Shown here one piece after another: positions 1 through 64,000 of a stretch of DNA of 64,000 nucleotides (positions within the stretch are counted from its first letter, which is position 1; the number at the start of each line of letters is the position of its first letter). Under the pieces are notes generated by a model. That model was not told the DNA's origin, did not search any database, and was given only the letters and a program-made list of their open reading frames with translations. This DNA comes from Erwinia pyri (GTDB taxonomy: Bacteria; Pseudomonadota; Gammaproteobacteria; Enterobacterales; Enterobacteriaceae): positions 4,092,001 to 4,156,000 of the forward strand of contig NZ_CP132353.1 of the NCBI RefSeq assembly GCF_030758455.1, read 5' to 3'. The translations under genes and the position numbers were made by a program.

Positions 1-167
1 TATCTGAGGATTAAATGGTTAACGCACATAAGCTTAGCTGACTGACGTTTAACGCAAAATAACCATGAAAATAAATCAATATAAAGGGTAGCATAAACGC
101 AACTGACCTCACCCAGTAGGCTCCAGAGACGCTGAAAAAGCGCAAGGCAGTGCCGTGAGACTGAAAC

Positions 168-193
168 AAAAAAACCCTGCCTGAGCAGGGTTT
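168..193 (-). terminator. intrinsic terminator of ssb
   Basis: A 9-bp stem (172-180 with 185-193) and a CTGA loop are followed, on the minus strand, by a run of seven U. It lies about 40 bases past the ssb stop. In bases 1-167 I see no supportable gene. Confidence 0.9.
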
Positions 194-230
194 CACTGTT
201 TTTATGGAACGTTGACTGAAGCGAGATCGC

Positions 231-779
231 TTAGAAAGGAATATCGTCGTCAAAATCCATTGGCGGTTCATTGTTAGCCGGAGCATTGTTCTGCTGTGGC
301 TGCTGCGGACGGGACTGCTGGCCACCGCTGAACTGGTTGTTGCTGCCGCCCTGCGGCTGCTGAGGCTGGCCCCAACCGTTGTTGTTGCCCTGTCCACCGC
401 CGCCTGCCGGTGCGCCTGCACCGCCACCCTGACGGCCACCCAGCATCTGCATGGTGCCGCCAACGTTGACCACCACTTCCGTAGTGTATTTCTCTACGCC
501 AGCCTGGTCAGTCCATTTGCGGGTCTGCAGCGCGCCTTCGATATAAACCTGGGAACCTTTACGCAGGTATTCACCCGCCACTTCCGCCAGCTTGCCAAAC
601 AGCACTACGCGGTGCCATTCAGTTTTCTCTTTGGTTTCGCCGGTCTGCTTGTCACGCCAGCTTTCAGACGTGGCCAGGGTAATGTTGGCAACGGCGCCGC
701 CATTTGGCATGTAGCGGACTTCCGGGTCTTGACCCAGGTTGCCCACCAGGATCACTTTGTTTACGCCTCTGCTGGCCAT
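231..779 (-). CDS. ssb: single-stranded DNA-binding protein SSB
   Basis: Binds single-stranded DNA as a tetramer during replication, repair and recombination. The 182-residue protein has an N-terminal OB fold of about 110 residues starting [20 protein letters not shown], a Gly/Gln/Asn-rich disordered linker (about 115-170), and the acidic C-terminal tip DFDDDIPF that binds partner proteins such as exonuclease I, PriA and RecQ. Length fits E. coli SSB (178 residues). It is divergent from uvrA, as in E. coli, and shares an intergenic region with one LexA box. The terminator right after the stop suggests a monocistronic unit. Confidence 0.98.
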
Positions 780-983
780 GTTGGTGTCTCCGATAATTGT
801 TCTGCTTTAAGTCTAAGCCGGAAATTCTAACATGCCACTCTTTGAGATCCTACTTTCAGATCGGGATCGAAAAGGGTTTATCCAGCTTGCAACGTTGCAG
901 GTTGCGGCCTGAGAAGGATCGAGAAAATTTCCGGTCAGGCACCCGGCAGGATCCGGATCCTGCTCTGCTCTTGTGGCAAAGCA

Positions 984-999
984 CTGGTTATCCATTCAG
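984..999. promoter_or_regulatory. LexA (SOS) box between ssb and uvrA
   Basis: The 16-mer CTGGTTATCCATTCAG has the CTG-N10-CAG form of a LexA operator. It lies 13 bases before a CATAAT -10 element (1012-1017) and 79 bases before the uvrA ATG. The arrangement closely resembles the E. coli uvrA promoter, where the box overlaps the -35 region. Confidence 0.9.
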
Positions 1000-1011
1000 G
1001 TTTTTTTGTGC

Positions 1012-1017
1012 CATAAT
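1012..1017 (+). promoter_or_regulatory. -10 element of the uvrA promoter
   Basis: CATAAT lies just downstream of the LexA box, in the same context as the E. coli uvrA promoter. The -35 region overlaps the operator, so LexA would block RNA polymerase. Confidence 0.6.
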
Positions 1018-1077
1018 AACAGGCTTCATTCTGACCGTGCCTGCACGGTGAGGTCTGTGTTAATCCGGGAATTGTGA

Positions 1078-3909
1078 ATGGATAAGATCGAAGTACGGGG
1101 TGCACGCACCCATAATTTGAAAAATATCAACCTGATCATCCCTCGCGACAAACTGATCGTTGTCACAGGCCTGTCAGGCTCCGGTAAGTCCTCGCTGGCG
1201 TTCGATACGCTCTACGCCGAGGGGCAACGCCGTTACGTGGAATCTCTCTCTGCCTATGCGCGCCAGTTTCTCTCCCTGATGGAGAAGCCGGACGTGGATC
1301 ATATTGAAGGGCTGTCGCCAGCCATTTCGATCGAGCAGAAATCCACGTCGCATAACCCGCGCTCCACCGTGGGGACTATCACTGAAATTCATGACTACCT
1401 GCGCCTGCTGTTTGCCCGCGTGGGTGAGCCTCGTTGCCCGGATCACGACGTGCCGCTGGCCGCACAAACCGTCAGCCAGATGGTGGATAACGTGCTGGCC
1501 CAGCCGGAAGGCCGTCGCCTGATGCTGCTGGCGCCGATCATCAAAGATCGTAAAGGCGAGCACACCAAGACGCTGGAAAACCTGGCATCACAGGGCTATA
1601 TCCGCGCCCGTATTGATGGTGAAGTGTGCGATCTGTCAGATCCGCCAAAGCTTGAGCTGCAGAAGAAGCACACCATTGAAGTGGTGGTAGACCGCTTTAA
1701 AGTGCGTGAAGACTTACAGCAGCGCCTGGCGGAATCTTTTGAGACTGCGCTGGAGCTTTCCGGCGGTACCGCCGTTGTGGCTGATATGGACGACGAAGCG
1801 GCCGAAGAACTGGTGTTCTCCGCTAATTTCGCCTGTCCGGTCTGCGGCTACAGCATGAGCGAGCTGGAACCGCGCCTCTTCTCCTTCAACAATCCGGCCG
1901 GCGCCTGCCCTACCTGTGACGGCCTTGGCGTGCAGCAATATTTCGACCCGGACCGCGTGGTGCAGAATCCAGAGCTGTCGCTGGCTGGCGGCGCTATCCG
2001 CGGCTGGGACCGCCGCAATTTCTACTATTTCCAGATGCTGCGTTCACTCGCCGATCATCTGAAATTTGATATTGAAGCGCCGTTTGAAACGCTGAAGGAT
2101 CATGCCCGTCAGGTGATCCTGTTTGGCTCCGGCAAAGAGAGCATCGAATTCAAATATATCAACGATCGCGGTGATACCTCCGTACGGCGCCATCCGTTTG
2201 AAGGCGTGCTGCACAACATGGAGCGCCGCTATAAAGAAACCGAATCTTCTGCAGTCCGTGAAGATCTGGCGAAATTTATCAGCAACCGCTCCTGTGCCAG
2301 CTGCCAGGGAACGCGCCTGAAGCGTGAAGCGCGTCATGTGTTTGTAGAGAACACCACGCTGCCGACCATTTCTGATATGAGCATCGGTCATGCGCTCGAT
2401 TTCTTCCAGAACATAAAGCTGAGCGGCCAGCGGGCGCAGATAGCGGAAAAAGTGCTGAAGGAGATTGGCGACCGTCTGCGGTTCCTGGTGAACGTGGGCC
2501 TGAACTATCTCTCTATGTCCCGCTCTGCCGATACCCTCTCCGGCGGTGAAGCGCAGCGTATCCGTCTGGCGAGCCAGATCGGGGCGGGCCTGGTAGGCGT
2601 CATGTACGTGCTGGATGAACCCTCTATCGGTTTGCATCAGCGCGACAATGAACGTCTGCTGGAGACGCTGGTACATCTGCGCAATCTCGGCAACACGGTG
2701 ATTGTGGTTGAGCACGATGAAGACGCAATCCGTGCCGCTGACCACGTTATCGATATCGGGCCGGGAGCGGGCGTACACGGCGGCCAGGTGGTGGCGGAAG
2801 GTACTGTAGATGACATCATGGCGGTTGAGGAGTCGTTAACCGGCCAGTACCTCAGCGGCAAGCGTGGCATTGCGGTACCGCAAGAGCGCGTGAAGGCGGA
2901 TCCCAGCAAGGTACTTAAGCTGACCGGCGCCAAAGGCAACAACCTTAAAGATGTGACGCTGACGCTGCCGGTAGGGCTGTTCAGCTGTATTACCGGGGTC
3001 TCCGGCTCGGGAAAATCGACGCTGATCAACGATACGCTGTTCCCGATCGCCCAGCGCCAGCTCAACGGCGCAACCGTTGCGGAAGCCGCGCCTTATCGTG
3101 AAGTCACCGGCATGGAAAACTTCGATAAGGTTATCGATATTGACCAGAGTCCGATTGGCCGCACGCCGCGCTCTAACCCGGCCACCTATACCGGCATTTT
3201 CACGCCGGTGCGTGAGCTGTTTGCCGGCGTACCGGAATCGCGGACGCGGGGTTATACGCCAGGGCGCTTCAGCTTTAACGTTCGCGGCGGGCGTTGTGAA
3301 GCGTGCCAGGGTGATGGCGTGATCAAAGTTGAGATGCACTTCCTGCCCGATATCTACGTGCCGTGCGATCAGTGCAAGGGCAAACGCTATAACCGTGAAA
3401 CGCTGGAAATTAAGTACAAGGCGAAGAACATTCACGAAGTGTTGGATATGACCATTGAAGAGGCGCGCGAGTTCTTTGATGCCGTACCTGCGCTGGCGCG
3501 TAAGCTGCAGACGCTGATGGACGTGGGTCTCTCCTATATCCGGCTCGGCCAGTCGGCCACCACGCTTTCCGGTGGTGAGGCGCAGCGCGTGAAGCTGGCG
3601 CGTGAGCTCTCCAAGCGCGGAACGGGCCAGACGCTCTATATCCTTGATGAGCCGACCACCGGTCTGCACTTTGCGGATATTCAGCAGCTGCTGGAAGTGC
3701 TGCATAAGCTGCGCGACCAGGGTAATACCATTGTGGTAATTGAGCACAACCTTGATGTGATCAAAACCGCGGACTGGATTGTGGATCTCGGTCCGGAAGG
3801 GGGCAGCGGCGGCGGTGAAATTCTGGTTTCCGGCACGCCGGAGACGGTGGCGCTCTGCAAAGAGTCGCATACCGCGCGCTTCCTTAAGCCGATGTTGAAT
3901 CTGAAGTAA
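1078..3909 (+). CDS. uvrA: excinuclease ABC subunit A
   Basis: Damage-recognition ATPase of nucleotide excision repair, acting with UvrB and UvrC. The 943-residue protein (E. coli 940) has two ABC ATPase halves. Walker A motifs are GLSGSGKSS (near residue 31) and GVSGSGKST (near 640). The signatures are [12 protein letters not shown] and [12 protein letters not shown], each followed by a DEP Walker B ([20 protein letters not shown]). Zinc modules of CxxC type lie near 253-280 and 740-766. The start [17 protein letters not shown] matches the family. It is SOS-controlled through the upstream LexA box and followed by a stem-loop. Confidence 0.99.
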
Positions 3910-3914
3910 TAATC

Positions 3915-3944
3915 TTGTCGGGGTGGAGTGTTCCGCCCCGACAA
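3915..3944 (+). terminator. stem-loop after uvrA
   Basis: A 13-bp stem (TTGTCGGGGTGGA with TCCGCCCCGACAA, one G-U pair) and a GTGT loop begin 5 bases after the uvrA stop. The U tract is poor (ATGACATTTT), so termination may be partial. Confidence 0.6.
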
Positions 3945-4196
3945 ATGACATTTTGATGTTTATTGCGTGACAAATAAAATCTCCGCTTTTCAATAAATCA
4001 TCCACCTTTTACGCTGATTTTTGCCGTATTCAGCGCAATCCTGCAGGATCAGGCAAGATTTAGACAGATTCCGGCATACCCCCTTTGCGTTTCGCTAACT
4101 ATCCTTACTGTTCTCTGATCTGTTCAGATCACAGCGCCCTTTGCAGGGACTCATCTAAGCGTTACGTCGAAAAAACTTTCACTGACTGGAGAGACC

Positions 4197-5252
4197 ATGA
4201 ATATTACGCATGCCTATGCCGCACAGGATGCAAAATCGAAGCTGGCCCCGTTTGAGTACCAGCCGCGCGAACTGCGTGAACACGATGTCCAGATTGAAGT
4301 GATGTTCTGTGGCGTTTGCCACTCCGATCTCCACCAGGCCCGCAACGAGTGGAAAAACACCATTTTTCCCGTCGTTCCAGGTCATGAAATCGTTGGCCGC
4401 GTCACTGCGGTAGGCGGCCATACTCATAAATATAAAGTCGGCGATCTGGTCGGCGTCGGCTGTATGGTTGATTCCTGCCGGGAATGCGACAGCTGTAAAG
4501 AGGACCTGGAGCAGTATTGTGAAAACGGCTTCACCGGCACCTATAACGGCGAAGACCGCATCACGGGTGATATCACCTACGGCGGTTATTCCACCCAGGT
4601 TGTGGTGAATGAGGACTTCGTGCTGCGCGTACCGGAGAATCTGGATCCGGCGGGTACCGCACCGCTGCTCTGCGCCGGTATTACTACCTACTCTCCTTTG
4701 CAGCACTGGAAAGTGGGTCCCGGTAAAAAAGTGGGTATCGTTGGTCTGGGCGGCCTGGGCCATATGGGCGTGAAAATTGCTCACGCCATGGGCGCACACG
4801 TCGTGCTGTTCACCACCTCTCCTTCTAAAGTGGAAGATGGCAAGCGCCTGGGTGCAGATGAAGTCGTGATTTCTAAAGATGCGGATCAGATGGCTGCGCA
4901 CGTTAACAGCTTCGACTTCATCCTGAATACCGTGGCAGCTCAGCATGACCTGAACCCGTTCATCAACCTGCTGCGCCGCGACGGCAATATGACGCTGGTT
5001 GGCGTTCCTGAACATGACCATCCGTCACCGCAGGTTGTTAACCTGATCTTTAAACGCCGCAGCATTGCCGGTTCGCTGATTGGCGGCATCAAAGAGACTC
5101 AGGAAATGCTCGATTTCTGCGGTAAGCACAACATCACTTCTGATATTGAGATGATCAAAATGGATGAAGTGAACGAAGCTTACGAACGTATGCTGAAAAG
5201 CGACGTGAAATACCGCTTTGTGATCGATATCGATACCCTGCGTAACCAGTAA
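4197..5252 (+). CDS. zinc-dependent alcohol dehydrogenase, YahK-like
   Basis: NAD(P)H-dependent medium-chain aldehyde reductase/alcohol dehydrogenase of the cinnamyl-alcohol-dehydrogenase branch, 351 residues like E. coli YahK (349). Catalytic zinc ligands are Cys41 (GVCHSD), His63-Glu64 (PGHE) and Cys159. Structural zinc cysteines are 94, 97, 100 and 108. The Rossmann dinucleotide motif GLGGLG is at 183-188. The physiological substrate cannot be read; relatives reduce a broad range of aldehydes. It stands alone between the uvrA stem-loop and its own strong terminator, so it is probably not part of the sugar locus that follows. An SD (GGAGAG) precedes the ATG. Confidence 0.9.
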   Translation: MNITHAYAAQDAKSKLAPFEYQPRELREHDVQIEVMFCGVCHSDLHQARNEWKNTIFPVVPGHEIVGRVTAVGGHTHKYKVGDLVGVGCMVDSCRECDSCKEDLEQYCENGFTGTYNGEDRITGDITYGGYSTQVVVNEDFVLRVPENLDPAGTAPLLCAGITTYSPLQHWKVGPGKKVGIVGLGGLGHMGVKIAHAMGAHVVLFTTSPSKVEDGKRLGADEVVISKDADQMAAHVNSFDFILNTVAAQHDLNPFINLLRRDGNMTLVGVPEHDHPSPQVVNLIFKRRSIAGSLIGGIKETQEMLDFCGKHNITSDIEMIKMDEVNEAYERMLKSDVKYRFVIDIDTLRNQ

Positions 5253-5283
5253 GCCGGGCAGTTCTGCTGAGACTACTGACAGT

Positions 5284-5312
5284 AAACGGGCGGAATTTTC
5301 CGCCCGTTTTTT
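5284..5312 (+). terminator. intrinsic terminator of the alcohol dehydrogenase
   Basis: A 10-bp stem (5284-5293 with 5300-5309), a short A/T loop and a T run form a classic terminator 31 bases after the stop. Confidence 0.92.
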
Positions 5313-5405
5313 CATTCCGAAGGCTGCCCTGCCTTGATAACCACGGCGCTATTTTTACTCACTTAAGCCTTTGCCAGCAGACAGCCATAGCTGACCTTCT
5401 GTGAT

Positions 5406-6056
5406 TTACGCTTTGTCAGAATAAGCGGCAGTATGAAAATCGATCTCCCACTTCAGCACTTTGCCGTAGAGCTCAGAGAGGGCAAACTTATCTTCCTCGC
5501 TCATTTCTGCTGCGCAGTGGTCCAGCTCTGCTTTCAGCCAGCTCGCCTGCTGATAGAACTCCTCTTCTGCATGCATCTCCACCCAGCGACGAACATCCAC
5601 ATCGCTCTGCATTTGCAGACTGGCGCGTTTACACCAGTGGTAGTACATCCATTCCGCCCCAAACATCAGCGTGACGATCTCCGCATAGCTGCCGCGCTGT
5701 GCCACATTCAGCATGCCCTCGCGGAAACGCCGGACGCCCGGCAGGTTATCAGGATAGCTCTCAGGATTGATCCCACGCTTCGCCAGCACCGTCTCAAACC
5801 ACGCAATCTGCGTATCGACCAGCGCATTCAGTACGCCGATAAGCCAACGCTGCTGGCGGATATCGGGTGCTTTACTTACCCCCAGCGCAAAGATAGCGAT
5901 GGCGGTAGCGACAAAATTCCCCTCAAACACCAGATAGCGGTTAAACACCTCTGCTGGCAGGCAATCCTGTTCTGTCTCGCAGACAAAGCGATGCTGCTGC
6001 ATCGCCTGCCAGCTCACCTGATGCTCACGCAACAGACGATCGCTGAACGCTTCCAT
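5406..6056 (-). CDS. TenA/THI-4 family protein without the classical cysteine
   Basis: All-helical TenA-like protein of 216 residues. Known members hydrolyse thiamine or salvage aminopyrimidine breakdown products; the family fold also includes PqqC. The usual segment C-x-W-x-Y-Y appears here as GAEWMYYHW, so Ala replaces the nucleophilic Cys and a Glu follows it. This points to the TenA_E-like branch or another chemistry rather than thiaminase II. Its ATG lies immediately after the TAG of the upstream BtpA-family gene (stop 6057-6059, start 6056), so the two are translationally coupled. No thiamine-synthesis genes are nearby, so a role in the sugar-conjugate pathway is inferred. Function is unassigned. 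Confidence 0.8.
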   Translation of the reverse strand: MEAFSDRLLREHQVSWQAMQQHRFVCETEQDCLPAEVFNRYLVFEGNFVATAIAIFALGVSKAPDIRQQRWLIGVLNALVDTQIAWFETVLAKRGINPESYPDNLPGVRRFREGMLNVAQRGSYAEIVTLMFGAEWMYYHWCKRASLQMQSDVDVRRWVEMHAEEEFYQQASWLKAELDHCAAEMSEEDKFALSELYGKVLKWEIDFHTAAYSDKA

Positions 6057-6902
6057 CTATTCCGCCTCCAGCACGCTGCGGGCTGCCGCCATAAAATGTT
6101 TTACGCGAGCCAGCTCCACCTCATTCCACCAGACGCCATCCACCTTTAATGCACTGGCGACGATCACGCCCTGGGTTCTGCTAAGGATCTGCCCCACGTT
6201 GTCCGGCGTGACGCCCGACCCGACCAGCAGCGGCAGTTCGGTTGCGCCGCGGATCTCGTCAATTTCGCCCAGCGTCGCGCTGTCACCAGTTCGCTGTCCG
6301 GTGGCTATCACCGCATCAGCCTCAAAGAAATCCACATCCCGGGTCAGCTCCTGAATGGAGCGGTCGGCCACAATAGCGTGGCTGCCATGTTTGACGTGGC
6401 TGTCGGCAAAGACTTTGATGTGCTCTGCCCGCAGTTGGCTGCGGTAACGCAGTGCTTTAGCCGCCGCGCCTTCAATAAAGCCCTCATTGGCAATATAGGC
6501 GTTCGCCCACTGGTTAACCCGCACGAAGTCTGCCCCGCCCGCCAGCGCGGTGGCCAGTGCGGGAATGGCAGCATTAGCCAGAACGTTGATGCCCAGCGGC
6601 ACGTTAAACCGGGTGCGGACTTTTTCGGTGATCACCGCCATCAGCGCAGCGGTTTCCGGGCCAATATCTTCCGGCTTGGAAAAAGGAATATCGCCATGAT
6701 TTTCAATGATCAGGCCATGAACACCGCCGGAAATATAATTATCCGCATCGCGTAGCGCGCGCTCAATAATATCCCCCACAGATTTCCCGCGATACTTTGG
6801 CGTGCCGGGAAAGGGGTCACAATGTATTACACCAATGACCGCTTTCTTACGTGAAAAAATAGCTTGTATTGCGTCTGTTTTTTCTGCTGATATAGCAACC
6901 AT
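6057..6902 (-). CDS. BtpA/SgcQ family TIM-barrel protein
   Basis: Member of the BtpA/SgcQ family, predicted (beta/alpha)8 barrels of unproven reaction often found in carbohydrate loci (E. coli SgcQ). Family features are GVIHCDPFPGTP near the N-terminus, GLIIENHGD, GINVLAN, FVRVN, and the C-terminal phosphate-binding-like LLVGSGVTPDNV. I chose the ATG at 6902 (MVAISAEK) because AGGA lies 8 bases upstream; the frame stays open to an ATG at 6911 and a TTG at 6920, neither with a well-placed SD. It is coupled to the TenA-like gene. The divergent PfkB kinase starts only 27 bases away, so its promoter must lie inside that gene. Proposed role: cleaving or rearranging the phosphorylated sugar made by the kinase. 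Confidence 0.85.
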   Translation of the reverse strand: MVAISAEKTDAIQAIFSRKKAVIGVIHCDPFPGTPKYRGKSVGDIIERALRDADNYISGGVHGLIIENHGDIPFSKPEDIGPETAALMAVITEKVRTRFNVPLGINVLANAAIPALATALAGGADFVRVNQWANAYIANEGFIEGAAAKALRYRSQLRAEHIKVFADSHVKHGSHAIVADRSIQELTRDVDFFEADAVIATGQRTGDSATLGEIDEIRGATELPLLVGSGVTPDNVGQILSRTQGVIVASALKVDGVWWNEVELARVKHFMAAARSVLEAE

Positions 6903-6929
6903 CTTCTTCATCCTGTTCAAGGAAACACA

Positions 6930-7790
6930 ATGCGTGTTTATGTCACCGGTAATATCACCGTCGATGAAACCTGGGCAATATCAGATATTCCCAAAAAAGG
7001 CTCATCCATTCATGGCAATAAAATCTCACAAGATATCGGAGGAAAAGGGGCGAATCAGGCTATATTAATTGCCCGCTGCGGAATAGAGACAACGCTCATT
7101 GCCGCCGTGGGAAATGACAGTAATGGCAGCTGGATCAGAGAGCAAATACACGCTGAACCGTTACGCCTGTTGCCTGAAAAGTTATTCCCCTGTCACAGTG
7201 ATACCTCAATTATTTTCAATAGCGAAGATGGCGATAATGCCATCGTGACCACCACCGTTGCGGCTGACTCTTTGAGCCTGGCAGAGATTACGCAGGCACT
7301 AAACGGCGCACAGCCTGGCGATGTTTTACTGCAGCAGGGCAATTTCTCCGTGGAGAAAACCCGTAGCCTGTTCGAGCTGGCTAAAGCAAAGGGCATGATC
7401 GCCATCTTCAATCCGTCGCCCGTAAAACCTGAGTTCGCCCAGCTCTGGCCGCTGGTCGATATTGCGGTACTCAACGAGCATGAGGCTGACTTACTGAAGC
7501 CCACGGACGTAAACACGTTAGTGATCACTCACGGTTCCCAGGGCGCTTCGCTTAAAACCCCGGATAACCACCAGTTTTGTGCCGCAACGCCCGCGCAGGC
7601 TGTTGATACCACCGGCGCTGGCGACACTTTTCTGGCGGTGATGCTCGCCTCCGCCCTGCGCCGCCAGAGTGAGATAGACGAGTTAGCACTTACTCACGCC
7701 AGTAAAGCGGCGGCAATTACCGTCAGCCGCCCGGGTACCTACAGCGCTTTCCCCAACACCGCTGAACTCAACGCGCTGCTGGAAAGCTGA
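6930..7790 (+). CDS. PfkB family carbohydrate kinase
   Basis: Ribokinase-fold sugar or nucleoside kinase, 286 residues. Seen: N-terminal TGNITVDE, the PfkB glycine motif GGKGANQA (37-44), the conserved NEHEAD segment (182-187), and the ATP/anion-hole motif DTTGAGD at 226-232 with Asp232 as the expected catalytic base. AAGGA 6 bases before the ATG supports the start. Neighbours (ribose-type importer, LacI regulator, BtpA barrel) suggest it phosphorylates the imported sugar. The exact sugar cannot be read. It ends at a stem-loop shared with the convergent binding-protein gene. Confidence 0.92.
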   Translation: MRVYVTGNITVDETWAISDIPKKGSSIHGNKISQDIGGKGANQAILIARCGIETTLIAAVGNDSNGSWIREQIHAEPLRLLPEKLFPCHSDTSIIFNSEDGDNAIVTTTVAADSLSLAEITQALNGAQPGDVLLQQGNFSVEKTRSLFELAKAKGMIAIFNPSPVKPEFAQLWPLVDIAVLNEHEADLLKPTDVNTLVITHGSQGASLKTPDNHQFCAATPAQAVDTTGAGDTFLAVMLASALRRQSEIDELALTHASKAAAITVSRPGTYSAFPNTAELNALLES

Positions 7791-7793
7791 CGC

Positions 7794-7819
7794 GCAGGCC
7801 CACTTCTCCGTGGGCCTGC
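7794..7819. terminator. stem-loop between convergent kinase and binding-protein genes
   Basis: A perfect 10-bp GC-rich stem (7794-7803 with 7810-7819) with a TTCTCC loop lies in the 33-base gap. The T-rich ATTTATTTG follows on the plus strand. It is probably a terminator, stronger for the kinase. Confidence 0.65.
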
Positions 7820-7823
7820 AGAT

Positions 7824-8777
7824 TTATTTGAAAAGAGGACGATAGGCGTCAACGTTCACTTTTATCACCACTGTAGCGGGCACCAGAATTCTCTTTGGCA
7901 CCCTTTTTCCGGCGCTGATGTCGTTCAGCGCTTTCAACGCCTCTTCGCCCATCTTCTCAGGATCCTGTTGCAGAACGGCGGCAACATAGCCGCTGTCGAT
8001 GCCGCTGATGGCTTTAGCCGTAAGATCCCAGCCAAACACCTTAATCTCCTTTTGCCGCCCCTGGTTTTCAACGGCAGCAATCGCCCCCAGCAATGCCGGC
8101 TCGCCGGTGGCGTAGATGGCGGTTAAATCAGGGTTGCCGGTGATCAGATTCTCTGCCGCCGTCATGGCGTTATCCTGAATATTGCGCCCATCCACCACGT
8201 CGGCCACGGTGATCTGCTTGTTGGCGGTGATGATCTCCTGAAACCCTTTCTGCCGGTCGTTCTGAATAGCCGAGTTCAGCGCGCCAACAATACCCAGCCG
8301 CGCCTTGCCGTTCATGTTTTTCTGTACATAATCAAGGAAATAGCGACCAAGAATTTTGCCGCCCTCAATATTATCCACGCCAACCTGTGCCGCCTGCGGC
8401 CCTTCAGGCAGCACGGCATCAATGGCAATTACCGGGATCTTTGCCGCTGCCGCCTCTTTGATGGCGGGCATAATGCCGTTGACGTCAATGGCATCGACCA
8501 GGATGCCCTTCACGCCCTGCTGAATATAATTTTCGATGGCATCATTCTGCGCAACCGGATTATCAGTAGCATTAAAGACCACCAGATCTTTTCCGCTGGC
8601 TTTAGCGGCCTCCTGCGCCCCTTTATTCATCAGATTGAAAAACAGCGCCTGCTGATTAATCTGAACCAGGGCATAAGTGGGCGCGGCCGCCCAGGCCGTA
8701 GCCATATAACTGCCCGATGCCAGTAATATTGTTGCCAGTGCCAGAACACGCAATTTCCCGGTGTTAAATACCATCAT
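7824..8777 (-). CDS. ribose-type ABC transporter periplasmic binding protein
   Basis: Type I periplasmic sugar-binding protein (RbsB/YtfQ class) of about 317 residues. A Sec signal peptide with an hydrophobic core (LRVLALATILLASGS) ends near TAWAA. The mature part begins with a beta strand (TYALVQINQQALFF), followed by the family motifs GVKGILVDAIDVNGI, IPVIAIDAVLP and VFGWDLTAKA. Three ATG codons are consecutive (8780, 8777, 8774); GAGGA is 2, 5 or 8 bases upstream, so 8777 or 8774 is favoured. It is encoded divergently from the LacI gene and opposite to the ATPase/permease operon, so expression is split over two promoters. Presumed partner: the ATPase and permease at 10488-12291. Confidence 0.9.
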   Translation of the reverse strand: MMVFNTGKLRVLALATILLASGSYMATAWAAAPTYALVQINQQALFFNLMNKGAQEAAKASGKDLVVFNATDNPVAQNDAIENYIQQGVKGILVDAIDVNGIMPAIKEAAAAKIPVIAIDAVLPEGPQAAQVGVDNIEGGKILGRYFLDYVQKNMNGKARLGIVGALNSAIQNDRQKGFQEIITANKQITVADVVDGRNIQDNAMTAAENLITGNPDLTAIYATGEPALLGAIAAVENQGRQKEIKVFGWDLTAKAISGIDSGYVAAVLQQDPEKMGEEALKALNDISAGKRVPKRILVPATVVIKVNVDAYRPLFK

Positions 8778-9127
8778 CATTGTCCTCAGTGGAATTGAGT
8801 TATAACCAGCTTGCCGCAGCGAAAATTAATCCGGCGGGGTCGGTGTTGGCAGGACAAATATCAGCGTGGTGACTGACGCTCTTTTTTAAAAAAGAGACGA
8901 TCGGTAGAAACCGGAAAAAAACATTTTTGCAGCCGGTCCGTGTCGGCGCAGGAATAAAATGCTTTTAACAGGGTGGGAATTTCTTCCCGGGCCGTGCAGG
9001 TAAACTGTCTATTACCATTCTCCGTTGCCGTTTTTTTGTCAAGCGTTAATTTTGTTAAGGTCTGAAGATTGGAAAAAATGGTATAACAGCGGCGCTTAAC
9101 TATGTTACAGATATCCTTCTCTCTGAT
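8778..9127. other. intergenic region between binding protein and LacI regulator
   Basis: About 350 bases must hold the divergent promoters for both genes. An 18-bp perfect palindrome of CTC, T6, A6 and GAG lies at 8879-8896. I could not find a copy of the 14-bp GTAAACCGGTTTAC operator that precedes the ABC operon; only a half-like AAACCGG near 8910 is present. A long minus-strand open frame crosses here but is an artefact over the LacI gene. Confidence 0.5.
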
Positions 9128-10150
9128 ATGGCCTGCATGATGATAAAAAAACGCGTTCTGCTCTCTGATGTGGCAACCCTTGCAGGTCTCTCTAAAGCCA
9201 CTGTTTCCCGCTACCTGAACCACAGTATCGTGCTGCCGCAGGAAACCATTACGCGGATTGAATCGGCTATTGCGCAACTGGATTACCGGGGTAACAGCCT
9301 GGCTCGCCGTCTGAGTAAAGGCGGCAGCGAAACGCTGGGGCTGGTGCTGCCGGATATCACTAACCCCTTCTTTGCAGAACTGGCCGATGCCGCCGAAGAA
9401 GCGGCGTTTGAGCATGGTTACAGCCTGGTGCTCTGCATTACCCGCAACAATCCCGAGAAAGAGAGTCAGTTTATCCGCTGGCTGGATACCTGCCAGGTGG
9501 ATGGTCTGCTGTTTACCACCAATCGCCCCGATAACGGCCTGCTGCGCAAGGAGATCCAGCGTCATCAGCGCATTGTGCTGCTGGATGAGGATATCCCCGG
9601 CAGCACGGTACCCAAAGTCTTCGCCGATAATGTGCAGGGCGGTATGCTGGCCACGCAGCAGCTGATTGCTGCCGGACACCGGCAAATCGCCTTTATCGGT
9701 GGGCCGGACGAGTTGATGAGCGTGCGGGAGCGCTATCAGGGTTTCTGCACCGCGCTGGCGCAGGCCGGATTGCACTGCCCGCCGGAGTGGGTAATGTATG
9801 GAAATTATCAGCGCGAATTTGGTCAGCGGGCGCTGCACCAGCTGTTCAGCCGCGACAGTCGCCCTACTGCCGTTTTTGCCGCCAGTGACTTTCTGGTACT
9901 GGGTCTGCTGGATGGCCTGCGCGAGCTGGGCCTGCATGCACCACAGGATCTCTCACTGGTGGGCTTTGATGACGCCAGCTACGCCGACTTCACTCAGCCC
10001 CGCATCTCCACTATCCGCCAGCCCGCCAGGGAACTGGGCAGAACCGCCGTCAACCTGATGCTGCGTCTGCTCAACGGTGAAGAAAATATTGCCCCTGAAA
10101 CCCGTCTGCCAGTGACATGGATCGGGCGCGACTCCATCCAAATCCGTTAA
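9128..10150 (+). CDS. LacI family transcriptional regulator
   Basis: DNA-binding regulator of 340 residues. The N-terminal helix-turn-helix is VLLSDVATLAGLSKATVSRYL, here split by residue as LSDVATLAGLS and KATVSRYL, followed by the hinge region NSLARRLSKG. The rest is a periplasmic-binding-like effector domain (TLGLVLPDITNPFFAEL, GFDDASYADFTQPRIST). It sits between the binding-protein gene and the ABC operon, so it most likely represses this locus through the two palindromes at 10228 and 10398 until a sugar is bound. Starts at 9137 or 9140 are also possible; no strong SD decides. Confidence 0.93.
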   Translation: MACMMIKKRVLLSDVATLAGLSKATVSRYLNHSIVLPQETITRIESAIAQLDYRGNSLARRLSKGGSETLGLVLPDITNPFFAELADAAEEAAFEHGYSLVLCITRNNPEKESQFIRWLDTCQVDGLLFTTNRPDNGLLRKEIQRHQRIVLLDEDIPGSTVPKVFADNVQGGMLATQQLIAAGHRQIAFIGGPDELMSVRERYQGFCTALAQAGLHCPPEWVMYGNYQREFGQRALHQLFSRDSRPTAVFAASDFLVLGLLDGLRELGLHAPQDLSLVGFDDASYADFTQPRISTIRQPARELGRTAVNLMLRLLNGEENIAPETRLPVTWIGRDSIQIR

Positions 10151-10227
10151 CCCGGCCCAAAATGGCGCACTATTCGCACAAAAATGGCGCAAAAACTGTT
10201 CACCTCTCCCTTACAGCCTGCATTCTC

Positions 10228-10241
10228 GTAAACCGGTTTAC
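10228..10241. promoter_or_regulatory. palindromic operator 1 of the ABC operon
   Basis: GTAAACCGGTTTAC is a perfect 14-bp palindrome with the central CG typical of LacI/GalR-family operators. An identical copy lies 170 bases downstream. It is in the 337-base gap between the LacI gene and the ATPase gene; nothing else in the gap looks coding. Confidence 0.8.
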
Positions 10242-10397
10242 TAAACCTGTAAATATTTTCACCATTTATTTCAGTTAGTTATAAAAATTATTTCAGGCTC
10301 TTTCTCTCTTCTGGCATGGAAGCTGCTTTACTTTCTGCGGCGAACAAATATTTAAGCGTTTTTCCCGATGTGCAGTGCGGAACGGCCCGTCTGCCAG

Positions 10398-10411
10398 GTA
10401 AACCGGTTTAC
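10398..10411. promoter_or_regulatory. palindromic operator 2 of the ABC operon
   Basis: Second identical GTAAACCGGTTTAC, 77 bases before the ATPase start codon. Two operators 170 bp apart would allow DNA looping by a tetrameric or bridging LacI-type repressor (inference). Confidence 0.8.
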
Positions 10412-10487
10412 AAGATGTGAACCGCGACCGACGGGCCCTTTTTCTGCCATCACCGTCCTTACCGCTATCCGGCGAGGGGAGTTAACG

Positions 10488-11270
10488 ATGCAACAGCCAC
10501 AACCCGTTAAAGCGCGGGTAGAAATGGTCAATATCACCAAGACTTACGGCTCTATTCGCTCGCTGCGTGGGGTTAACCTCAAGCTGGCGCCGGGTGAAGT
10601 GCTGGGGCTGGTGGGAGATAACGGCGCGGGGAAATCTACCCTGACCAAAGTCCTTTCCGGTGCCGTAGTGCCCACCAGCGGCGCTATCCGCATTGACGGG
10701 GAAGAACAGCATTTTGCTAATCCGGCCGACGCGCGTCGCTGCCATATCGAAATGGTCTATCAGGATCTCTCGCTGTGCGACACGGTGGACGTGGCGGGCA
10801 ACCTGTTTATGGGCCGCGAGCCGATGAAGCATCTGCTCGGCATCCCTTTTCTCGATCAGACAAAAATGCATGCTGATGCCCGTGAGATGCTGAAAGGCCT
10901 GGGGATTTCCATCCCTGATACGCGGCTGCTGGTGCGTAATCTCTCCGGGGGGCAACGCCAGGCGATTGCGATTGCCCGTGCCGCCGCCTTCGAACCGAAA
11001 GTCCTGATTATGGATGAACCCACCGCCGCGCTGGCCGTGGCGGAAGTGGAGGCGGTGCTGGAGCTGATCCGACGCGTCAGCGCCCGGGGCGTCAGCGTGA
11101 TCCTGATCACCCACCGACTGCAGGATCTCTTCCTGGTTTGCGACCGCATTATGGTGATGTATGAAGGTACCAACGTGGCGGATCGCCTGGTGGCTGACAC
11201 CAGCCTGAGCGATATCGTTAACCTGATTGTCGGTGAGAAGTTCACCGCACATTCAGCCGCCGCGCACTGA
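10488..11270 (+). CDS. sugar ABC transporter ATP-binding protein, single domain
   Basis: ATPase of a carbohydrate (CUT2-like) importer, 260 residues, with one nucleotide-binding domain instead of the fused pair of RbsA (compare FrcA). Walker A GDNGAGKST, Q-loop VYQDL, signature LSGGQRQAIAIARA, Walker B VLIMDEPTAAL and switch His in LITHRL are all present, so it should be active. The ATG at 10488 is chosen from GAGGGGA 7 bases upstream; the frame is open further upstream but without support. The permease gene follows 10 bases after the stop. Confidence 0.93.
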   Translation: MQQPQPVKARVEMVNITKTYGSIRSLRGVNLKLAPGEVLGLVGDNGAGKSTLTKVLSGAVVPTSGAIRIDGEEQHFANPADARRCHIEMVYQDLSLCDTVDVAGNLFMGREPMKHLLGIPFLDQTKMHADAREMLKGLGISIPDTRLLVRNLSGGQRQAIAIARAAAFEPKVLIMDEPTAALAVAEVEAVLELIRRVSARGVSVILITHRLQDLFLVCDRIMVMYEGTNVADRLVADTSLSDIVNLIVGEKFTAHSAAAH

Positions 11271-11280
11271 GGTCAACGGG

Positions 11281-12291
11281 ATGAGTATGATCAATTTAAG
11301 CACTCCACGCGTTATCCGGCACTCACTGCCGCGCCGCCTGCTGCATAACCACTCGGGCGTGGTCAGCATCGCGCTGTTTTTTGTTTTCTGCTGCGTGGTG
11401 TTCTCGTTTATCACCGGTAACTTTCTCAGCAGCACCAACTGGCTGAATATCATCCGTCAGAGCGCCCCGCTGCTGATTGTCGCCACCGCTATGACGCTGG
11501 TAATCACCACCGGCGGAATCGATCTGTCGGTAGGCTCCACGCTGGCACTGGTGGGCGCGCTTTCTGCTATCGCGCTGAATTACTGGGGCCTACCCTGGCC
11601 GGTGGTGCTGCTCGGCGGGCTGATACTGGGCGGTCTGGTTGGCGCTATCAACGGGTTCTTTATTGCTTACGAAGGGATCCCTGCCTTTATCGTGACCCTT
11701 GCCACGCTTGCGGTGGTACGTGGCGTGGCGTTGCTGATCACTCAAGGCTACTCCATTCCCATTCCGGCAGACAGCCTGTTTACCGCCATGGGACGAGCCT
11801 GGGTGCTGGGCATTCCAATGCCGGCGCTTATCGGCATTGTGGTGTTAATCGTCGGGCATATTCTGTTGAACCATATGCGTTTTGGCCGCTATGTCACCGC
11901 TATCGGCGCCAATGCGGAAGGCGCGCGCCGCAGCGGTATCAATACCAAAGCGGTGACGATGCGCGTCTATATCATCAGCGGTATGGCCGCTGCGCTCGCC
12001 GGAATGATTATCACCGCCCGCCTGGGCAGCGGCTCCTCCAATCAGGGCGAAGGGTTTGAGCTGCAGGTGATTGCAGCAGTGGTGTTAGGCAGCACCAGCC
12101 TGTTTGGCGGCTTCGGCACCATTATCGGCACGCTGCTGGGCGCCATGTCGATCGCCATTATCCAGAACGGGCTGATCCTGTCACACATCTCGCCGTTCTA
12201 CACCCAGATTGCTACCGGCACCATTATCCTGCTGGCTATCTGGCTGAACACCCGCATTCTCAACCCGGCGCGAGCGCCGTCGAAAGGATAG
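11281..12291 (+). CDS. ribose-type ABC transporter permease
   Basis: Inner-membrane permease of the RbsC class (BPD_transp_2), 336 residues with about 8-10 hydrophobic segments. Family motifs are LVITTGGIDLSVGSTLAL, the coupling region GRYVTAIGANAEGARRSGI and a C-terminal GGFGTIIGTLLGA. GAGG lies 8 bases before the ATG at 11281, which decides the start. It works with the ATPase just upstream and presumably with the binding protein at 7824-8777. The stop TAG is 3 bases before the next ATG. Confidence 0.93.
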   Translation: MSMINLSTPRVIRHSLPRRLLHNHSGVVSIALFFVFCCVVFSFITGNFLSSTNWLNIIRQSAPLLIVATAMTLVITTGGIDLSVGSTLALVGALSAIALNYWGLPWPVVLLGGLILGGLVGAINGFFIAYEGIPAFIVTLATLAVVRGVALLITQGYSIPIPADSLFTAMGRAWVLGIPMPALIGIVVLIVGHILLNHMRFGRYVTAIGANAEGARRSGINTKAVTMRVYIISGMAAALAGMIITARLGSGSSNQGEGFELQVIAAVVLGSTSLFGGFGTIIGTLLGAMSIAIIQNGLILSHISPFYTQIATGTIILLAIWLNTRILNPARAPSKG

Positions 12292-12294
12292 CTG

Positions 12295-13374
12295 ATGAAA
12301 GGATCGATTTTTCGCCATGCAGAGCCGTTGCCGGTAGGCGTCAGCAGCGGTTATGTGATGACGGTGCTGGGGCCCCTGCCGCTGGCAGAAATGGGCGTGA
12401 CGCTGATGCATGAGCATATTCTGTTGGATGCCTCCGGCAAATGGGTTGCCCCCTGCTGCTGTAGCGATCGCCATATCGCTGAGATGCCGGTCAGGATTGA
12501 GAACCTGGGCGAACTGTCGCTTAACCCGTTGATGAGCCGCGATAACTGCCAGCTTTTTGATGTGGAGGTCGCTATTGAGGAGCTGATGAAATTCCGCGCC
12601 CTGGGCGGTGAAACGGTTATCGACCCGACCAATATCGGCATCGGTCGCGATCCCAAAGCGCTGCAGCGGATTGCACGGCTGACCGGCCTGAACATCATCA
12701 TGGGGACCGGGCTCTACCTTGAGCCTTCCCATCCCGAATGGGTGAAAACCATTTCCGTGGAGCAGCTCACTGAAAAGCTGATTTACGACGTGGGTGGCGC
12801 AGCGGAAAAACCTGAAGTGATAGCTGGTCTGATTGGCGAAATCGGCGTATCAAGCCGGTTTACGGCGGATGAAGAAAAATCCCTGCGTGCAGCAGGCCGC
12901 GCCAGCGCGGCTACCGGCGTGCCGATTGAAGTTCATCTTCCCGGCTGGGAAAGGCTGGGACATAAAGTGCTCGATATCCTGGAGCAGGAAGGCGCAGATC
13001 TGCGTCATACCGTGCTGTGCCATATGAACCCCAGCTTTGCCGATAAACGCTATCAGCGTGAGCTGGCTCAGCGCGGGGCTTTTCTCGAATATGACATGAT
13101 CGGCATGAGCTACTACTACGCCGACGAGTCCGCCCAGTCTCCCTCTGACGAAGAGAATGCCCGCGCCATCTGCGAACTGATCGACGACGGCTTTATTGAG
13201 CAGATCCTCCTGTCGCAGGATGTGTTTCTGAAAACCATGCTGACCCGCTACGGCGGCCACGGCTATGGCTATATCCTCAAACATTTCGTGCCTCGCCTGC
13301 GCCGTCACGGCGTCAGCGGCGAACAGCTTGAAACCTTATTAATTGCCAACCCGCAGCGCGTTTTTGCCGGGTAA
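12295..13374 (+). CDS. phosphotriesterase-family metal hydrolase (PHP/lactonase-like)
   Basis: Amidohydrolase-superfamily protein of 359 residues. Binuclear metal ligands seen: His39 and His41 (MHEH), Glu182 in LIGEIG at the place of the carboxylated Lys, His214 (VHLPG), His243 (LCHMN) and Asp309 (LLSQDV). A bridging Glu is also known from the E. coli homologue PHP, whereas true phosphotriesterases have Lys. Relatives act mostly as lactonases or carboxyl-ester hydrolases, so a sugar lactone or conjugate is a plausible substrate (inference). AGGA lies 6 bases before the ATG, overlapping the permease end, so it belongs to the same operon. Confidence 0.88.
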   Translation: MKGSIFRHAEPLPVGVSSGYVMTVLGPLPLAEMGVTLMHEHILLDASGKWVAPCCCSDRHIAEMPVRIENLGELSLNPLMSRDNCQLFDVEVAIEELMKFRALGGETVIDPTNIGIGRDPKALQRIARLTGLNIIMGTGLYLEPSHPEWVKTISVEQLTEKLIYDVGGAAEKPEVIAGLIGEIGVSSRFTADEEKSLRAAGRASAATGVPIEVHLPGWERLGHKVLDILEQEGADLRHTVLCHMNPSFADKRYQRELAQRGAFLEYDMIGMSYYYADESAQSPSDEENARAICELIDDGFIEQILLSQDVFLKTMLTRYGGHGYGYILKHFVPRLRRHGVSGEQLETLLIANPQRVFAG

Positions 13375-13385
13375 AGGGAGTGGTT

Positions 13386-14144
13386 ATGCCAAAGAATATT
13401 TTACTGGTCGGGGAGTCCTGGACCAGTACCTCAACGCACGTAAAAGGCTTCGATCAGTTTGCCACCGCCACCTGGCACAACGGCGCGACGGATTTCCTTG
13501 CAGCGCTGGCTGACAGCGATTACGCCATCACGCATATGCCCGCCCATGAAGCGCCGGTGAGTTTTCCGCTGACGCTGGAAGCGCTGCAGCAGTGGGACGC
13601 CATCATTCTCTCAGATATTGGTGCCAACACGCTGCTGCTGCATCCCGATACCTGGCTGAAAAGCGTGCGTACTCCTAACCGTCTGGCGCTGATCCATGAT
13701 TACGTCGCCGCTGGCGGCAGCCTGATGATGATTGGCGGTTATTACAGTTTTCAGGGCATTAACGGCGGCGCCCGCTATCGCAACACCGCAGTGGAAAAAG
13801 TTCTGCCTGTGCGTTGCCTGGCCTGGGATGACCGCATTGAGGCGCCGGAAGGCATCTACCCTGAGATCAGGGAACCGCATGCCGTGTTCAGCAATATCTC
13901 TGGTGACTGGCCCTGGCTGCTGGGCTACAACGAAGTGGAGATGCAGCCGGAAGGAAAGCTGCTGGCCACCGTGGCGGGCACATCGCATCCGCTGGTCGCC
14001 GTACGCGAATATCAGCAGGGCCGTTCTTTAGTCTGGACCAGCGACATGTCCGCCCACTGGCTGCCCAGCGAGTTTGCCGCCTGGTCGGGTTATCGCCAGC
14101 TCTGGATCAACTGCCTGGCCTGGCTGACAGAGAGAGCCGCATAA
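13386..14144 (+). CDS. GATase1-like protein (STM3548 type)
   Basis: 252-residue protein resembling the 'putative glutamine amidotransferase' family whose example, as I recall, is Salmonella STM3548 of solved structure. It has a flavodoxin/GATase-like alpha/beta fold (NILLVGESWTS, WDAIILSDIGANTLLL, GGSLMMIGGYYSFQG). I see no clear nucleophilic Cys elbow, so amidotransferase activity is doubtful. GGGAG 5 bases upstream supports the ATG at 13386; an in-frame GTG at 13380 lies inside that SD. It follows the hydrolase gene by 11 bases. Co-occurrence of this family with phosphotriesterase-like and sugar kinase genes (recalled from Salmonella) supports one pathway. Function unknown. Confidence 0.8.
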   Translation: MPKNILLVGESWTSTSTHVKGFDQFATATWHNGATDFLAALADSDYAITHMPAHEAPVSFPLTLEALQQWDAIILSDIGANTLLLHPDTWLKSVRTPNRLALIHDYVAAGGSLMMIGGYYSFQGINGGARYRNTAVEKVLPVRCLAWDDRIEAPEGIYPEIREPHAVFSNISGDWPWLLGYNEVEMQPEGKLLATVAGTSHPLVAVREYQQGRSLVWTSDMSAHWLPSEFAAWSGYRQLWINCLAWLTERAA

Positions 14145-14189
14145 GCGGACACCCCCTGACTTCAACTGCCCACGCAAGGAGAACGCCGG

Positions 14190-15305
14190 ATGGATCATCG
14201 TACAACTGAACTGGCCCAACGTTTACTGAGTTTCAACACCATTAATCCCCCCGGCGGTGAGGCGGCCTGCATGGCGTTTTTCGCCGGCTGGCTGGAAGCG
14301 CAGGGTTTTGAGGTCACGCTTAGCTCGTTTGGCGAGGATCGCGTTAATCTGATCGCCAGCATCGCTGGCAAAGCTGAAGGCGCTCCGCTGGCTTTTACCG
14401 GCCATCTGGACACCGTGCCGCTGGGCAATCAGGCCTGGCAACACGATCCGTTTGGCGCCACCATCGAGGGCGACCGTCTCTACGGACGCGGCGCCAGCGA
14501 TATGAAAGCGGCGATTGCGGCCTTTGCTGTCGCCTGCGTTACGCACCAGGCAGCAATCCGTGAAGGAACCGGCGTGGTATTGCTGATTACCGGCGGCGAA
14601 GAGACGGGTTGCGATGGCGCAAAAGCGCTGATCGCCACGGGAAAACTTCCCGCTGTCGGTGCGCTTATCGTCGGGGAACCTACGGCCAACTACCCGGTAA
14701 TTGGCCATAAAGGGGCGCTCTGGCTGCGTTGTGAAACACGCGGTAAAACTGCGCATGGCGCTATGCCGGAGCTGGGGATCAATGCGATCTATCTGGCCGC
14801 TGAAGCGCTGGGTAAGATCCAACACTTTGAGCCAGGCGAACCGCATCCGCTGATGAAGAAGCCGACGATCAATGTCGGGCGTATCCAGGGTGGCCTGAAT
14901 ATCAACTCCGTTCCGGATCGCACCCAGTTTGATGTGGATATCCGCACCGCGCCCAATTTACACCACGCCACCATCCGGCAGAATCTCTCTACCGCGCTGG
15001 GGGAGAGCGTGGTGATCTCCACGCTGGTGGATCTGCCTGCCGTGCTGAGTGCGGAGGAGAATAAGTGGATTGAAAGTGTGTATCGACGTTGCCAGCCACT
15101 GCATGCAGAGCCGGTAACGGCAAAAATTGTGCCCTATTTCACCGACGCCTCGCTGCTGCTGCCCGCAATGGGGCATCCGCCCTGCATTATTCTTGGGCCA
15201 GGTGAACCCGGCATGGCGCACCAGACGGATGAATATTGCCTGCTGAGCCGCCTGAACCAGGCGGAAATGCTCTACGGTGAGCTGATCCTGGACTGGCAAG
15301 TTTAA
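14190..15305 (+). CDS. M20 family metallohydrolase (ArgE/DapE/ACY1 class)
   Basis: Zinc-dependent deacylase/peptidase of 371 residues. Metal and catalytic residues seen: His72 and Asp74 (GHLDTVP), Asp104 (GRGASDMK), Glu137-Glu138 (GGEETG), Glu163 (GEPT) and a C-terminal His in MAHQTDEYC. The lid domain holds GKTAHGAMPELGINA. It would hydrolyse an amide bond, such as an N-acyl or aminoacyl group. AGGAG 8 bases before the ATG sets the start. Last gene of the sugar operon, 45 bases after the GATase1-like gene. Its presence suggests that the imported compound carries an acyl or amino-acid part (inference). Confidence 0.9.
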   Translation: MDHRTTELAQRLLSFNTINPPGGEAACMAFFAGWLEAQGFEVTLSSFGEDRVNLIASIAGKAEGAPLAFTGHLDTVPLGNQAWQHDPFGATIEGDRLYGRGASDMKAAIAAFAVACVTHQAAIREGTGVVLLITGGEETGCDGAKALIATGKLPAVGALIVGEPTANYPVIGHKGALWLRCETRGKTAHGAMPELGINAIYLAAEALGKIQHFEPGEPHPLMKKPTINVGRIQGGLNINSVPDRTQFDVDIRTAPNLHHATIRQNLSTALGESVVISTLVDLPAVLSAEENKWIESVYRRCQPLHAEPVTAKIVPYFTDASLLLPAMGHPPCIILGPGEPGMAHQTDEYCLLSRLNQAEMLYGELILDWQV

Positions 15306-15426
15306 GCAATTCTGGCAGCAGAAAATCGTTATGTTCAGCCCTACCGCAGCTTATGCTGAAAGGCCATCAAACCGGTTATGACGCAACGAGGTTTAACGTG
15401 AGTCAATGCGTGTGGCGGCTGGGCAA

Positions 15427-15759
15427 TCAGTGCGTGCCGCGCGTATCCAGCGCCTTCTGCAGTGAAGCATCCACCAGATAGTAAATCTGCGAATCTTTTA
15501 GCGTGCCGTCCAGCAGCACGGTGCTCCAGTGCGACTTGTTGAGATGTTCGCTGGGCTGCACATCATCATGCGCGTCCCGCAGTAACTCCGCCAGCGCAGG
15601 TGTCGCTTTCAGCGCCACCGCCGGGCGGCCATCAACTTCATGTACCAGCGCAAATAATACGTCGTCGACTTTAATCTGCGTCGCTTTCCAGTCGCTGTGA
15701 ACGCTCTGCTCTGCGCCCGGTTTATCCATGCAGTAAGTCAGAAGATCCGAAACGTTCAT
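15427..15759 (-). CDS. yjbR: MmcQ/YjbR family protein
   Basis: 110-residue cytoplasmic protein of the YjbR/CyaY-fold family, described as DNA-binding-like but without proven function. Seen: MNVSDLLTYCMDKPGAEQS at the start, the ALVHEVDGRPAVALK strand pair, and the end segment LNKSHWSTVLLDG. In E. coli yjbR directly follows yjbQ; here the esterase and MarR genes separate them. Confidence 0.9.
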   Translation of the reverse strand: MNVSDLLTYCMDKPGAEQSVHSDWKATQIKVDDVLFALVHEVDGRPAVALKATPALAELLRDAHDDVQPSEHLNKSHWSTVLLDGTLKDSQIYYLVDASLQKALDTRGTH

Positions 15760-15974
15760 GCTTTAATTCCCCTTGCAGCGTAGTCATCGTGGTAGGTGAG
15801 TATAGGTGATTTCTTTCGCCTGGCCGTCCCTCCCTTCGGAAAATGCGCGATCGGTTTTTTTGTTATCGCAATAACTAATCGCTTGCAAAATAATTCCGCT
15901 ATGGCAGGATAGCCCCAACGAAGTAAGTAGCACACTATTTAATAGCCAATTAAACTCCTGATAAGGGCGCTGCA

Positions 15975-16988
15975 ATGAACACTAAAAAAACTGCCATAGC
16001 CGCTTTACTGTTAGCCACTACCTTGTCTGCCGGGGCTGCCGAACCGGGCCCTGCTCCTACGGCAGGCGTGGCAAAATTCCTGCACGCGTTAAACAGCGGC
16101 GGCGGGAAACCTATCGAACAACTTTCCCCGGCAGATGCCCGCAACGTGCTTATCCGGGCGCAGAAAGGGGCAGCCCTTCCTCCGGCAGAGGTTTCAGAGA
16201 AAACGATTAATGTGATGGGGAAACCGCTGACCCTGACCATTGTGAAGCCGCTTCACGCCGAGGGTACGCTGCCGGTGTTTATGTTCTTTCATGGTGGAGG
16301 CTGGGTGTTAGGTGATTATCCAACCCACGAGCGCCTGGTGCGCGATCTGGTCAATGAGTCGGGCGCCGCTGCCGTCTTTGTTAATTACGATCCTTCACCG
16401 GAAGCGCACTTCCCGGTAGCGATTACGCAGGCCTATGAAGCAACAAAATGGGTAGCTCAGCACGGTGAAGAGATTGGTGTGGATGGCAAACGTCTTGCGC
16501 TGGTAGGCAACAGCGTGGGGGGAAATATGGTTGCTGCCGTCGCGCTGCAGGCGAAAACGAATCATACGCCAGCCATCCGCTACGATGTCATGCTCTGGCC
16601 GGTGACCGATGCCAGCTTTAACACCGCCTCTTATGGGCAGTTTGCCGACGGCTATTTCCTGACGAAAAACATGATGAAATGGTTCTGGGACAGTTACACC
16701 CTGTCGGCGCAGGATCGCAACAACATTCTGGCCTCGCCTTTACGGGCTACCTCAGCGCAGCTTCAGGGCTTGCCGCCAACGCTGATTCAGACCGCAGAGC
16801 TGGATGTGCTGCGTGATGAGGGTGAAGCTTTTGGCCGCAAACTGGATGCAGCAGGCGTCCCCGTTACCGTGACGCGGTATAACGGCATGATCCATGACTA
16901 CGGCTTGCTGAATGCCCTGAGTCAGGAACCCACGGTCCGCACCGCTATTCAGCAGGCCTCTGCTGAGCTGCAACGCCATCTTAAATAA
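15975..16988 (+). CDS. exported alpha/beta hydrolase, HSL-type esterase
   Basis: Carboxylesterase/lipase-like enzyme of the hormone-sensitive-lipase family, 337 residues. An N-terminal signal peptide (about 22 residues, MNTKKTAIAALLLATTLSAG, then AAEPG) predicts export to the periplasm. The oxyanion motif HGGG is at 106-109, nucleophile Ser180 in GNSVGG, acid Asp277 (ELDVLRDEG) and His307 (MIHDYG). It lies between yjbR and a convergent OhrR-like MarR gene, which may regulate it. The substrate is not readable from sequence. A GC stem-loop follows. Confidence 0.92.
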   Translation: MNTKKTAIAALLLATTLSAGAAEPGPAPTAGVAKFLHALNSGGGKPIEQLSPADARNVLIRAQKGAALPPAEVSEKTINVMGKPLTLTIVKPLHAEGTLPVFMFFHGGGWVLGDYPTHERLVRDLVNESGAAAVFVNYDPSPEAHFPVAITQAYEATKWVAQHGEEIGVDGKRLALVGNSVGGNMVAAVALQAKTNHTPAIRYDVMLWPVTDASFNTASYGQFADGYFLTKNMMKWFWDSYTLSAQDRNNILASPLRATSAQLQGLPPTLIQTAELDVLRDEGEAFGRKLDAAGVPVTVTRYNGMIHDYGLLNALSQEPTVRTAIQQASAELQRHLK

Positions 16989-17000
16989 GCAGAAGAGAAG

Positions 17001-17025
17001 GCCACCTGCCGCGCAGGTGGCTTGG
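17001..17025 (+). terminator. stem-loop after the esterase gene
   Basis: A perfect 9-bp stem (17001-17009 with 17013-17021) with a CGC loop lies 12 bases after the stop. Only a short TT follows, so efficiency is uncertain. Confidence 0.5.
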
Positions 17026-17080
17026 GTGAATCCTCTGCATTAAAGAGCAGCCTGTGGAAGCTAGCGGATCATTTCCGTTA

Positions 17081-17109
17081 GCTTCCTGCTCAGCAATGCT
17101 GTTACGCAA
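17081..17109. repeat. copy of the marR 3' end, outside the gene
   Basis: These 29 bases match 17134-17162 (inside the MarR gene) with one mismatch, 53 bases apart. Read on the minus strand, the copy encodes LRNSIAEQEA again, then NGND in place of SEN and the stop. It looks like a small tandem duplication of the gene's tail, left downstream of the present stop. Confidence 0.85.
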
Positions 17110-17120
17110 AAGCTGGCAGA

Positions 17121-17567
17121 TTAATTCTCGCTGGCTTCCTGTTCAGCAATGCTGTTACGCAACTGAATAATTTTTTCATTCAGCTGCTGCACAGCATCCC
17201 CTTCAAGCCCTGAGCGGCACAACAGCGTCTCGGAAAGGCACAGGGAGGTTTTCTCCAGCAGTTCCCCCTTTTCTGTCAACGTGATCAGGACCTTACGTTC
17301 ATCCTCCAGGCTGCGTTTGCGGCACACGAACCCTTCGTTCTCCAGTCTCTTCAGTAAGGGCGTCAGGGTGCTGGTTTCCAGCGCCAGCGTTTCGGCAATC
17401 TGGCTTATCATCAGCTCGCCCTGTTCCCACAGCACATTGAGTACCAGATATTGAGGATAGGTTACCCCCATCTCATCCAGTAGCGGCTTGTAGAGCCGTT
17501 TAATCGCCAGTGAGGCGGAATAGATGGAATAACACAACTGCTCTGCCAGACGTGGGTGTTCAGACAT
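17121..17567 (-). CDS. MarR family regulator, OhrR-like
   Basis: 148-residue winged-helix regulator. The N-terminus LAEQLCYSIYSASLAIKRLY, continuing with PLLDEMGVTYPQYLVLNVLWE, is the OhrR subgroup pattern, including the Cys (residue 12) that senses organic peroxides in OhrR. The recognition region is ALETSTLTPLLKRLENEGFV and the wing RSLEDERKVLITLT. No ohrA peroxidase gene is adjacent; the neighbour is the exported esterase, convergent. The 3' end is partly duplicated just downstream of the stop. Confidence 0.92.
   Translation of the reverse strand: MSEHPRLAEQLCYSIYSASLAIKRLYKPLLDEMGVTYPQYLVLNVLWEQGELMISQIAETLALETSTLTPLLKRLENEGFVCRKRSLEDERKVLITLTEKGELLEKTSLCLSETLLCRSGLEGDAVQQLNEKIIQLRNSIAEQEASEN
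17134..17162. repeat. in-gene copy of the marR tail repeat
   Basis: Partner of the 29-base repeat at 17081-17109, with one mismatch at the ninth base. It encodes the present C-terminus LRNSIAEQEA. Confidence 0.85.
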
Positions 17568-17635
17568 GCCGGCCCCTCCTTAGAATTTCAAGCGCCTGAG
17601 ACTACCACAGCCCCTGCACTCTGCTGAGAGCATAT

Positions 17636-18052
17636 TTATTCCCCCTGCAGCGTGGCCACAATTTTCCGGGAGCCGCCGTGGATGCGGTGTTCTCCCAGCC
17701 AGATACCCTGCCACGTCCCGAGAACCAGATGCCCACGGTTGATCGGCAACAGCAGCGAGGTCCCTAACATCGACGATTTGATGTGTGCAGGCATATCATC
17801 CGCCCCTTCATAATCGTGTTCGTAGGGCGCTTTTTCAGGTACAGCCCGCAGGAAATGCTGTTCCATATCGCTACGCACGGTGGGATCGCAATTTTCATTC
17901 AGCGTCAGCGAGGCGGAGGTGTGTTGCAGCAGCAAATGGAGCAGCCCAACCTGCACGTCGCTGAAGCGCCGCAGTTCATCGACAATTTCATCCGTCACCA
18001 GATGAAATCCACGGGATTTAGGGCTTAAGGTAATTGTCTGCTGATACCACAT
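17636..18052 (-). CDS. yjbQ: YjbQ family protein
   Basis: 138-residue protein of the UPF0047/YjbQ family, a small trimeric beta-rich fold. Some members show weak thiamine-phosphate synthase activity; the physiological role is open. Seen: [20 protein letters not shown] at the start, [20 protein letters not shown], the metal-ligand-like [15 protein letters not shown], and [12 protein letters not shown]. Length equals E. coli YjbQ (138). Confidence 0.94.
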
Positions 18053-18140
18053 TGTGATGCTCCTTCACGAAACGAGTGCTGTTAAGTGTGCAGCAAGTGG
18101 CGAAAAGGTAAACCCGCTAGCGGAAAAAGATCGGAAACGA

Positions 18141-18165
18141 CTGCGGCTCCCGTGGGGAGCCGCAG
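18141..18165 (-). terminator. terminator-like hairpin after tyrB
   Basis: A perfect 11-bp stem (18141-18151 with 18155-18165) lies 40 bases past the tyrB stop. On the minus strand CGTTTCCGATCTTTTTCC follows, which is moderately U-rich. Confidence 0.6.
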
Positions 18166-18205
18166 AAATTATGTAGTGAACAACAGTCATTCACTGCAAA
18201 AAGCG

Positions 18206-19399
18206 TTACATCACCGCGGCAAACGCCTCGGCTACCAGATGCACGTTTTTGCTGTTCAGGCCAGCCACGCACATGCGGCCGCTGGCGATCAGGTAGATGC
18301 CAAACTCATTACGCAGGCGATCTACCTGCTCTGCGCTCAGGCCGGTGTAGCTGAACATCCCGCGCTGCTTCAGCAGATAGTCGAAGTTTTTATCCGGCAT
18401 AGCCGCACTCAGCGCCTCTACCAGCGCCTGGCGCATAGAGAGAATGCGCACGCGCATCGCTTCCACTTCAGCCAGCCAGTCAGCCTTCAGCCTGGTATCA
18501 TTCAGCACGGTTGACACTACCTGCGCACCAAAGTTTGGCGGGCTGGAGTAGTTGCGGCGTACCGTTGCCTTGAGCTGACCCAGCACGCGGGATGCCTCTT
18601 CAGCATCATCACACACCACTGACAGTCCGCCGACGCGCTCCCCATAGAGCGAGAAGATTTTAGAGAAGGAGTTGCTGACCAGCGCCGGCAGACCCGCCGC
18701 CGCAATAGCGCGAATGGCGTAAGCATCCTCTTCCATACCGCCACCAAAGCCCTGATAGGCGATGTCCAGGAATGGGATCAGATTGCGCCCTTTCAGTACT
18801 TCGGTAACGCTATCCCACTGGGCGTTCGTCAGGTCCGCACCGGTGGGGTTGTGGCAGCAGGGATGGAGCAGCACGATGCTCTGCGCAGGCAGCGTTTTCA
18901 GTCTGGCGACCAGCTCTTCAAACTTCACGCCGTTGCTCTCTTCGTCGTACCACGGGTAGGTTTTCACCTGGAACCCGGCACCGGAGAAGATCGCCACATG
19001 GTTTTCCCACGTCGGATCGCTGACATAGACCTCAGAACCCGGGAAGTAAGTTTTCAGGAAATCTGCACCCACTTTCAACGCGCCGGAACCGCCAACGGTC
19101 TGAATGGTAGCGATACGACCCGCCTTCAGCATCGGATGATCCTCTCCAAACAGCAGCGGGGCAATCGCGCTACGGTAAGGAGGCAGGCCATCCATCGGCA
19201 GATAAAGCGACGCGTTATGCGCGCCAGCATTCAGACGCGCTTCCGCTTCTGCTACCGCCTTCAGCTGGGGGATTTCGCCCTGCTCGTCATAATATAAGCC
19301 GATGCTCAGGTTCACCTTTTGCGGTCGCGTATCCTGCTTGAAGGTCTCCATCAGGGAGAGAATTGGATCGCCAGCATAGGCATCAACGTTTTGAAACAC
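18206..19399 (-). CDS. tyrB: aromatic-amino-acid aminotransferase
   Basis: PLP-dependent class I aminotransferase making tyrosine and phenylalanine (and leucine) from their keto acids. The PLP lysine lies in [17 protein letters not shown], the family Asn/Asp region in [13 protein letters not shown] and [10 protein letters not shown], and the substrate Arg near the C-terminal [10 protein letters not shown] chose the GTG at 19399: the product then starts [14 protein letters not shown] and has 397 residues like E. coli TyrB, which also uses GTG, and GGAGA lies 8 bases upstream. The frame is open to an ATG at 19414 without an SD. In E. coli alr precedes tyrB; here it does not. Confidence 0.95.
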
Positions 19400-19486
19400 G
19401 GTGCAGATCTCCATTAATTGGTTGGGTCAGGCTTGCGCTCTCTTTACCGGCAGCGCACTACTTCTTTTACTTCATCGCAGGACTGC

Positions 19487-20101
19487 TCAGACGTCATAGC
19501 GTCCGGGCCGATGGTTCATGGCGATAATCAGATTAAGGATCACCGCGCCCGCAATGGAAGCGGCCAGCATCGGCAGTGACACCACAAACAGTGAGGCGAG
19601 CACCACGCAGGTATCCACGCCCATTTGCAGCTTCCCGGCACGAATACCGTACCGATCCTGCAGCCATAACGCCAGAATATTGATGCCGCCCAGGCTGGCT
19701 TTATGCCGGAACAGTACTATAAACCCAATTCCCATTATCACGTTACCGAACAGTGTGGCGTAAAAGGGATCCAGCGCGGAAAAGTGGATGAAAAGCGGAT
19801 GCAGATGGGTAAACAGCGACACCAGCCCCACTGCGCAGAAGGTTTTCACCGTAAATGCCCTTCCCATGCGGCGAAGGGCGAGCCAGTAAAACGGCAGGTT
19901 AATGATAAAGAACGCCAGGCCGAAAGAGGTGTGCGTCAGGTAGCTGATCAGAAAGGCAATACCGGCCGTGCTACCCGTTAACGCACCCGCGGTTTTCAAC
20001 AGCGTGACGCCAAAGGAGACCAGAAGCGTGCCAAACAGAATGGCCAGCGCATCTTCAACAAGCGTATGGGGGATTTTAGCGGGGTGTACGACGTTATCCA
20101 T
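19487..20101 (-). CDS. YitT/DUF161 family membrane protein
   Basis: 204-residue integral membrane protein with about 5 hydrophobic segments (for example LAILFGTLLVSFGVTLL, GLAFFIINLPFYWLAL, and a C-terminal SIAGAVILNLIIAMN). The GGINILALWLQDRYGI and GSTAGIAFLISY motifs are typical of the YitT family of unknown function. The Lrp/AsnC regulator lies 236 bases upstream on the same strand and may control it. Bacterial relatives are often next to regulators, suggesting transport or export of a small metabolite (inference). Confidence 0.88.
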   Translation of the reverse strand: MDNVVHPAKIPHTLVEDALAILFGTLLVSFGVTLLKTAGALTGSTAGIAFLISYLTHTSFGLAFFIINLPFYWLALRRMGRAFTVKTFCAVGLVSLFTHLHPLFIHFSALDPFYATLFGNVIMGIGFIVLFRHKASLGGINILALWLQDRYGIRAGKLQMGVDTCVVLASLFVVSLPMLAASIAGAVILNLIIAMNHRPGRYDV

Positions 20102-20337
20102 AAAAGCTGATTCCAGAGAGAGCGTCTCCGGTTACAGCAAAAATCGCACCAATCCGGCCCTGAAAAAGCGTGCCGGATGGTGCCAGCGAATTAACCCATT
20201 GAATACAAGGCGCTTTACTACCTTATTTTGTGCATGAAAGACGCGCTACATCGTCATATCACGCACTAAAATTCTTTTCGCCGCACAAGTCACGCATTAA
20301 AACGCATTTTGATGCACTATTCCGGCGCAGGCTCGCA

Positions 20338-20814
20338 CTAAACTGGTGCGCAGATGGAGGTCATCATGCCATTCTCTTTTAAGCGGGTCAGCACCACGGA
20401 GGTTTTCACGTGGGAGACGCTCTGGTGCCCCGCCACCAGTTGGCTGATTAACGCGCTCAGCCCGGCGAGATCGGCCACGGCCACCTTCAGTAAATAGTCA
20501 GCATCGCCCGTGGTTTTATAGGCATCCACAATCGCAGAGTGCTCTGCAACCATGCGGTGAAAGCTTTCAACGTAATCGGAAGTGTGGTTGATCAGACGGA
20601 CCTCAATCAGCCCTATCATCCCCAGGCCAACGGCGTCAGGCGAGAGCCGCGCGTGATAGCCCAGAATCAGGCCCGCCTGCTCAAGACTGATGCGGCGGCG
20701 TGAACATTGTGAAGCGGAGAGCCCCACCAAATCGCTCAGTTCCTGGTTGGTCAGACGACCGTTAGTTTCAAGTAAAGTCAGTATCTTAAGGTCGTAATCA
20801 TCAATCTGCGTCAT
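20338..20814 (-). CDS. Lrp/AsnC family transcriptional regulator
   Basis: 158-residue feast/famine regulator. The N-terminal helix-turn-helix spans LKILTLLETNGRLTNQELSD and VGLSASQCSRRRISLEQAG; the C-terminal RAM (amino-acid-binding) domain includes VDAYKTTGDADYLLKVAVADL. I chose the ATG at 20814 (MTQIDDYDLKIL) because it matches the family start and has GGA 6 bases upstream; the frame stays open for 34 more codons. Probable target: the downstream YitT-like gene. The ligand is likely an amino acid, by family. Confidence 0.92.
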   Translation of the reverse strand: MTQIDDYDLKILTLLETNGRLTNQELSDLVGLSASQCSRRRISLEQAGLILGYHARLSPDAVGLGMIGLIEVRLINHTSDYVESFHRMVAEHSAIVDAYKTTGDADYLLKVAVADLAGLSALISQLVAGHQSVSHVKTSVVLTRLKENGMMTSICAPV

Positions 20815-20933
20815 TATCGATCCGGGCGGCTGAACAGAAACGCTACCCGGACAGATAACCGCATTTTTCATCCCGTTGTCCAACACTATTTTCTGATGGC
20901 TAACGGGATGATGCACATTTTGTGCAGAGCGGG

Positions 20934-22349
20934 TTAATCGTCGTCGTACTGCGGGCCTGCGTAGTTATCAAACCGCGACCATTGCCCGTTAAAGGTCAGA
21001 CGCACGGTGCCAATGGGGCCGTTACGCTGCTTGCCGAGAATGATTTCCGCAATCCCTTTTTGATCGCTGTTTTCGTGATAAACCTCATCACGGTAGATAA
21101 ACATAATCAGGTCAGCATCCTGCTCGATAGAGCCAGATTCACGCAGGTCGGAGTTAACCGGGCGCTTATCGGCACGCTGCTCCAGCGAGCGGTTCAGCTG
21201 CGACAAGGCCACTACCGGTACCTGTAACTCTTTTGCCAGCGCCTTAAGGGAGCGGGAGATCTCGGCGATTTCCAGCGTACGGTTATCAGACAGCGCAGGC
21301 ACGCGCATCAGTTGCAGGTAGTCGATCATGATCAGGCTCAGACCGCCATGCTCGCGGAAGATGCGCCGCGCGCGGGAGCGCACCTCTGTCGGCGTCAGGC
21401 CGGAGGAGTCATCGATAAACATGTTCTTTTTCTCCAGCAGGATGCCCATGGTGCTGGAGATACGCGCCCAGTCCTCATCATCCAGCTGGCCGGTACGAAT
21501 ACGGGTCTGATCCACGCGCGAAAGCGAGGCCAGCATACGCATCATGATCTGTTCGCCTGGCATCTCAAGGCTGAAAATCAGGACCGGTTTGTCCTGCAGC
21601 ATGGCGGCGTTTTCGCACAGGTTCATGGCGAAGGTGGTTTTACCCATTGCCGGACGGGCCGCGACGATGATCAGATCCGAACGCTGCAAACCGGCGGTCT
21701 TTTTATTGAGATCCTGGTAGCCGGTATCCACGCCGGTCACACCATCATGCGGCGTCTGATAGAGCGATTCGATCCTGGAGATCGTTGCCTCCAGAATTTG
21801 ATCGACGCTTTTCGGTCCGGTGTCTTTGTTCGCCCTGCTTTCTGCAATCTGGAATACGCGCGATTCCGCCAGATCAAGCAGATCCTCGCTGGTGCGCCCC
21901 TGCGGATCGTAGCCCGCATCGGCAATTTCATTAGCGACGGAGATCATTTCACGCACAACTGCACGCTCACGCACGATATCGGCATAAGCGCCGATGTTTG
22001 CCGCACTCGGCGTGTTTTTAGAGAGCTCAGCCAGATAGGCAAAGCCGCCTACCAGGTTAAGCTCGCTTTTGGTTTCCAGCGACTCGGAAAGCGTGATCAG
22101 GTCAATGGGTTTGCCCTGCTCCAGCAGGCGCTGCATTTCGCTGAAGATCATCCGGTGCGGTCGGCTGAAGAAGTCCAGCGCCGCGACGCGTTCAGAGACG
22201 TTGTCCCAGCGCTCATTATCCAGCATCAACCCGCCCAACACGGACTGTTCCGCTTCCAGCGAATGGGGAGGCAGCTTCAGCCCTTCCATCTGCCTGTCGC
22301 GGGGTTCACGGTTTTCACCGGATTTGTTGGTGGGTTTATTTCCTGCCAT
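20934..22349 (-). CDS. dnaB: replicative DNA helicase
   Basis: Hexameric 5'-3' helicase of the replication fork, 471 residues like E. coli DnaB. The N-terminal collar domain starts after a charged leader (LPPHSLEAEQSVLGGLMLDN, 27-46). The RecA-like domain has Walker A ARPAMGKTT (231-239), Walker B LIMIDYLQLM and the DnaB motif ALSQLNRSLEQR near the arginine finger. Divergent from qorA, as in E. coli. The next gene on the same strand in E. coli (alr) is replaced here by the Lrp/AsnC gene. Confidence 0.98.
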   Translation of the reverse strand: MAGNKPTNKSGENREPRDRQMEGLKLPPHSLEAEQSVLGGLMLDNERWDNVSERVAALDFFSRPHRMIFSEMQRLLEQGKPIDLITLSESLETKSELNLVGGFAYLAELSKNTPSAANIGAYADIVRERAVVREMISVANEIADAGYDPQGRTSEDLLDLAESRVFQIAESRANKDTGPKSVDQILEATISRIESLYQTPHDGVTGVDTGYQDLNKKTAGLQRSDLIIVAARPAMGKTTFAMNLCENAAMLQDKPVLIFSLEMPGEQIMMRMLASLSRVDQTRIRTGQLDDEDWARISSTMGILLEKKNMFIDDSSGLTPTEVRSRARRIFREHGGLSLIMIDYLQLMRVPALSDNRTLEIAEISRSLKALAKELQVPVVALSQLNRSLEQRADKRPVNSDLRESGSIEQDADLIMFIYRDEVYHENSDQKGIAEIILGKQRNGPIGTVRLTFNGQWSRFDNYAGPQYDDD

Positions 22350-22444
22350 AGTGATGCAATACCGAATAGTTTGGGGACGGGCAAGTATACCCTTTTGGGC
22401 TGCTGGCGTCCTCTCTCAATGACGCGGAACCCACAGGAGTAAGC

Positions 22445-23425
22445 ATGGCAAAACGTATACAAATCAGCCAGCATGGCGGCCCGGAAGTGATGCAGCTGAT
22501 TGAGACAGCAATGCCTGAGCCAGCGGCTGGCGAGGTGGTGGTTGAGCACAAAGCGATCGGCATTAATTATATTGATACCTACGTGCGCAGCGGGCTCTAT
22601 CCCGCCTCGCTGCCTTGCGGACTGGGCACTGAGGCCGCTGGCGTGGTGCACAGCGTGGGCGAAGGCGTGACGGCAGTAAAGCCTGGCGATCGCGTGGTGT
22701 ATGCACAGTCCGCTTTAGGCGCTTACAGCGATTTTCACGCTGTACATGTTGATAAGCTGGCTCTGTTGCCAGATAACATCTCTTACGAGCAGGCTGCCGC
22801 CTCCTTTCTTAAAGGTCTGACGGTTCACTACTTACTGCGCCAGACCTATGTCGTGCAGCCGGATGAAATCTTCCTGTTTCAGGCAGCCGCGGGCGGCGTA
22901 GGCCTGATCGCCTGTCAGTGGGCAAAAGCGCTGGGCGCGCATTTGATTGGCACCGTGGGTTCTGCAGAAAAAGCACAGCGTGCGAAGGAGGCGGGCGCCT
23001 GGGCCACCATCAATTATCGTGAAGAAGATATCGCCAGACGCGTTGCCGAGCTGACTGACGGCAAGAAAGTCCGCGTGGTATATGATTCGGTCGGCAAAGA
23101 TACCTGGGAAGCTTCGCTGGACTCTCTGCAACGTCGCGGGCTGATGGTCAGCTTTGGTAACTCTTCCGGTCCGGTCAGCGGCGTCAATCTGGCGATCCTC
23201 AACCAGAAAGGGTCACTATATGTTACCCGCCCTTCACTAAACGGCTATATCACCACGCGCGATGCGCTGACGCTGGCCAGTAATGAGCTGTTTTCACTGA
23301 TTGGCAGCGGCGCTATTAAAGTCGATGTGCCGGAGCAGCAGAAGTTCGCACTGGAGGATGCGCAGCAGGCGCACAAAACGCTGGAAGGACGCGGCACACA
23401 GGGCTCAAGCCTGTTGATTCCCTGA
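22445..23425 (+). CDS. qorA: NADPH:quinone oxidoreductase
   Basis: Zeta-crystallin-type medium-chain reductase without zinc, 326 residues (E. coli QorA 327). Seen: MAKRIQISQHGGPEVMQLIE, the substrate-domain segment AIGINYIDTYVRSGLYP, and the NADPH-binding AAAGGVGLIACQWAKALGA. It reduces quinones and related enones by one or two electrons. AGGAG lies just upstream of the ATG. A strong terminator follows. Confidence 0.96.
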   Translation: MAKRIQISQHGGPEVMQLIETAMPEPAAGEVVVEHKAIGINYIDTYVRSGLYPASLPCGLGTEAAGVVHSVGEGVTAVKPGDRVVYAQSALGAYSDFHAVHVDKLALLPDNISYEQAAASFLKGLTVHYLLRQTYVVQPDEIFLFQAAAGGVGLIACQWAKALGAHLIGTVGSAEKAQRAKEAGAWATINYREEDIARRVAELTDGKKVRVVYDSVGKDTWEASLDSLQRRGLMVSFGNSSGPVSGVNLAILNQKGSLYVTRPSLNGYITTRDALTLASNELFSLIGSGAIKVDVPEQQKFALEDAQQAHKTLEGRGTQGSSLLIP

Positions 23426-23439
23426 TCGCCAGACGCAAA

Positions 23440-23472
23440 CAGGGCTTCCCGCAGGAAGCCCCTTTTTCTTTT
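23440..23472 (+). terminator. intrinsic terminator of qorA
   Basis: An 8-bp stem (GGGCTTCC 23442-23449 with GGAAGCCC 23454-23461) and a T-rich tail lie 16 bases after the stop. Confidence 0.9.
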
Positions 23473-23648
23473 TTATAGTTCGCGCTGGTTGTAGGGTCAG
23501 AGCGATGAATGCAGGTCAATTCAATGAAAGCATCCTGCCAGAGTTCATAAGTAAATAATATGTTTAATTTCCATTTCGTCTGAGCAATATTGCGAGCTGT
23601 GATCCAGAGCGCATTTTTGCCGCGCACTTTTCCGCCAACTCATTGATA

Positions 23649-23879
23649 TTAACGTGATAACCACCGGTCTGCTTTAGACTTTGGCTTTTTGTAAGCGCGA
23701 TATATCCAGACCGCAACCACTGCCAGCGCCAGCCACGGCAACATTTTTATAACAATAACCAGCATGCCGCCAAACAGCATCACAAACGTCGCTACTACCA
23801 GCGCGGCGACGATACCCAGCAGCGAAATGCCAGTCAGCAGCAGCATCAGGAAGAAGCCGAGCACAAACAGGATTTCCAT
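23649..23879 (-). CDS. pspG: phage shock protein G
   Basis: Small inner-membrane envelope-stress protein of 76 residues (E. coli 80) with two hydrophobic segments (EILFVLGFFLMLLLTGISL; MLPWLALAVVAVWIYRAY) and a basic tail. It is the outlying member of the Psp regulon, switched on by PspF with sigma-54 when the membrane potential is disturbed. A good sigma-54 promoter lies 38-53 bases upstream. The place beside qorA matches E. coli. Confidence 0.93.
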   Translation of the reverse strand: MEILFVLGFFLMLLLTGISLLGIVAALVVATFVMLFGGMLVIVIKMLPWLALAVVAVWIYRAYKKPKSKADRWLSR

Positions 23880-23916
23880 TGAACAGTCTCCCCATATAAG
23901 AATCTGAGAGAACTGT

Positions 23917-23932
23917 TACAAGAATCGTGCCA
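23917..23932 (-). promoter_or_regulatory. sigma-54 promoter of pspG
   Basis: On the minus strand TGGCAC-GATTC-TTGTA matches TGGCAC-N5-TTGCA with one change in the -12 box. Correct orientation and distance for pspG. The rest of the gap up to the LysR gene (23933-24244) shows nothing I can assign. Confidence 0.85.
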
Positions 23933-24244
23933 GATACGGAATAAACTTAAACCATTGAATTTATTGATAACAGTAAAAAGGAGCGCGGTATTAAGTGGTT
24001 AAAAAAATCACTTATTGGTCAGTAATTAACTACGCGCTGATTATGCGCTATTACCGCCACTCTGCTAGTCAGATCGGCGCCTCCAACCTTTTCCCGATGC
24101 TTGTCCTTATCGCCCTGCCAGGCCCGGTGTTAACCAAACGGCTACACAAACCGTTACCTTAAGAGCAACACCTTTCTGCGGCGCCTGGTACTGAATTTGC
24201 ATCCCATCATTAAGTAAATGGTTGTTTCGCATCAGGGGTTCTCA

Positions 24245-25132
24245 GTGAATTTAAATACTTATAAATATTTCAATGAAGTAGCCGCCGCAGGATCGATCCG
24301 CCGTGCAGCCGATCGGTTACACGTTGCACCATCGGCTATCAGCCGCCAGATCGCCTTATTAGAACACAGTCTGGGTATCATGCTGATTGAACGCAGCAAT
24401 ACCGGAATTCAGTTAACGCCTGCGGGCATGATGCTTGAACGCTATACCCGAAAAATGGTTCGGGATCTGGACCGCATTCATGAAGCTATCAAAAATCTGA
24501 AAGGGCTGCGCCAGGGAGAGGTAAAAATCTGGGTGATCGAGGCAGTGGTTCAGGCGGTTCTGCCGCGCATTATGACTGAATTCAACGAAATTTATCCCGC
24601 CATCAAATTTTCCATTAACACTGAATCTTCAGACCGCACCATTGAAGCCATTATCAATGATGAAATTGATATTGGCATTGTATTTAACCTGGGCAATCGC
24701 CCCAGTGTTGAAGTTATTAAGCAGTGTCCTGCTCCCGTTCAGTGTCTGGTGTCGCCGGGGCATCCACTCGCCCACCATCACTCCGTAAGTCTGGAAGAGA
24801 TCTGCTCCTGGCCCATAGCGCTACCTGTTTCCAGCTTCGGCCTGCGACAGACGTTCGACAAAGTGACCCGCGCCCAGCATCTGGTACCGCAATCCATTGT
24901 GAATACCAACAACCTTGAACTCACTAAGGCGATGGCCATTGCGGGCCGTACCCTCACCATCGGTCCTGAACTGATCGCGACCAAGGAAATTGAACACAAT
25001 TTGCTTCGTGCCATTCCCATTGATAACGATGCGATGCGTGCGGCCACGATCGAGATCTGTGTGCATCGTGACCGCTCGCTCTCATTTGCCGCGCATCACT
25101 TCCTCAAGCTGGTCTGCCGGGAATTCAGTTAG
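24245..25132 (+). CDS. LysR family transcriptional regulator
   Basis: 295-residue LysR-type regulator. The HTH is FNEVAAAGSIRRAADRLHVA followed by PSAISRQIALLE; the effector domain follows from about residue 90. I chose the GTG at 24245 (MNLNTYKYFNEVA) because AGGGG lies 6 bases upstream and LysR proteins usually start about 5 residues before this helix; an in-frame ATG at 24218 exists. It lies 157 bases upstream of, and parallel to, the RutA-like operon, so it is the likely activator of that operon with the pathway substrate or intermediate as co-inducer. Confidence 0.92.
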   Translation: MNLNTYKYFNEVAAAGSIRRAADRLHVAPSAISRQIALLEHSLGIMLIERSNTGIQLTPAGMMLERYTRKMVRDLDRIHEAIKNLKGLRQGEVKIWVIEAVVQAVLPRIMTEFNEIYPAIKFSINTESSDRTIEAIINDEIDIGIVFNLGNRPSVEVIKQCPAPVQCLVSPGHPLAHHHSVSLEEICSWPIALPVSSFGLRQTFDKVTRAQHLVPQSIVNTNNLELTKAMAIAGRTLTIGPELIATKEIEHNLLRAIPIDNDAMRAATIEICVHRDRSLSFAAHHFLKLVCREFS

Positions 25133-25201
25133 CTCACCCCAACTTTCCTGTTAACGGCGTGTACCAGAACGGGCAACACGGCGTGCTGCAAACGGCACTA
25201 C

Positions 25202-25213
25202 TTACTGCCGTAA
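25202..25213. promoter_or_regulatory. possible LysR-type binding site
   Basis: TTACTGCCGTAA is an imperfect palindrome (5 of 6 pairs) 77 bases before the first gene of the Rut-like operon, and fits the loose T-N11-A-like dyads bound by LysR regulators. Weak evidence. Confidence 0.25.
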
Positions 25214-25289
25214 ACAGCATGATATTTATCACTCATCGCTTAGTGCCAACGCCTGACGGGGTCAGGAAAGAATCCAGAGAGGATGAGAG

Positions 25290-26096
25290 ATGCCGAACGT
25301 CATGACTAACGGGATAAACACGCATTATGAAATGTGTGGATCGGGTCCGGCCCTGATCTTTGTCTCCGGGCTGGGCGGCACGGCCGCCTACTGGAAACCG
25401 CAGCTTGAAGCCTTCAGCAAACGCTTCACGGTCATCACCTATGACCAGCGTGGCGCGGGCACCTCCGATCATCCTGAAGGTCCTTACAGCATCGAAACGC
25501 TGGTGGACGACCTGCAATCGCTGATTAGGACGCTGAAGCTGGCGCGTCCGCTGCTGGTTGGACACTCGACGGGTGGCGCAATCGGTCAACACCTTGCTGC
25601 CCGCGATCCCGATCTGCTGGCAGGGATGGTGCTGTACGCCAGCTGGGCTAAATCAGACAGGCACTTTAACTGGTGTTTCCGCATGCGCCGCGCTCTGCTG
25701 GTTGGCAGCCCGCTGGAAGAGTATGTCCACGGCAGCGCGCTGTTTCTCTATCCGCCTGAGCATGTGAATACGCATGCGGAGGTGCTGTCGCCGGCTCTGC
25801 TCGCTTCTGTCGCCAGCTTCCCACAGCGCGAGATCATCCTGAGCCGCATTGACGCCATTATGGATCACGACGCCACCGCCGTGCTGGCCGCCATTCAGAC
25901 ACCCACGCTGGTGATCTGTGCACAGGACGACATTCTGACGCCGCCTTATCAGTCACGGCTGCTGGCGGAAGCCATCCCGAATGCGCAACTGGAAATCGTG
26001 CCCCGGGGCGGGCACAGCTTTTCAGAGACTGAAACGGTTCTGTTCAACAAAATTACGTTCGACTTCCTGGTGGGCGTCCGTCAGCTAACAAATTGA
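25290..26096 (+). CDS. alpha/beta hydrolase, RutD-like
   Basis: 268-residue hydrolase closest in pattern to RutD, which speeds aminoacrylate hydrolysis in uracil breakdown: shared segments are VSGLGGTAAYWKPQL, VITYDQRGAGTSD, CFRMRRALLVGS and FLYPPEH. Unlike E. coli RutD, where I recall GHALG at the elbow, this one has a canonical nucleophile Ser93 in GHSTGG, with Asp213/Asp214 and His242 completing a triad. It may therefore be a true ester or amide hydrolase. First gene of the operon; AGAGGA precedes the ATG and the RutA-like gene follows 15 bases after the stop. Confidence 0.88.
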   Translation: MPNVMTNGINTHYEMCGSGPALIFVSGLGGTAAYWKPQLEAFSKRFTVITYDQRGAGTSDHPEGPYSIETLVDDLQSLIRTLKLARPLLVGHSTGGAIGQHLAARDPDLLAGMVLYASWAKSDRHFNWCFRMRRALLVGSPLEEYVHGSALFLYPPEHVNTHAEVLSPALLASVASFPQREIILSRIDAIMDHDATAVLAAIQTPTLVICAQDDILTPPYQSRLLAEAIPNAQLEIVPRGGHSFSETETVLFNKITFDFLVGVRQLTN

Positions 26097-26111
26097 TCTA
26101 AGAGGTTTCTT

Positions 26112-27233
26112 ATGTCTGGTAATGACAATTGTAACGTTGAGTTTGGTGTATTTCTTCCGGTCGGCAATGGCGGCTGGATCACCTCAACCACCAGTCCGCA
26201 GCTTCCGGCGACCTACGACTACAACAAAGAGGTCACGATCCTGGCCGAGCAGTTGGGGTTCGATTTCGCCCTGTCGATGGCGAAGTGGCGTGGCTACGGC
26301 GGCCCTTCCCGTCACTGGGATGTCACGCTGGAAAGTCTGACCACCATGGCGGGTCTGGCTGAAGCCACCAGCCGCATCGGCGTCTGGGGCACCGTTCATA
26401 CCATGGTGTTCCACCCGGCAGTCGTCGCCAAAATGACCGCTGTGCTCGATCAGATCTCCAAAGGGCGCTTCGGACTGAATATTGTTTCGGGCTCGAACCC
26501 CACCGATCAGGGTCAGATGGGGCTGTGGATGGACCTGGATCATGCTGAGCGCTACGAGCTGGCGGCGGAATGGCTGACCGTGTTAAAGCGTCTCTGGACG
26601 GAAGATCGTGTCGACCATCAGGGCAAGCATTATCAGCTGACGGACTGCATGTCTAACCCCAAACCCGCCTCACCGCCGCCGATTATCTGTGCGGGCGCCT
26701 CCGACCGCGGTTTCCTGTTTACCATGGAGCACTGCACCGGCAGCTTTATGCTGGGCTCTGACCATGACGACTTCATCAAAACTGGCCTGCGCGCTAAAGA
26801 GCTGGCTGCACAACAGGGCAAGCCGGATTTCAAAACTTACGGGCTGTTCACCATTGTGCCTGGTGCTACTGATGCGGAAGCTCAGGAGCGCGTGAAGCTG
26901 TTCGATTCGGGGGTTGACACCATCGCGCTGGATAACCAGACCCGCGAATACTCCGGCGACAAGAGTTTTAAGCAGAACACCATGGCTCAGCGGTTCGTCT
27001 CGCAAGGCGAGCAGCGCAACTCCATGACGCGTGCGGCGCTGGTAGGCTCCCCGGAAACCATCGGCAACAAGCTGGCAGCAATCGTTAAGGGCGCGCAGCT
27101 TGATGGCGTAACGGTAATTGTACCGGATTTCATTGATGATCTGCGCATCGTGGGCACGGAAGTACTGGAAATACTGGAGCTAAACGGCGTTAACACCAAC
27201 GCCCGAGCGTATCAGAAGTCGGTAAAGAGCTGA
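26112..27233 (+). CDS. RutA-like flavin-dependent monooxygenase
   Basis: Luciferase-like FMNH2-dependent monooxygenase of 373 residues, similar over its whole length to RutA, which opens the uracil ring using a flavin-N5-peroxide. Shared segments: FGVFLPVGNGGWITST, FDFALSMAKWRGYGG, LESLTTMAGLA, ISKGRFGLNIVSG, DCMSNPKP and ICAGASDRG. By alignment Thr94 and Asn123 match RutA Thr105 and Asn134, recalled as oxygen-activating residues, so ring-opening chemistry is plausible. The region after residue 210 differs strongly, so the substrate may not be uracil. Reduced FMN would come from the RutF-like reductase at 33388. SD AAGAGG. Annotating it simply as rutA would be an over-call. Confidence 0.85.
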   Translation: MSGNDNCNVEFGVFLPVGNGGWITSTTSPQLPATYDYNKEVTILAEQLGFDFALSMAKWRGYGGPSRHWDVTLESLTTMAGLAEATSRIGVWGTVHTMVFHPAVVAKMTAVLDQISKGRFGLNIVSGSNPTDQGQMGLWMDLDHAERYELAAEWLTVLKRLWTEDRVDHQGKHYQLTDCMSNPKPASPPPIICAGASDRGFLFTMEHCTGSFMLGSDHDDFIKTGLRAKELAAQQGKPDFKTYGLFTIVPGATDAEAQERVKLFDSGVDTIALDNQTREYSGDKSFKQNTMAQRFVSQGEQRNSMTRAALVGSPETIGNKLAAIVKGAQLDGVTVIVPDFIDDLRIVGTEVLEILELNGVNTNARAYQKSVKS

Positions 27234-27325
27234 TCTGTCGTAACCTTCAGGCTGAGAACGGCGTGTCCGCCTCAGCCCCATTATGAGTCACCTTCCCCGC
27301 TTCGCGGATTGCCAGGAGTCGAGCT

Positions 27326-28291
27326 ATGAAAATGAAAATGATGTTAGCTTTTGCGGTTTCCGCTGCCATGGGTTGTGCTTCCGTTACTTACGCGGATGAG
27401 AGTAAACCGCGCGTGGCTGCCTTGTTTACTCAGACCGTGACGCAGGGCTCATGGGATATGGCGGGCTATGCGGCGTTCAGGTCGATGGCGACTAAAGAGG
27501 GCTTTACCCCCAGCTATCTGGAACACACCACCTATGAGTCCGCGCCTTCAGTGTTGCGCCAGCTGGCCTCTGATGGTGTAAAGCTGATTATTGCCCACTC
27601 CTCCGGCTATTCGGCGGCAATCAAAGAAGTGGCCCCTTCCTTCCCCAACACGCAGTTCGTGCTCTACTCCTATGAAAGCTCCACCAACAACCTGCCAAAC
27701 TACTCGGCGTGGTCGGTTGACTGGGATGAATACGGCTTTGTGCTGGGCGTGCTGGCGGCAACGGCCAGTAAAACCGGCCATATTGCAGTGATCAGCGGCG
27801 AACCGATCCCTTCTGCAGAGCGTACCGTGCAGTTCATCAAAAAAGGCGCGGCTTACGCCAATCCCAAAGTGGTGGTGGACTCTGCCTATGTAGGCTCCTT
27901 TACTGATGTTGCCCGCGCGAAAGAGATTGCTACCGGCGCTATCGCTCGCGGCGCGGATTTTGTCATTCCTTCTGCAGATACTGCCGATGCGGGCATTCAG
28001 CAGGCAGCGGATGAAGAAGGCGTGCTGACGATTGGCTCTTACACCGATCAAGCCAAATCCTTTCCCAACTCTGTGATGACCTCCACGGTGATGAACTTTG
28101 ATAAATCCTATGCGGATATCGGTAAACACTGCGCTGACCATCAGCTCGGCAACCGTATTGTGACCGAAAATTTAGCCACTAAGGGCTGGACGCTCGCTAA
28201 ACCTTTTGCCCATGTCGACAAAGAGGTTGAGGAGAAAGTGTTCAAGGTTATTGATGACCTTAAGGCCGGCAAAATCAAGATTGAGGAGTAA
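27326..28291 (+). CDS. BMP/PnrA family substrate-binding protein
   Basis: Periplasmic binding protein of the basic-membrane-protein (PnrA/Med) family, 321 residues, with a signal peptide ending near SVTYADES; an AMGC stretch at 14-17 is only a poor lipobox. Family members with this ATPase/permease set bind purine nucleosides, purines, riboflavin or related heterocycles. Seen: VAALFTQTVTQGSWDMAGYAAF, GVKLIIAHSSGYSAAIKEVA, GADFVIPSADTADAGI. AGGAG lies 9 bases before the ATG. The ATPase gene starts 4 bases after the stop. Its link to a ring-opening oxygenase suggests a nitrogen heterocycle as ligand. Confidence 0.92.
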   Translation: MKMKMMLAFAVSAAMGCASVTYADESKPRVAALFTQTVTQGSWDMAGYAAFRSMATKEGFTPSYLEHTTYESAPSVLRQLASDGVKLIIAHSSGYSAAIKEVAPSFPNTQFVLYSYESSTNNLPNYSAWSVDWDEYGFVLGVLAATASKTGHIAVISGEPIPSAERTVQFIKKGAAYANPKVVVDSAYVGSFTDVARAKEIATGAIARGADFVIPSADTADAGIQQAADEEGVLTIGSYTDQAKSFPNSVMTSTVMNFDKSYADIGKHCADHQLGNRIVTENLATKGWTLAKPFAHVDKEVEEKVFKVIDDLKAGKIKIEE

Positions 28292-28295
28292 CTCC

Positions 28296-29804
28296 ATGTC
28301 CAGCCCCGTAATCGAACTCGATCATGTTTCAAAGCGCTATCCCAACGGGTTTGTCGCGCTGGAAAAAGTGAGTCTCGCCTTTTATCCCGGGGAGATCCAC
28401 GCGCTGTTGGGCGAAAACGGGGCGGGAAAATCGACGTTGATGAATATTCTGTACGGCGTGCATGAAGCCACTGAAGGCGGCGTGTTGATGAATGGCCGCC
28501 AGGTGATCCACCGTCGGCCAGCTGACGCCATCGCTAACGGCATCGGTATGGTGCATCAGCATTTCAAGCTGGTCGCGCCTTTCACCGTCGCGGAGAACCT
28601 GGCGCTGGTCGCCAGAGGTGAACGCAAAAAAACCTTCCGTCGCCCTGCCAACATTCGCGCTTTTATGCAGGCATACGGCGTTGACCTTGATCCGCACACT
28701 GTCGTGGGGCGCCTGCCGCTGGCTTTGCAGCAGCGCGTGGAGATCCTGAAAGCGCTGGTAAATGACACCCGGGTACTGCTGCTGGATGAACCTTCGACCA
28801 TTCTGACGCCGGGCGAGATAGCCGAGCTCTATACCACCGTGCGCCGGATTTGTGAAAAAGGTACGGCAGTGGCGGTTGTTACTCATAACGTAGATGAAGT
28901 GCTCGCCAACGCAGACCGCTACACTATTTTACGGCGAGGCAAAACCAACGGCACCGGGCTGACCCGGGGCTGTACACCCGATGAGTTGGTGGAAAAAATT
29001 GTCGGGCGTGTTGTCGTCAGCGGCACGCGTCTCGGTTCATTACGTCAGGCTGGTCCGGAACAAATGCGGTTGAGCAACGTGAATTTGCGCCCGGCAACCG
29101 GTTCGCCAGGACTGCACGCTTTCACTCTGTCGCTACATGCACGGGAAGTCATTGGCATTGCAGGTGTGGAAGGCAACGGGCAGACCGAGCTCTTTGAGCT
29201 GCTGGCAGGGCAACGGCAGCCGCACAGCGGCGACATTACCCGTAGCGGCCCGAATATCACGGTGGCGCTGGTACCACAGGACCGGCATCACGAAGGGCTT
29301 TCGCTGGACTTACCGGTTTCCCACAACCTGCTCTACCCCAAAATTATGCAAGGCGGATACCGTCGTCTGGGATTACTTAACCATGCCGCCATTGCGGAGC
29401 GCGCCAGAGAGATGATTACCGAGTCCGATATCCGGACGCATTCTCACGGCAGCCTGGCCCGCTCTCTTTCAGGGGGGAATCAGCAGAAGATCGTGGTGGC
29501 GAGAGCCATGGCGGAAGCGGCCTCCATTATCGTTGTTTATCAGCCCACGCGGGGTCTGGATATGGCTGCGGCAGAAGCGGTATTAATCCGTCTGGCCGAT
29601 GCGGCTGATGCTGGTACCACCGTGCTGATTATCTCCTCAAATATCGAAGAACTTCTTCGGGTCTCCGACCGCATCGTGGTGATGAACGGCGGCAGGATCG
29701 CTGGGGAAGTAATGGGGGAGCAAATGTCCTTTGAAAGAATCGGCACGCTGATGACTTCCGGTCGGGGCGCGCAGTCGGCTGCAGCAGGAGCAGAACATGT
29801 CTGA
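28296..29804 (+). CDS. ABC transporter ATPase, two fused domains (BMP-type importer)
   Basis: 502-residue ATPase with two nucleotide-binding domains, as in nucleoside/purine importers of the YufO/NupO class. Domain 1: Walker A GENGAGKST, Q-loop MVHQHF, Walker B VLLLDEP, and a degenerate signature LPLALQQRVEI. Domain 2: degenerate Walker A GVEGNGQTE, signature LSGGNQQKIVVARA and QPTRGLD. The asymmetry (canonical Walker A in one half, canonical signature in the other) is usual for this class and leaves one full site. GAGGAG 7 bases before the ATG at 28296 sets the start. The stop overlaps the next ATG by 8 bases. Confidence 0.93.
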   Translation: MSSPVIELDHVSKRYPNGFVALEKVSLAFYPGEIHALLGENGAGKSTLMNILYGVHEATEGGVLMNGRQVIHRRPADAIANGIGMVHQHFKLVAPFTVAENLALVARGERKKTFRRPANIRAFMQAYGVDLDPHTVVGRLPLALQQRVEILKALVNDTRVLLLDEPSTILTPGEIAELYTTVRRICEKGTAVAVVTHNVDEVLANADRYTILRRGKTNGTGLTRGCTPDELVEKIVGRVVVSGTRLGSLRQAGPEQMRLSNVNLRPATGSPGLHAFTLSLHAREVIGIAGVEGNGQTELFELLAGQRQPHSGDITRSGPNITVALVPQDRHHEGLSLDLPVSHNLLYPKIMQGGYRRLGLLNHAAIAERAREMITESDIRTHSHGSLARSLSGGNQQKIVVARAMAEAASIIVVYQPTRGLDMAAAEAVLIRLADAADAGTTVLIISSNIEELLRVSDRIVVMNGGRIAGEVMGEQMSFERIGTLMTSGRGAQSAAAGAEHV

Positions 29805-30894
29805 ATCGGTAAAACCTCTGGCTGATACCGGCGCCTCGCTGCGCCGGGTACTGACCAAATTAAGCGGCTCCCGCTCGTTATGGGTCACCCTGAGCGCTTT
29901 TATCGGCTCGTTAATCCTCGGCCTGGCCCTGATCGCCGCGATGGGCGTACCGCTGATTTCCGCCATGCGGGTCGCCTTTGAAGGCGCTTTTGGCAACATC
30001 CGCAGCCTGTCCGACACACTGGTATTTATGACGCCGCGCCTGCTGGTGGCGCTGGGTGCGCTAATCGCCATCCGCGGCGGTATGTTTAACCTGGGTGGAG
30101 AGGGCCAGCTACAGATGGGTGCTATCGGCGCCATGCTGCCTTTTCTCGCTTTTGGCGACATCGGCCCGGCATTGCTGCCATGTGCCATCCTCAGCGGCGC
30201 AATCTGCGGGGCGCTGTGGGGGCTAATCCCGGCCGTGCTGAAAGTATGGCGCGGCATTGATGAAATCATCGTGACGCTGATGATGAATTTTATCGCCATC
30301 TATACCCTGAAATATCTGGTTCAGGGGCCGATGCGCCCGGCGGGTTCTAATTTCAATATGTCTGCCCAGCTGCCGCCAGACGGCGTTTTCCAGCAGGTCA
30401 TTGAGGGTACGCGACTGCACTCCGGCGTGTTTCTGGCATTACTGATTGCGCTCGCTGTTTGGGTATTACTGAAACACAGCGCTTTCGGGCTGAAGCTCCG
30501 CGCCAGCGGTCAGAGTCCCCGTTTTGTGCAGTTTCAGGGAGAGTCTGCGGCAAAAAACGTGCTTTCCAGCATGGCGCTTTCGGGCGCCGTCAGCGGGCTG
30601 GCAGGCGCTTTTGAAGTGCTGGGCGTGCAGTACCGTCTGATTGACGGTTTTTCGTCAGGGCTGGGTTTTGAAGGGCTTGCCGTCTCTTTCCTGGCTGGTC
30701 TCGAACCTTTTGGGGCCATTATCGTCTCGATTTATTTTGGCGCCATTAACAGCGCCGCACTGGCACTGCAAAGCACCTTTTCAATTCCAGCTGCGTTAGC
30801 GGATGTGCTTGCCGGTATGCCGATTTTATTTCTGGCAGTAATGAGCGGCGTCATGCTGGTTAAAGGGAGGCCTGTATGGAATTCAACACTGTAA
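29797..30894 (+). CDS. ABC transporter permease 1 (BMP-type importer)
   Basis: 365-residue inner-membrane permease (BPD_transp_2, YufP/NupP class) with about 9-10 hydrophobic segments. Typical motifs: ALGALIAIRGGMFNLGGEGQ, GIDEIIVTLMMNFIAIY, and GLGFEGLAVSFLAGLEPFG. The start overlaps the ATPase stop and its end overlaps the second permease by 19 bases, so all three are translationally coupled. Confidence 0.93.
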   Translation: MSESVKPLADTGASLRRVLTKLSGSRSLWVTLSAFIGSLILGLALIAAMGVPLISAMRVAFEGAFGNIRSLSDTLVFMTPRLLVALGALIAIRGGMFNLGGEGQLQMGAIGAMLPFLAFGDIGPALLPCAILSGAICGALWGLIPAVLKVWRGIDEIIVTLMMNFIAIYTLKYLVQGPMRPAGSNFNMSAQLPPDGVFQQVIEGTRLHSGVFLALLIALAVWVLLKHSAFGLKLRASGQSPRFVQFQGESAAKNVLSSMALSGAVSGLAGAFEVLGVQYRLIDGFSSGLGFEGLAVSFLAGLEPFGAIIVSIYFGAINSAALALQSTFSIPAALADVLAGMPILFLAVMSGVMLVKGRPVWNSTL

Positions 30895-31817
30895 CGCTGG
30901 CGCTGTTTTTTGCCGGAGGCCTCAGGCTTTGTGTGCCGGTTCTGCTGGCGGCGCTGGGGGAAACCGTTTCAGAACGGGCCGGCGTTTTCACCATCGGGCT
31001 GGAAGGCGTGATGCTGTTTGGCGCGTCGTCATCAGCGGTAGGGCTGGCGGTATCCGGCTCGCCGGTTCTGGCGCTGCTGGCCGGAGTACTTGGCGGCGTG
31101 CTGGCCGCGCTGGTTCTGGCGCTGGGCACGGTATTCGCCCGCGCTAACCAGATAGTGATGGGTATAGGCTTCAATTTGTTCGCGATTGGCGCAACCTCAT
31201 TGATCCGTCAAATCTGGCTTGCTGGCGCACCCGCAGCAGGATCGATGCGCTCTGTTTCTATGTTGAAGCTGCCGTGGTTATCCGATATTCCCATCGCCGG
31301 GCGCGCGCTCTTCTCGCAAAGTCCGGTGCTCTATCTGGCGGTGGTGGTCGCCTTTTCGCTCTGGTGTCTGTTCCGCTATACACGCGCCGGTCTGTTGCTG
31401 CGGGCCGTGGGCGAGAACGCGCTGGCCGCTGATGCTGCGGGCCACGCCGTACTGCGCATCCGTTTCAGCGCCACCCTGTTTACGGGAGTGATGGCGGGAT
31501 TAGGCGGAGCCTATCTCTGCATCATCGCCTCCGGCGGCACTTTCGTGGACAACATGACGGCAGGACGAGGCTATCTGGCCATTGCCGTCACCATTTTTGC
31601 ACGCTGGATGCCGTTGCGGGTACTGATTGTAGCCGTCTTGCTGGGTCTGCTCGAAGCCCTGCAATTCCAGGGGCAGTATCTGGGCATTGATATCGCACCT
31701 TCCCTGCTGATGGCAATGCCGTTTGTGGTCGCGCTGGTCGCCTGGGTGATGATGGGCCGGGCAGGCGCAGCGCCGACAGATTTAGGCCGTCCTTTCCTGC
31801 GGGGCTCAGGGCGGTAG
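30876..31817 (+). CDS. ABC transporter permease 2 (BMP-type importer)
   Basis: 313-residue second permease (YufQ/NupQ class). Motifs: LGETVSERAGVFTIGLEGVM, ANQIVMGIGFNLFAIGATS, GRGYLAIAVTIFARW. About 8 hydrophobic segments. It forms the heterodimeric channel with the gene upstream, which it overlaps by 19 bases. The ATG is preceded by AGGGAGG inside that gene. Confidence 0.93.
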   Translation: MEFNTVTLALFFAGGLRLCVPVLLAALGETVSERAGVFTIGLEGVMLFGASSSAVGLAVSGSPVLALLAGVLGGVLAALVLALGTVFARANQIVMGIGFNLFAIGATSLIRQIWLAGAPAAGSMRSVSMLKLPWLSDIPIAGRALFSQSPVLYLAVVVAFSLWCLFRYTRAGLLLRAVGENALAADAAGHAVLRIRFSATLFTGVMAGLGGAYLCIIASGGTFVDNMTAGRGYLAIAVTIFARWMPLRVLIVAVLLGLLEALQFQGQYLGIDIAPSLLMAMPFVVALVAWVMMGRAGAAPTDLGRPFLRGSGR

Positions 31818-31860
31818 TGATTCTAAAACAGGGGGTTGCGGCCCCATTCAGGAGAAATAT

Positions 31861-32262
31861 ATGAACCAGGCAATCAACCCGGAGGGGTGGATCATTGGTA
31901 AAACGGCGACCGGCCTTAATCACCTTAACTGGGGTGTGAAAGCGGGAAACCACGTGTCGGTCGCCGGCATGCTGTCTACCGATCCTGTTGACGGCAGCAT
32001 CGTAGGCGTTGGGGATATTGAAGTACAGACACGCCGTGTGCTCGACAGTATCAAAGTGGTGCTGGAGTCCGCTGGCAGCAGTATGGACCATGTTGTGATG
32101 AACCAGATCTTCCTGCGCAATCTTGAGGATTACCATCAATTCAATGAGATCTACGTCAGCTACTTCCCGCAGATCCTCCCCGCACGCTTCTGCGTGAAGC
32201 TGGAGATGGTGCGACCGGAGTTCCTGGTTGAAATCGCCGCGACAGCCATTATTCCAGCCTGA
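31861..32262 (+). CDS. RidA/RutC family deaminase
   Basis: 133-residue YjgF/YER057c/UK114 trimeric protein. RidA members hydrolyse reactive enamines/imines; RutC deaminates aminoacrylate in the Rut pathway. The catalytic Arg (Arg109 in LPARFCVKL) and the C-terminal Glu124 (FLVEIAA) are present, so it should be active. AGGAG precedes the ATG. Its place between the importer and the reductase genes suggests it removes ammonia from an enamine intermediate made after ring opening. Confidence 0.92.
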   Translation: MNQAINPEGWIIGKTATGLNHLNWGVKAGNHVSVAGMLSTDPVDGSIVGVGDIEVQTRRVLDSIKVVLESAGSSMDHVVMNQIFLRNLEDYHQFNEIYVSYFPQILPARFCVKLEMVRPEFLVEIAATAIIPA

Positions 32263-32327
32263 TCGGAGAGATCATCAGGGAGCTGGCTAACTGTCAGCTC
32301 TCTGACCAGCAACAAGAGGGTTATGCT

Positions 32328-33335
32328 ATGCAATACCGTTATCTGGGTCGCAGCGGGTTAAAAGTGTCAGAAATCTGCCTGGGAACCATGATGTTCGGCG
32401 GTGCAACTGACGAGACCGCTTCACGCAACATTACTGCTGCAGCAGGTGATGCTGGGGTTAATTTCATCGATACCGCCGACATGTACAACAAAGGCGAATC
32501 AGAGCGGGTTGTCGGGCGAGCAATTGCCGCAGAGCGCGACCGCTGGGTACTGGCAACCAAAGTGGGCAACCCGATGGGTGACGCGCCGAATCAGCGCGGG
32601 ATGTCACGCAAATGGATTAGGGAAGCGGTTCACGGTTCGCTGACGCGGCTGGGCAGCGACTATATCGATATCCTGTATATGCATAAAGCGGATTTCGCTG
32701 CGCCGCTGGAAGAGATGGTACTCGCTTTCGCCGATCTCATTCGTGAAGGCAAGATCGGCTATTTTGCGGTGTCGAATTTTAAGGCGTGGCGGCTGGCAGA
32801 GACGGTCCGACTGGCTCGTGAAGCGGGCATTACCGGACCCGTGGCGACACAGCCGCTTTATAATCTGGCGAACCGTGAGGCAGAAGTTGAGATCCTGCCT
32901 TCTGCGGCTTACTTTGGGGCCGGTACCGTCTGCTACAGCCCGCTGGCGCGCGGCATTCTCACCGGAAAATATCGCCAGGATGTAGCCCCTGACAGTGACA
33001 GCCGCGCCGGACGCGCCGATCCGCGCATGATGGAAGCGGAATGGCGGCCAGAATCGTTAAAAGCTGCCAGCGAGCTGGCAGCTTATGCTGAGAGTACCGG
33101 ACGTAAACCGGCGCATCTGGCGCAAATGTGGGTGATGCGCAACAGCCTTGTCACCAGCACGCTGATTGGACCGCGAACCTTTGAACAGTGGCAGGATGGC
33201 ATTGCGGCGCTCGACTGTTCCTGGAGTGTGGAAGATGAAGCCTTTTGCGATCGGCTGGTTTCACCAGGCAAAGGCACCAGCCTGGGTCCGGTCGATCCAC
33301 ACCATCCGATTGAAGGCCGCATAACCCGCTGGTAA
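32328..33335 (+). CDS. aldo/keto reductase
   Basis: NADPH-dependent TIM-barrel oxidoreductase of 335 residues. The tetrad is visible: Asp48 and Tyr53 (FIDTADMYN), Lys78 (LATKVG) and His119 (YMHKAD). The coenzyme region is CYSPLARGILTGKY and later TSTLIGPRTFEQ. The known rut operons that I recall contain no such gene. It probably reduces an aldehyde or ketone arising in this pathway, alongside or in place of RutE. A 52-base gap to the next gene. Confidence 0.93.
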   Translation: MQYRYLGRSGLKVSEICLGTMMFGGATDETASRNITAAAGDAGVNFIDTADMYNKGESERVVGRAIAAERDRWVLATKVGNPMGDAPNQRGMSRKWIREAVHGSLTRLGSDYIDILYMHKADFAAPLEEMVLAFADLIREGKIGYFAVSNFKAWRLAETVRLAREAGITGPVATQPLYNLANREAEVEILPSAAYFGAGTVCYSPLARGILTGKYRQDVAPDSDSRAGRADPRMMEAEWRPESLKAASELAAYAESTGRKPAHLAQMWVMRNSLVTSTLIGPRTFEQWQDGIAALDCSWSVEDEAFCDRLVSPGKGTSLGPVDPHHPIEGRITRW

Positions 33336-33387
33336 TAAACAACTATTTGCCTGGCCAATACTGGCCATTACTGATACAGGTCCGTTA

Positions 33388-33945
33388 ATGACAGAATCTA
33401 CCTCCCCTGCCGCAACGAAAATGAACGCTTTAGCAGAAGATGTTGCAAAGATTGCAGAAGCCTATCGTGGCGGGATGCGCCTGCTTCCGGCAGGCGTCTG
33501 CCTGATCACCGCCAGCCGTGACAATGAGCCGGGTGGCATGATTGCCACCGCTGTGACCTCTGTCAGCGCAGAGCCGCCTACGCTGCTGGTGTGCATTAAC
33601 CGTAGCGCCTCCATGTTTGCAATGATTGAGGAAACGGGCCGCTTCTGCGTCAACGTATTGACCACAGACGCGCTGCCGCTGGTTGAAATATTCAGTCGTT
33701 CCGACCGCCGGGCCGAGCGTTTTCAGACCGGAGAGTGGAGCACATCAGCCCTGGGTACGCCGGTTTGTGCAGCAGCAATGGTCTCTTTTGAATGCCGTCT
33801 GGCAAAGGTTGTAGACTGGCACAGTCACGGCATTTTTCTTGGTGAAGTAACCAGCGTTTTGCACCCCAGCGCCGGTGCCGCACCGTTACTGTATATGGAT
33901 CGTCAGTTCCATGCGCTCAGTGAGCTGACGGCTGCAAAAAGCTAA
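33388..33945 (+). CDS. flavin reductase, RutF-like
   Basis: 185-residue NAD(P)H:FMN reductase of the split-barrel flavin_reduct family. Seen: MRLLPAGVCLITASRDNEPG, GMIATAVTSVSAEPPTLLVC, INRSASMF, GRFCVNVLT. It should supply FMNH2 to the RutA-like oxygenase. It is about 20 residues longer at the N-terminus than E. coli RutF (164). A weak AGG precedes the ATG. Confidence 0.9.
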   Translation: MTESTSPAATKMNALAEDVAKIAEAYRGGMRLLPAGVCLITASRDNEPGGMIATAVTSVSAEPPTLLVCINRSASMFAMIEETGRFCVNVLTTDALPLVEIFSRSDRRAERFQTGEWSTSALGTPVCAAAMVSFECRLAKVVDWHSHGIFLGEVTSVLHPSAGAAPLLYMDRQFHALSELTAAKS

Positions 33946-33970
33946 TTCAACTTAACCAAAAGGAGTCCGG

Positions 33971-34552
33971 ATGCTTTCTGACGACGCAATGAATGACCTG
34001 TTTCTTGAAGCACGTTCCCACAATGGCTGGCTGGACAAAGCAGTGACTGACGAGCAGCTTGCTACCCTGTATGCTCTGACGCGAATGGGACCCACTTCCG
34101 CCAATTGCAGCCCAGCCCGATTCGTGTTTGTGCGCACGCAGGAGGGCAAAGAGAAGCTCAGGCCAACGCTCTCTTCCGGCAACCTGCAGAAGACCATGAG
34201 CGCGCCCGTCACGGTGATTGTGGCGTATGACAAAACCTTTTATGAGCAACTGCCAGCGCTGTTCCCTCATGCTGATGCCAGAAGCTGGTTCACCTCCAGC
34301 CCGGCCTTTGCCGAGGAGACAGCCTTGCGTAACAGCTCACTGCAGGCCGCGTATCTGATTATGGCCGCACGTAGTATGGGTCTGGACACCGGGCCGATGT
34401 CTGGCTTTGACCGGAACAAGCTGGATGAGGCTTTTTTTCAGGGCACCACGCTGACCACCAATCTGTTGATCAACCTCGGCTATGGCGATGCTGAAAAGCT
34501 TTATGGTCGTCTGCCAAGATTGTCGCTGGAACAGGCCTGCTCTTTTGAGTGA
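33971..34552 (+). CDS. rutE: malonic semialdehyde reductase, RutE-like nitroreductase fold
   Basis: 193-residue NADPH-dependent nitroreductase-family protein, very close to E. coli RutE: shared stretches include [53 protein letters not shown] and [12 protein letters not shown]. RutE turns malonic semialdehyde into 3-hydroxypropionate. This strong match implies that the pathway ends in malonic semialdehyde or a close C3 product. AGGAG lies 7 bases before the ATG. Last gene of the operon. Confidence 0.85.
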
Positions 34553-34580
34553 GTAAAAGCAAAAGCGTTCTGACGGGGAA

Positions 34581-34606
34581 TAAAAAATGCCGCTTCAGAG
34601 CGGCAT
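34581..34606. terminator. terminator between convergent rutE-like and RidA genes
   Basis: An 8-bp stem (34587-34594 with 34599-34606) with a TCAG loop; on the minus strand a run of six U follows. The stop codon of the minus-strand RidA gene (34595-34597) lies inside the hairpin loop. It is placed to stop the plus-strand operon too, though without a T run on that side. Confidence 0.85.
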
Positions 34607-34981
34607 CATCACAATAATTTCAATCTCCAGCATTAATTCAGGCTCGGCCAGCGCTGAGATCTGAAAAAGCGTACTGGCGGGCAGCTCCAGCCCGGCAAAA
34701 AACCGCTCACGTACTGGATGAATTTCCGCCACCAGAGCGAGATCGGTGACGTAAGTTGTGGTTTTGACTATCGCATCCCGGCTCACGCCCAGCCCTGCCA
34801 GCAGCCTGTCAATATTATCGTAAACCTGTTCAACCTGCTGTTTCATGTCGCCGATGCCGACAACGTTACCCTGTTCATCCCAGGCTACCTGACCAGTAGG
34901 AAAAACAGGTATACCTGGCCTGATTTTGATGTGGTTATAGTAGCTGCGGGCTTTTAACCCTGCGGGATTTATAATGTTCAT
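34595..34981 (-). CDS. RidA-like protein lacking the catalytic Arg
   Basis: 128-residue YjgF/RidA-fold protein, convergent with the Rut-like operon. Where active RidA proteins have PAR(T/S), this has PASTLFQ, so Ser103 replaces the key Arg; the C-terminal Glu region (LMLEIEIIVM) remains. It may lack imine-deaminase activity or have another role. The ATG at 34981 (MNIINPAGLKARSYYN) has GAGG 6 bases upstream; the frame is open for 17 more codons. Whether it belongs to the same pathway is inferred from position only. Confidence 0.88.
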   Translation of the reverse strand: MNIINPAGLKARSYYNHIKIRPGIPVFPTGQVAWDEQGNVVGIGDMKQQVEQVYDNIDRLLAGLGVSRDAIVKTTTYVTDLALVAEIHPVRERFFAGLELPASTLFQISALAEPELMLEIEIIVMMPL

Positions 34982-35093
34982 TGCGCGCCTCGTCATGCTC
35001 TGTCCAGCTTGCAGACTAGCATTCTCAGGCAACTGGTGAAACGCGCATTCCGGCTACGCCGCGTTGCCAGTTTAGCAACGCGGCCAGGGCTCG

Positions 35094-36089
35094 TTAAACG
35101 GCCGCCGGGATTTTATCCGCTACCAGCGCCAGCGCCTGCTCTACCGTTTCAATATTAGCGCCAGGCTTGTGCGCATTTTCGCTGAGATGCCGACGCCACT
35201 GACGTGCGCCAGGAATGCCCTGGAACAGGCCGAGCATATGGCGGGTGATGTGGCCCAGGTAGGTTCCTTTCGCCAGCTCTGCCTCAATATAGGGATACAT
35301 GGCGCGAACCACGGCGACAGGATCGGCATCCGGCAGCGTACTGCCAAACAGTTCGCGGTCAACCTGCGCCAGCAGGCCAGGATTTTGGTAAGCCTCGCGC
35401 CCCATCATCACGCCATCAACGTGCTGTAAATGCACTTTGGCCTCTTCCAGCGACTTTACGCCGCCGTTAATGGAGATGGTCAGATGTGGGAAATCACGCT
35501 TCAGCTGATAGACACGTTGGTAATCCAGCGGCGGGATTTCGCGGTTCTCTTTCGGGCTGAGACCGGAAAGCCAGGCTTTACGCGCATGGATGATAAACGT
35601 CTCGCAGCCGCCCTGCTCTGACACCTGGCGAACGAAGTCACACAGGAACTCGTAACTGTCCTGGTCATCGATGCCAATGCGGGTTTTCACCGTCACCGGC
35701 AGAGAAACTCTGTCGCGCATCGCTTTGATACCATCCGCCACAAGTGCGGGTTCCCCCATCAGACAGGCACCGAAACGCCCGTTCTGCACGCGGTCTGAAG
35801 GGCAGCCCACGTTCAGGTTTATTTCGTTATAGCCGCGCGCCTCTGCCTGGGCGGCGCACTCTGCCAGCGCAGCAGCATCAAAACCGCCAAGCTGCAGGGC
35901 CACAGGCTGCTCCAGCTGATTCCAGGCCAGGTAATCGCCTTTGCCATGCACAATGGCGCCGGTGGTCACCATTTCGGTGTAGAGCAGCGAATGCTGCGTC
36001 AGCTGGCGCAGGAAATAACGACAGTGGCGATCGGTCCAGTCAAGCATGGGGGCGACGGAAAAACGGTGTGCAGGATAAATTGGGGTCAT
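35094..36089 (-). CDS. dusA: tRNA-dihydrouridine synthase A
   Basis: FMN- and NADPH-dependent enzyme reducing U20/U20a in the D-loop of tRNA. Seen: [17 protein letters not shown] at the start of the barrel, [17 protein letters not shown] with the catalytic Cys, [28 protein letters not shown] and SINGGVKS. I prefer the ATG at 36089 ([15 protein letters not shown], 331 residues), close to E. coli DusA; the frame runs on to 36161 and no SD clearly decides. Confidence 0.96.
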
Positions 36090-36196
36090 AAAGCGCGCAA
36101 ACTCGATGTGATTAACAAATGACGATAATGTGCACAATGATAACATGCCCGACAGCGGCAAGCATTACCCGCCGGGTTACGGTAGGGCCGTGACGC

Positions 36197-36227
36197 AAAA
36201 AGGGCGCATCCGGGATGCGCCCTTTTT
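36197..36227 (-). terminator. intrinsic terminator of the TraF/FadL-like gene
   Basis: A 14-bp stem (36197-36210 with 36214-36227) including A5/T5 flanks, a very strong hairpin 15 bases past the stop at 36242; it can work in both directions. Confidence 0.9.
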
Positions 36228-36241
36228 GAAGAGAAAAGTCT

Positions 36242-37483
36242 TCAGAAGGTGAAGTTCAGCTGAGCCACTGCACCCCAGGTATTGTCATCGCCTTTCATCC
36301 CGGCCAGATCCAGGTGCACCTTGTTAAACGGTGACAGACCAAAACCGGCGGTATAAACGTTGGTATCGTTAGACTTCATATCCGCACGATAACCGGCACG
36401 CAGCTGCAACCAGCTAAGCAGACGATATTCGGCACCCACGCCGGCATACTGACTCTCTTCCTGCGTTTTAAAACGCTTGGTTGGAGTCACATCCACATCC
36501 AGCGCGGCGGTGAGGCGTTCGGTATGGAAGGCGACGCCGGGGGTAACGAGAGGGCTAATCTGGTAAGTATCTTTGTAGCCATTCACCTCTTTCGTATCCA
36601 GATCGCGGGAGATCAGGTTCTGCGCGCTCAGGCCCAGCGTCCAGTTATCCCCTACATCCGTTGCCACGCCCGCATCAAGGTTGAAGCCGGTATCGTCGTT
36701 TTTATAACGGCCCTTCTTGAAGTCTGATTTATCGTAGTTATAAACCGAGGCGCTGTAGTTATAGAGGTAGGTTTTTTGCAGCTTAGGCGTCACGCCTACC
36801 GAGACTGGATGTCCGGCAATGGTAAATTCATGCGCAACGGCAATGCCGTAATCATAGACAATCGCGCCGCGGCCTAATCCGGCAGAGGTCAGCTTGTCCT
36901 GATCGCCAGGCAACGGGAAAACGGTGCCATCAGCTACACCCTGCAAATAATCGATATCGCTTTGGGTCACATCTGCACTGACATGTGCGGTGCCGTACGC
37001 TTTAGTCACAAAGGCAAACGGCAGTACTTCATTAGGAACAGTGACCGCAACAGCCGCTCCTGCCGTGCCCGACGCCTGATTACCTTTGATCCCGCGTAGC
37101 TGACTGGCTAAATCTCCCGCTGCTGCCTGAACTCTTGGATAATCGGCAAAGCTGGTGATGCTATCCGCCAGATCCTGATAACGGTCCACGCTATCGGTTA
37201 AGTCATCAACCTTATCAATCAGCTTGTTTTTATCCGTGACCTGCAGACCCGCTGCCGGAAGGATAATGCTTACCGTGTCATCCGGCTGCGCTTTGGTCAT
37301 CAACGCCGGGTTTGCCAGTACGGCGGTGCCGTAAGTGGAAGAGGCAACACCTGTACCGCCCATTGCATCGTTGCGCGCATCGTAATAGTTACCGGCGGCC
37401 AGTGCGCTGAGGGGAGCCAAAAATAAAATGGGGAACGCTGCAGGGCGGGAAAAGCTGTTCAACTTACGGATTAATTTTGCCAT
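36242..37483 (-). CDS. outer-membrane beta-barrel, TraF (F-plasmid type)/FadL-like family
   Basis: 413-residue predicted outer-membrane protein. A signal peptide ends near APLSALAAGN. The early motif DARNDAMGGTGVASSTYGTAVLANPAL is typical of the 'conjugal transfer protein TraF' Pfam group of FadL-like barrels; it also carries many alternating strands and ends with a terminal Phe (QLNFTF), the outer-membrane assembly signal. Despite the family name there are no conjugation genes here, so a DNA-transfer role is unlikely. It may be a hydrophobic-compound channel (inference). It sits between dusA and zur, which are close together in E. coli. Confidence 0.8.
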   Translation of the reverse strand: MAKLIRKLNSFSRPAAFPILFLAPLSALAAGNYYDARNDAMGGTGVASSTYGTAVLANPALMTKAQPDDTVSIILPAAGLQVTDKNKLIDKVDDLTDSVDRYQDLADSITSFADYPRVQAAAGDLASQLRGIKGNQASGTAGAAVAVTVPNEVLPFAFVTKAYGTAHVSADVTQSDIDYLQGVADGTVFPLPGDQDKLTSAGLGRGAIVYDYGIAVAHEFTIAGHPVSVGVTPKLQKTYLYNYSASVYNYDKSDFKKGRYKNDDTGFNLDAGVATDVGDNWTLGLSAQNLISRDLDTKEVNGYKDTYQISPLVTPGVAFHTERLTAALDVDVTPTKRFKTQEESQYAGVGAEYRLLSWLQLRAGYRADMKSNDTNVYTAGFGLSPFNKVHLDLAGMKGDDNTWGAVAQLNFTF

Positions 37484-37961
37484 TTTTACTTGAGACCCAT
37501 CCAGACCAAGAGGAAAACGCCATGAAAAGCGTGAAATTTTCTGCTGCCTGAATAATGAACATAGAGGCAGCTTTTCATTGCTGTGAAGTAAGTAACAATG
37601 GTGGGGCTTTTCGGCTTATTGCCGTTTTATTTATCTGTTAGCAGGCAGATTCATAAGCTGCCCGTAACGTTTTATTTATCTTAAATGCGATATCACCGCC
37701 GGTAACAAAGTAACCATTATCAACACAAGCTGCAATTCACATTAATAAAGTTTTATGGAAATTTTATGGCACGATTTCAAAGCGCCGGATCCATTAACGC
37801 TCTTTAACAAGTCAGCCTTACGGCAAATTTGAATCAGATCCAGCGTTAGTTCAACGATTTAACCCGGTAAACCCCCGGCAAAAAATGGCAGGTTGCCTGA
37901 ATTCGGCGTTTCAGGGCGGGCGTGATAACATAACAATCTGATCTGGCCTGAGGGGAATATT
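37484..37961. other. 478-base intergenic region before zur
   Basis: AT-rich DNA between the divergent TraF/FadL-like and zur genes. It includes GCTCTTTAACAA at 37799-37810, identical to the boxA core of rRNA leader RNAs, about 150 bases before zur. No open frame of note, no tRNA and no clear Zur site was seen. Confidence 0.5.
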
Positions 37962-38477
37962 ATGAGCATAAGCAGTCCTGAAAAAATCCTGTCGCAGGCG
38001 GAAACGATCTGCCAGCAGCGCAACGTCAGGCTGACGCCTCAGCGCCTGGAAGTGCTGCGCTTAATGAGCCAGCATCATGGCGCAATCAGTGCTTATGACC
38101 TGCTGGATTTGCTGAGAGCATCAGAGCCTCAGGCCAAACCGCCTACGGTCTATCGCGCGCTCGATTTCCTGCTTGAGCAGGGTTTTGTTCACCGCGTGGA
38201 ATCGACTAACAGCTATGTGGTTTGTCATCATTTCGAACAGCCTTCCCACACCTCGGCGATGTTGATTTGCGATCGCTGTGGTTCTGTAGCGGAACAGCAG
38301 GCGGAAGGGGTAGAGAATATCCTGAAATCGTTGGCACTAACCTCTGGATTCGCCCTGGCAAACAGCGTTATTGAAGCTCATGGTTTATGCCGCGATTGCG
38401 TGGAGATTGAAGCCTGTACCCATCAGGATGCGTGCCAGCACGATCATACCGTGGCGGCAAAGAAACGTGGGCGTTAA
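37962..38477 (+). CDS. zur: zinc uptake regulator Zur (Fur family)
   Basis: 171-residue metal-dependent repressor. Fur-type winged helix (RLTPQRLEVLRLMSQHHGA, ISAYDLLDLL, PPTVYRALDFLLEQGFVHRV), regulatory His/Cys cluster (HHFEQPSHTSAMLICDRCGS) and structural zinc pair CRDCVE, with a His/Cys-rich tail. It represses zinc uptake genes when zinc is ample. Same neighbourhood (yjbJ, dinF, lexA) as in E. coli. Confidence 0.95.
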   Translation: MSISSPEKILSQAETICQQRNVRLTPQRLEVLRLMSQHHGAISAYDLLDLLRASEPQAKPPTVYRALDFLLEQGFVHRVESTNSYVVCHHFEQPSHTSAMLICDRCGSVAEQQAEGVENILKSLALTSGFALANSVIEAHGLCRDCVEIEACTHQDACQHDHTVAAKKRGR

Positions 38478-38632
38478 GAAGCGCTGACGCTCTAAAGCGT
38501 GGGTAGATCTCACAGGGACAGTGCCGTACAGGGATTTTAAAGCAGGAAGATAACAGAGGGATCTTGAAGTGATTAAGTGGCACATTCCTTGTGCCTGGGT
38601 AGGAGCATCGTCCTGAAACGCTAAATTCTTGT

Positions 38633-38646
38633 CAGAGAATTCTCTG
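38633..38646. repeat. 14-bp perfect palindrome downstream of yjbJ
   Basis: CAGAGAATTCTCTG has no loop and no U run, so it is not a typical terminator. It lies just past the yjbJ stop, in the zur-yjbJ gap. Confidence 0.4.
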
Positions 38647-38650
38647 GCTG

Positions 38651-38860
38651 TCAGAAACGGTGATTGTTATGGGTTTCCCATTCACTGAGTTCTTTCTCAG
38701 CCTGATCTTTACCATAACCATAACGTTCCTGAATTTTGCCAACAAGCTGATCGCGTTTACCTTCAACAACGGTCATGTCGTCATCGGTCAGCTTGCCCCA
38801 TTTTTCTTTAAATTTACCTTTCAACTGTTTCCAGTTACCGCCGGCTTCGTCTTTATTCAT
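38651..38860 (-). CDS. yjbJ: CsbD family stress protein
   Basis: 69-residue hydrophilic CsbD-like protein (E. coli YjbJ 69): MNKDEAGGNWKQLKGKFKEK followed by WGKLTDDDMTVVEGKRDQLVGK. Abundant in stationary phase in E. coli; molecular role unknown. AGGAG precedes the ATG. Its place between zur and dinF is conserved. Confidence 0.96.
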   Translation of the reverse strand: MNKDEAGGNWKQLKGKFKEKWGKLTDDDMTVVEGKRDQLVGKIQERYGYGKDQAEKELSEWETHNNHRF

Positions 38861-39101
38861 CTTGTCTCTCCTCGACCTTAGGTTTACACAGCTTTAGGAT
38901 TATCATGTCAGCGAAACAGAGAGCAACAACATAAAACGCTGCTCAATCGCCTGACGTACAGATAATTATAGTAGAAGATAAGAATCCTGCACTGTTAAGC
39001 AAAATATTCCGCCAGACTCAGAGAAGATCTAAAAGGTGCTTCTTTAAAAAAGCTTGCAGATCAGGGGGTAACGAAGAGGCAGAGGAGAGTAACAAATGAT
39101 T

Positions 39102-40424
39102 TCACTGCACGAACCAGCTCCCATTCTGCCAGTGGCGACGCCAGATAAGCCAGAGCGTCAGGCCGCGTAGCAGCAGGAATACCGTCACCGCCAGCCATAG
39201 CCCATGGTTGCCCAGCAGCGGGACAGTAAACAGCGTCAGGCCATACCCCGCAGCCGCAATGAACATGCCATTACGCATTTCGCTGGCGCGCGTTGCCCCG
39301 ATAAACATGCCATCCAGCAGATAGCACCAGACGCCGCAGACGGGCAGTACGATTTGCCAGAACAGATAGCTGTCGGCCTGCTGCTGCAAGGCCGGAATTG
39401 AGGTGAGTAAGGCGACTATCTCCGTGCCAGCCAGGCCATAAATCAGGGAAAAAGCGAGTGCCACCAGCCCTGCCTGACGACAGGCGGCGCGCCAGACCGA
39501 GAGCAGCTTCTCTGCGTTTTTAGCCCCAAAGGCTTCGCCAGAGCACGCTTCAACGGCATAGGCAAAGCCATCCAGCGCATAGGCGGTAAAGGTCAGGAAC
39601 ATCAGCAGCACCGCATTCACAGCGACCACTTCGCCACCCAGACGCGCGCCCAGAACAGTCAGCGAGGCGAAGCAGAGTTGCAGCAGCAGAGAGCGCAGCA
39701 TAATGTCGCGATTGAGCCGCAATAGCCGCCCAATATTGCCGCACCAGGCCGTTTTTATCAGCGGCAGCGAAATACCGCGCAGCTTCAGCACGCGCCACAC
39801 CATCACCAGACCGATAATCATCGTGGCATATTCAGCTATTGCCGTGGCGGCAGCGGCGCCCTGCACGCCCCATTTCAGGCCAATCACGAACCAGAGATCC
39901 AGCGCGATATTTACCACGTTCCCCACCACCAGCAGGATCACCGGCGCCCGCGCATACTGAACGCCCAGCAGCCAGCCAAGCAGCACCAGATTCGCCAGCG
40001 TGGCAGGGGCGCTCAGCCAGCGAATATTCATAAACAGCGCGGCCTGATGCAGCACTTCTCTGTCGCCGCCGACAAGGGAAAGCGCAAGATGCGTTAGGGG
40101 AGATTTCAGCAGAACAAACAGCAGGCCAGCGGCCACTGCAATCAGAAGGGGTTGCATCAGAGCACGGGCCAGCGCGGGTTTATCCCCTGCGCCAAAAGCT
40201 TGCGCCGTGAGGCCGGTAGTACTCATGCGTAAAAACAGCAGCAGCATAAAGAGAAAGCTGGTAGCCGTGGTGCCAACGGCTACGCCGCCCAGATAGGCAG
40301 GACTGTCCAGATGGCCAATGACCGCCGTATCCACCAGCCCCAGCAGCGGCACGGTGATATTCGACAGGATCATTGGCAGCGCCAGCCGCCAGAGATGTTT
40401 ATCCGAGGGGGAAATTAATCGCAT
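39102..40424 (-). CDS. dinF: MATE family efflux transporter DinF
   Basis: Multidrug/toxin-extrusion type membrane protein of 440 residues with 12 hydrophobic segments; MRLISPSDKHLWRLALPMIL starts the first. In E. coli DinF is damage-inducible and co-transcribed with lexA; here too it follows lexA on the same strand, with a 102-base gap holding a GC hairpin. I prefer the ATG at 40424, with GGA 5 bases upstream, over the one at 40430. Confidence 0.94.
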   Translation of the reverse strand: MRLISPSDKHLWRLALPMILSNITVPLLGLVDTAVIGHLDSPAYLGGVAVGTTATSFLFMLLLFLRMSTTGLTAQAFGAGDKPALARALMQPLLIAVAAGLLFVLLKSPLTHLALSLVGGDREVLHQAALFMNIRWLSAPATLANLVLLGWLLGVQYARAPVILLVVGNVVNIALDLWFVIGLKWGVQGAAAATAIAEYATMIIGLVMVWRVLKLRGISLPLIKTAWCGNIGRLLRLNRDIMLRSLLLQLCFASLTVLGARLGGEVVAVNAVLLMFLTFTAYALDGFAYAVEACSGEAFGAKNAEKLLSVWRAACRQAGLVALAFSLIYGLAGTEIVALLTSIPALQQQADSYLFWQIVLPVCGVWCYLLDGMFIGATRASEMRNGMFIAAAGYGLTLFTVPLLGNHGLWLAVTVFLLLRGLTLWLIWRRHWQNGSWFVQ

Positions 40425-40490
40425 TATCATCCACTGTGCGACTGGCTAATAAGCACTATCGTCGCACCAGAGCGGCGCCACGATAACAGT

Positions 40491-40514
40491 GGCGCACCTC
40501 TCAGCAGGTGCGCC
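40491..40514 (-). terminator. hairpin between lexA and dinF
   Basis: A perfect 9-bp stem (GGCGCACCT with AGGTGCGCC) with a 6-base loop and no U run begins 13 bases after the lexA stop. It may reduce read-through or stabilise the lexA message rather than terminate fully. Confidence 0.4.
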
Positions 40515-40526
40515 CGGATCGGACCT

Positions 40527-41135
40527 TTAGAGCCAGTTACCGTTGCGAATCACGCCCACGGCCAGCCCTTCAATCGACAGCGTCTGCTGACGCAGGTCTA
40601 CCACGATCGGTTGGAAATCGCTGTTTTCAGGGAGTAAATGCACAATATTACCCTGTTTTTTAAGGCGTTTTACCGTAACCTCATCATCAATGCGCGCCAC
40701 CACGACCTGGCCGTTACGCACATCCTGCGTTTTATGCACGGCGAGCAGATCACCATCCATAATGCCGATATCTTTCATCGACATTCCGCTGACGCGCAGC
40801 AGGAAATCGGCGCCCGGTTTAAACAAACCTGGGTCCACCTTGAAGTGCCCTTCGATATGCTGCTCCGCCAGTAAAGGCTCCCCGGCAGCAACGCGCCCTA
40901 TCAACGGCAACCCTGTCTCATCTTCCATCATCAGGCGGATACCGCGTGATGCGCCGGAGACGATTTCAATCACGCCTTTACGCGCCAGCGCTTTGAGGTG
41001 CTCTTCAGCCGCATTAGGGGAACGGAAGCCGAGCTGCGCAGCAATCTCCGCCCGCGTCGGTGGCATGCCGGTCTGGTTAATGTGGTCGCGTATCAGGTCG
41101 TAAACCTGCTGCTGCCTTGCCGTTAGTGCTTTCAT
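40527..41135 (-). CDS. lexA: SOS repressor LexA
   Basis: 202-residue repressor and self-cleaving protease. Winged HTH ([20 protein letters not shown]), cleavage bond Ala84-Gly85 (RVAAGEP), Ser119 (SGMSM) and Lys156 (VTVKRL) are all at the E. coli positions. Two LexA boxes upstream give autoregulation. Confidence 0.99.
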
Positions 41136-41143
41136 CCCGCCCC

Positions 41144-41159
41144 CTGGTTGTTTATACAG
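41144..41159. promoter_or_regulatory. LexA box 1 of lexA
   Basis: CTGGTTGTTTATACAG fits CTG-N10-CAG; 9 bases from the lexA start codon. Confidence 0.93.
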
Positions 41160-41163
41160 TCGA

Positions 41164-41179
41164 CTGTGAGTATATACAG
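41164..41179. promoter_or_regulatory. LexA box 2 of lexA
   Basis: CTGTGAGTATATACAG fits CTG-N10-CAG; 20 bases from box 1, or two helical turns, as in E. coli. Confidence 0.95.
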
Positions 41180-41251
41180 GTATTTGCGCATTGAAAACCT
41201 AAACCTGCTTAAAAAACGACGGTTCGCTAAAATCTGGAAAACATCCCGCAA

Positions 41252-41611
41252 TTAACCCATTAACAGCATTACCCACACAAAAATAGCGAGTAATATCGTC
41301 AGCAGCACCGCGGCAGAGCCCATATCCTTCGCGCGGCCCGATAAGGGATGGAATTCGCTGCCAATCCGGTCCACAACAGCTTCCAGCGCGCTATTGAGGA
41401 TCTCGACGATAATGACCAGCACCACAGACCCTATCAGCAGCACTCGCGTCATGGCATCCACGTCGAGCCAGCAGGCAACAATGGTGGCAATCACGGCAGC
41501 AACGGCTTCCTGCCGGAAGGCCGCCTCGTTTTGCCAGGCGGCGCGTATTCCTTTCCACGAGTAGCCGGCGGCTTTTATAATGCGGGTCAGTCCGGTGACG
41601 TTATTTGCCAT
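41252..41611 (-). CDS. dgkA: diacylglycerol kinase
   Basis: 119-residue trimeric membrane kinase (E. coli 122) recycling diacylglycerol to phosphatidic acid. Seen: MANNVTGLTRIIKAAGYSWK, the active-site stretch EILNSALEAVVDRIGSE and RAKDMGSAAV, and three transmembrane segments. I chose the ATG at 41611 by family match; the frame is open 17 codons further. Divergent from plsB. Confidence 0.97.
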   Translation of the reverse strand: MANNVTGLTRIIKAAGYSWKGIRAAWQNEAAFRQEAVAAVIATIVACWLDVDAMTRVLLIGSVVLVIIVEILNSALEAVVDRIGSEFHPLSGRAKDMGSAAVLLTILLAIFVWVMLLMG

Positions 41612-41730
41612 AATGAGGGAACCCTTTGTGATGATTAACGTCAATGTCTGGGTGGCGCACATTTTGCAACACCACAGATCTCACTGGCGCTTTCTGGTAT
41701 GCTTGCGGCGCTTTGCTAACAAGAGGCTTC

Positions 41731-44163
41731 ATGTTGTCTATGTCAGGTTGGCGTAACTTATATTATAAAGTATTGAATTTACCGGTTAAATTTCTGGTAA
41801 AGAGTAAAGCGATTCCTGCCGAGCCGGTCACTGAGCTGTCGCTCGACACATCGCGCCCTATTATGTATGTGCTGCCCTATGATTCAAAGGCCGATCTGCT
41901 GGCGCTGCGTGAACAGTGCCGCAAACAGGATCTCCCCGATCCGCTGGATCCGCTTGAAATCGACGGAACGGTACTGCCTCGGCACGTCTTTATCCATGAT
42001 GGCCCGCGTGTCTTCCCCTACTTCGTGCCAAACGTGGAATCGGTGAAACTGTTCCATGAGTACCTGGATCTCCACCGCAGCAATCCTTTACTGGATGTGC
42101 AGATGGTGCCGGTCTCTGTGATGTTTGGCCGGGCGCCTGGCCGCGAAGTGCAGGGTGACGATCAGCCCCATCTGCGCGTGCTGAACGGCGTACAGAAATT
42201 CGTTGCCGTGCTGTGGTTAGGCCGCGACAGCTTTGTGCGTTTCTCACCGATGGTGTCGCTTCGCCGCATGGCTACCGAACACGGTACGGATAAAAGCATT
42301 GCCCAGAAGCTGGCAAGAGTGGCGAGAATGCACTTTGCCCGCCAGCGTCTGGCTGCAGTGGGTCCCCGTCTGCCCGTCCGCCAGGATCTGTTCAACAAGC
42401 TGTTGCAGTCGAAAGCGATTGCAAAAGCGGTAGAGGATGAGGCGCGCAGCAAGAAAATCTCCCACGAGAAAGCCCAGCAGAATGCCATTGAGCTGATGGA
42501 AGAGATTGCCGCTGATTTCTCCTATGAAGCGATTCGCCTTACGGACCGCATCATGGGCTGGACATGGAGCCGGCTCTATCAGGGCATTAACGTCAACGGC
42601 GGTGAACGCGTGCGCCAGCTGGCTCAGGACGGTCATGAAATCGTCTATGTGCCCTGCCACCGTAGCCATATGGATTACCTGCTGCTCTCTTATGTGCTCT
42701 ATCACCAGGGGCTGGTGCCGCCGCACATCGCTGCCGGTATCAACCTCAATTTCTGGCCAGCAGGGCCGATTTTCCGTCGTCTGGGCGCCTTCTTTATCCG
42801 GCGTACCTTTAAAGGTAACAAGCTCTACTCCACCGTGTTCCGCGAATATCTGGGTGAACTCTTTACCCGTGGCTACTCGGTTGAATACTTTGTAGAGGGC
42901 GGCCGCTCACGTACCGGTCGCCTGCTTGACCCGAAAACCGGCACGCTGTCGATGACTATTCAGGCGATGCTGCGCGGCGGTAACCGCCCTATTACGCTGG
43001 TGCCGATCTATATCGGTTATGAGCACGTAATGGAGGTGGGGACTTACGCAAAAGAGCTGCGCGGCGCTACCAAAGAGAAAGAGGGCTTTATGTCGATGGT
43101 TCGCGGGCTGCGTAAGCTGCGTAATCTCGGCCAGGGCTACGTAAACTTCGGTGAGCCGCTGCCTCTGGTGGCTTATCTCAACAAGCACGTGCCGGAGTGG
43201 CGGGAAGCGATCGACCCGATTGAAGCCCAGCGCCCCGCCTGGCTGACGCCAGCGGTCAATGATATTGCTCAGCGCGTGATGGTCAGCATCAACAACGCCG
43301 GCGCCGCAAACGCGATGAACCTTTGCGTGACGGCTCTGCTGGCCTCCCGCCAGCGTTCCCTGACGCGCGAGCAGCTCGTTGAGCAGCTCACCTGTTATGT
43401 ACAGCTGCTGCGCAACGTGCCCTACTCTTCAGACTCAACCGTGCCGGAGATGACGCCGGAAGCGCTGCTTGACCACGCGCTGAGCATGAACAAGTTTGAA
43501 ATTGAGCAGGATAATATTGGTGAAATCATCGTCCTGCCTCGCGAGCAGGCGGTTCTGATGACCTACTACCGCAACAACGTGCATCACATGCTGGTGATGC
43601 CGTCGCTGATAGCGGTGATCCTGATGCATTACCGTGAGCTGACGCGGGCCGAGCTGCTGCGCCAGATTAGCGTGATCTATCCAATGCTCAAAAGCGAGCT
43701 GTTCCTGCACTGGAATAAAGAAGATCTGCCGGCGGTGCTGGATCTGCTGGTGAGTGAGATGGCGCGTCAGGGACTGTTGACGGCGGATGACCAGATGCTG
43801 CGTCTCAGCCCGGCCCGTTTCCCTACGCTACAGCTGCTGGCTGCGGGTGTGCGAGAGACGCTGCAGCGCTACGCCATTACCTTCTCTATTCTCAGCGCCA
43901 ATCCGTCGATTAACCGCGGGACGCTGGAAAAAGAGAGCCGGACCATGGCTCAGCGCCTGTCGGTACTGCATGGTATCAATGCGCCTGAATTCTTCGACAA
44001 AGCGGTCTTCTCGACGCTGGTGCTGACGCTGCGTGATGAAGGCTATATCAGCGATACCGGCGATGCTCAGGTTGAGCAGACGCATAAGGTCTATCAGATG
44101 CTGGCTGATTTAATCACTCAGGAAGTGCGGATGACTATCGAAAGTGCGGGACCGCACGAGTAA
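41731..44163 (+). CDS. plsB: glycerol-3-phosphate 1-O-acyltransferase
   Basis: Membrane enzyme for the first step of phospholipid synthesis (acyl-CoA/ACP + glycerol-3-phosphate to lysophosphatidate). The HX4D acyltransferase motif lies in [16 protein letters not shown], and the substrate region [18 protein letters not shown] follows. E. coli PlsB starts at the equivalent of the ATG at 41740 (807 residues), but AGAGG is better spaced for the ATG at 41731 (810 residues); I give the longer one. Divergent from dgkA as in E. coli. Confidence 0.98.
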
Positions 44164-44177
44164 ATAGTGACGCTGTT

Positions 44178-44212
44178 AAAAAGGGTCGATGAGCAATCAT
44201 CGACCCTTTTTT
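44178..44212. terminator. bidirectional terminator between plsB and ubiA
   Basis: A 15-bp stem with a GCAA tetraloop (44193-44196), flanked by A5 and T6, lies between the convergent stops. Confidence 0.95.
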
Positions 44213-44220
44213 ATGGCTTG

Positions 44221-45105
44221 TCACAGCCAGTTGACCAGCGGAGAGGTGCTTAACGCAATACCGATAAACAGCACTAACCCCACGTAATTGTTGTTCAGAA
44301 AGGCTTTGAAGCAGGCATCGCGTTCGCGGGCGGAGATCAGCTTCTGCTGATGGATAAAGAGCGTGCCAGCCAGCAGGATTGACCAGTAAAAAGCGCCGCC
44401 AAGCTGCATCATCCAGCCAATCAGCGCCATTAATATCAGCGTCGTCAGCTGCAGAAGGCCCACGATGAGCTTATCAAAGCGACCAAACAGGATCGCTGTC
44501 GACTTCACGCCAATCTTTAAGTCATCATCTCTGTCCACCATCGCATAGAGCGTGTCATAAGCTACCGTCCAGCAGATATTAGCGGCAAACAGCAGCCAGC
44601 AAACCAGCGGCACGGTTTCGCTTACTGCCGCCCATCCCATTGGAATAGCCCAGCCAAACGCCGCGCCCAGCACCACCTGCGGCAGATGGGTATAGCGCTT
44701 CATAAACGGATAGACCCAGGCCAGCGCCAGGCCGCCAAAAGAGAGCCAGATGGTCATGGCATTCATGGTCAGCACCAGACAGAACGAGACCAGCACCAGC
44801 CCGGCAAACAGCAGTTTTGCCTCTCTGGAGGTCACCGCGCCGCTGGGTAAAGGACGTGCCTGGGTGCGCTTAACATGCCCGTCAATTTTACGATCGGCAA
44901 AATCATTAACCACGCAGCCAGCGGCGCGCATAAAGAATACGCCAAGGGTGAACACGATCAGCACGTTAAGCGGCGGGATCTCTCTGCCTGCCAGCCACAG
45001 CGCCCAAAAGGTGGGCCACAGCAGCAGCAACGAGCCAATCGGCTTGTCGATGCGCATCAGGCGGCTGTAGGCCTGAAATTTACTCACAGGAAGCGTTCTC
45101 TCCAC
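44221..45105 (-). CDS. ubiA: 4-hydroxybenzoate polyprenyltransferase
   Basis: Integral membrane enzyme attaching octaprenyl to 4-hydroxybenzoate in ubiquinone synthesis, 294 residues, about 8-9 membrane segments. Both Asp-rich motifs are present: [15 protein letters not shown] and [16 protein letters not shown]. It begins with GTG at 45105, one base after the ubiC TAA, so it is translationally coupled to ubiC. Confidence 0.97.
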
Positions 45106-45106
45106 G

Positions 45107-45634
45107 TTACGGGTTCCCTTTAGCCAGCAGCGACTGATAGAGCGGCGCCGGCGGTAAAAACAGTTCGGTCAATAATAGCGGCTTGCCGGAGAGACGCAGG
45201 CGGGAACGGCGTCCCCACAACTCCTTGTGCTGACCAGGCTCGATAAAATCCCGCGTCAGCGTTGAGGAAGAAAAAAGATAGCGTCCCAGCGGGCGGGTGC
45301 CCAACTGTTGCAACATCTGCTCTGGCCCGATCAGGGTTGATTCAGGGACGATTGTCCGTCCAGCGAGCCAGGGCACACCGTCGCCGCACAGCAAAATCTC
45401 ACGCAGCCAGTAGCGGGGCTCCTGAGGTAAAAATGTTACCTCCTGCGCCGCATCCTCTGCACCAATAAAGCCTTCACGCACAATGTTCACCGTCACTTTT
45501 TCACAATGACGTTCAAAACGTTGTGTCATGGAATCTTCTTCCATCAACCAGTCCAGCAGCGGAGCGGTCAGCAAGGGCGAGGAGGCAGGAAGCCACTCAA
45601 GGGCGCGCAATTGCGTCAGCGCGTTTTCAGCCAT
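45107..45634 (-). CDS. ubiC: chorismate pyruvate-lyase
   Basis: First committed step of ubiquinone synthesis (chorismate to 4-hydroxybenzoate + pyruvate). 175 residues versus 165 in E. coli; seen: [53 protein letters not shown] and [24 protein letters not shown] 7 bases upstream supports the ATG at 45634 although the frame extends to 45694. In E. coli malM lies upstream; here the psiE gene does. Confidence 0.95.
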
Positions 45635-45762
45635 TCGGCTTCTCCGGGCAAAAATTGGGGGCCACAGTGTAACGCAGAGGTTAAGGGAGAACACAGCCTG
45701 AGAAGGGAAATTAATGCGATTTTTGGCGGGGACGTTGCGCCCCTGTCGGGGCGCGCCGGAAA

Positions 45763-46161
45763 TTATTCACGCTTCAGGCGATTGCTGTTAGCCAGCCAGA
45801 GAGTGATTACCAGAATCAGGATAGCGACAGAGTAGGCGAGCGTATCCAGCGGATTTTTATGATCAACAATGATCAGGCGAATAATGGCCGTGATGCCGAT
45901 ATAGACGAAATAGCGCAGCGGGAAGTGATAGCCCGACTGAAAGTATTTTACGATCAGGGCAATAAATTCGAAGTAGAGGAAATAGATCACTATTCCATCA
46001 ATCAATAAATAGGAGGAGGTCTGTTCGCCGGTGTTCAGCAATACGTTGGCCAGATGAATAGTCTCCTTGCCTAAAAACACGGCCAGAATGCAGGCCAGTC
46101 CTATCAGCCCTATGTTCAGCAGCATCTGTAATAACCAGGCGATACGCGTGGCGGTAATCAT
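45763..46161 (-). CDS. psiE: phosphate-starvation-inducible protein PsiE
   Basis: 132-residue inner-membrane protein (E. coli 136) with four hydrophobic segments; strongly conserved [20 protein letters not shown], then [20 protein letters not shown], and the end LKRE. Function unknown. The ATG at 46161 has AGAGGG 6 bases upstream; the frame continues 68 codons upstream without family similarity. Confidence 0.95.
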
Positions 46162-46342
46162 GGTAAACCCTCTGAAATCACTGTTATTGATCAGGTTAAT
46201 CCTGATACGCACAATATGCTTTAGTGTGAGCCAGTTCACAAGTTTTGCTTGCTGACTGCCCCGCTTTCCGGGGTAACCCCCGGGGCTTTGAGGAAAACTT
46301 TCACGCTCTGTAACAGATGCTGAGGCAGTGGTTTGTCCCAAT

Positions 46343-46371
46343 AAAAAAGGGCGCACAAAGTGCACCCTTTT
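46343..46371 (-). terminator. intrinsic terminator of the yjbEFGH operon
   Basis: A 12-bp stem with one mismatch (46345-46356 with 46360-46371), followed on the minus strand by a U run; it is 18 bases past the yjbH stop. Confidence 0.85.
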
Positions 46372-46388
46372 CAGACCTTCTGGCCGGG

Positions 46389-48485
46389 TTAGCGGAAATC
46401 GCGGTCCCTGTCGCTGGTCATGTCATACAGCTGGTATTTACGGCCCAGCATCTGGCCGCCATCACGCGTTAACGGCGTCCAGCTTACCTGTGCACGGCCA
46501 CGCGTTGGCGAAGCAGTAAACAGATCCATTGGAATCGAGATGTAGAAGCCTTTGGTGAAATCCCCTTCGCCATACTCTTCCGCCGAAACGTTAGTTTTGG
46601 TGGCGTAAGCGCCCACAATCACACCGCTGTCGAACTGGCGGGAGACATCAATTGTGGCCCCTTTATCCTCGGCCAGATACTGACCCACGCTCGCTTTCAC
46701 CAGTACCTGGTTATTAAAGAATGAAGGACGCCAGTAGGCCGTCAGATTACCGACTTTTGCCGTGTAGTCGGTAAACTGCATCATATTGTCCCAGTCACGC
46801 TGTTTGACGTAGTTGGCATCAATGCCCACTGCCCAGTCAGAGTCCAGCGGACGGTAGAGCACTTCGCCCCCTACGCCACCATACATGGTCTCCAGGTAGC
46901 CGCCATAGAGCTGACCGTAGAAGCCGTTGCCCAGGGCGTGCATGTAGTTGGCCTGCAGATTGTTAACGTAGACGTTGTTTTCCACATAGTCGCGAATATG
47001 GGTACGAACGCGAGGCAGTGAAGAGTCGTTTGGCGCACCGTTGTAATTGAATTTATCGTAGTTGTTTGCCAGGTTGCCGAACACGCTACCGTCAATCAGC
47101 AGGTGCTTCGTCAGCCAGTAATTTGCGTTGGCCATTACGCCGACCTGATAGAGATAGAAGCTCTCCGGGCCGCCAACAGACTGATTCAGAACCGGCGCAA
47201 TGCTGTAGTTGAAGTCATCAGCATCAATATAGTAGCCCTGCTCGGTATGGCCCGGATCGACCGGCTCCACACGCTTTTGATCCAGCGTCTGCTCTTTGCC
47301 CAGCGGATAGCCTTCCAGCTGCTGGCGCAGGCTGGCGACGTTGGTTTCCGTGGTGACCTGCGGCATCCGGTCGCGGATTTCCGTGACCTTCAGCGTGTCG
47401 ATGTTAGCTGGCAGGTTATTCATCAGGATCACGTTAGCGCGATCCACCCCTTCCTGGGTATTGCGATATTTTGTCTGCCGCCCGGAGGCGTAGAGCGTGT
47501 TGCCCTGCACCTGAATATTTGGCGCATCCAGCCCGGCGTTATATTTCAGATCGGTCAGCTGGCTCGCCACGGCGGTCTGCTCAAGGAATTCACCCTGCGG
47601 CTGCGGTTGATAAGCGGGTTTTGGCGAGTCAATCGAAGCCGTATGCAGATCGTTGAAGTTGGTGCGCAGCGTGAAGCCAGCCATAAAGGTATTGCCGCGC
47701 TCGTAGCTGACATTGACGTCTGCCCACTCCGTAAGGCGATAGATTGCGCCAACGTTAACTTTGCTTTTCTGTTCAAGGCGGCCGGCAAAATCATCCTGAT
47801 AATCGTTGCCTTCATATTCCGCCTTCAGGCGAAGCGGCTGCCAGGGAGTCTGATACTCCACGCCGCCGAAAATCGCTGCCGGGCCTTTAAACATATCTTT
47901 GCCGCTGACAGAACCTGCCGTCCCGTTGGTATCAGAACGGTAACAGTAGCTGCTGTCTGCTTCACAGAACGGGTTTTTCACCGTGCCGCTGTTGCCCAGA
48001 TAACCAAAGCCGAGACCCAGAGTGAAGTCAAACGGTCCCCAGGCTTTGGTCGCTACCAGATATTCGCTGTCAAACAGGCCAGTACCGCCCAGATCCCGCG
48101 CCCCTACGGCCACTTCCGGCAGCCAGTAACCCTCCTGCCAGAGTCGGGCTTTCAAATCGAACGCTTTATCCTTGTAGCTCTGGCTTCCGCTGAAGCTGTC
48201 CACGGCGCTGTAGCGGCGGGTTTTCACATCCGTATAGCGAATGGTCGCTTCCAGCCAGGGGAAAAGCTGAACCGATGAAGAGTAGAAGCGATACTGATCG
48301 TTATAACGGTAGTTCAGGCTGAATTCGCCATCTTTTGCCATCCGCGCGGTGGGAACCTGCAACAGGCCCACCCCGCCGAAATCGGACTGCGAAGGCCCCA
48401 CCGGATCGGGAAAGGTTGCCGCCTGAGCCTGACAGGCGCAGGCGACAGAAATAGCTAACAGGCTGAGAAGATAAGATTTTTTCAT
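46389..48485 (-). CDS. yjbH: YjbH family outer-membrane beta-barrel
   Basis: 698-residue protein with a signal peptide ([17 protein letters not shown]) and the group-4-capsule-like YjbH/GfcD architecture, predicted as a double outer-membrane barrel. The yjbEFGH operon of E. coli makes an extracellular polysaccharide under Rcs control; this member probably serves its export. Starts inside the yjbG stop (overlap of one base). Confidence 0.93.
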
Positions 48486-49240
48486 CAGTCAGGGATCCGA
48501 TGCGTCAAAACAGAAACAATCTGCTGGTTAAGGTCTTCATCGTCGCCAGGCAGCGTCCATGAGGAAAAGCCAACGTAAATAGTGCTGCCAGCTTCAGGCT
48601 CAACGTGGCGGCGGTTCCAGTAAGCGACAGGCACTTCACTGGCCTCACCGTTGGGGGCAATCAGCACCGCAACGTTCCGCTCTGCGCCCGACAGGTTGTC
48701 GTGATCCTGCAGGTAATCCACCACGCTCCGGCCAGGCAGCCAGGAGGTTTTACCACTTCCGGTGATAGCGCCTGCCAGGGTGATAGTGGTGGGCTTTTGC
48801 AGCGTATAGACGCTGTAATCCCCTGCCAGCGTCCGGTTGGCAGCGGGACGTACGCGAACCCAATCGGGATCAAGATTGGTGAATTGCCGCCCTGTGACTT
48901 TCACCGCGGCCACCTGTTGCAGCACGTTATCCACCACGGCCGCAAGAGTGGCATCGCCGTCCGCATGCAGGGCATTACTCCAGGCTTTCAGGCGCGCCAT
49001 AACTTGCTGCTGCTGCTGAACCGCAGCGGCGGTCGCCAGTTTTTCTGCAATCACCGTACCGGGCCACCAGGTTTTTCCTGCCAGCGCGGGGCTACTGACT
49101 AACTGGGCCAGATTCTGTGCATGAGTAACCGTCGCCGTCTGCGTCTGCCCCGGGGAGTAAACCGTTACCTGACTTTCCGCACGCACGCTCAGCGAGACGC
49201 AGGCAGCGATCCCTGCGAGAAGAAGAGTTATTTTTTTCAT
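48485..49240 (-). CDS. yjbG: YjbG capsule biosynthesis GfcC-like protein
   Basis: 251-residue periplasmic protein with signal peptide ([20 protein letters not shown], then AES). Related to GfcC/YjbG proteins. Seen: [20 protein letters not shown] in the C-terminal half. Its ATG overlaps the yjbF stop (ATGA), so the pair is coupled. Confidence 0.92.
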
Positions 49241-49884
49241 GATTTCGCAGGCTTCAGGATAGTGGTTTCAAGAGGGAAATAGTCACCGCCCAGCGTCTGC
49301 TGTGACTGGCGAACCTCTCCGGTGGTGGTATCAATCCAGAAGGTGTTGCGCCAGGATTTGCCCTCTGAGGGCAGCTCAACCTCCTCCTGCCAGACGCGAC
49401 ACGCAACGTTATTGCCTGCCAGCAGCAGAACCTGATCTTTCAGACGCGTAAAGTGGGAGGTAGCGGTTGCTGCCCGGAATTTACCTGCTTCAGTCCAGCT
49501 CAGGGTACGTGTCCAGCCTGCCCCTTCCGTCAGTTCGAGTGGATTTGACAGCGGATCCTGGCTCAGATTGGTGACATCACCGAGGTTGTCAGCCAGTCCC
49601 AGCGTTTTCACCACGCGCCCATGCTGGGTGACCACCACTGATTGATCGCGGGTGATCCATTTTTGCTGGCCGTTTTCATCGAAGCCCAGCACCACAAAAA
49701 TACGCTGCCCGTTATTCACGCGCAGGTACATGCTGGCATAAGGCAGATTTTCAACTTGTTGATCGGTAACCTGAACGTCATCCGGCCCGAGCAGGGCGAG
49801 TTTTACCGTCTCTCCAAGCCCTTTTTGTGTTTGTGTACAGGCCTGGAGAAGCAGGCAGCAAAGCAGCAGTGATAGGTAGCGCAC
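49237..49884 (-). CDS. yjbF: YjbF outer-membrane lipoprotein (GfcB family)
   Basis: 215-residue lipoprotein (E. coli YjbF 212). I chose the GTG at 49884, which places a compact signal peptide (RYLSLLLCCLLLQAC) with lipobox LLQAC directly at the start; the frame is open 63 codons further but that part looks non-coding. Conserved LGPDDVQVTDQQVENLPYAS follows. Confidence 0.92.
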   Translation of the reverse strand: MRYLSLLLCCLLLQACTQTQKGLGETVKLALLGPDDVQVTDQQVENLPYASMYLRVNNGQRIFVVLGFDENGQQKWITRDQSVVVTQHGRVVKTLGLADNLGDVTNLSQDPLSNPLELTEGAGWTRTLSWTEAGKFRAATATSHFTRLKDQVLLLAGNNVACRVWQEEVELPSEGKSWRNTFWIDTTTGEVRQSQQTLGGDYFPLETTILKPAKS

Positions 49885-49963
49885 CGGTGTGTGTCCCTGA
49901 GCAAAGTCTGACAATGTCAAAAAATAACCACACAAACGTGTGGTTATGATTAATTTACCGCAC

Positions 49964-50212
49964 TTAACGCGTGGTGCTGGTGGTGGTAGTTGTAGTGGTG
50001 CCGGTATTAGAACCGTTGCCACCACTGGATGCTGCCAGAGCAACACCAACCAGTGCGCCAAGCGCACCCACACCTACTGCCGTGGTGGTTCCGGCGGAGA
50101 GTGTCCCCGCAGTAGCACCGGCGGCAGCGCCAGCTTCTTCAGGCGCAGCAAAAGCGGCTGAAGCACTGGCTAAGTACACTATGGCTGCAGCAGCACATAA
50201 GACTTTTTTCAT
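49964..50212 (-). CDS. yjbE: YjbE family exopolysaccharide operon protein
   Basis: 82-residue exported protein (E. coli 80): signal peptide to SASAAFA, then a Gly/Ala-rich hydrophobic stretch and a Thr-rich tail (TGTTTTTTTSTTR). First gene of the operon. AGGG 8 bases before the ATG at 50212 sets the start over the one at 50227. Function unknown. Confidence 0.93.
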   Translation of the reverse strand: MKKVLCAAAAIVYLASASAAFAAPEEAGAAAGATAGTLSAGTTTAVGVGALGALVGVALAASSGGNGSNTGTTTTTTTSTTR

Positions 50213-50868
50213 AACATTTCCCTTCATTAAATGAATGGATACCTCACCTGAAGGTTTTCAGGCGGCTCCAGTATAAGGCAATCAATGGCCAGAATTGAGG
50301 GGGATCCTCACCGTCGCAGAGGCCCTTTTCTTTGTCTAAAATAAGCACGCTTTGCCCACTCAGGGCAACATTTGACTAAATAATTCAATATATTAGTGTT
50401 TATAACTATGTCAGGGCCACTTATTAGTATCATTCGCTAATAATGTCCTTTAGGAAGGCGAAATCACCGGAGGTGGCGCTGAAAGCGAGTTATTGCAGTA
50501 AAGGTTTTATATTTCAGAATATTAGCAAGGGATCGGCAGCAGAACCGGGTTAAATCGCCGTTTATTCTTTCAGATTTATCCTTAAGAAAATCAAAGCAAA
50601 AGGGTGATATTTAAGATTATCCTTACCTGGCAGCCTGTGACTTTATCTATTTTTGGGGGCGATAAAGCGCTTTCACCTGCTTTAGCGACTGTCTCACGTA
50701 ACGGCTATCGGGGGATGAAGAGAATCAGAGGTAATGTCAACCAGGTCCATAAACAGATAAAGTCGGATCTGACAGCGGAAAGTCGGGTGCTGGTTAGTGC
50801 CTTAAGGGAACTGAAAATTCTAAAAGCACGCCAGACATAATCATTGCCTGCCCCCCGGGATTAACTGA
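50213..50868. other. 656-base region upstream of yjbE
   Basis: AT-rich leader of the yjbE operon. A RcsAB-like site lies at 50612-50625. A 78-codon plus-strand frame (50604-50840, MIFKIILTWQ...) is open but has no SD, no recognised similarity and a mixed composition, so I do not call it. No JUMPstart/ops element was seen. Confidence 0.5.
50612..50625. promoter_or_regulatory. possible RcsAB box
   Basis: TAAGATTATCCTTA matches the RcsAB consensus TAAGAATATTCCTA at 11 of 14 positions. The yjbEFGH operon is Rcs-controlled in E. coli. It is about 400 bases upstream of yjbE, further than expected, so this is tentative. Confidence 0.3.
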
Positions 50869-51765
50869 CTACTGCCTTTCCTGAACCGACATTTGCTCAA
50901 GATCGGTAATCAGGTCCGGCCCCACCGGTTTCCATGCCAGACGCTCCCGGGTCAATGCACTTGATGCAGACATCTCCTGAACAACAAAATGACTCATCCA
51001 GCCAAAATGAGCGGAGGCATCTGAGGAGGCAATAGGCACAACGGGTACATTGAGAATAAGCCCAATCGTTTCGGCAATCTTTCGCATGGAAATACCTTCT
51101 TCTGCTACAGCATGGTATCGGCTACCGGGGCTATTTTTTTCCAGGGCCAGAATATAGAGCAGCGCAACATCACCAAGATGTACCGCCGCCCAGCGATTTT
51201 TCCCTTCATCAACGTACGCTGAGATCCCCTTCTGTCGGGCAATTTCAATCAGGGAGGTGATTAAGCCCTGCTTGCAGGGGTTATGAACCTGCGAAAGTCG
51301 GATCACAGAAACATTGACGCCTTTATCTGAGACTTCGACTCCTGCCAGTTCCGATGCCTTACGCGGATTCTGATGTTCAGGATTAAAATGGTCCTCATCA
51401 GCCAGGGCGCTTTGCCCCGCTGACCCCATCCCCACGCCAGAAGTAATAATCAACGGCCGCTGCGTGCCTTCCAGTGCTTTACCCATTGCCAGAATAGCCA
51501 GCCGATCCTTTTCACAATTCGTTATGAAGGTAGAAAAATCGTGATTGAATGCGGTATGAATAACGCCATCACTCAACATTGCGCCCCGCCGCAGGCTGTC
51601 AACGTCCTCAATATCGCCAAAATGTGCCTCAGCACCTGCAGCCTTTAAAATATCAGCCCCTTGCTGGCTTCTTGTAAGCCCGACAACCTGATACCCAGCC
51701 GCGATAAGTTGACTTACTAAAGCAGTGCCGATAAAACCGGTCGCGCCGGTGAGGAAGATACGCAT
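50869..51765 (-). CDS. NAD(P)-dependent epimerase/SDR family protein
   Basis: 298-residue atypical/extended SDR. Rossmann motif TGATGFIG near residues 6-13, DIEDVDSLRRG after the second strand, then SGVGMGSAG and a C-terminal substrate-domain region. No assigned substrate. Divergent from an AraC-type regulator 124 bases away, which likely controls it. Confidence 0.88.
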   Translation of the reverse strand: MRIFLTGATGFIGTALVSQLIAAGYQVVGLTRSQQGADILKAAGAEAHFGDIEDVDSLRRGAMLSDGVIHTAFNHDFSTFITNCEKDRLAILAMGKALEGTQRPLIITSGVGMGSAGQSALADEDHFNPEHQNPRKASELAGVEVSDKGVNVSVIRLSQVHNPCKQGLITSLIEIARQKGISAYVDEGKNRWAAVHLGDVALLYILALEKNSPGSRYHAVAEEGISMRKIAETIGLILNVPVVPIASSDASAHFGWMSHFVVQEMSASSALTRERLAWKPVGPDLITDLEQMSVQERQ

Positions 51766-51889
51766 TGTGAGTTCACCTTAGTGTGATTAATAACGTGCTT
51801 TTGCACCCCGCTACGCAACTCTAAGTCTTTCATGTAATACGATCTATGGTGTATGGTCGCTGTTTTATGTCCGATCGTCCGGAGTAAAG

Positions 51890-52801
51890 ATGGATCCGCT
51901 TTCACAGTTGTTATCACTGCTTAAGCCTGAGAGCTATGTTTCGGGCGGCGTTGTCCTTAATGATGGGCTGGCAGTGCAGTGGCCGCAGCATGACGGTATC
52001 AAATGTTATGCCGTGGTATCCGGGCAGTGCTGGCTATCGGTCGAAGGCGTTGCAGATTTGATACGTCTTACTGCAGGAGATTGTTACCTGTTGCCGCCAG
52101 GCCCACCTTTCAGACTCACAACGGATTTATCGGCGAAGCCTGTAGATTTTCAGGCTGTGCGTACCACAATGACCTCAGATACAGCCTTTAAGGCGGATGA
52201 AGAGCAGAGCTGTTTCCTGGTAGGCGGCCACTTTCTGCTTGCTGGCCGCCCTGCCCAAATGCTTTTGGGTTCACTGCCGCCCATTGTTCATATTCGCAAA
52301 GAGTCAGACAGCACGGCAATGCGTTGGGCGCTTGAGCGCATGGTTCAGGAGGTAAGAACTCCTCAGCCCGGCAGCGGGCTAATCGTGCAGCAACTGGCTT
52401 TTATGCTGTTAATTCAGGCATTGCGGTTGCACGCAGATGAGAGCTCCAGCACTAACGTTGGCTGGCTGTTTGCCTTGAGGGATAAGCATCTGAGTATTGC
52501 CCTGGCATGCATGCATGATAAGCCCGGGCATAGCTGGACCTTAGAAAAGCTTGCTCTGGCGGTGGGAATGTCGCGTTCAGTATTTGCAAAACGTTTCAGG
52601 GAAACGGTAGGAACTGCGCCGATAGAATATCTGACGCAATGGAGAATGCTGCTGGCGTGCGACCGACTACAACATTCAGGCGATTCTATCCTGACTATCT
52701 CAACCTCATTAGGGTATGAGTCGGAGAGCGCTTTCAGAAAAGCATTTAAACGCGTTATCGGCTCTTCTCCGGGTCAACTCTCTTTACGCAAACAGCGGTA
52801 A
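51890..52801 (+). CDS. AraC family regulator with cupin sensor
   Basis: 303-residue activator. The N-terminal cupin-like domain (VSGQCWLSVEGVADLIRLTA, GDCYLLPPGPPFRLTT) is of the AraC_binding type seen in regulators beside oxidoreductases; the C-terminal AraC/XylS DNA-binding domain has two HTHs (WTLEKLALAVGMSRSVFAKR; TISTSLGYESESAFRKAFKR). Likely regulates the divergent SDR gene. Confidence 0.92.
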   Translation: MDPLSQLLSLLKPESYVSGGVVLNDGLAVQWPQHDGIKCYAVVSGQCWLSVEGVADLIRLTAGDCYLLPPGPPFRLTTDLSAKPVDFQAVRTTMTSDTAFKADEEQSCFLVGGHFLLAGRPAQMLLGSLPPIVHIRKESDSTAMRWALERMVQEVRTPQPGSGLIVQQLAFMLLIQALRLHADESSSTNVGWLFALRDKHLSIALACMHDKPGHSWTLEKLALAVGMSRSVFAKRFRETVGTAPIEYLTQWRMLLACDRLQHSGDSILTISTSLGYESESAFRKAFKRVIGSSPGQLSLRKQR

Positions 52802-52809
52802 CTCCCTGT

Positions 52810-53721
52810 TTATGTGCGCTGTTCCGCCAGAAAATCGATAAATGCGCGCAGCGGCGCAGAGGTAAACCGGCTGGAAAAATAGAGCCATGGCCCTTCAAAC
52901 GTGCTCCACCACTCTGGCAGCACGGGGTGAAGATCGCCGCTCTGAAAACCGGGCTGCAGCCAGTTCTCAAACGTCGCAATAATCCCCTGCCCCGTGCGGG
53001 CAAGATCGATGGCAGCGGAAACGCCATTAACGCCGACGATCAGACGCCCCGGCGGATCAACAATCAGGGTCTCTCCATCTCGCTCAAACTCCCAGCTGAC
53101 CAGCGCGCCGCTGGAAAATTTCAGGCGTATGCAGTCGTGATCGAGTAAATCGCGGGGAGTCAGAGGATATCCCCGTTTTTCCAGATAAGAAGGCGCGGCC
53201 GCTAAGGCCAGCCGTTGTCTCCTGGGGCCAACAGGCACAGCTATGGTGTCTTTTGCCAGGTGCTCGCCATAGCGGATCCCTGCATCACAACCCGCGGCTA
53301 TCGCATCTACCAGCCGATCCTCGACCACGATTTCCACTCTCACCTGCGGATGACGTGTAAGAAACCGGTCAAGCAAAGGGGGAAGAATATCGGTCATTAC
53401 CGCGCCGGTGACGTTCAGCTTAAGCACGCCCCGTACATGTTGCTGAGAGCTTGCAACATCGTTGAGCGCGGCTCTCATTTCAGCGAGCAGCGGGGAGATA
53501 CGGGACGCCAGCGCCCGGCCAGCTTCTGTTGGCATGACGCTACGGGTGGTGCGGATCAGCAGCGGCGCGCCCAGACTAAGCTCCAGTACGGAAATCCTTT
53601 CGCTGACGGTTGACGGAGAGAGGCCAAGCCGCCGGGCGGCAGCTCTGAAGTTATTCTCTTCAAACACGGCGAGAAAAATCGACAAATCATTCATGTCAGG
53701 CGGCAGGCTATTGTTCGGCAT
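52810..53721 (-). CDS. LysR family transcriptional regulator
   Basis: 303-residue LysR protein of the CrgA-like subgroup: MNDLSIFLAVFEENNFRAAA, RRLGLSPSTVSERISVLE, then effector domain. An earlier start (MPNNSLPPD) precedes it by 9 residues. Divergent from the SDR gene at 53840, which is the probable target. Convergent with the AraC gene, 8 bases between stops. Confidence 0.92.
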   Translation of the reverse strand: MPNNSLPPDMNDLSIFLAVFEENNFRAAARRLGLSPSTVSERISVLELSLGAPLLIRTTRSVMPTEAGRALASRISPLLAEMRAALNDVASSQQHVRGVLKLNVTGAVMTDILPPLLDRFLTRHPQVRVEIVVEDRLVDAIAAGCDAGIRYGEHLAKDTIAVPVGPRRQRLALAAAPSYLEKRGYPLTPRDLLDHDCIRLKFSSGALVSWEFERDGETLIVDPPGRLIVGVNGVSAAIDLARTGQGIIATFENWLQPGFQSGDLHPVLPEWWSTFEGPWLYFSSRFTSAPLRAFIDFLAEQRT

Positions 53722-53839
53722 AGCGATCAGCGTATTCGTATCAGCTTATATTATCAAACACTCTTGTTCAGTTTATAAGTAGATCTCTGCCAGCGGTAAG
53801 GCATTCACCTTGCCTTTACGCATAACTGAGGGGGCTAAC

Positions 53840-54565
53840 TTGAGTAGAAAAAATGTCGTGATTACCGGTGCCAATAAAAGCATCGGCTTCGAAACCGCCC
53901 GCCAGCTGGGCTTGCTCGGCTATCGGGTATGGCTGGGAAGCCGTGACAAAAATCGGGGATTAACAGCGGTGTCTGAACTGGCGGCCCAGGGCATTGATGC
54001 ACGGCTTTTGCTGGTGGATGTAACTGATAACAAGAGCGTAGAAGCTGCGGCTGAGCAGCTCCTTAAAGAGGAGGGGAAACTGGATGTTCTGATCAACAAT
54101 GCCGGGATTTCCGGCGCCCAGCCTGTCGCGCCGAGTACGCAGAGTCTTACCGATATTCAACGCGTTTATGAAACCAATGTGTTCGGTGCCATACGCATGA
54201 CCCAGGCCTTCCTGCCGCTACTTAAAGCCGCCTCTGGCGCTAAAATCGTGATGGTCAGCAGCGGATTAGGATCGCTGAGCTGGGTTTCCGATGCCGCTCA
54301 TCCCTATTCTCAGGTTGAGGCGATGGGTTACACCAGCTCGAAAACGGCCCTGAATGCGGTGACCGTTGCCTTTGCCAGAGAGCTTGCGGCGTCTGGCATC
54401 AGCGTTAACGCAGTGGACCCCGGCTACACAGCCACAGATTTCAATGGGCATACCGGCTACCGAACCGTTGCTCAGGCCGCCGCAGGGATCGTCTGGCTGG
54501 CAGAGCTTAACGCTGCGGATATGACGGGGGGATTTTACTTCGACAAGAACCGGGCGCCCTGGTAA
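53840..54565 (+). CDS. classical SDR oxidoreductase
   Basis: 241-residue short-chain dehydrogenase. Coenzyme motif TGANKSIG, NNAG (LINNAGISG), active Ser in MVSSGLGS and YxxxK as YTSSKTALNAV; C-terminal NAVDPGYTATDFN. I chose the TTG at 53840 because GAGGGG lies 5 bases upstream; another TTG at 53810 has no SD. Substrate unknown. Confidence 0.9.
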   Translation: MSRKNVVITGANKSIGFETARQLGLLGYRVWLGSRDKNRGLTAVSELAAQGIDARLLLVDVTDNKSVEAAAEQLLKEEGKLDVLINNAGISGAQPVAPSTQSLTDIQRVYETNVFGAIRMTQAFLPLLKAASGAKIVMVSSGLGSLSWVSDAAHPYSQVEAMGYTSSKTALNAVTVAFARELAASGISVNAVDPGYTATDFNGHTGYRTVAQAAAGIVWLAELNAADMTGGFYFDKNRAPW

Positions 54566-54620
54566 AACCTGCTATGGCGGCAAGCGGCTATTTTGGCAAT
54601 CCTTCGCCAAAATGTTCTGC

Positions 54621-55934
54621 TCAGAGCGGACGATGCGCCGTCTCTTTTGCTTTCCAGAGCGCAATAAGGGTTATGCCCAGCGCCAGGCTGACATAGAGTG
54701 AAACCCAGAGCGTGCTGCCCATCTCTTTATAGAGCGTAGTGATAATCAACGGCGCAAATCCACCGCCAATGATCCCCGCCAGCGTATAGGCCAGCGACGA
54801 ACCGGCATAACGCACATGGCTGGGGAACTGCTCGGTGACAAACGCCGCCTGTGGACCATACATCATCGCATGGATCAGCAAGCCGCCAATCACGCCCAGC
54901 ACAATCAGCACCGGCTGCGTGCTGTCGAGCAGCACAAAGAAGAGGAAGGACCAGACGATCGCCAGCAGCGCGCCGGTAATATAGACCGGACGCCGGCCCC
55001 ATTTATCGGAGAGCGCGCCAAACATCGGTACGGTAATCGCATTACCGATGGCGCCAAGCATGGTCGCTATCAGCGCCAGCGGCCGCGGCAGATGGAGTAC
55101 CGTCGTGACGTAGGTCAGCGTGAACACCACCACCAGCGCGTAGAGAACGTCAGACCCGATACGCGAGCCGCCAGCTATCAGCAGCTGTTTGGGATAGCGC
55201 ACGAACACCTCTTTCAGCGGGGTGTGGGTGGTTTTTTCCGCCGCCTGCATGGCGACAAACGTCGGCGTCTCCTCAACGCCACGACGCAGCCAGAGGCCAA
55301 ACAGCACCAGCAGCAGGCTCAGCAGGAAGGGAATACGCCAGCCCCACGCCTGAAACTGTTCACCGCTCATTAAGACCGTTACCAGCGTAATAAAGCCGGT
55401 ACCGATCAGCGTCCCGCAGGAGGGACCGACCTGAGCAAACGAGGCGTTCCGCCCGCGCTTATTAGCATCACCGTGCTCCATGGAGAGCAGCACGGCGCCC
55501 GCCCATTCGCCGCCAAGCGCAATGCCCTGCACAAATCGCAGCGCCACCAGCAGGATCGGACTCCAGACGCCCCAGACGGCATAACCGGGCAGCAATCCCA
55601 TTAATGCCGTGGTCACGCCCATGATCACCAGCGTAATAATCAGCACGGCCTTGCGGCCAGCGACATCACCGAGGTGACCAAAAACAAACCCTCCCAGCGG
55701 ACGCGAGATATAGCCCACCGCATAGGTGGAGAAGGCCAGGATCGTACCCACTATCGGATCAAAGCTGGGGAAAAAGACATGGTTAAACACCAGCGCGGCC
55801 ATGATGTTATAGACGGTGAAGTCATACCATTCGAGCGCAGTGCCGATCGAGCTGGCCGCAGCAAGGCGACCGGTTTTCGATTTGGTACGCTTAGCGTGCA
55901 CCGCCTGATGCAGGGTAGAGTCGGTATCAGTCAT
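54621..55934 (-). CDS. MFS transporter, metabolite:H+ symporter type
   Basis: 437-residue major facilitator with 12 membrane segments, of the ShiA/YhjE/ProP-like MHS family. Motifs: SRPLGGFVFGHLGDVAGRK and, in the second half, FGALSDKWGRRPVYI; GIALGGEWAGAVLL is diagnostic. Likely imports an organic acid or amide by proton symport. Its ATG overlaps the upstream dimeric-barrel gene by 8 bases, so it belongs to the amide operon. Confidence 0.92.
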   Translation of the reverse strand: MTDTDSTLHQAVHAKRTKSKTGRLAAASSIGTALEWYDFTVYNIMAALVFNHVFFPSFDPIVGTILAFSTYAVGYISRPLGGFVFGHLGDVAGRKAVLIITLVIMGVTTALMGLLPGYAVWGVWSPILLVALRFVQGIALGGEWAGAVLLSMEHGDANKRGRNASFAQVGPSCGTLIGTGFITLVTVLMSGEQFQAWGWRIPFLLSLLLVLFGLWLRRGVEETPTFVAMQAAEKTTHTPLKEVFVRYPKQLLIAGGSRIGSDVLYALVVVFTLTYVTTVLHLPRPLALIATMLGAIGNAITVPMFGALSDKWGRRPVYITGALLAIVWSFLFFVLLDSTQPVLIVLGVIGGLLIHAMMYGPQAAFVTEQFPSHVRYAGSSLAYTLAGIIGGGFAPLIITTLYKEMGSTLWVSLYVSLALGITLIALWKAKETAHRPL

Positions 55935-56562
55935 GAGCCATCTCCTGTTTGGTTAACTGCCAGTTGAAGACGTAGTGCTGAATATCACCCGGCAGGCTTG
56001 CCGTGGCGGCAAAGGCCAGCTGCTGGCAGCTTTGCGCGCTGCTGCAGCTAATCAGCAGTACGGGCAACATCGGGCGGTTCTCTCTGTTTTCACGCGGCAG
56101 CGGTGAGCTGAGCTGGGTATCTGGCGTAAGCAGACGGGACGAAATATACCCCGGCGTCTGGCTCACGCTCTGCTGCCACGCGGTTAACCGCGCAGGATCG
56201 GCCTCTCCCTTCAGCGTCACCACCGCCAGGTGTTGACCGGTACCTTTACCGTGCGTATGGCTGATTGCGCAGACGCGGCGCATTGGATTAACCATCTTTT
56301 GCAGATTTGTTACCGACCAGTCGGTCTGGCGCGTAAAGGCCGCATGATAATCTGCGCTGGTAAAGGCTTCCAGAGAGGTCGTTTCATAAAGGCCAAGATA
56401 TTTCCGCTCCGCATCAACAGCCTGATAGCGCGTGCCGCTCAGAAAGCCTGAAATAGCGACGCGCTCCTCAACGTGTTCATGGTCATACCACTGGTTAAAA
56501 TCCGCTTCGTCTTCAGCGCCAATATTGGTGGCAACAAACAGCATGCCGTGGGAATGGGTCAT
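55927..56562 (-). CDS. DUF4286-like dimeric alpha/beta-barrel protein
   Basis: 211-residue protein. The first half (MLFVATNIGAEDEADFNQWY, DHEHVEERVAISGFLSGTRY) has the ferredoxin-like dimeric-barrel pattern of DUF4286/EthD-type proteins; the second half repeats a similar unit more loosely (HLAVVTLKGEADPARLTAWQ). Function unknown. Lies between the amidase (2 bases upstream) and the MFS gene (overlap). Confidence 0.75.
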   Translation of the reverse strand: MTHSHGMLFVATNIGAEDEADFNQWYDHEHVEERVAISGFLSGTRYQAVDAERKYLGLYETTSLEAFTSADYHAAFTRQTDWSVTNLQKMVNPMRRVCAISHTHGKGTGQHLAVVTLKGEADPARLTAWQQSVSQTPGYISSRLLTPDTQLSSPLPRENRENRPMLPVLLISCSSAQSCQQLAFAATASLPGDIQHYVFNWQLTKQEMAHD

Positions 56563-56564
56563 GT

Positions 56565-57911
56565 TCAGGCTCTCCAGTTAAGGGCAGTTTCCACAGCAAG
56601 CGACCAGCTGATTAGGCGGGCATCATCGCCATAGACGGAAGCAAGGCTCAGGCCAACCGGCGCGTTGCCGGGTTGATGGCAGGGTAGAGAGAGGGCGCAG
56701 CCATCCAGCATGTTGATAACGCTGGGGTTACGCAGCATCAGGGCGTTGATCTCCATATAACGTTGCGGATCGTCCAGCGAGGCAATAGTAGGGGCGATGC
56801 GCGGCACGGTAGGCATCAGCAGCGCGTCGAATCCGACTAGCGCAAGGTTGATGCGCTGCCGCCAGGCTTCACGCTGCTGATAAAGTTCAGCGGCATCCTG
56901 CTCTGTCAGCAGACTGCCGCGCTGTACCCGCACCAGCACCTGCGGGTCATAAGCCTCCGGCTGCGCCAGGGCGGTGTGTTGATGCCACTGCCAGGCTTCA
57001 TAAGCGGTGATGCCGCCGCGGGCGTTCATGGTATTCAGCTCATCCAGTTCCCGTAGCGGCAGCTCTGTCAGCGTGGCGCCTGCCTTGCGCAGCGTAGCAA
57101 CAGCCTTTTGCCAGGCCAGGGTAACCTCTTCATCGAGATCGTCCAGCACGCGGGTCTGCGGAATGGCAAACTGCGCCTGGCTCAGATCAAAAGTCTGAAG
57201 CTCCAGCGGCGTAGCGGCGATCGCGCTGTCCAGCAGCCAGCAGCTGCGGACGTCATGCGCTATTACCCCAATGCTGTCGAGTGACGCAGAGAGCGGCAGA
57301 GTGCCGCGCTGATCGATACGGCTGGCCGTGGGTTTAAACCCGGTGAGGCCGCACAGCGCGGCGGGAATGCGCACTGAACCGCCGGTATCGGTACCGATGG
57401 CGCCCAGAGACATGCCGCTGGCAACCGCCACCGCCGCGCCAGAGGAGGAGCCGCCGGGAATGCGTTTCTCCTGCGGCTGCCAGGGGTTGGCTGGCGTGCC
57501 GTAGTGCGGGTTGATCCCCAGTCCCGAGAAGGCGAATTCGGTCATATTGGTTTTGCCGACAATGGCGGCGCCCGCCTGCGTTAACCTGGTCACCACGCTC
57601 GCATCAGCCGTGGCTGCCGGGGCGTTAACCAGCAGGCGCGATCCTGCGGTGGTCGCTTCGCCTTTCACGTCGAACAAATCTTTAATGCTTACCGGCAGCC
57701 CATCTATCGGACTCAGCGCTGCCTGGTTTTGCCAGCGCAGACCTGCCTGGCGCACCTCGTTTTTCGCCCTCTCCTCATAGCGTCGGATAAAGACCCGTGA
57801 GCCTTCGCCCCCGGGATCGCCTGCCGCTTGTAACGCGCTTTCGGTAAAAGTCTCGGGTGCGGATGCGCCCGCCTGAAGTTGCTGGCTCGCCTGCCACAGA
57901 GTGCTCATCAT
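56565..57911 (-). CDS. amidase-signature family hydrolase
   Basis: 448-residue amidase with the Ser-cisSer-Lys triad: Lys77 (VSIKDLFD), cis-Ser in GGSSSG (153-158) and nucleophile Ser179 (DTGGSVR). Hydrolyses an amide or ureide; AtzF-like allophanate hydrolysis is one option but no specificity motif is visible. The DUF2848 gene lies 8 bases upstream in the operon. Confidence 0.93.
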   Translation of the reverse strand: MMSTLWQASQQLQAGASAPETFTESALQAAGDPGGEGSRVFIRRYEERAKNEVRQAGLRWQNQAALSPIDGLPVSIKDLFDVKGEATTAGSRLLVNAPAATADASVVTRLTQAGAAIVGKTNMTEFAFSGLGINPHYGTPANPWQPQEKRIPGGSSSGAAVAVASGMSLGAIGTDTGGSVRIPAALCGLTGFKPTASRIDQRGTLPLSASLDSIGVIAHDVRSCWLLDSAIAATPLELQTFDLSQAQFAIPQTRVLDDLDEEVTLAWQKAVATLRKAGATLTELPLRELDELNTMNARGGITAYEAWQWHQHTALAQPEAYDPQVLVRVQRGSLLTEQDAAELYQQREAWRQRINLALVGFDALLMPTVPRIAPTIASLDDPQRYMEINALMLRNPSVINMLDGCALSLPCHQPGNAPVGLSLASVYGDDARLISWSLAVETALNWRA

Positions 57912-57919
57912 CCGGCTCC

Positions 57920-58600
57920 TCAGGCAACGACCGGCAACGCGCCGGTACGGTAGTGGTGTTCCAGCGTGCGGCCCAGCACCGGGTCATGCAGCGCCATACG
58001 AAACTCACTGGCGGGACGGATGCCGCCAATGGCGCTCAGGGTGCCGCAGGACATGGCAAAGCCCTCGCCGGTTTTGCTCTCTTCGGGATAGCGCGCCAGC
58101 AGATCCTGCGGCGTCAGCAGTGAGGCGAGCGTGCCCTGCTGATAAATAACCCACTCGCCCTGCTCTTTGATCCAGGAGGTCAGTTCAAGCGCATCCCAGT
58201 GTTCAGCCACCTCGCTCATGCGCCAGGCGCTGTCGGCAACCGGCTTGATACAGGCCTGTTTGGAGAGTGCCACGCTGAAGGTTTCCAGATGGCGATCGGT
58301 ATGATCGGAGATAAGAGAGACCCAGTACTCTCCCTGAGTGAAAAACAGGAAAGGTTCGGCCTCACCGGAGGTGTCATTGCCGACCACTTCCAGCTGAGTT
58401 TGCTGGCTGAGCTGGTTGGTTGCGACCCGGTAGAACAGCGGCACTGCACCCGGAGCGGGCACGCCAAGCGCCTCCAGCTCCCTGATATGGTGCAACACCG
58501 CATCCCGATCGCGCCCTACCCAGCCTGCAATAACAAAATGATTAACCTCAATATCCAGCGTGGCGGCGGTTTCCACGCCTGTTGTGAACTGAAGGTGCAT
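57920..58600 (-). CDS. DUF2848 family protein
   Basis: 226-residue DUF2848 protein: VNHFVIAGWVGRDRDAVLHHI, GVPAPGAVPLFYRV, SDHTDRHLETFSVALSKQ and AEHWDALELTSWI are family features. I recall members resembling fumarylacetoacetate-hydrolase-like folds, but no reaction is proven. The ATG at 58600 (MHLQFTTG) has GGAG 8 bases upstream; the frame is open to 58645. First gene of the operon, divergent from the GntR gene. Confidence 0.85.
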   Translation of the reverse strand: MHLQFTTGVETAATLDIEVNHFVIAGWVGRDRDAVLHHIRELEALGVPAPGAVPLFYRVATNQLSQQTQLEVVGNDTSGEAEPFLFFTQGEYWVSLISDHTDRHLETFSVALSKQACIKPVADSAWRMSEVAEHWDALELTSWIKEQGEWVIYQQGTLASLLTPQDLLARYPEESKTGEGFAMSCGTLSAIGGIRPASEFRMALHDPVLGRTLEHHYRTGALPVVA

Positions 58601-58627
58601 ATGGCGATCTCCGTTTGAAAAAACACT

Positions 58628-58639
58628 GTGAAATTTCAC
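58628..58639. promoter_or_regulatory. palindrome between DUF2848 and GntR genes
   Basis: GTGAAATTTCAC is a perfect 12-bp palindrome in the 114-base divergent gap, a candidate operator for the GntR regulator on both promoters. Confidence 0.5.
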
Positions 58640-58714
58640 TGTCATTTCAAACTAGCGATTTTCATGCCAGATTTTTGTGTAATATGTCGCATAAGCAAAA
58701 AAAGGAACGTGGTG

Positions 58715-59389
58715 ATGAGTGATTCGGTTGCTGGAAATGAGAGCCCGGGAGGCCGGGAAAAGACGCTGTCGCTCAACGATCAAGCCTATCTGGCGTTCAG
58801 GCACAGACTGATTACGCTGCGCTACAAGCCCGGCGAATACCTGAATACCGCGCAGGTGATGGACGATCTGGAGAGAGGCCGCACGCCGGTCAATCAGGCG
58901 ATCCACCGGCTGGCCACCGAGGGCCTTCTGCAGATTATTCCGCGTAAAGGCGTGATGGTGGCCCCGTTGTCGATTGACGATGCGCTGGAGTTAATCGAGG
59001 TGCGGCTGGTCAACGAGACGTTGTGCGTGCAGCTCGCCAGCCAGAAGGTGATGGCGTCACAGATCGCTCAGCTGCGCGACCTGAATCAACGGATCGCTGC
59101 GGCCAGCAAGGCGCACGACAGAGAGCAGATGATGTTGCTGGATCGCGAGTTTCACCAGATGCTGGCGGAGATTGCCGGTAACCGTCGGCTTGCCGATATC
59201 CTGAGCGTGATCCACGCTCAGGCGCAGCGCTTCTGGGCTACCACCCTCTCCAGCGTCACGCATATGGAAGAGGTTATTGCGGAGCACAACGCGATTATCC
59301 TGGCGCTGGAAGAAGGGGATACGCAGCGCGCAGCGGAAGCTGCCCGTGCCCATATTCAGTCGTTCAAGCGGGCGCTACTCGCTACCTGA
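58715..59389 (+). CDS. GntR family (FCD-type) regulator
   Basis: 224-residue FadR-subfamily regulator: winged HTH (AYLAFRHRLITLRYKPGEYL, NTAQVMDDLERGRTPVNQAI) and an FCD ligand-binding domain with the His/Asp metal-ligand pattern (DREFHQMLAEIAGNRR; EEVIAEHNAIILALEEGD). The ATG at 58715 has AAGGA 8 bases upstream. Probable local controller of the amidase operon. Confidence 0.92.
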   Translation: MSDSVAGNESPGGREKTLSLNDQAYLAFRHRLITLRYKPGEYLNTAQVMDDLERGRTPVNQAIHRLATEGLLQIIPRKGVMVAPLSIDDALELIEVRLVNETLCVQLASQKVMASQIAQLRDLNQRIAAASKAHDREQMMLLDREFHQMLAEIAGNRRLADILSVIHAQAQRFWATTLSSVTHMEEVIAEHNAIILALEEGDTQRAAEAARAHIQSFKRALLAT

Positions 59390-59420
59390 GTAAAAAAGCC
59401 TGTAGCGAAGTGACGAGCCA

Positions 59421-59455
59421 GATAAAACAAAGGGCCGGTGCATCCGCACCGGCCC
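59421..59455 (-). terminator. intrinsic terminator of pgi
   Basis: A 10-bp GC stem (GGGCCGGTGC 59432-59441 with GCACCGGCCC 59446-59455) with a short loop and a U-rich tail (TTTGTTTTATC) on the minus strand, 22 bases past the stop. Confidence 0.9.
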
Positions 59456-59476
59456 CTGGGTTTCTCAGAAAAGAGA

Positions 59477-61126
59477 TTAACCGCGCCAGTTCTTGTAACG
59501 GTTGATTAAGCCGTTGGTCGAGCTGTCATGGCTGCTGACCTCTTCGCTGCCGGACAACTCAGGCAGGATGCGGTTTGCCAGCTGTTTACCCAACTCGACG
59601 CCCCACTGATCGAAGGTGAAGATGTTGAGGATCGCGCCCTGAGTAAAGATTTTGTGCTCATACAGCGCAATCAACGCCCCCAGGCTGAACGGCGTGATGT
59701 CGCGCAGCAGGATGGAGTTGGTTGGGCGGTTACCTTCAAACACCTTGAACGGCACAATGTGCTCAACAGATTTGGCGTCTTTGCCCGCATCGGTAAACTC
59801 TTTCTCTACCGCATCGCGTGATTTACCAAACGCCAGCGCTTCGGTCTGGGCAAAGAAGTTCGACAGCAGCTTGGCATGGTGATCGCCCAGCTTGTTGTGC
59901 GTCACCGCAGGGGCGATGAAGTCACAAGGGATCAGCTTGGTGCCCTGGTGGATCAGCTGATAAAACGCATGCTGTCCGTTAGTGCCCGGTTCGCCCCAGA
60001 TGATCGGACCCGTTTCGTAAGAAACCGGCGCGCCGTTACGGTCAACATACTTACCGTTCGACTCCATGTTGCCCTGCTGGAAGTAGGCAGCAAAGCGGTG
60101 CATATACTGATCGTAAGGCAGAATCGCTTCGGTTTCAGCGCCGAAGAAATTGTTATACCAGATACCAATCAGTGCCAGGATCACCGGCAGGTTCTGCTCG
60201 GCTGGCGTGGTGGAGAAGTGCTTGTCCATCGCATGCGCGCCGCTCAGCAGCTTCTCAAAGTTGTCGAAGCCAACGGAGAGAATGATGGAGAGGCCAATAG
60301 CTGACCACAGCGAGTAGCGTCCGCCAACCCAGTCCCAGAATTCAAACATGTTGTTGGTATCAATACCAAACTCGCCAACGGCTTTACCGTTGGTAGAGAG
60401 GGCAGCAAAGTGTTTCGCCACATGCTGCTCATCACCCGCCGTTTTCAGGAACCAGTCACGCGCGCTGTGGGCGTTGGTCATGGTTTCCTGCGTGGTGAAG
60501 GTTTTTGACGCCACCAGGAACAGCGTGGTTTCTGGATTGAGATCCTTCACGGTTTCCGCGATATGGGTGCCGTCAACGTTGGAAACGAAGTGCATATTCA
60601 GGTGATTTTTATACGGGCGCAGCGCCTCAGTCACCATGAACGGGCCAAGGTCTGAGCCGCCAATGCCGATATTCACCACGTCGGTAATAGGTTTACCGGT
60701 ATAGCCTTTCCAGTCGCCGCTGATAATGCGCTCAGAGAAAGATTTCATCTTCTCCAGCACCGCGTTAACCTCTGGCATCACATCTTTGCCATCCACGACG
60801 ATCGGGGTGTTGCTGCGGTTGCGCAGGGCAACGTGCAGCACAGCGCGATCTTCGGTACGGTTAATTTTTTCGCCAGAGAACATCGACTTGATAGCGCCCT
60901 GCAGATCGGTCTCTTTCGCCAGATCCTGCAGCTTCGCGAGGGTCTCGCTGGTGATGCGGTTTTTAGAGAAGTCTACCAGCATCAGGTCGTCGAAGGTGGC
61001 AGAGAAGTTCGCGAAGCGATTGCTGTCTTTAGCAAACAGATCAGCGATTTGAACCTCTTTCATCTCTTCGAAATGCTGCTGCAGCGCTTGCCATGCAGCG
61101 GTTTGTGTCGGATTGATATTTTTCAT
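59477..61126 (-). CDS. pgi: glucose-6-phosphate isomerase
   Basis: Interconverts glucose-6-P and fructose-6-P. 549 residues as in E. coli. Signatures: [40 protein letters not shown], and the active-site Lys/Glu region [20 protein letters not shown], continuing to [14 protein letters not shown]. Between the amide cassette and the antiporter gene; in E. coli it is next to lysC. Confidence 0.99.
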
Positions 61127-61341
61127 AACAACACACTCTTTTTATTTAAGAACCGTAAATCAGGCCGGACGCCATGTTACCCGAGGTCTCCGCCTGGATT
61201 CCCTCTTCCTGTAACAGGCCTCAACTATCGTTGGCAGGTTTCCCCACTTTTTTGTCCGGGGCTATTTATAATTCAGGCGGCGGTCAGCTTGTCCGCTCAG
61301 CGTTTCAGTATGACTAACTTGCTGTCGAAAGGAAAAATTTT

Positions 61342-63147
61342 ATGGAGTTCTCTGCCCCACTGTTGTTGGTTATCATTGGATTAAGTTCGCTGGTAGCCCA
61401 GTGGCTGGCCTGGTTGCTGCGTCTGCCCGCCATTTTGCCGCTGCTGGTTTTCGGCATAGTCCTGGGTCCGGTAGGCCACGTTTTGCAACCGGATGCCCTG
61501 TTTGGCAGCCTGCTGTTTCCCTTTGTCTCCCTCTCTGTGGCCATCATTCTGTTTGAAGGCGCGCTGACGCTTCGCTTCGACGAAATCCGCGGGCTTGGCA
61601 ACGTGGTGCGTAACCTGGTGACCGTAGGGATGATGATCACTTTCCTGGTGATCAGCGTCGCCTGCTGGGCACTGCTCGACTTTCCGCCGGAACTGGCAGC
61701 GCTGGTCGGCTCCGTTACCGTGGTCACCGGCCCAACGGTTATCGCTCCGCTGATGCGCGTGGTGCGGCCCAATAAGGCGATCAACCAGGTGCTGCGCTGG
61801 GAAGGCATCGTTATCGATCCTGTTGGCGCTATCTTCACCCTTCTGGTGTTTGAGTTCATTGTGCTGCGTCAGAAAGCTGAATCGTTAACGCACCTGTTCT
61901 GGACTTTAGGTGAAACGGCGGCGGTTGGATTAGTCGCGGGTGCGTTTTTTGGCTGGCTGCTGGGCATTGCCCTGAAGCGCGTCTGGCTGCCGGGTTATCT
62001 GCAAAACTTTGCGGTGCTGGCCGTGATGCTGACCGCGTTTGGCCTCTCCAACGCGCTGGCGGATGAGTCGGGGCTGCTGACGGTGACGGTGATGGGTATC
62101 TGGCTGGCCAATATGCGCGAAGTCGATCTCAGCGAAATTATCGCCTTTAAGGAGGAGCTTTCAGCACTGCTGATTTCCGGCCTGTTTATTATCCTGGCGG
62201 CGAGGCTGGATCTGGCTGCGCTGCTGGCGATGGGCTGGCCTCTGGTGGGGCTGCTGCTGATTGTGCAGTTTGTCGCCCGTCCTTTATGCATTGCGCTCTC
62301 CACCTGGGGCTCGTCACTGCCGCTGCGCGACAGGCTGATGCTGAGCTGGATCTCCCCTCGCGGTATTGTTGCCGCAGCGGTCAGCTCGCTGTTTGCCCTG
62401 ACGCTGGAAAAAACCGGTTTTGCCGGCGCGGATAAGCTGGTAACGGTGGTATTTGCGGTGATTATCGGCACCGTGGTACTGCAAAGCCTTACCAGCTCGG
62501 TGCTGGCGCGAATGCTGAAGGTGCAGCAGCGTGAGCCGCGTGGCGTGCTGATTATCGGCGCAAACAGCGTGGCGCGTACGCTGGCGGCTTCGCTGCAAAA
62601 GCTGGATATTCCGGTACTGGTGACGGACAGCAGCTGGGAATATTACCGGCTGGCGCGCATGGAAGGGATCCCCGCCTATTATGGCAATGCCTGGTCAGAA
62701 CACGCAGAGAACTTCCTCGATCTGAGCGAAACGGCTCAGGTGCTTGCACTGTCGCCCAATCGCCATCAGAATGCGCTCGCGGTCTACCACTTCAGCCATA
62801 TGTTTGGTGAAAAAAACGTGGCGGCTATCCGTTCCGGTGCCGCGCTGCGCGTGAAGCGCGACAGCGAAAGCCCGCGTTTTCGTCGTCATGAGGTGCTGTT
62901 CGGTCAGCAGCAGACCTATGCCCAGCTCAGCAGCCTGCTGGCGAAAGGGGCCACCATTAAGGCTACCCGACTTAACGAAAACTTTGGCTGGCTGGAGTAT
63001 CTGGAAAAAAACCAGGGGGTGATCCCGTTGTTTGTGCAAAACGAAGCGGGCGCATTGAGCGCGGTACGGGGCGAAGAGACGCCTGCCCTGCCCTGCACGC
63101 TGATTGCGCTGGTGCAAAATGAAAATTCCTCAGACGGCAGAGATTGA
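61342..63147 (+). CDS. CPA1-family cation:proton antiporter with TrkA-like C-terminus
   Basis: 601-residue protein. The first ~385 residues have about 12 hydrophobic segments with the antiporter features FEGALTLRF, SVTVVTGPTVIAPLM, WEGIVIDPVGAIF and SWISPRGIVAAAVS (NhaP type). From ~395 a Rossmann-like RCK/TrkA-N domain (GVLIIGANSVARTLAASLQK) probably senses a nucleotide. Likely Na+ or K+/H+ exchange. It lies between pgi and lysC. Confidence 0.9.
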   Translation: MEFSAPLLLVIIGLSSLVAQWLAWLLRLPAILPLLVFGIVLGPVGHVLQPDALFGSLLFPFVSLSVAIILFEGALTLRFDEIRGLGNVVRNLVTVGMMITFLVISVACWALLDFPPELAALVGSVTVVTGPTVIAPLMRVVRPNKAINQVLRWEGIVIDPVGAIFTLLVFEFIVLRQKAESLTHLFWTLGETAAVGLVAGAFFGWLLGIALKRVWLPGYLQNFAVLAVMLTAFGLSNALADESGLLTVTVMGIWLANMREVDLSEIIAFKEELSALLISGLFIILAARLDLAALLAMGWPLVGLLLIVQFVARPLCIALSTWGSSLPLRDRLMLSWISPRGIVAAAVSSLFALTLEKTGFAGADKLVTVVFAVIIGTVVLQSLTSSVLARMLKVQQREPRGVLIIGANSVARTLAASLQKLDIPVLVTDSSWEYYRLARMEGIPAYYGNAWSEHAENFLDLSETAQVLALSPNRHQNALAVYHFSHMFGEKNVAAIRSGAALRVKRDSESPRFRRHEVLFGQQQTYAQLSSLLAKGATIKATRLNENFGWLEYLEKNQGVIPLFVQNEAGALSAVRGEETPALPCTLIALVQNENSSDGRD

Positions 63148-63203
63148 CAGCGGCAGCAGAAAACGCTATTTGTAGCCCGCTAGTTGCGCATCTGATGCGC
63201 AAG

Positions 63204-63441
63204 CCAGAAGAGGCGCGTCGCCCAGGCAGTGTGTTGGAGGAGCCGAATCCACAGAAAACACATCAGGGGGAGCGACGCCGAGGTACAATCCACGCGGCGT
63301 GGGGCGTATCGACCGCAGGGGCTGAATCCTCTGGGTTGTCACCAGGATCGTGCGACAAAAACGGTCCGCACCTGATTACGGGTCCTGCAGCCTAAGCCGC
63401 TGCCGCACCCGTAACGGGTAGACAAGGTGGGGCGCTTCTGG
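63204..63441 (+). promoter_or_regulatory. lysine riboswitch (L box) of lysC
   Basis: Closure helix P1: CCAGAAG (63204-63210) with CTTCTGG (63435-63441). Between them lie the conserved AGAGGCGCG, GTGTTGGAGGAGCC and AGGGGCTGAATCCTCTGGG, with GTTGTCACC after it, as in the E. coli lysC leader. A hairpin (63184-63202) precedes it. Downstream, CGGGTAGAC near 63415 can pair with GTCTACCCC, a possible alternative helix reducing lysC expression when lysine is bound. The gap 63148-63532 holds nothing else. Confidence 0.95.
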
Positions 63442-63532
63442 GTGACTCGTAGTAATCCCCTTTTCTACGTCTACCCCGTTTTCGCTCTTCCCTTGTGCCA
63501 GGAATTTAATCAGACACGAGGTATGTCAACAC

Positions 63533-64000
63533 ATGTCCCAATCTTTGATCGTGGCCAAATTTGGCGGCACCAGCGTTGCCGATTTTACAGCCATGAACCG
63601 CAGCGCCGATGTGGTACTGGCCAATCCCCATACCCGTCTGGTGGTTCTTTCTGCCTCTGCGGGCGTGACTAACCTGCTGGTGTCGCTGTCTGAAGGTCAG
63701 GAGCAGGAGCAACGGGCTTATCAGCTCGATGAGATCCGCCGCATCCAGTACGCCATTGTTGATGAACTGGCCCAGCCTGAGGTGATCCGCGAGGAAGTGG
63801 ATCGCGTGCTGGAAAACATCACCATGCTTTCCGAGGCCGCCGCGCTGGCGACCTCTACCGCCCTGACCGACGAACTGGTCAGCCACGGCGAGCTGCTCTC
63901 CTCCCTGCTTTTCGTGGAAATTCTGCGTCAGCGTCAGGTGCAGGCTGAGTGGTTTGACGTGCGTAAAGTGATGCGCACCAACGACCGCTTTGGCCGCGCC
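63533..64000 (+). CDS. lysC: lysine-sensitive aspartokinase III, 5' part
   Basis: First 156 codons of aspartate kinase III; runs off the window edge, so the ACT regulatory domains are not seen. Phosphorylates aspartate in lysine/threonine/methionine synthesis; LysC is inhibited and repressed by lysine. Seen: IVAKFGGTSVADFTAMNRSA, VVLSASAGVTNLLVSL, and ALTDELVSHGELLSSLLF then KVMRTNDRFGRA. The ATG at 63533 is not in frame with the ATG at 63523; GAGG lies about 12 bases upstream. Confidence 0.98.
   Translation, partial: MSQSLIVAKFGGTSVADFTAMNRSADVVLANPHTRLVVLSASAGVTNLLVSLSEGQEQEQRAYQLDEIRRIQYAIVDELAQPEVIREEVDRVLENITMLSEAAALATSTALTDELVSHGELLSSLLFVEILRQRQVQAEWFDVRKVMRTNDRFGRA

Follow-up and report, generated by a model that had tools for sequence, protein, structure and literature searches.

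A RutA-like monooxygenase operon with a BMP-type importer in Erwinia pyri: a candidate cassette for catabolism of thiamin-type pyrimidines

Gene content of the locus

The window analyzed in this study, a stretch of 64,000 nucleotides of the Erwinia pyri genome, contains ten genes on the plus strand within positions 25290–34552, where neighbours overlap by as much as 19 bases or lie up to 92 bases apart. They encode a RutD-like alpha/beta hydrolase with a complete Ser93-Asp214-His242 triad (25290–26096), a RutA-like FMN monooxygenase that shares about 35% identity with E. coli RutA and is referred to here as RutA2 (26112–27233), a BMP-family (PF02608) substrate-binding protein whose nearest solved fold is AtzT (27326–28291), the two-domain ABC ATPase of the BMP importer (28296–29804, 146.7 bits; this start was chosen, and an upstream TTG at 28206 is likewise open), two BPD_transp_2 ABC permeases (29797–30894, 151.8 bits; 30876–31817, 109.6 bits), a RutC-like Rid protein that keeps Arg109 and Glu124 (31861–32262), an aldo-keto reductase of PF00248 (32328–33335), a RutF-like flavin reductase (33388–33945) and a RutE malonic semialdehyde reductase (33971–34552). 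A co-directional gene for a LysR-family regulator (24218–25132) adjoins the operon. An earlier note, made from the DNA letters alone, had listed these ten genes in this order and strand together with the importer and the LysR regulator, and this gene list is borne out here, including at the Pfam level: the Bmp domain scores 137.5 bits against a cut-off of 24.1, and the ATPase and both permeases are over their cut-offs as well. Its inventory overlooked a second Rid-family gene on the minus strand (34595–35032), termed Rid2, in which Ser replaces the deaminase Arg.

Judged by family models, the Rut labels of the operon genes hold as statements of relationship. RutE is the only one over its equivalog cut-off (302.6 bits against 152), and RutA, RutD (228.1 of 238.5 bits), RutC (103.9 of 169.1) and RutF (131.1 of 254.75) fall under theirs. 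The base composition of the operon (56.2%) is close to that of its surroundings (55.4–55.6%) and gives no sign of a foreign origin, and scans for promoters and terminators gave no clear excess over shuffled sequences.

RutA2 and the canonical rut operon of the same genome

RutA2 scores 274 bits against TIGR03612 (pyrimidine utilization protein A), under the equivalog cut-off of 498.3, whereas the other RutA of this genome reaches 716. In the phylogenetic tree that the earlier note had proposed as a check, RutA2 lies outside the ten canonical RutA rows (support 100/100, starred) and also outside the branch of 13 rows that encloses them (99/99, starred). The 57-row clade to which it belongs has a support of 93/81 and is not starred; the sequences thus place RutA2 apart from canonical RutA, with starred branches between the two. 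The RutA2 proteins of three loci outside the tree (L089–L091) are placed with this clade by identities of 88.6, 76.9 and 60.5%.

All five dioxygen-pocket residues of RutA (L65, T105, N134, V136 and F224) are present in the window protein. Among the 47 of 57 clade rows in which active-site residues were counted, the first four are each found in 47/47 and F224 in 42, which supports the earlier proposal of a flavin-oxygen ring opening of the RutA type. On the substrate side, Trp139 of RutA is replaced by Ser in all 47 rows (Ser128 in the window protein), and some of the substrate-side changes also occur in another RutA-like clade.

A separate canonical set, RutR-RutA-RutB-RutC-RutD-RutF-RutG, was identified elsewhere in the genome by the whole-genome search that the earlier note had called for, so uracil is already served by its own pathway. 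As that note had observed, RutB, RutG and RutR are missing from the window operon; their canonical copies sit in this second locus, where RutB (442.5 bits) stands beside its own RutA. The canonical operon here lacks RutE, and the RutE of the window operon is therefore the only one in the genome over the cut-off. RutB, RutG and RutR are each found at 0/37 RutA2 loci and at 15/15 canonical loci, the latter being a narrow control of 13 loci from the genus of the window, its own and that of E. coli. Canonical RutA co-occurs in 14 of 18 RutA2 genomes, and the remaining four lack both canonical RutA and a RutB over cut-off, which weakens the idea of RutB acting in trans. Consistent with the earlier note, the separate clade, the coexisting rut operon, the lack of RutB and the altered substrate side together indicate that the substrate is probably a nitrogen heterocycle other than uracil.

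Distribution of the cassette and its neighbourhood in relatives

The comparison covered 59 loci, of which L074, L076 and L077, devoid of deaminase, TenA, YlmB, BMP and Rid2, were counted apart, and L075 and L078 were left out. RutD, RutA2, the BMP protein, the ATPase, both permeases and RutC recur in all 12 Enterobacterales and Pseudomonas loci compared, with 71–97% protein identity. The operon is a conserved cassette that occurs sporadically across three phyla, rather than a hybrid assembled in this genome as the earlier note had supposed. The gene set is rare and has probably been passed between unrelated bacteria. Five window genes that flank the operon were not found in the 15 loci tested (locus flanks up to about 10 kb). 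A sample of 398 Pseudomonadota genomes, searched at an E value of 1e-100 with no more than four candidates scored in each, returned only the own genome; it adds to the impression of rarity and yields no new RutA2 loci.

Several components of the cassette vary among the 37 RutA2 loci. Rid2 is encoded in 33, in many directly behind RutA2; this LysR type and some flavin reductase are each found in 25. The RutD-like hydrolase is present in 29, and the nucleophile position is Ser in 30/30 sequences from RutA2 cassettes versus Ala in all 15 canonical RutD sequences compared. RutC is absent at threshold from 14 loci. The deaminase Arg is conserved in the window RutC and in 23/23 RutC proteins of the other RutA2 loci, and the corresponding Arg104 is described as required in E. 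coli RutC (PMC8113886). The RutD-like hydrolase is missing from 8/37 loci, including five of the six loci that carry the deaminase and no BMP protein. None of these six encodes RutC or the aldo-keto reductase; hence the later steps proposed below would not be identical everywhere. The aldo-keto reductase (18/37) is commoner than RutE, which was identified in 4/37 loci besides the window. An end near malonic semialdehyde, as suggested by the earlier note, could hold where RutE is present.

Genes of a thiamin type are found near RutA2: an ATZ/TRZ amidohydrolase (the deaminase) in 13/37 loci, TenA in nine, a ThiY-like protein in nine and a YlmB-type deformylase in eight, compared with 0/36 control loci. 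Since the RutA2 loci are mutually related, Fisher values on such counts are not independent tests. All four genes occur together in eight loci (L029, L034, L037, L038, L047, L051, L089 and L090, the last a near copy of L034 by scores). In Paenibacillus, one of the deaminase loci without a RutD-like hydrolase, they form a co-directional run of nine genes, YlmB-TenA-RutA2-Rid2-FMN reductase-ThiZ-ThiX-ThiY-deaminase, with a largest gap of 37 bases. L089 bridges the two arrangements: next to an operon of the window type it carries genes for a deaminase, TenA, a deformylase and ThiYXZ-like proteins, and its depositors annotated a thiaminase-2 and a FAMP deformylase. The TenA proteins of L034 and L089 score 123.1 and 129.1 bits, slightly below the cut-off of 130. 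BMP and deaminase genes occur together in 7/37 loci, BMP without deaminase in 16 and neither in eight. The purine or nucleoside substrate hinted at by the transporter class in the earlier note is thus not sustained by the BMP protein alone. These relatives instead point to a substrate class that the note did not name, thiamin-derived 2-methylpyrimidines.

TenA, YlmB, ThiY and the deaminase are not among the window operon genes. Elsewhere in the window genome, no YlmB over cut-off was found (best 66.6 of 412 bits), and the best deaminase match, at 32% identity, was not accepted as an orthologue; the substrate of the window operon is accordingly read through its relatives. One TenA-type match (Pfam, 179.1 bits) lies between what we take to be PqqB- and PqqE-like genes and is presumably PqqC, and a distant TenA-like gene inside the window reaches 61.4 of 130 bits; neither was retained. 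Among 16 genomes searched for the deaminase (E. typographi is in this set under two handles, L020 and G013), 15 gave only matches of at most 37% identity among those listed, and the sole closer one, at 88% in Sinirhodobacter, adjoins locus L039.

Proposed pathway, alternative explanations and known systems

We infer from gene content and residue conservation that the cassette may serve the catabolism of 4-oxo-2-methylpyrimidines of the thiamin-pyrimidine class, a reading to which we give a probability of about 0.5. The pyrimidine taken up by the BMP importer would have lost its amino group beforehand (5-hydroxymethyl-2-methylpyrimidin-4-one is one example), and RutA2, supplied with reduced FMN and O2, would cleave its N3-C4 amide in the way that RutA cleaves that of uracil. 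As C2 carries a methyl and no oxo group, the ring-open product would be an N-acetimidoyl (amidine) 3-aminoacrylate and not ureidoacrylate; with no ureido group formed, RutB would be without a substrate and would not be needed. Removal of the two-carbon unit, amidine or acetyl, might fall to Rid2, whose role is a guess, and to the Ser-bearing RutD-like hydrolase at the loci that encode one. Amidines would be unusual substrates for a serine hydrolase. Deamination of 3-aminoacrylate would be the task of RutC, with reduction of the semialdehyde left to either the aldo-keto reductase or RutE. Relatives would possess a further branch upstream, in which the ThiY-like importer, YlmB, TenA and the ATZ/TRZ deaminase channel FAMP, aminomethyl-HMP and HMP to the same oxopyrimidine; of the two branches, the window would retain just the one supplied by the BMP importer.

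Taken as a whole, this would amount to an undescribed aerobic destruction of the vitamin B1 pyrimidine, a proposal that we hold slightly more tentatively: after their import, FAMP, aminomethyl-HMP and HMP would pass through a deformylase, TenA and a deaminase to give a 4-oxo-2-methylpyrimidine, the amide of which a RutA paralogue would open with flavin and oxygen, RutB having no part in it. The window operon would be a reduced form of this route that has spread horizontally and takes up the deaminated ring through a BMP importer of its own. A literature search, with subscription journals mostly outside its reach, turned up no thiamin catabolism that uses a RutA-like enzyme, and earlier publication is possible.

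Some other heterocycle or xenobiotic, such as a purine-derived ring, a pyrazine, a triazine or a pyridine, might instead be imported by the BMP system. This is an unlikely explanation that draws on the similarity of the BMP protein to AtzT (26% identity), a binder of guanine and 2-hydroxyatrazine, on the ATZ/TRZ type of the linked amidohydrolase and on the putative vitamin B6 importer models of NCBIfam as best named match. However, the guanine ligands Glu165 and Asn218 of AtzT correspond to Ser163 and Ser216 here (read by hand from the alignment, taking the paper number as the chain number plus five), and TenA and YlmB, found at nine and eight of the related loci, both belong to thiamin metabolism. 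The vitamin B6 importer label was dropped, as the four transporter proteins lie far under the cut-offs of NF047927–NF047930 (111.7 of 400, 398.9 of 670, 146.3 of 400 and 213.1 of 465 bits). Less probable still is that the cassette is a parallel route for ordinary pyrimidines (uracil, thymine or 5-substituted uracils), which would import them with high affinity through its own transporter and rely on the RutB of the canonical operon. The canonical RutB of this genome and the retained RutC, RutE and RutF homologues would suit it, but it conflicts with the absence of RutB near RutA2 at every locus, with the four genomes lacking canonical RutA and a RutB over cut-off, with the separate clade and with the replacement of Trp139 in all 47 RutA2 rows.

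Two further alternatives keep the thiamin-type substrate and change its purpose. Detoxification of antivitamins, that is, pyrimidines of the bacimethrin or oxythiamin type, is very doubtful. Such antivitamins exist in nature (PMC12345177), and a Rieske oxygenase gene occurs at four RutA2 loci (L044, L045, L046 and L091), in the annotated L091 beside genes for a PDR/VanB reductase and a formaldehyde dehydrogenase, which would fit O-demethylation. The other 33 loci, however, have no Rieske gene, and the importers, reductases and deaminases would better match nutrient use. Least probable is thiamin salvage for vitamin making, with RutA2 merely travelling with the salvage genes. TenA, YlmB and ThiY are components of salvage or uptake, and YlmB has a role in the salvage of the thiamin pyrimidine in Bacillus, according to PMC10470507. 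Against this, loss of the 4-amino group and ring opening would destroy the thiamin precursor, and the BMP importer occurs without the deaminase at 16 loci. In addition, no TPP riboswitch at gathering score was detected in 11 of the 13 deaminase-bearing loci (two were unscanned; the E. coli thiC control was positive), as expected for catabolism and not for vitamin supply.

If catabolism of the thiamin pyrimidine is correct, the cassette would supply a missing step of the vitamin B1 cycle, in which some bacteria use a vitamin B1 fragment as food and consume the pyrimidine needed by salvage-dependent microbes. Amide cleavage of the RutA type would extend past uracil and thymine, and proteins called "pyrimidine oxygenase" would gain a testable substrate, with their reading as uracil users probably wrong.

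The Bacillus pathway of thiamin-pyrimidine salvage, reportedly described by Jenkins in 2007, employs ThiXYZ, YlmB and TenA. The same gene types surround RutA2 in Rhizobium, Acidisoma, Paracoccaceae, Paenibacillus and Cohnella; different from that pathway, these relatives add the amidohydrolase and RutA2, and the window operon contains none of the salvage genes. The importer shares fold and family with AtzT and other BMP (PnrA-like) systems and differs from AtzT in lacking its guanine hydrogen-bonding residues. From vitamin B6 catabolism, the alpha/beta hydrolase 3kxp, which we take to be alpha-(N-acetylaminomethylene)succinic acid hydrolase cleaving an N-acetyl enamide, exemplifies the kind of step proposed for the RutD-like protein, which scores 67.9 bits against it and 132.4 against E. 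coli RutD. Similar to E. coli rutABCDEFG, the cassette combines a RutA-type monooxygenase that conserves the dioxygen pocket with a flavin reductase, a RutC-type Rid protein, a RutD-like protein and RutE. Unlike it, the cassette is devoid of RutB, RutG and RutR, its RutD-like protein carries a catalytic Ser, RutA2 falls outside canonical RutA, and Rid2, an aldo-keto reductase, the BMP importer and a LysR regulator are added.

The window operon and the canonical rut operon

The gene order claimed in the earlier note is confirmed: RutD-like, RutA-like, BMP binding protein, two-domain ATPase, two permeases, RutC-like, aldo-keto reductase, RutF-like, and RutE genes (25290–34552, plus strand), preceded by a LysR regulator gene (24218–25132, plus strand) and followed on the opposite strand by a second Rid-family gene (34595–35032, minus strand), hereafter Rid2, with Ser in place of the deaminase Arg. 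Family scans recognized each type claimed there, although RutA, RutC, RutD, and RutF score below their equivalog cut-offs. RutE (33971–34552) is the only Rut protein of the operon above its cut-off in the equivalog family scans, and the sole such RutE genome-wide.

The separate rut operon that the earlier note proposed to look for is present: a TIGR03612 genome search located a second RutA at position 2895776 of the main contig (716 bits, above cut-off; window protein, 273.7), in a region containing RutR, A, B, C, D, F, and G. RutE was not found in the stretch around this canonical RutA. Because uracil use has its own operon in this genome, the one in the window probably has a different function.

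Flanking the operon are qor and dusA; dnaB and zur lie farther away. None of five flank genes (dnaB, qor, dusA, the gene at 36242–37483, and zur) was found within flanks of up to approximately 10 kb in 15 other loci (14 of the window type and one rhizobial, two of them from one genome), and the cassette therefore seems to occupy different places in different genomes. Elsewhere in the window, a distant TenA-like gene (5406–6056, minus strand; 68.9 bits in PF03070, 61.4 of 130 in TIGR04306) adjoins a BtpA/SgcQ-family gene, a ribokinase-like gene, and a gene for a ribose-type binding protein, with a phosphotriesterase-like gene farther along; this is a separate, sugar-type cluster. A lysine riboswitch lies at 63200–63445 (plus strand, 74.9 bits).

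Distribution and gene neighbourhoods of the RutA2 clade

The RutA-like monooxygenase of the window operon (26112–27233, plus strand) and its clade are here called RutA2. A protein search with the window sequence gave 1003 relatives, 120 of them listed. In an unrooted tree of 96 rows, the window protein stands apart from the canonical RutA branch and falls within a clade of 57 rows drawn from Pseudomonadota, Actinomycetota, and Bacillota (93/81, not starred). Canonical RutA forms a starred branch of 10 rows (100/100) nested in a starred 13-row branch (99/99), with long branches flagged nearby. A third, likewise starred group (99/94) has 21 rows from Sphingomonadaceae, Hyphomonadaceae, Cohnella, and others.

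Scanning genome contigs with two peptide patterns yielded 59 loci, 12 of which are 90–94% identical to the window RutA2, all from Enterobacterales or Pseudomonas. RutA2 was identified in three of 60 relatives searched (the window genome, Erwinia typographi, and G022), all among the 36 same-genus genomes, and among 398 Pseudomonadota genomes a match at 1e-100 occurred in the window genome only. This sporadic and plasmid-borne occurrence suggests that the cassette has spread horizontally.

Three actinobacterial loci (L042, L049, and L073) each encode two RutA-like paralogues, with 61–64% and 46–50% identity to the window protein; the second paralogue falls in a clade of its own. The RutA-like clade of L056–L072 (mostly Sphingomonadaceae and Hyphomonadaceae, 39–44% identical) has none of the counted rut, thiamin, or BMP genes nearby, except RutB-like genes in L056 and L058. 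In Pantoea rodasii (L043) and Erwinia sp. S63 (L052), RutA2 is broken up into shorter open frames, which may reflect a decaying operon or faulty assembly. Several hosts, namely those of L020, L022, L025, and L026 (Erwinia typographi, Pseudomonas typographi, P. bohemica, Serratia sp. M24T3), have bark-beetle-linked names or are tree or pine-nematode isolates, and a shared habitat is possible.

Neighbourhoods were counted by assigning each open frame to its best query above a fixed bit threshold in 37 RutA2 loci (L020–L052 and L073, 34 of the 59 scanned loci, plus three plasmid loci), 21 loci of the other RutA-like clade (L053–L072 and L082), and 15 canonical loci. RutB, RutG, and RutR were each identified in 0/37 RutA2 loci and in 15/15 canonical loci; RutE was found in 4/37 and 10/15, respectively. 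The most constant partner of RutA2 is Rid2 (33/37, with just 51–61 bits in L044, L045, L046, L051, and L091), followed by RutD-like proteins (29/37), LysR and a flavin reductase of some kind (25/37 each), BMP and RutC-like proteins (23/37 each), aldo-keto reductase (18/37), ATZ/TRZ deaminase (13/37), TenA and ThiY-like proteins (9/37 each), and YlmB (8/37). Thiamin-type genes, Rid2, and BMP were all absent from the 15 canonical loci, and deaminase, TenA, YlmB, BMP, and Rid2 from the 21 loci of the other clade, in which RutB-like (2/21) and RutR-like (3/21) genes occur. Fisher tests gave 7e-5 for deaminase, 0.002 for TenA, and 0.005 for YlmB, values that ignore kinship among loci; ThiX-like and ThiZ-like matches were unspecific (also found in three loci of the other clade) and were left out of the argument.

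BMP and deaminase occur together in 7/37 RutA2 loci, BMP only in 16, deaminase only in six, and neither in eight. The last comprise two short contigs (L033 and L048), two actinobacterial loci (L049 and L073), and four loci of Pseudomonas, Variovorax, and Cupriavidus (L044, L045, L046, and L091) with a Rieske oxygenase instead. In L091 this gene is accompanied by a PDR/VanB reductase and also a formaldehyde dehydrogenase, a combination that may point to demethylation. Riboflavin biosynthesis genes near RutA2 on plasmids (ribB in L089, 7195–7830; ribA and ribBA in L091, 19419–21095) perhaps supply FMN.

A possible role in thiamin-pyrimidine catabolism

We read the cassette as encoding catabolism of 4-oxo-2-methylpyrimidines of the thiamin-pyrimidine class. 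Genes for an NMT1/THI5-type binding protein, an SsuC-type permease, TenA, an M20 protein, and an ATZ/TRZ amidohydrolase neighbour RutA2 in loci of Rhizobium, Acidisoma, Paracoccaceae, Paenibacillus, and Cohnella. TenA of L034 and L089 scored 123.1 and 129.1 bits, slightly below the cut-off of 130. Their M20 proteins scored 730.1 and 721.9 bits in NF006370 (cut-off 412), named acetylornithine deacetylase by NCBIfam and read here as YlmB on the strength of the Paracoccaceae plasmid record, which names the protein N-formyl-4-amino-5-aminomethyl-2-methylpyrimidine deformylase (depositors' annotation). The amidohydrolase of these two loci was above no NCBIfam cut-off among the matches listed (best named N-ethylammeline chlorohydrolase, 374.7 of 609), and we therefore infer its deaminase role.

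In Paenibacillus senegalimassiliensis (L051, 7951–16109), nine co-directional genes separated by no more than 37 bases encode YlmB, TenA, RutA2, Rid2, FMN reductase, ThiZ-like, ThiX-like, and ThiY-like proteins, and the deaminase. Both arrangements meet on the Paracoccaceae strain La 6 plasmid (L089), where a window-type operon (LysR, RutD, RutA2 (88.6%), Rid2, BMP importer, RutC, aldo-keto reductase) adjoins deaminase, TenA, deformylase, and ThiYXZ-like genes; both gene sets also occur in Rhizobium sp. ACO-34A. No TPP riboswitch reached gathering score in the 11 scanned of the 13 deaminase loci (all except L041 and L090), and the positive control, the E. coli thiC region, scored 74.8 bits.

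A genome search found neither a deaminase orthologue nor a YlmB above cut-off in the window genome, so that its thiamin reading rests on its relatives and on an importer that would deliver the deaminated ring. We put the probability that the window cassette acts on this class at about 0.5; for the deaminase-bearing RutA2 loci such a role appears rather likely. Among the papers listed in literature searches on the question, which mostly did not extend to subscription journals, none described such a pathway.

E. coli RutA cleaves uracil at N3–C4, and RutB then hydrolyses ureidoacrylate (passages in PMC7662398 and PMC8113886). Canonical RutA is also present in 14 of 18 RutA2 genomes; the other four (Pseudomonas bohemica, P. 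typographi, Pararhizobium polonicum, and Rhizobium daejeonense) also have no RutB above cut-off (best 106.3 of 377.95), which rules out RutB in trans as a general requirement. Opening of a C2-methyl ring, as the thiamin-pyrimidine reading supposes, would yield an amidine with no ureido group and leave RutB without a substrate.

RutD-like proteins are absent from 8/37 RutA2 loci, including five of the six deaminase-only loci (the Paenibacillus run among them), and RutC and aldo-keto reductase from all six deaminase-only loci, which counts against one uniform pathway. In deaminase-only loci, either Rid2 or other enzymes perform the later steps or the products differ. These gaps bear on later steps and leave both estimates unchanged.

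Residues of the Rut-like proteins and of the BMP importer

RutA literature numbering was matched with an offset of 19, inferred from named residues, in an alignment of 47 RutA2 rows that left out 10 more distant clade rows. The dioxygen-pocket residues L65, T105, N134, and V136 (named in part of PMC7662398) are kept in 47/47 rows and F224 in 42/47. Trp139, which lines the substrate-side cavity of RutA (a passage in PMC10005588), is replaced by Ser, Leu70 by Trp, Ala107 by His, and Gln140 by Asn, each in 47/47. The other RutA-like clade has Ser or Ala at 139 in 21/21 and His at 107 in 20/21, so these partly common changes are not specific to the thiamin link. The AlphaFold2 model of RutA2 (pLDDT 91.0) most resembles E. 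coli RutA (TM 0.83, 34% identity).

At the nucleophile elbow, all 30 RutA2-linked RutD-like sequences contain Ser (27 GHSTGG and three GLSMGG; one is a fragment), and canonical RutD has Ala at this position in 15/15. The RutC Arg is kept in 24/24 sequences and replaced by Ser in 34/34 Rid2 sequences, window included in both. Since E. coli RutC without Arg104 has no 3-aminoacrylate deaminase activity (stated in part of PMC8113886), Rid2 probably does not act as a conventional enamine deaminase.

The BMP protein model (pLDDT 89.9) is nearest to AtzT (TM 0.84, 26% identity), followed by binders of guanosine, thymidine, uridine, and adenosine. Guanine in AtzT is stacked between Tyr45 and Trp194 and bonded to Glu165, Asn218, Asn220, Ser97, and the backbone of Phe98 (passages in PMC6834077). 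In a hand-read alignment, Trp194 corresponds to Phe192 of the window protein, Ser97 to Ser92, Glu165 to Ser163, and Asn218 to Ser216. These residues imply no specific ligand and fit a flat ring other than guanine: compared with AtzT, the window protein keeps an aromatic face but loses some of the guanine contacts.
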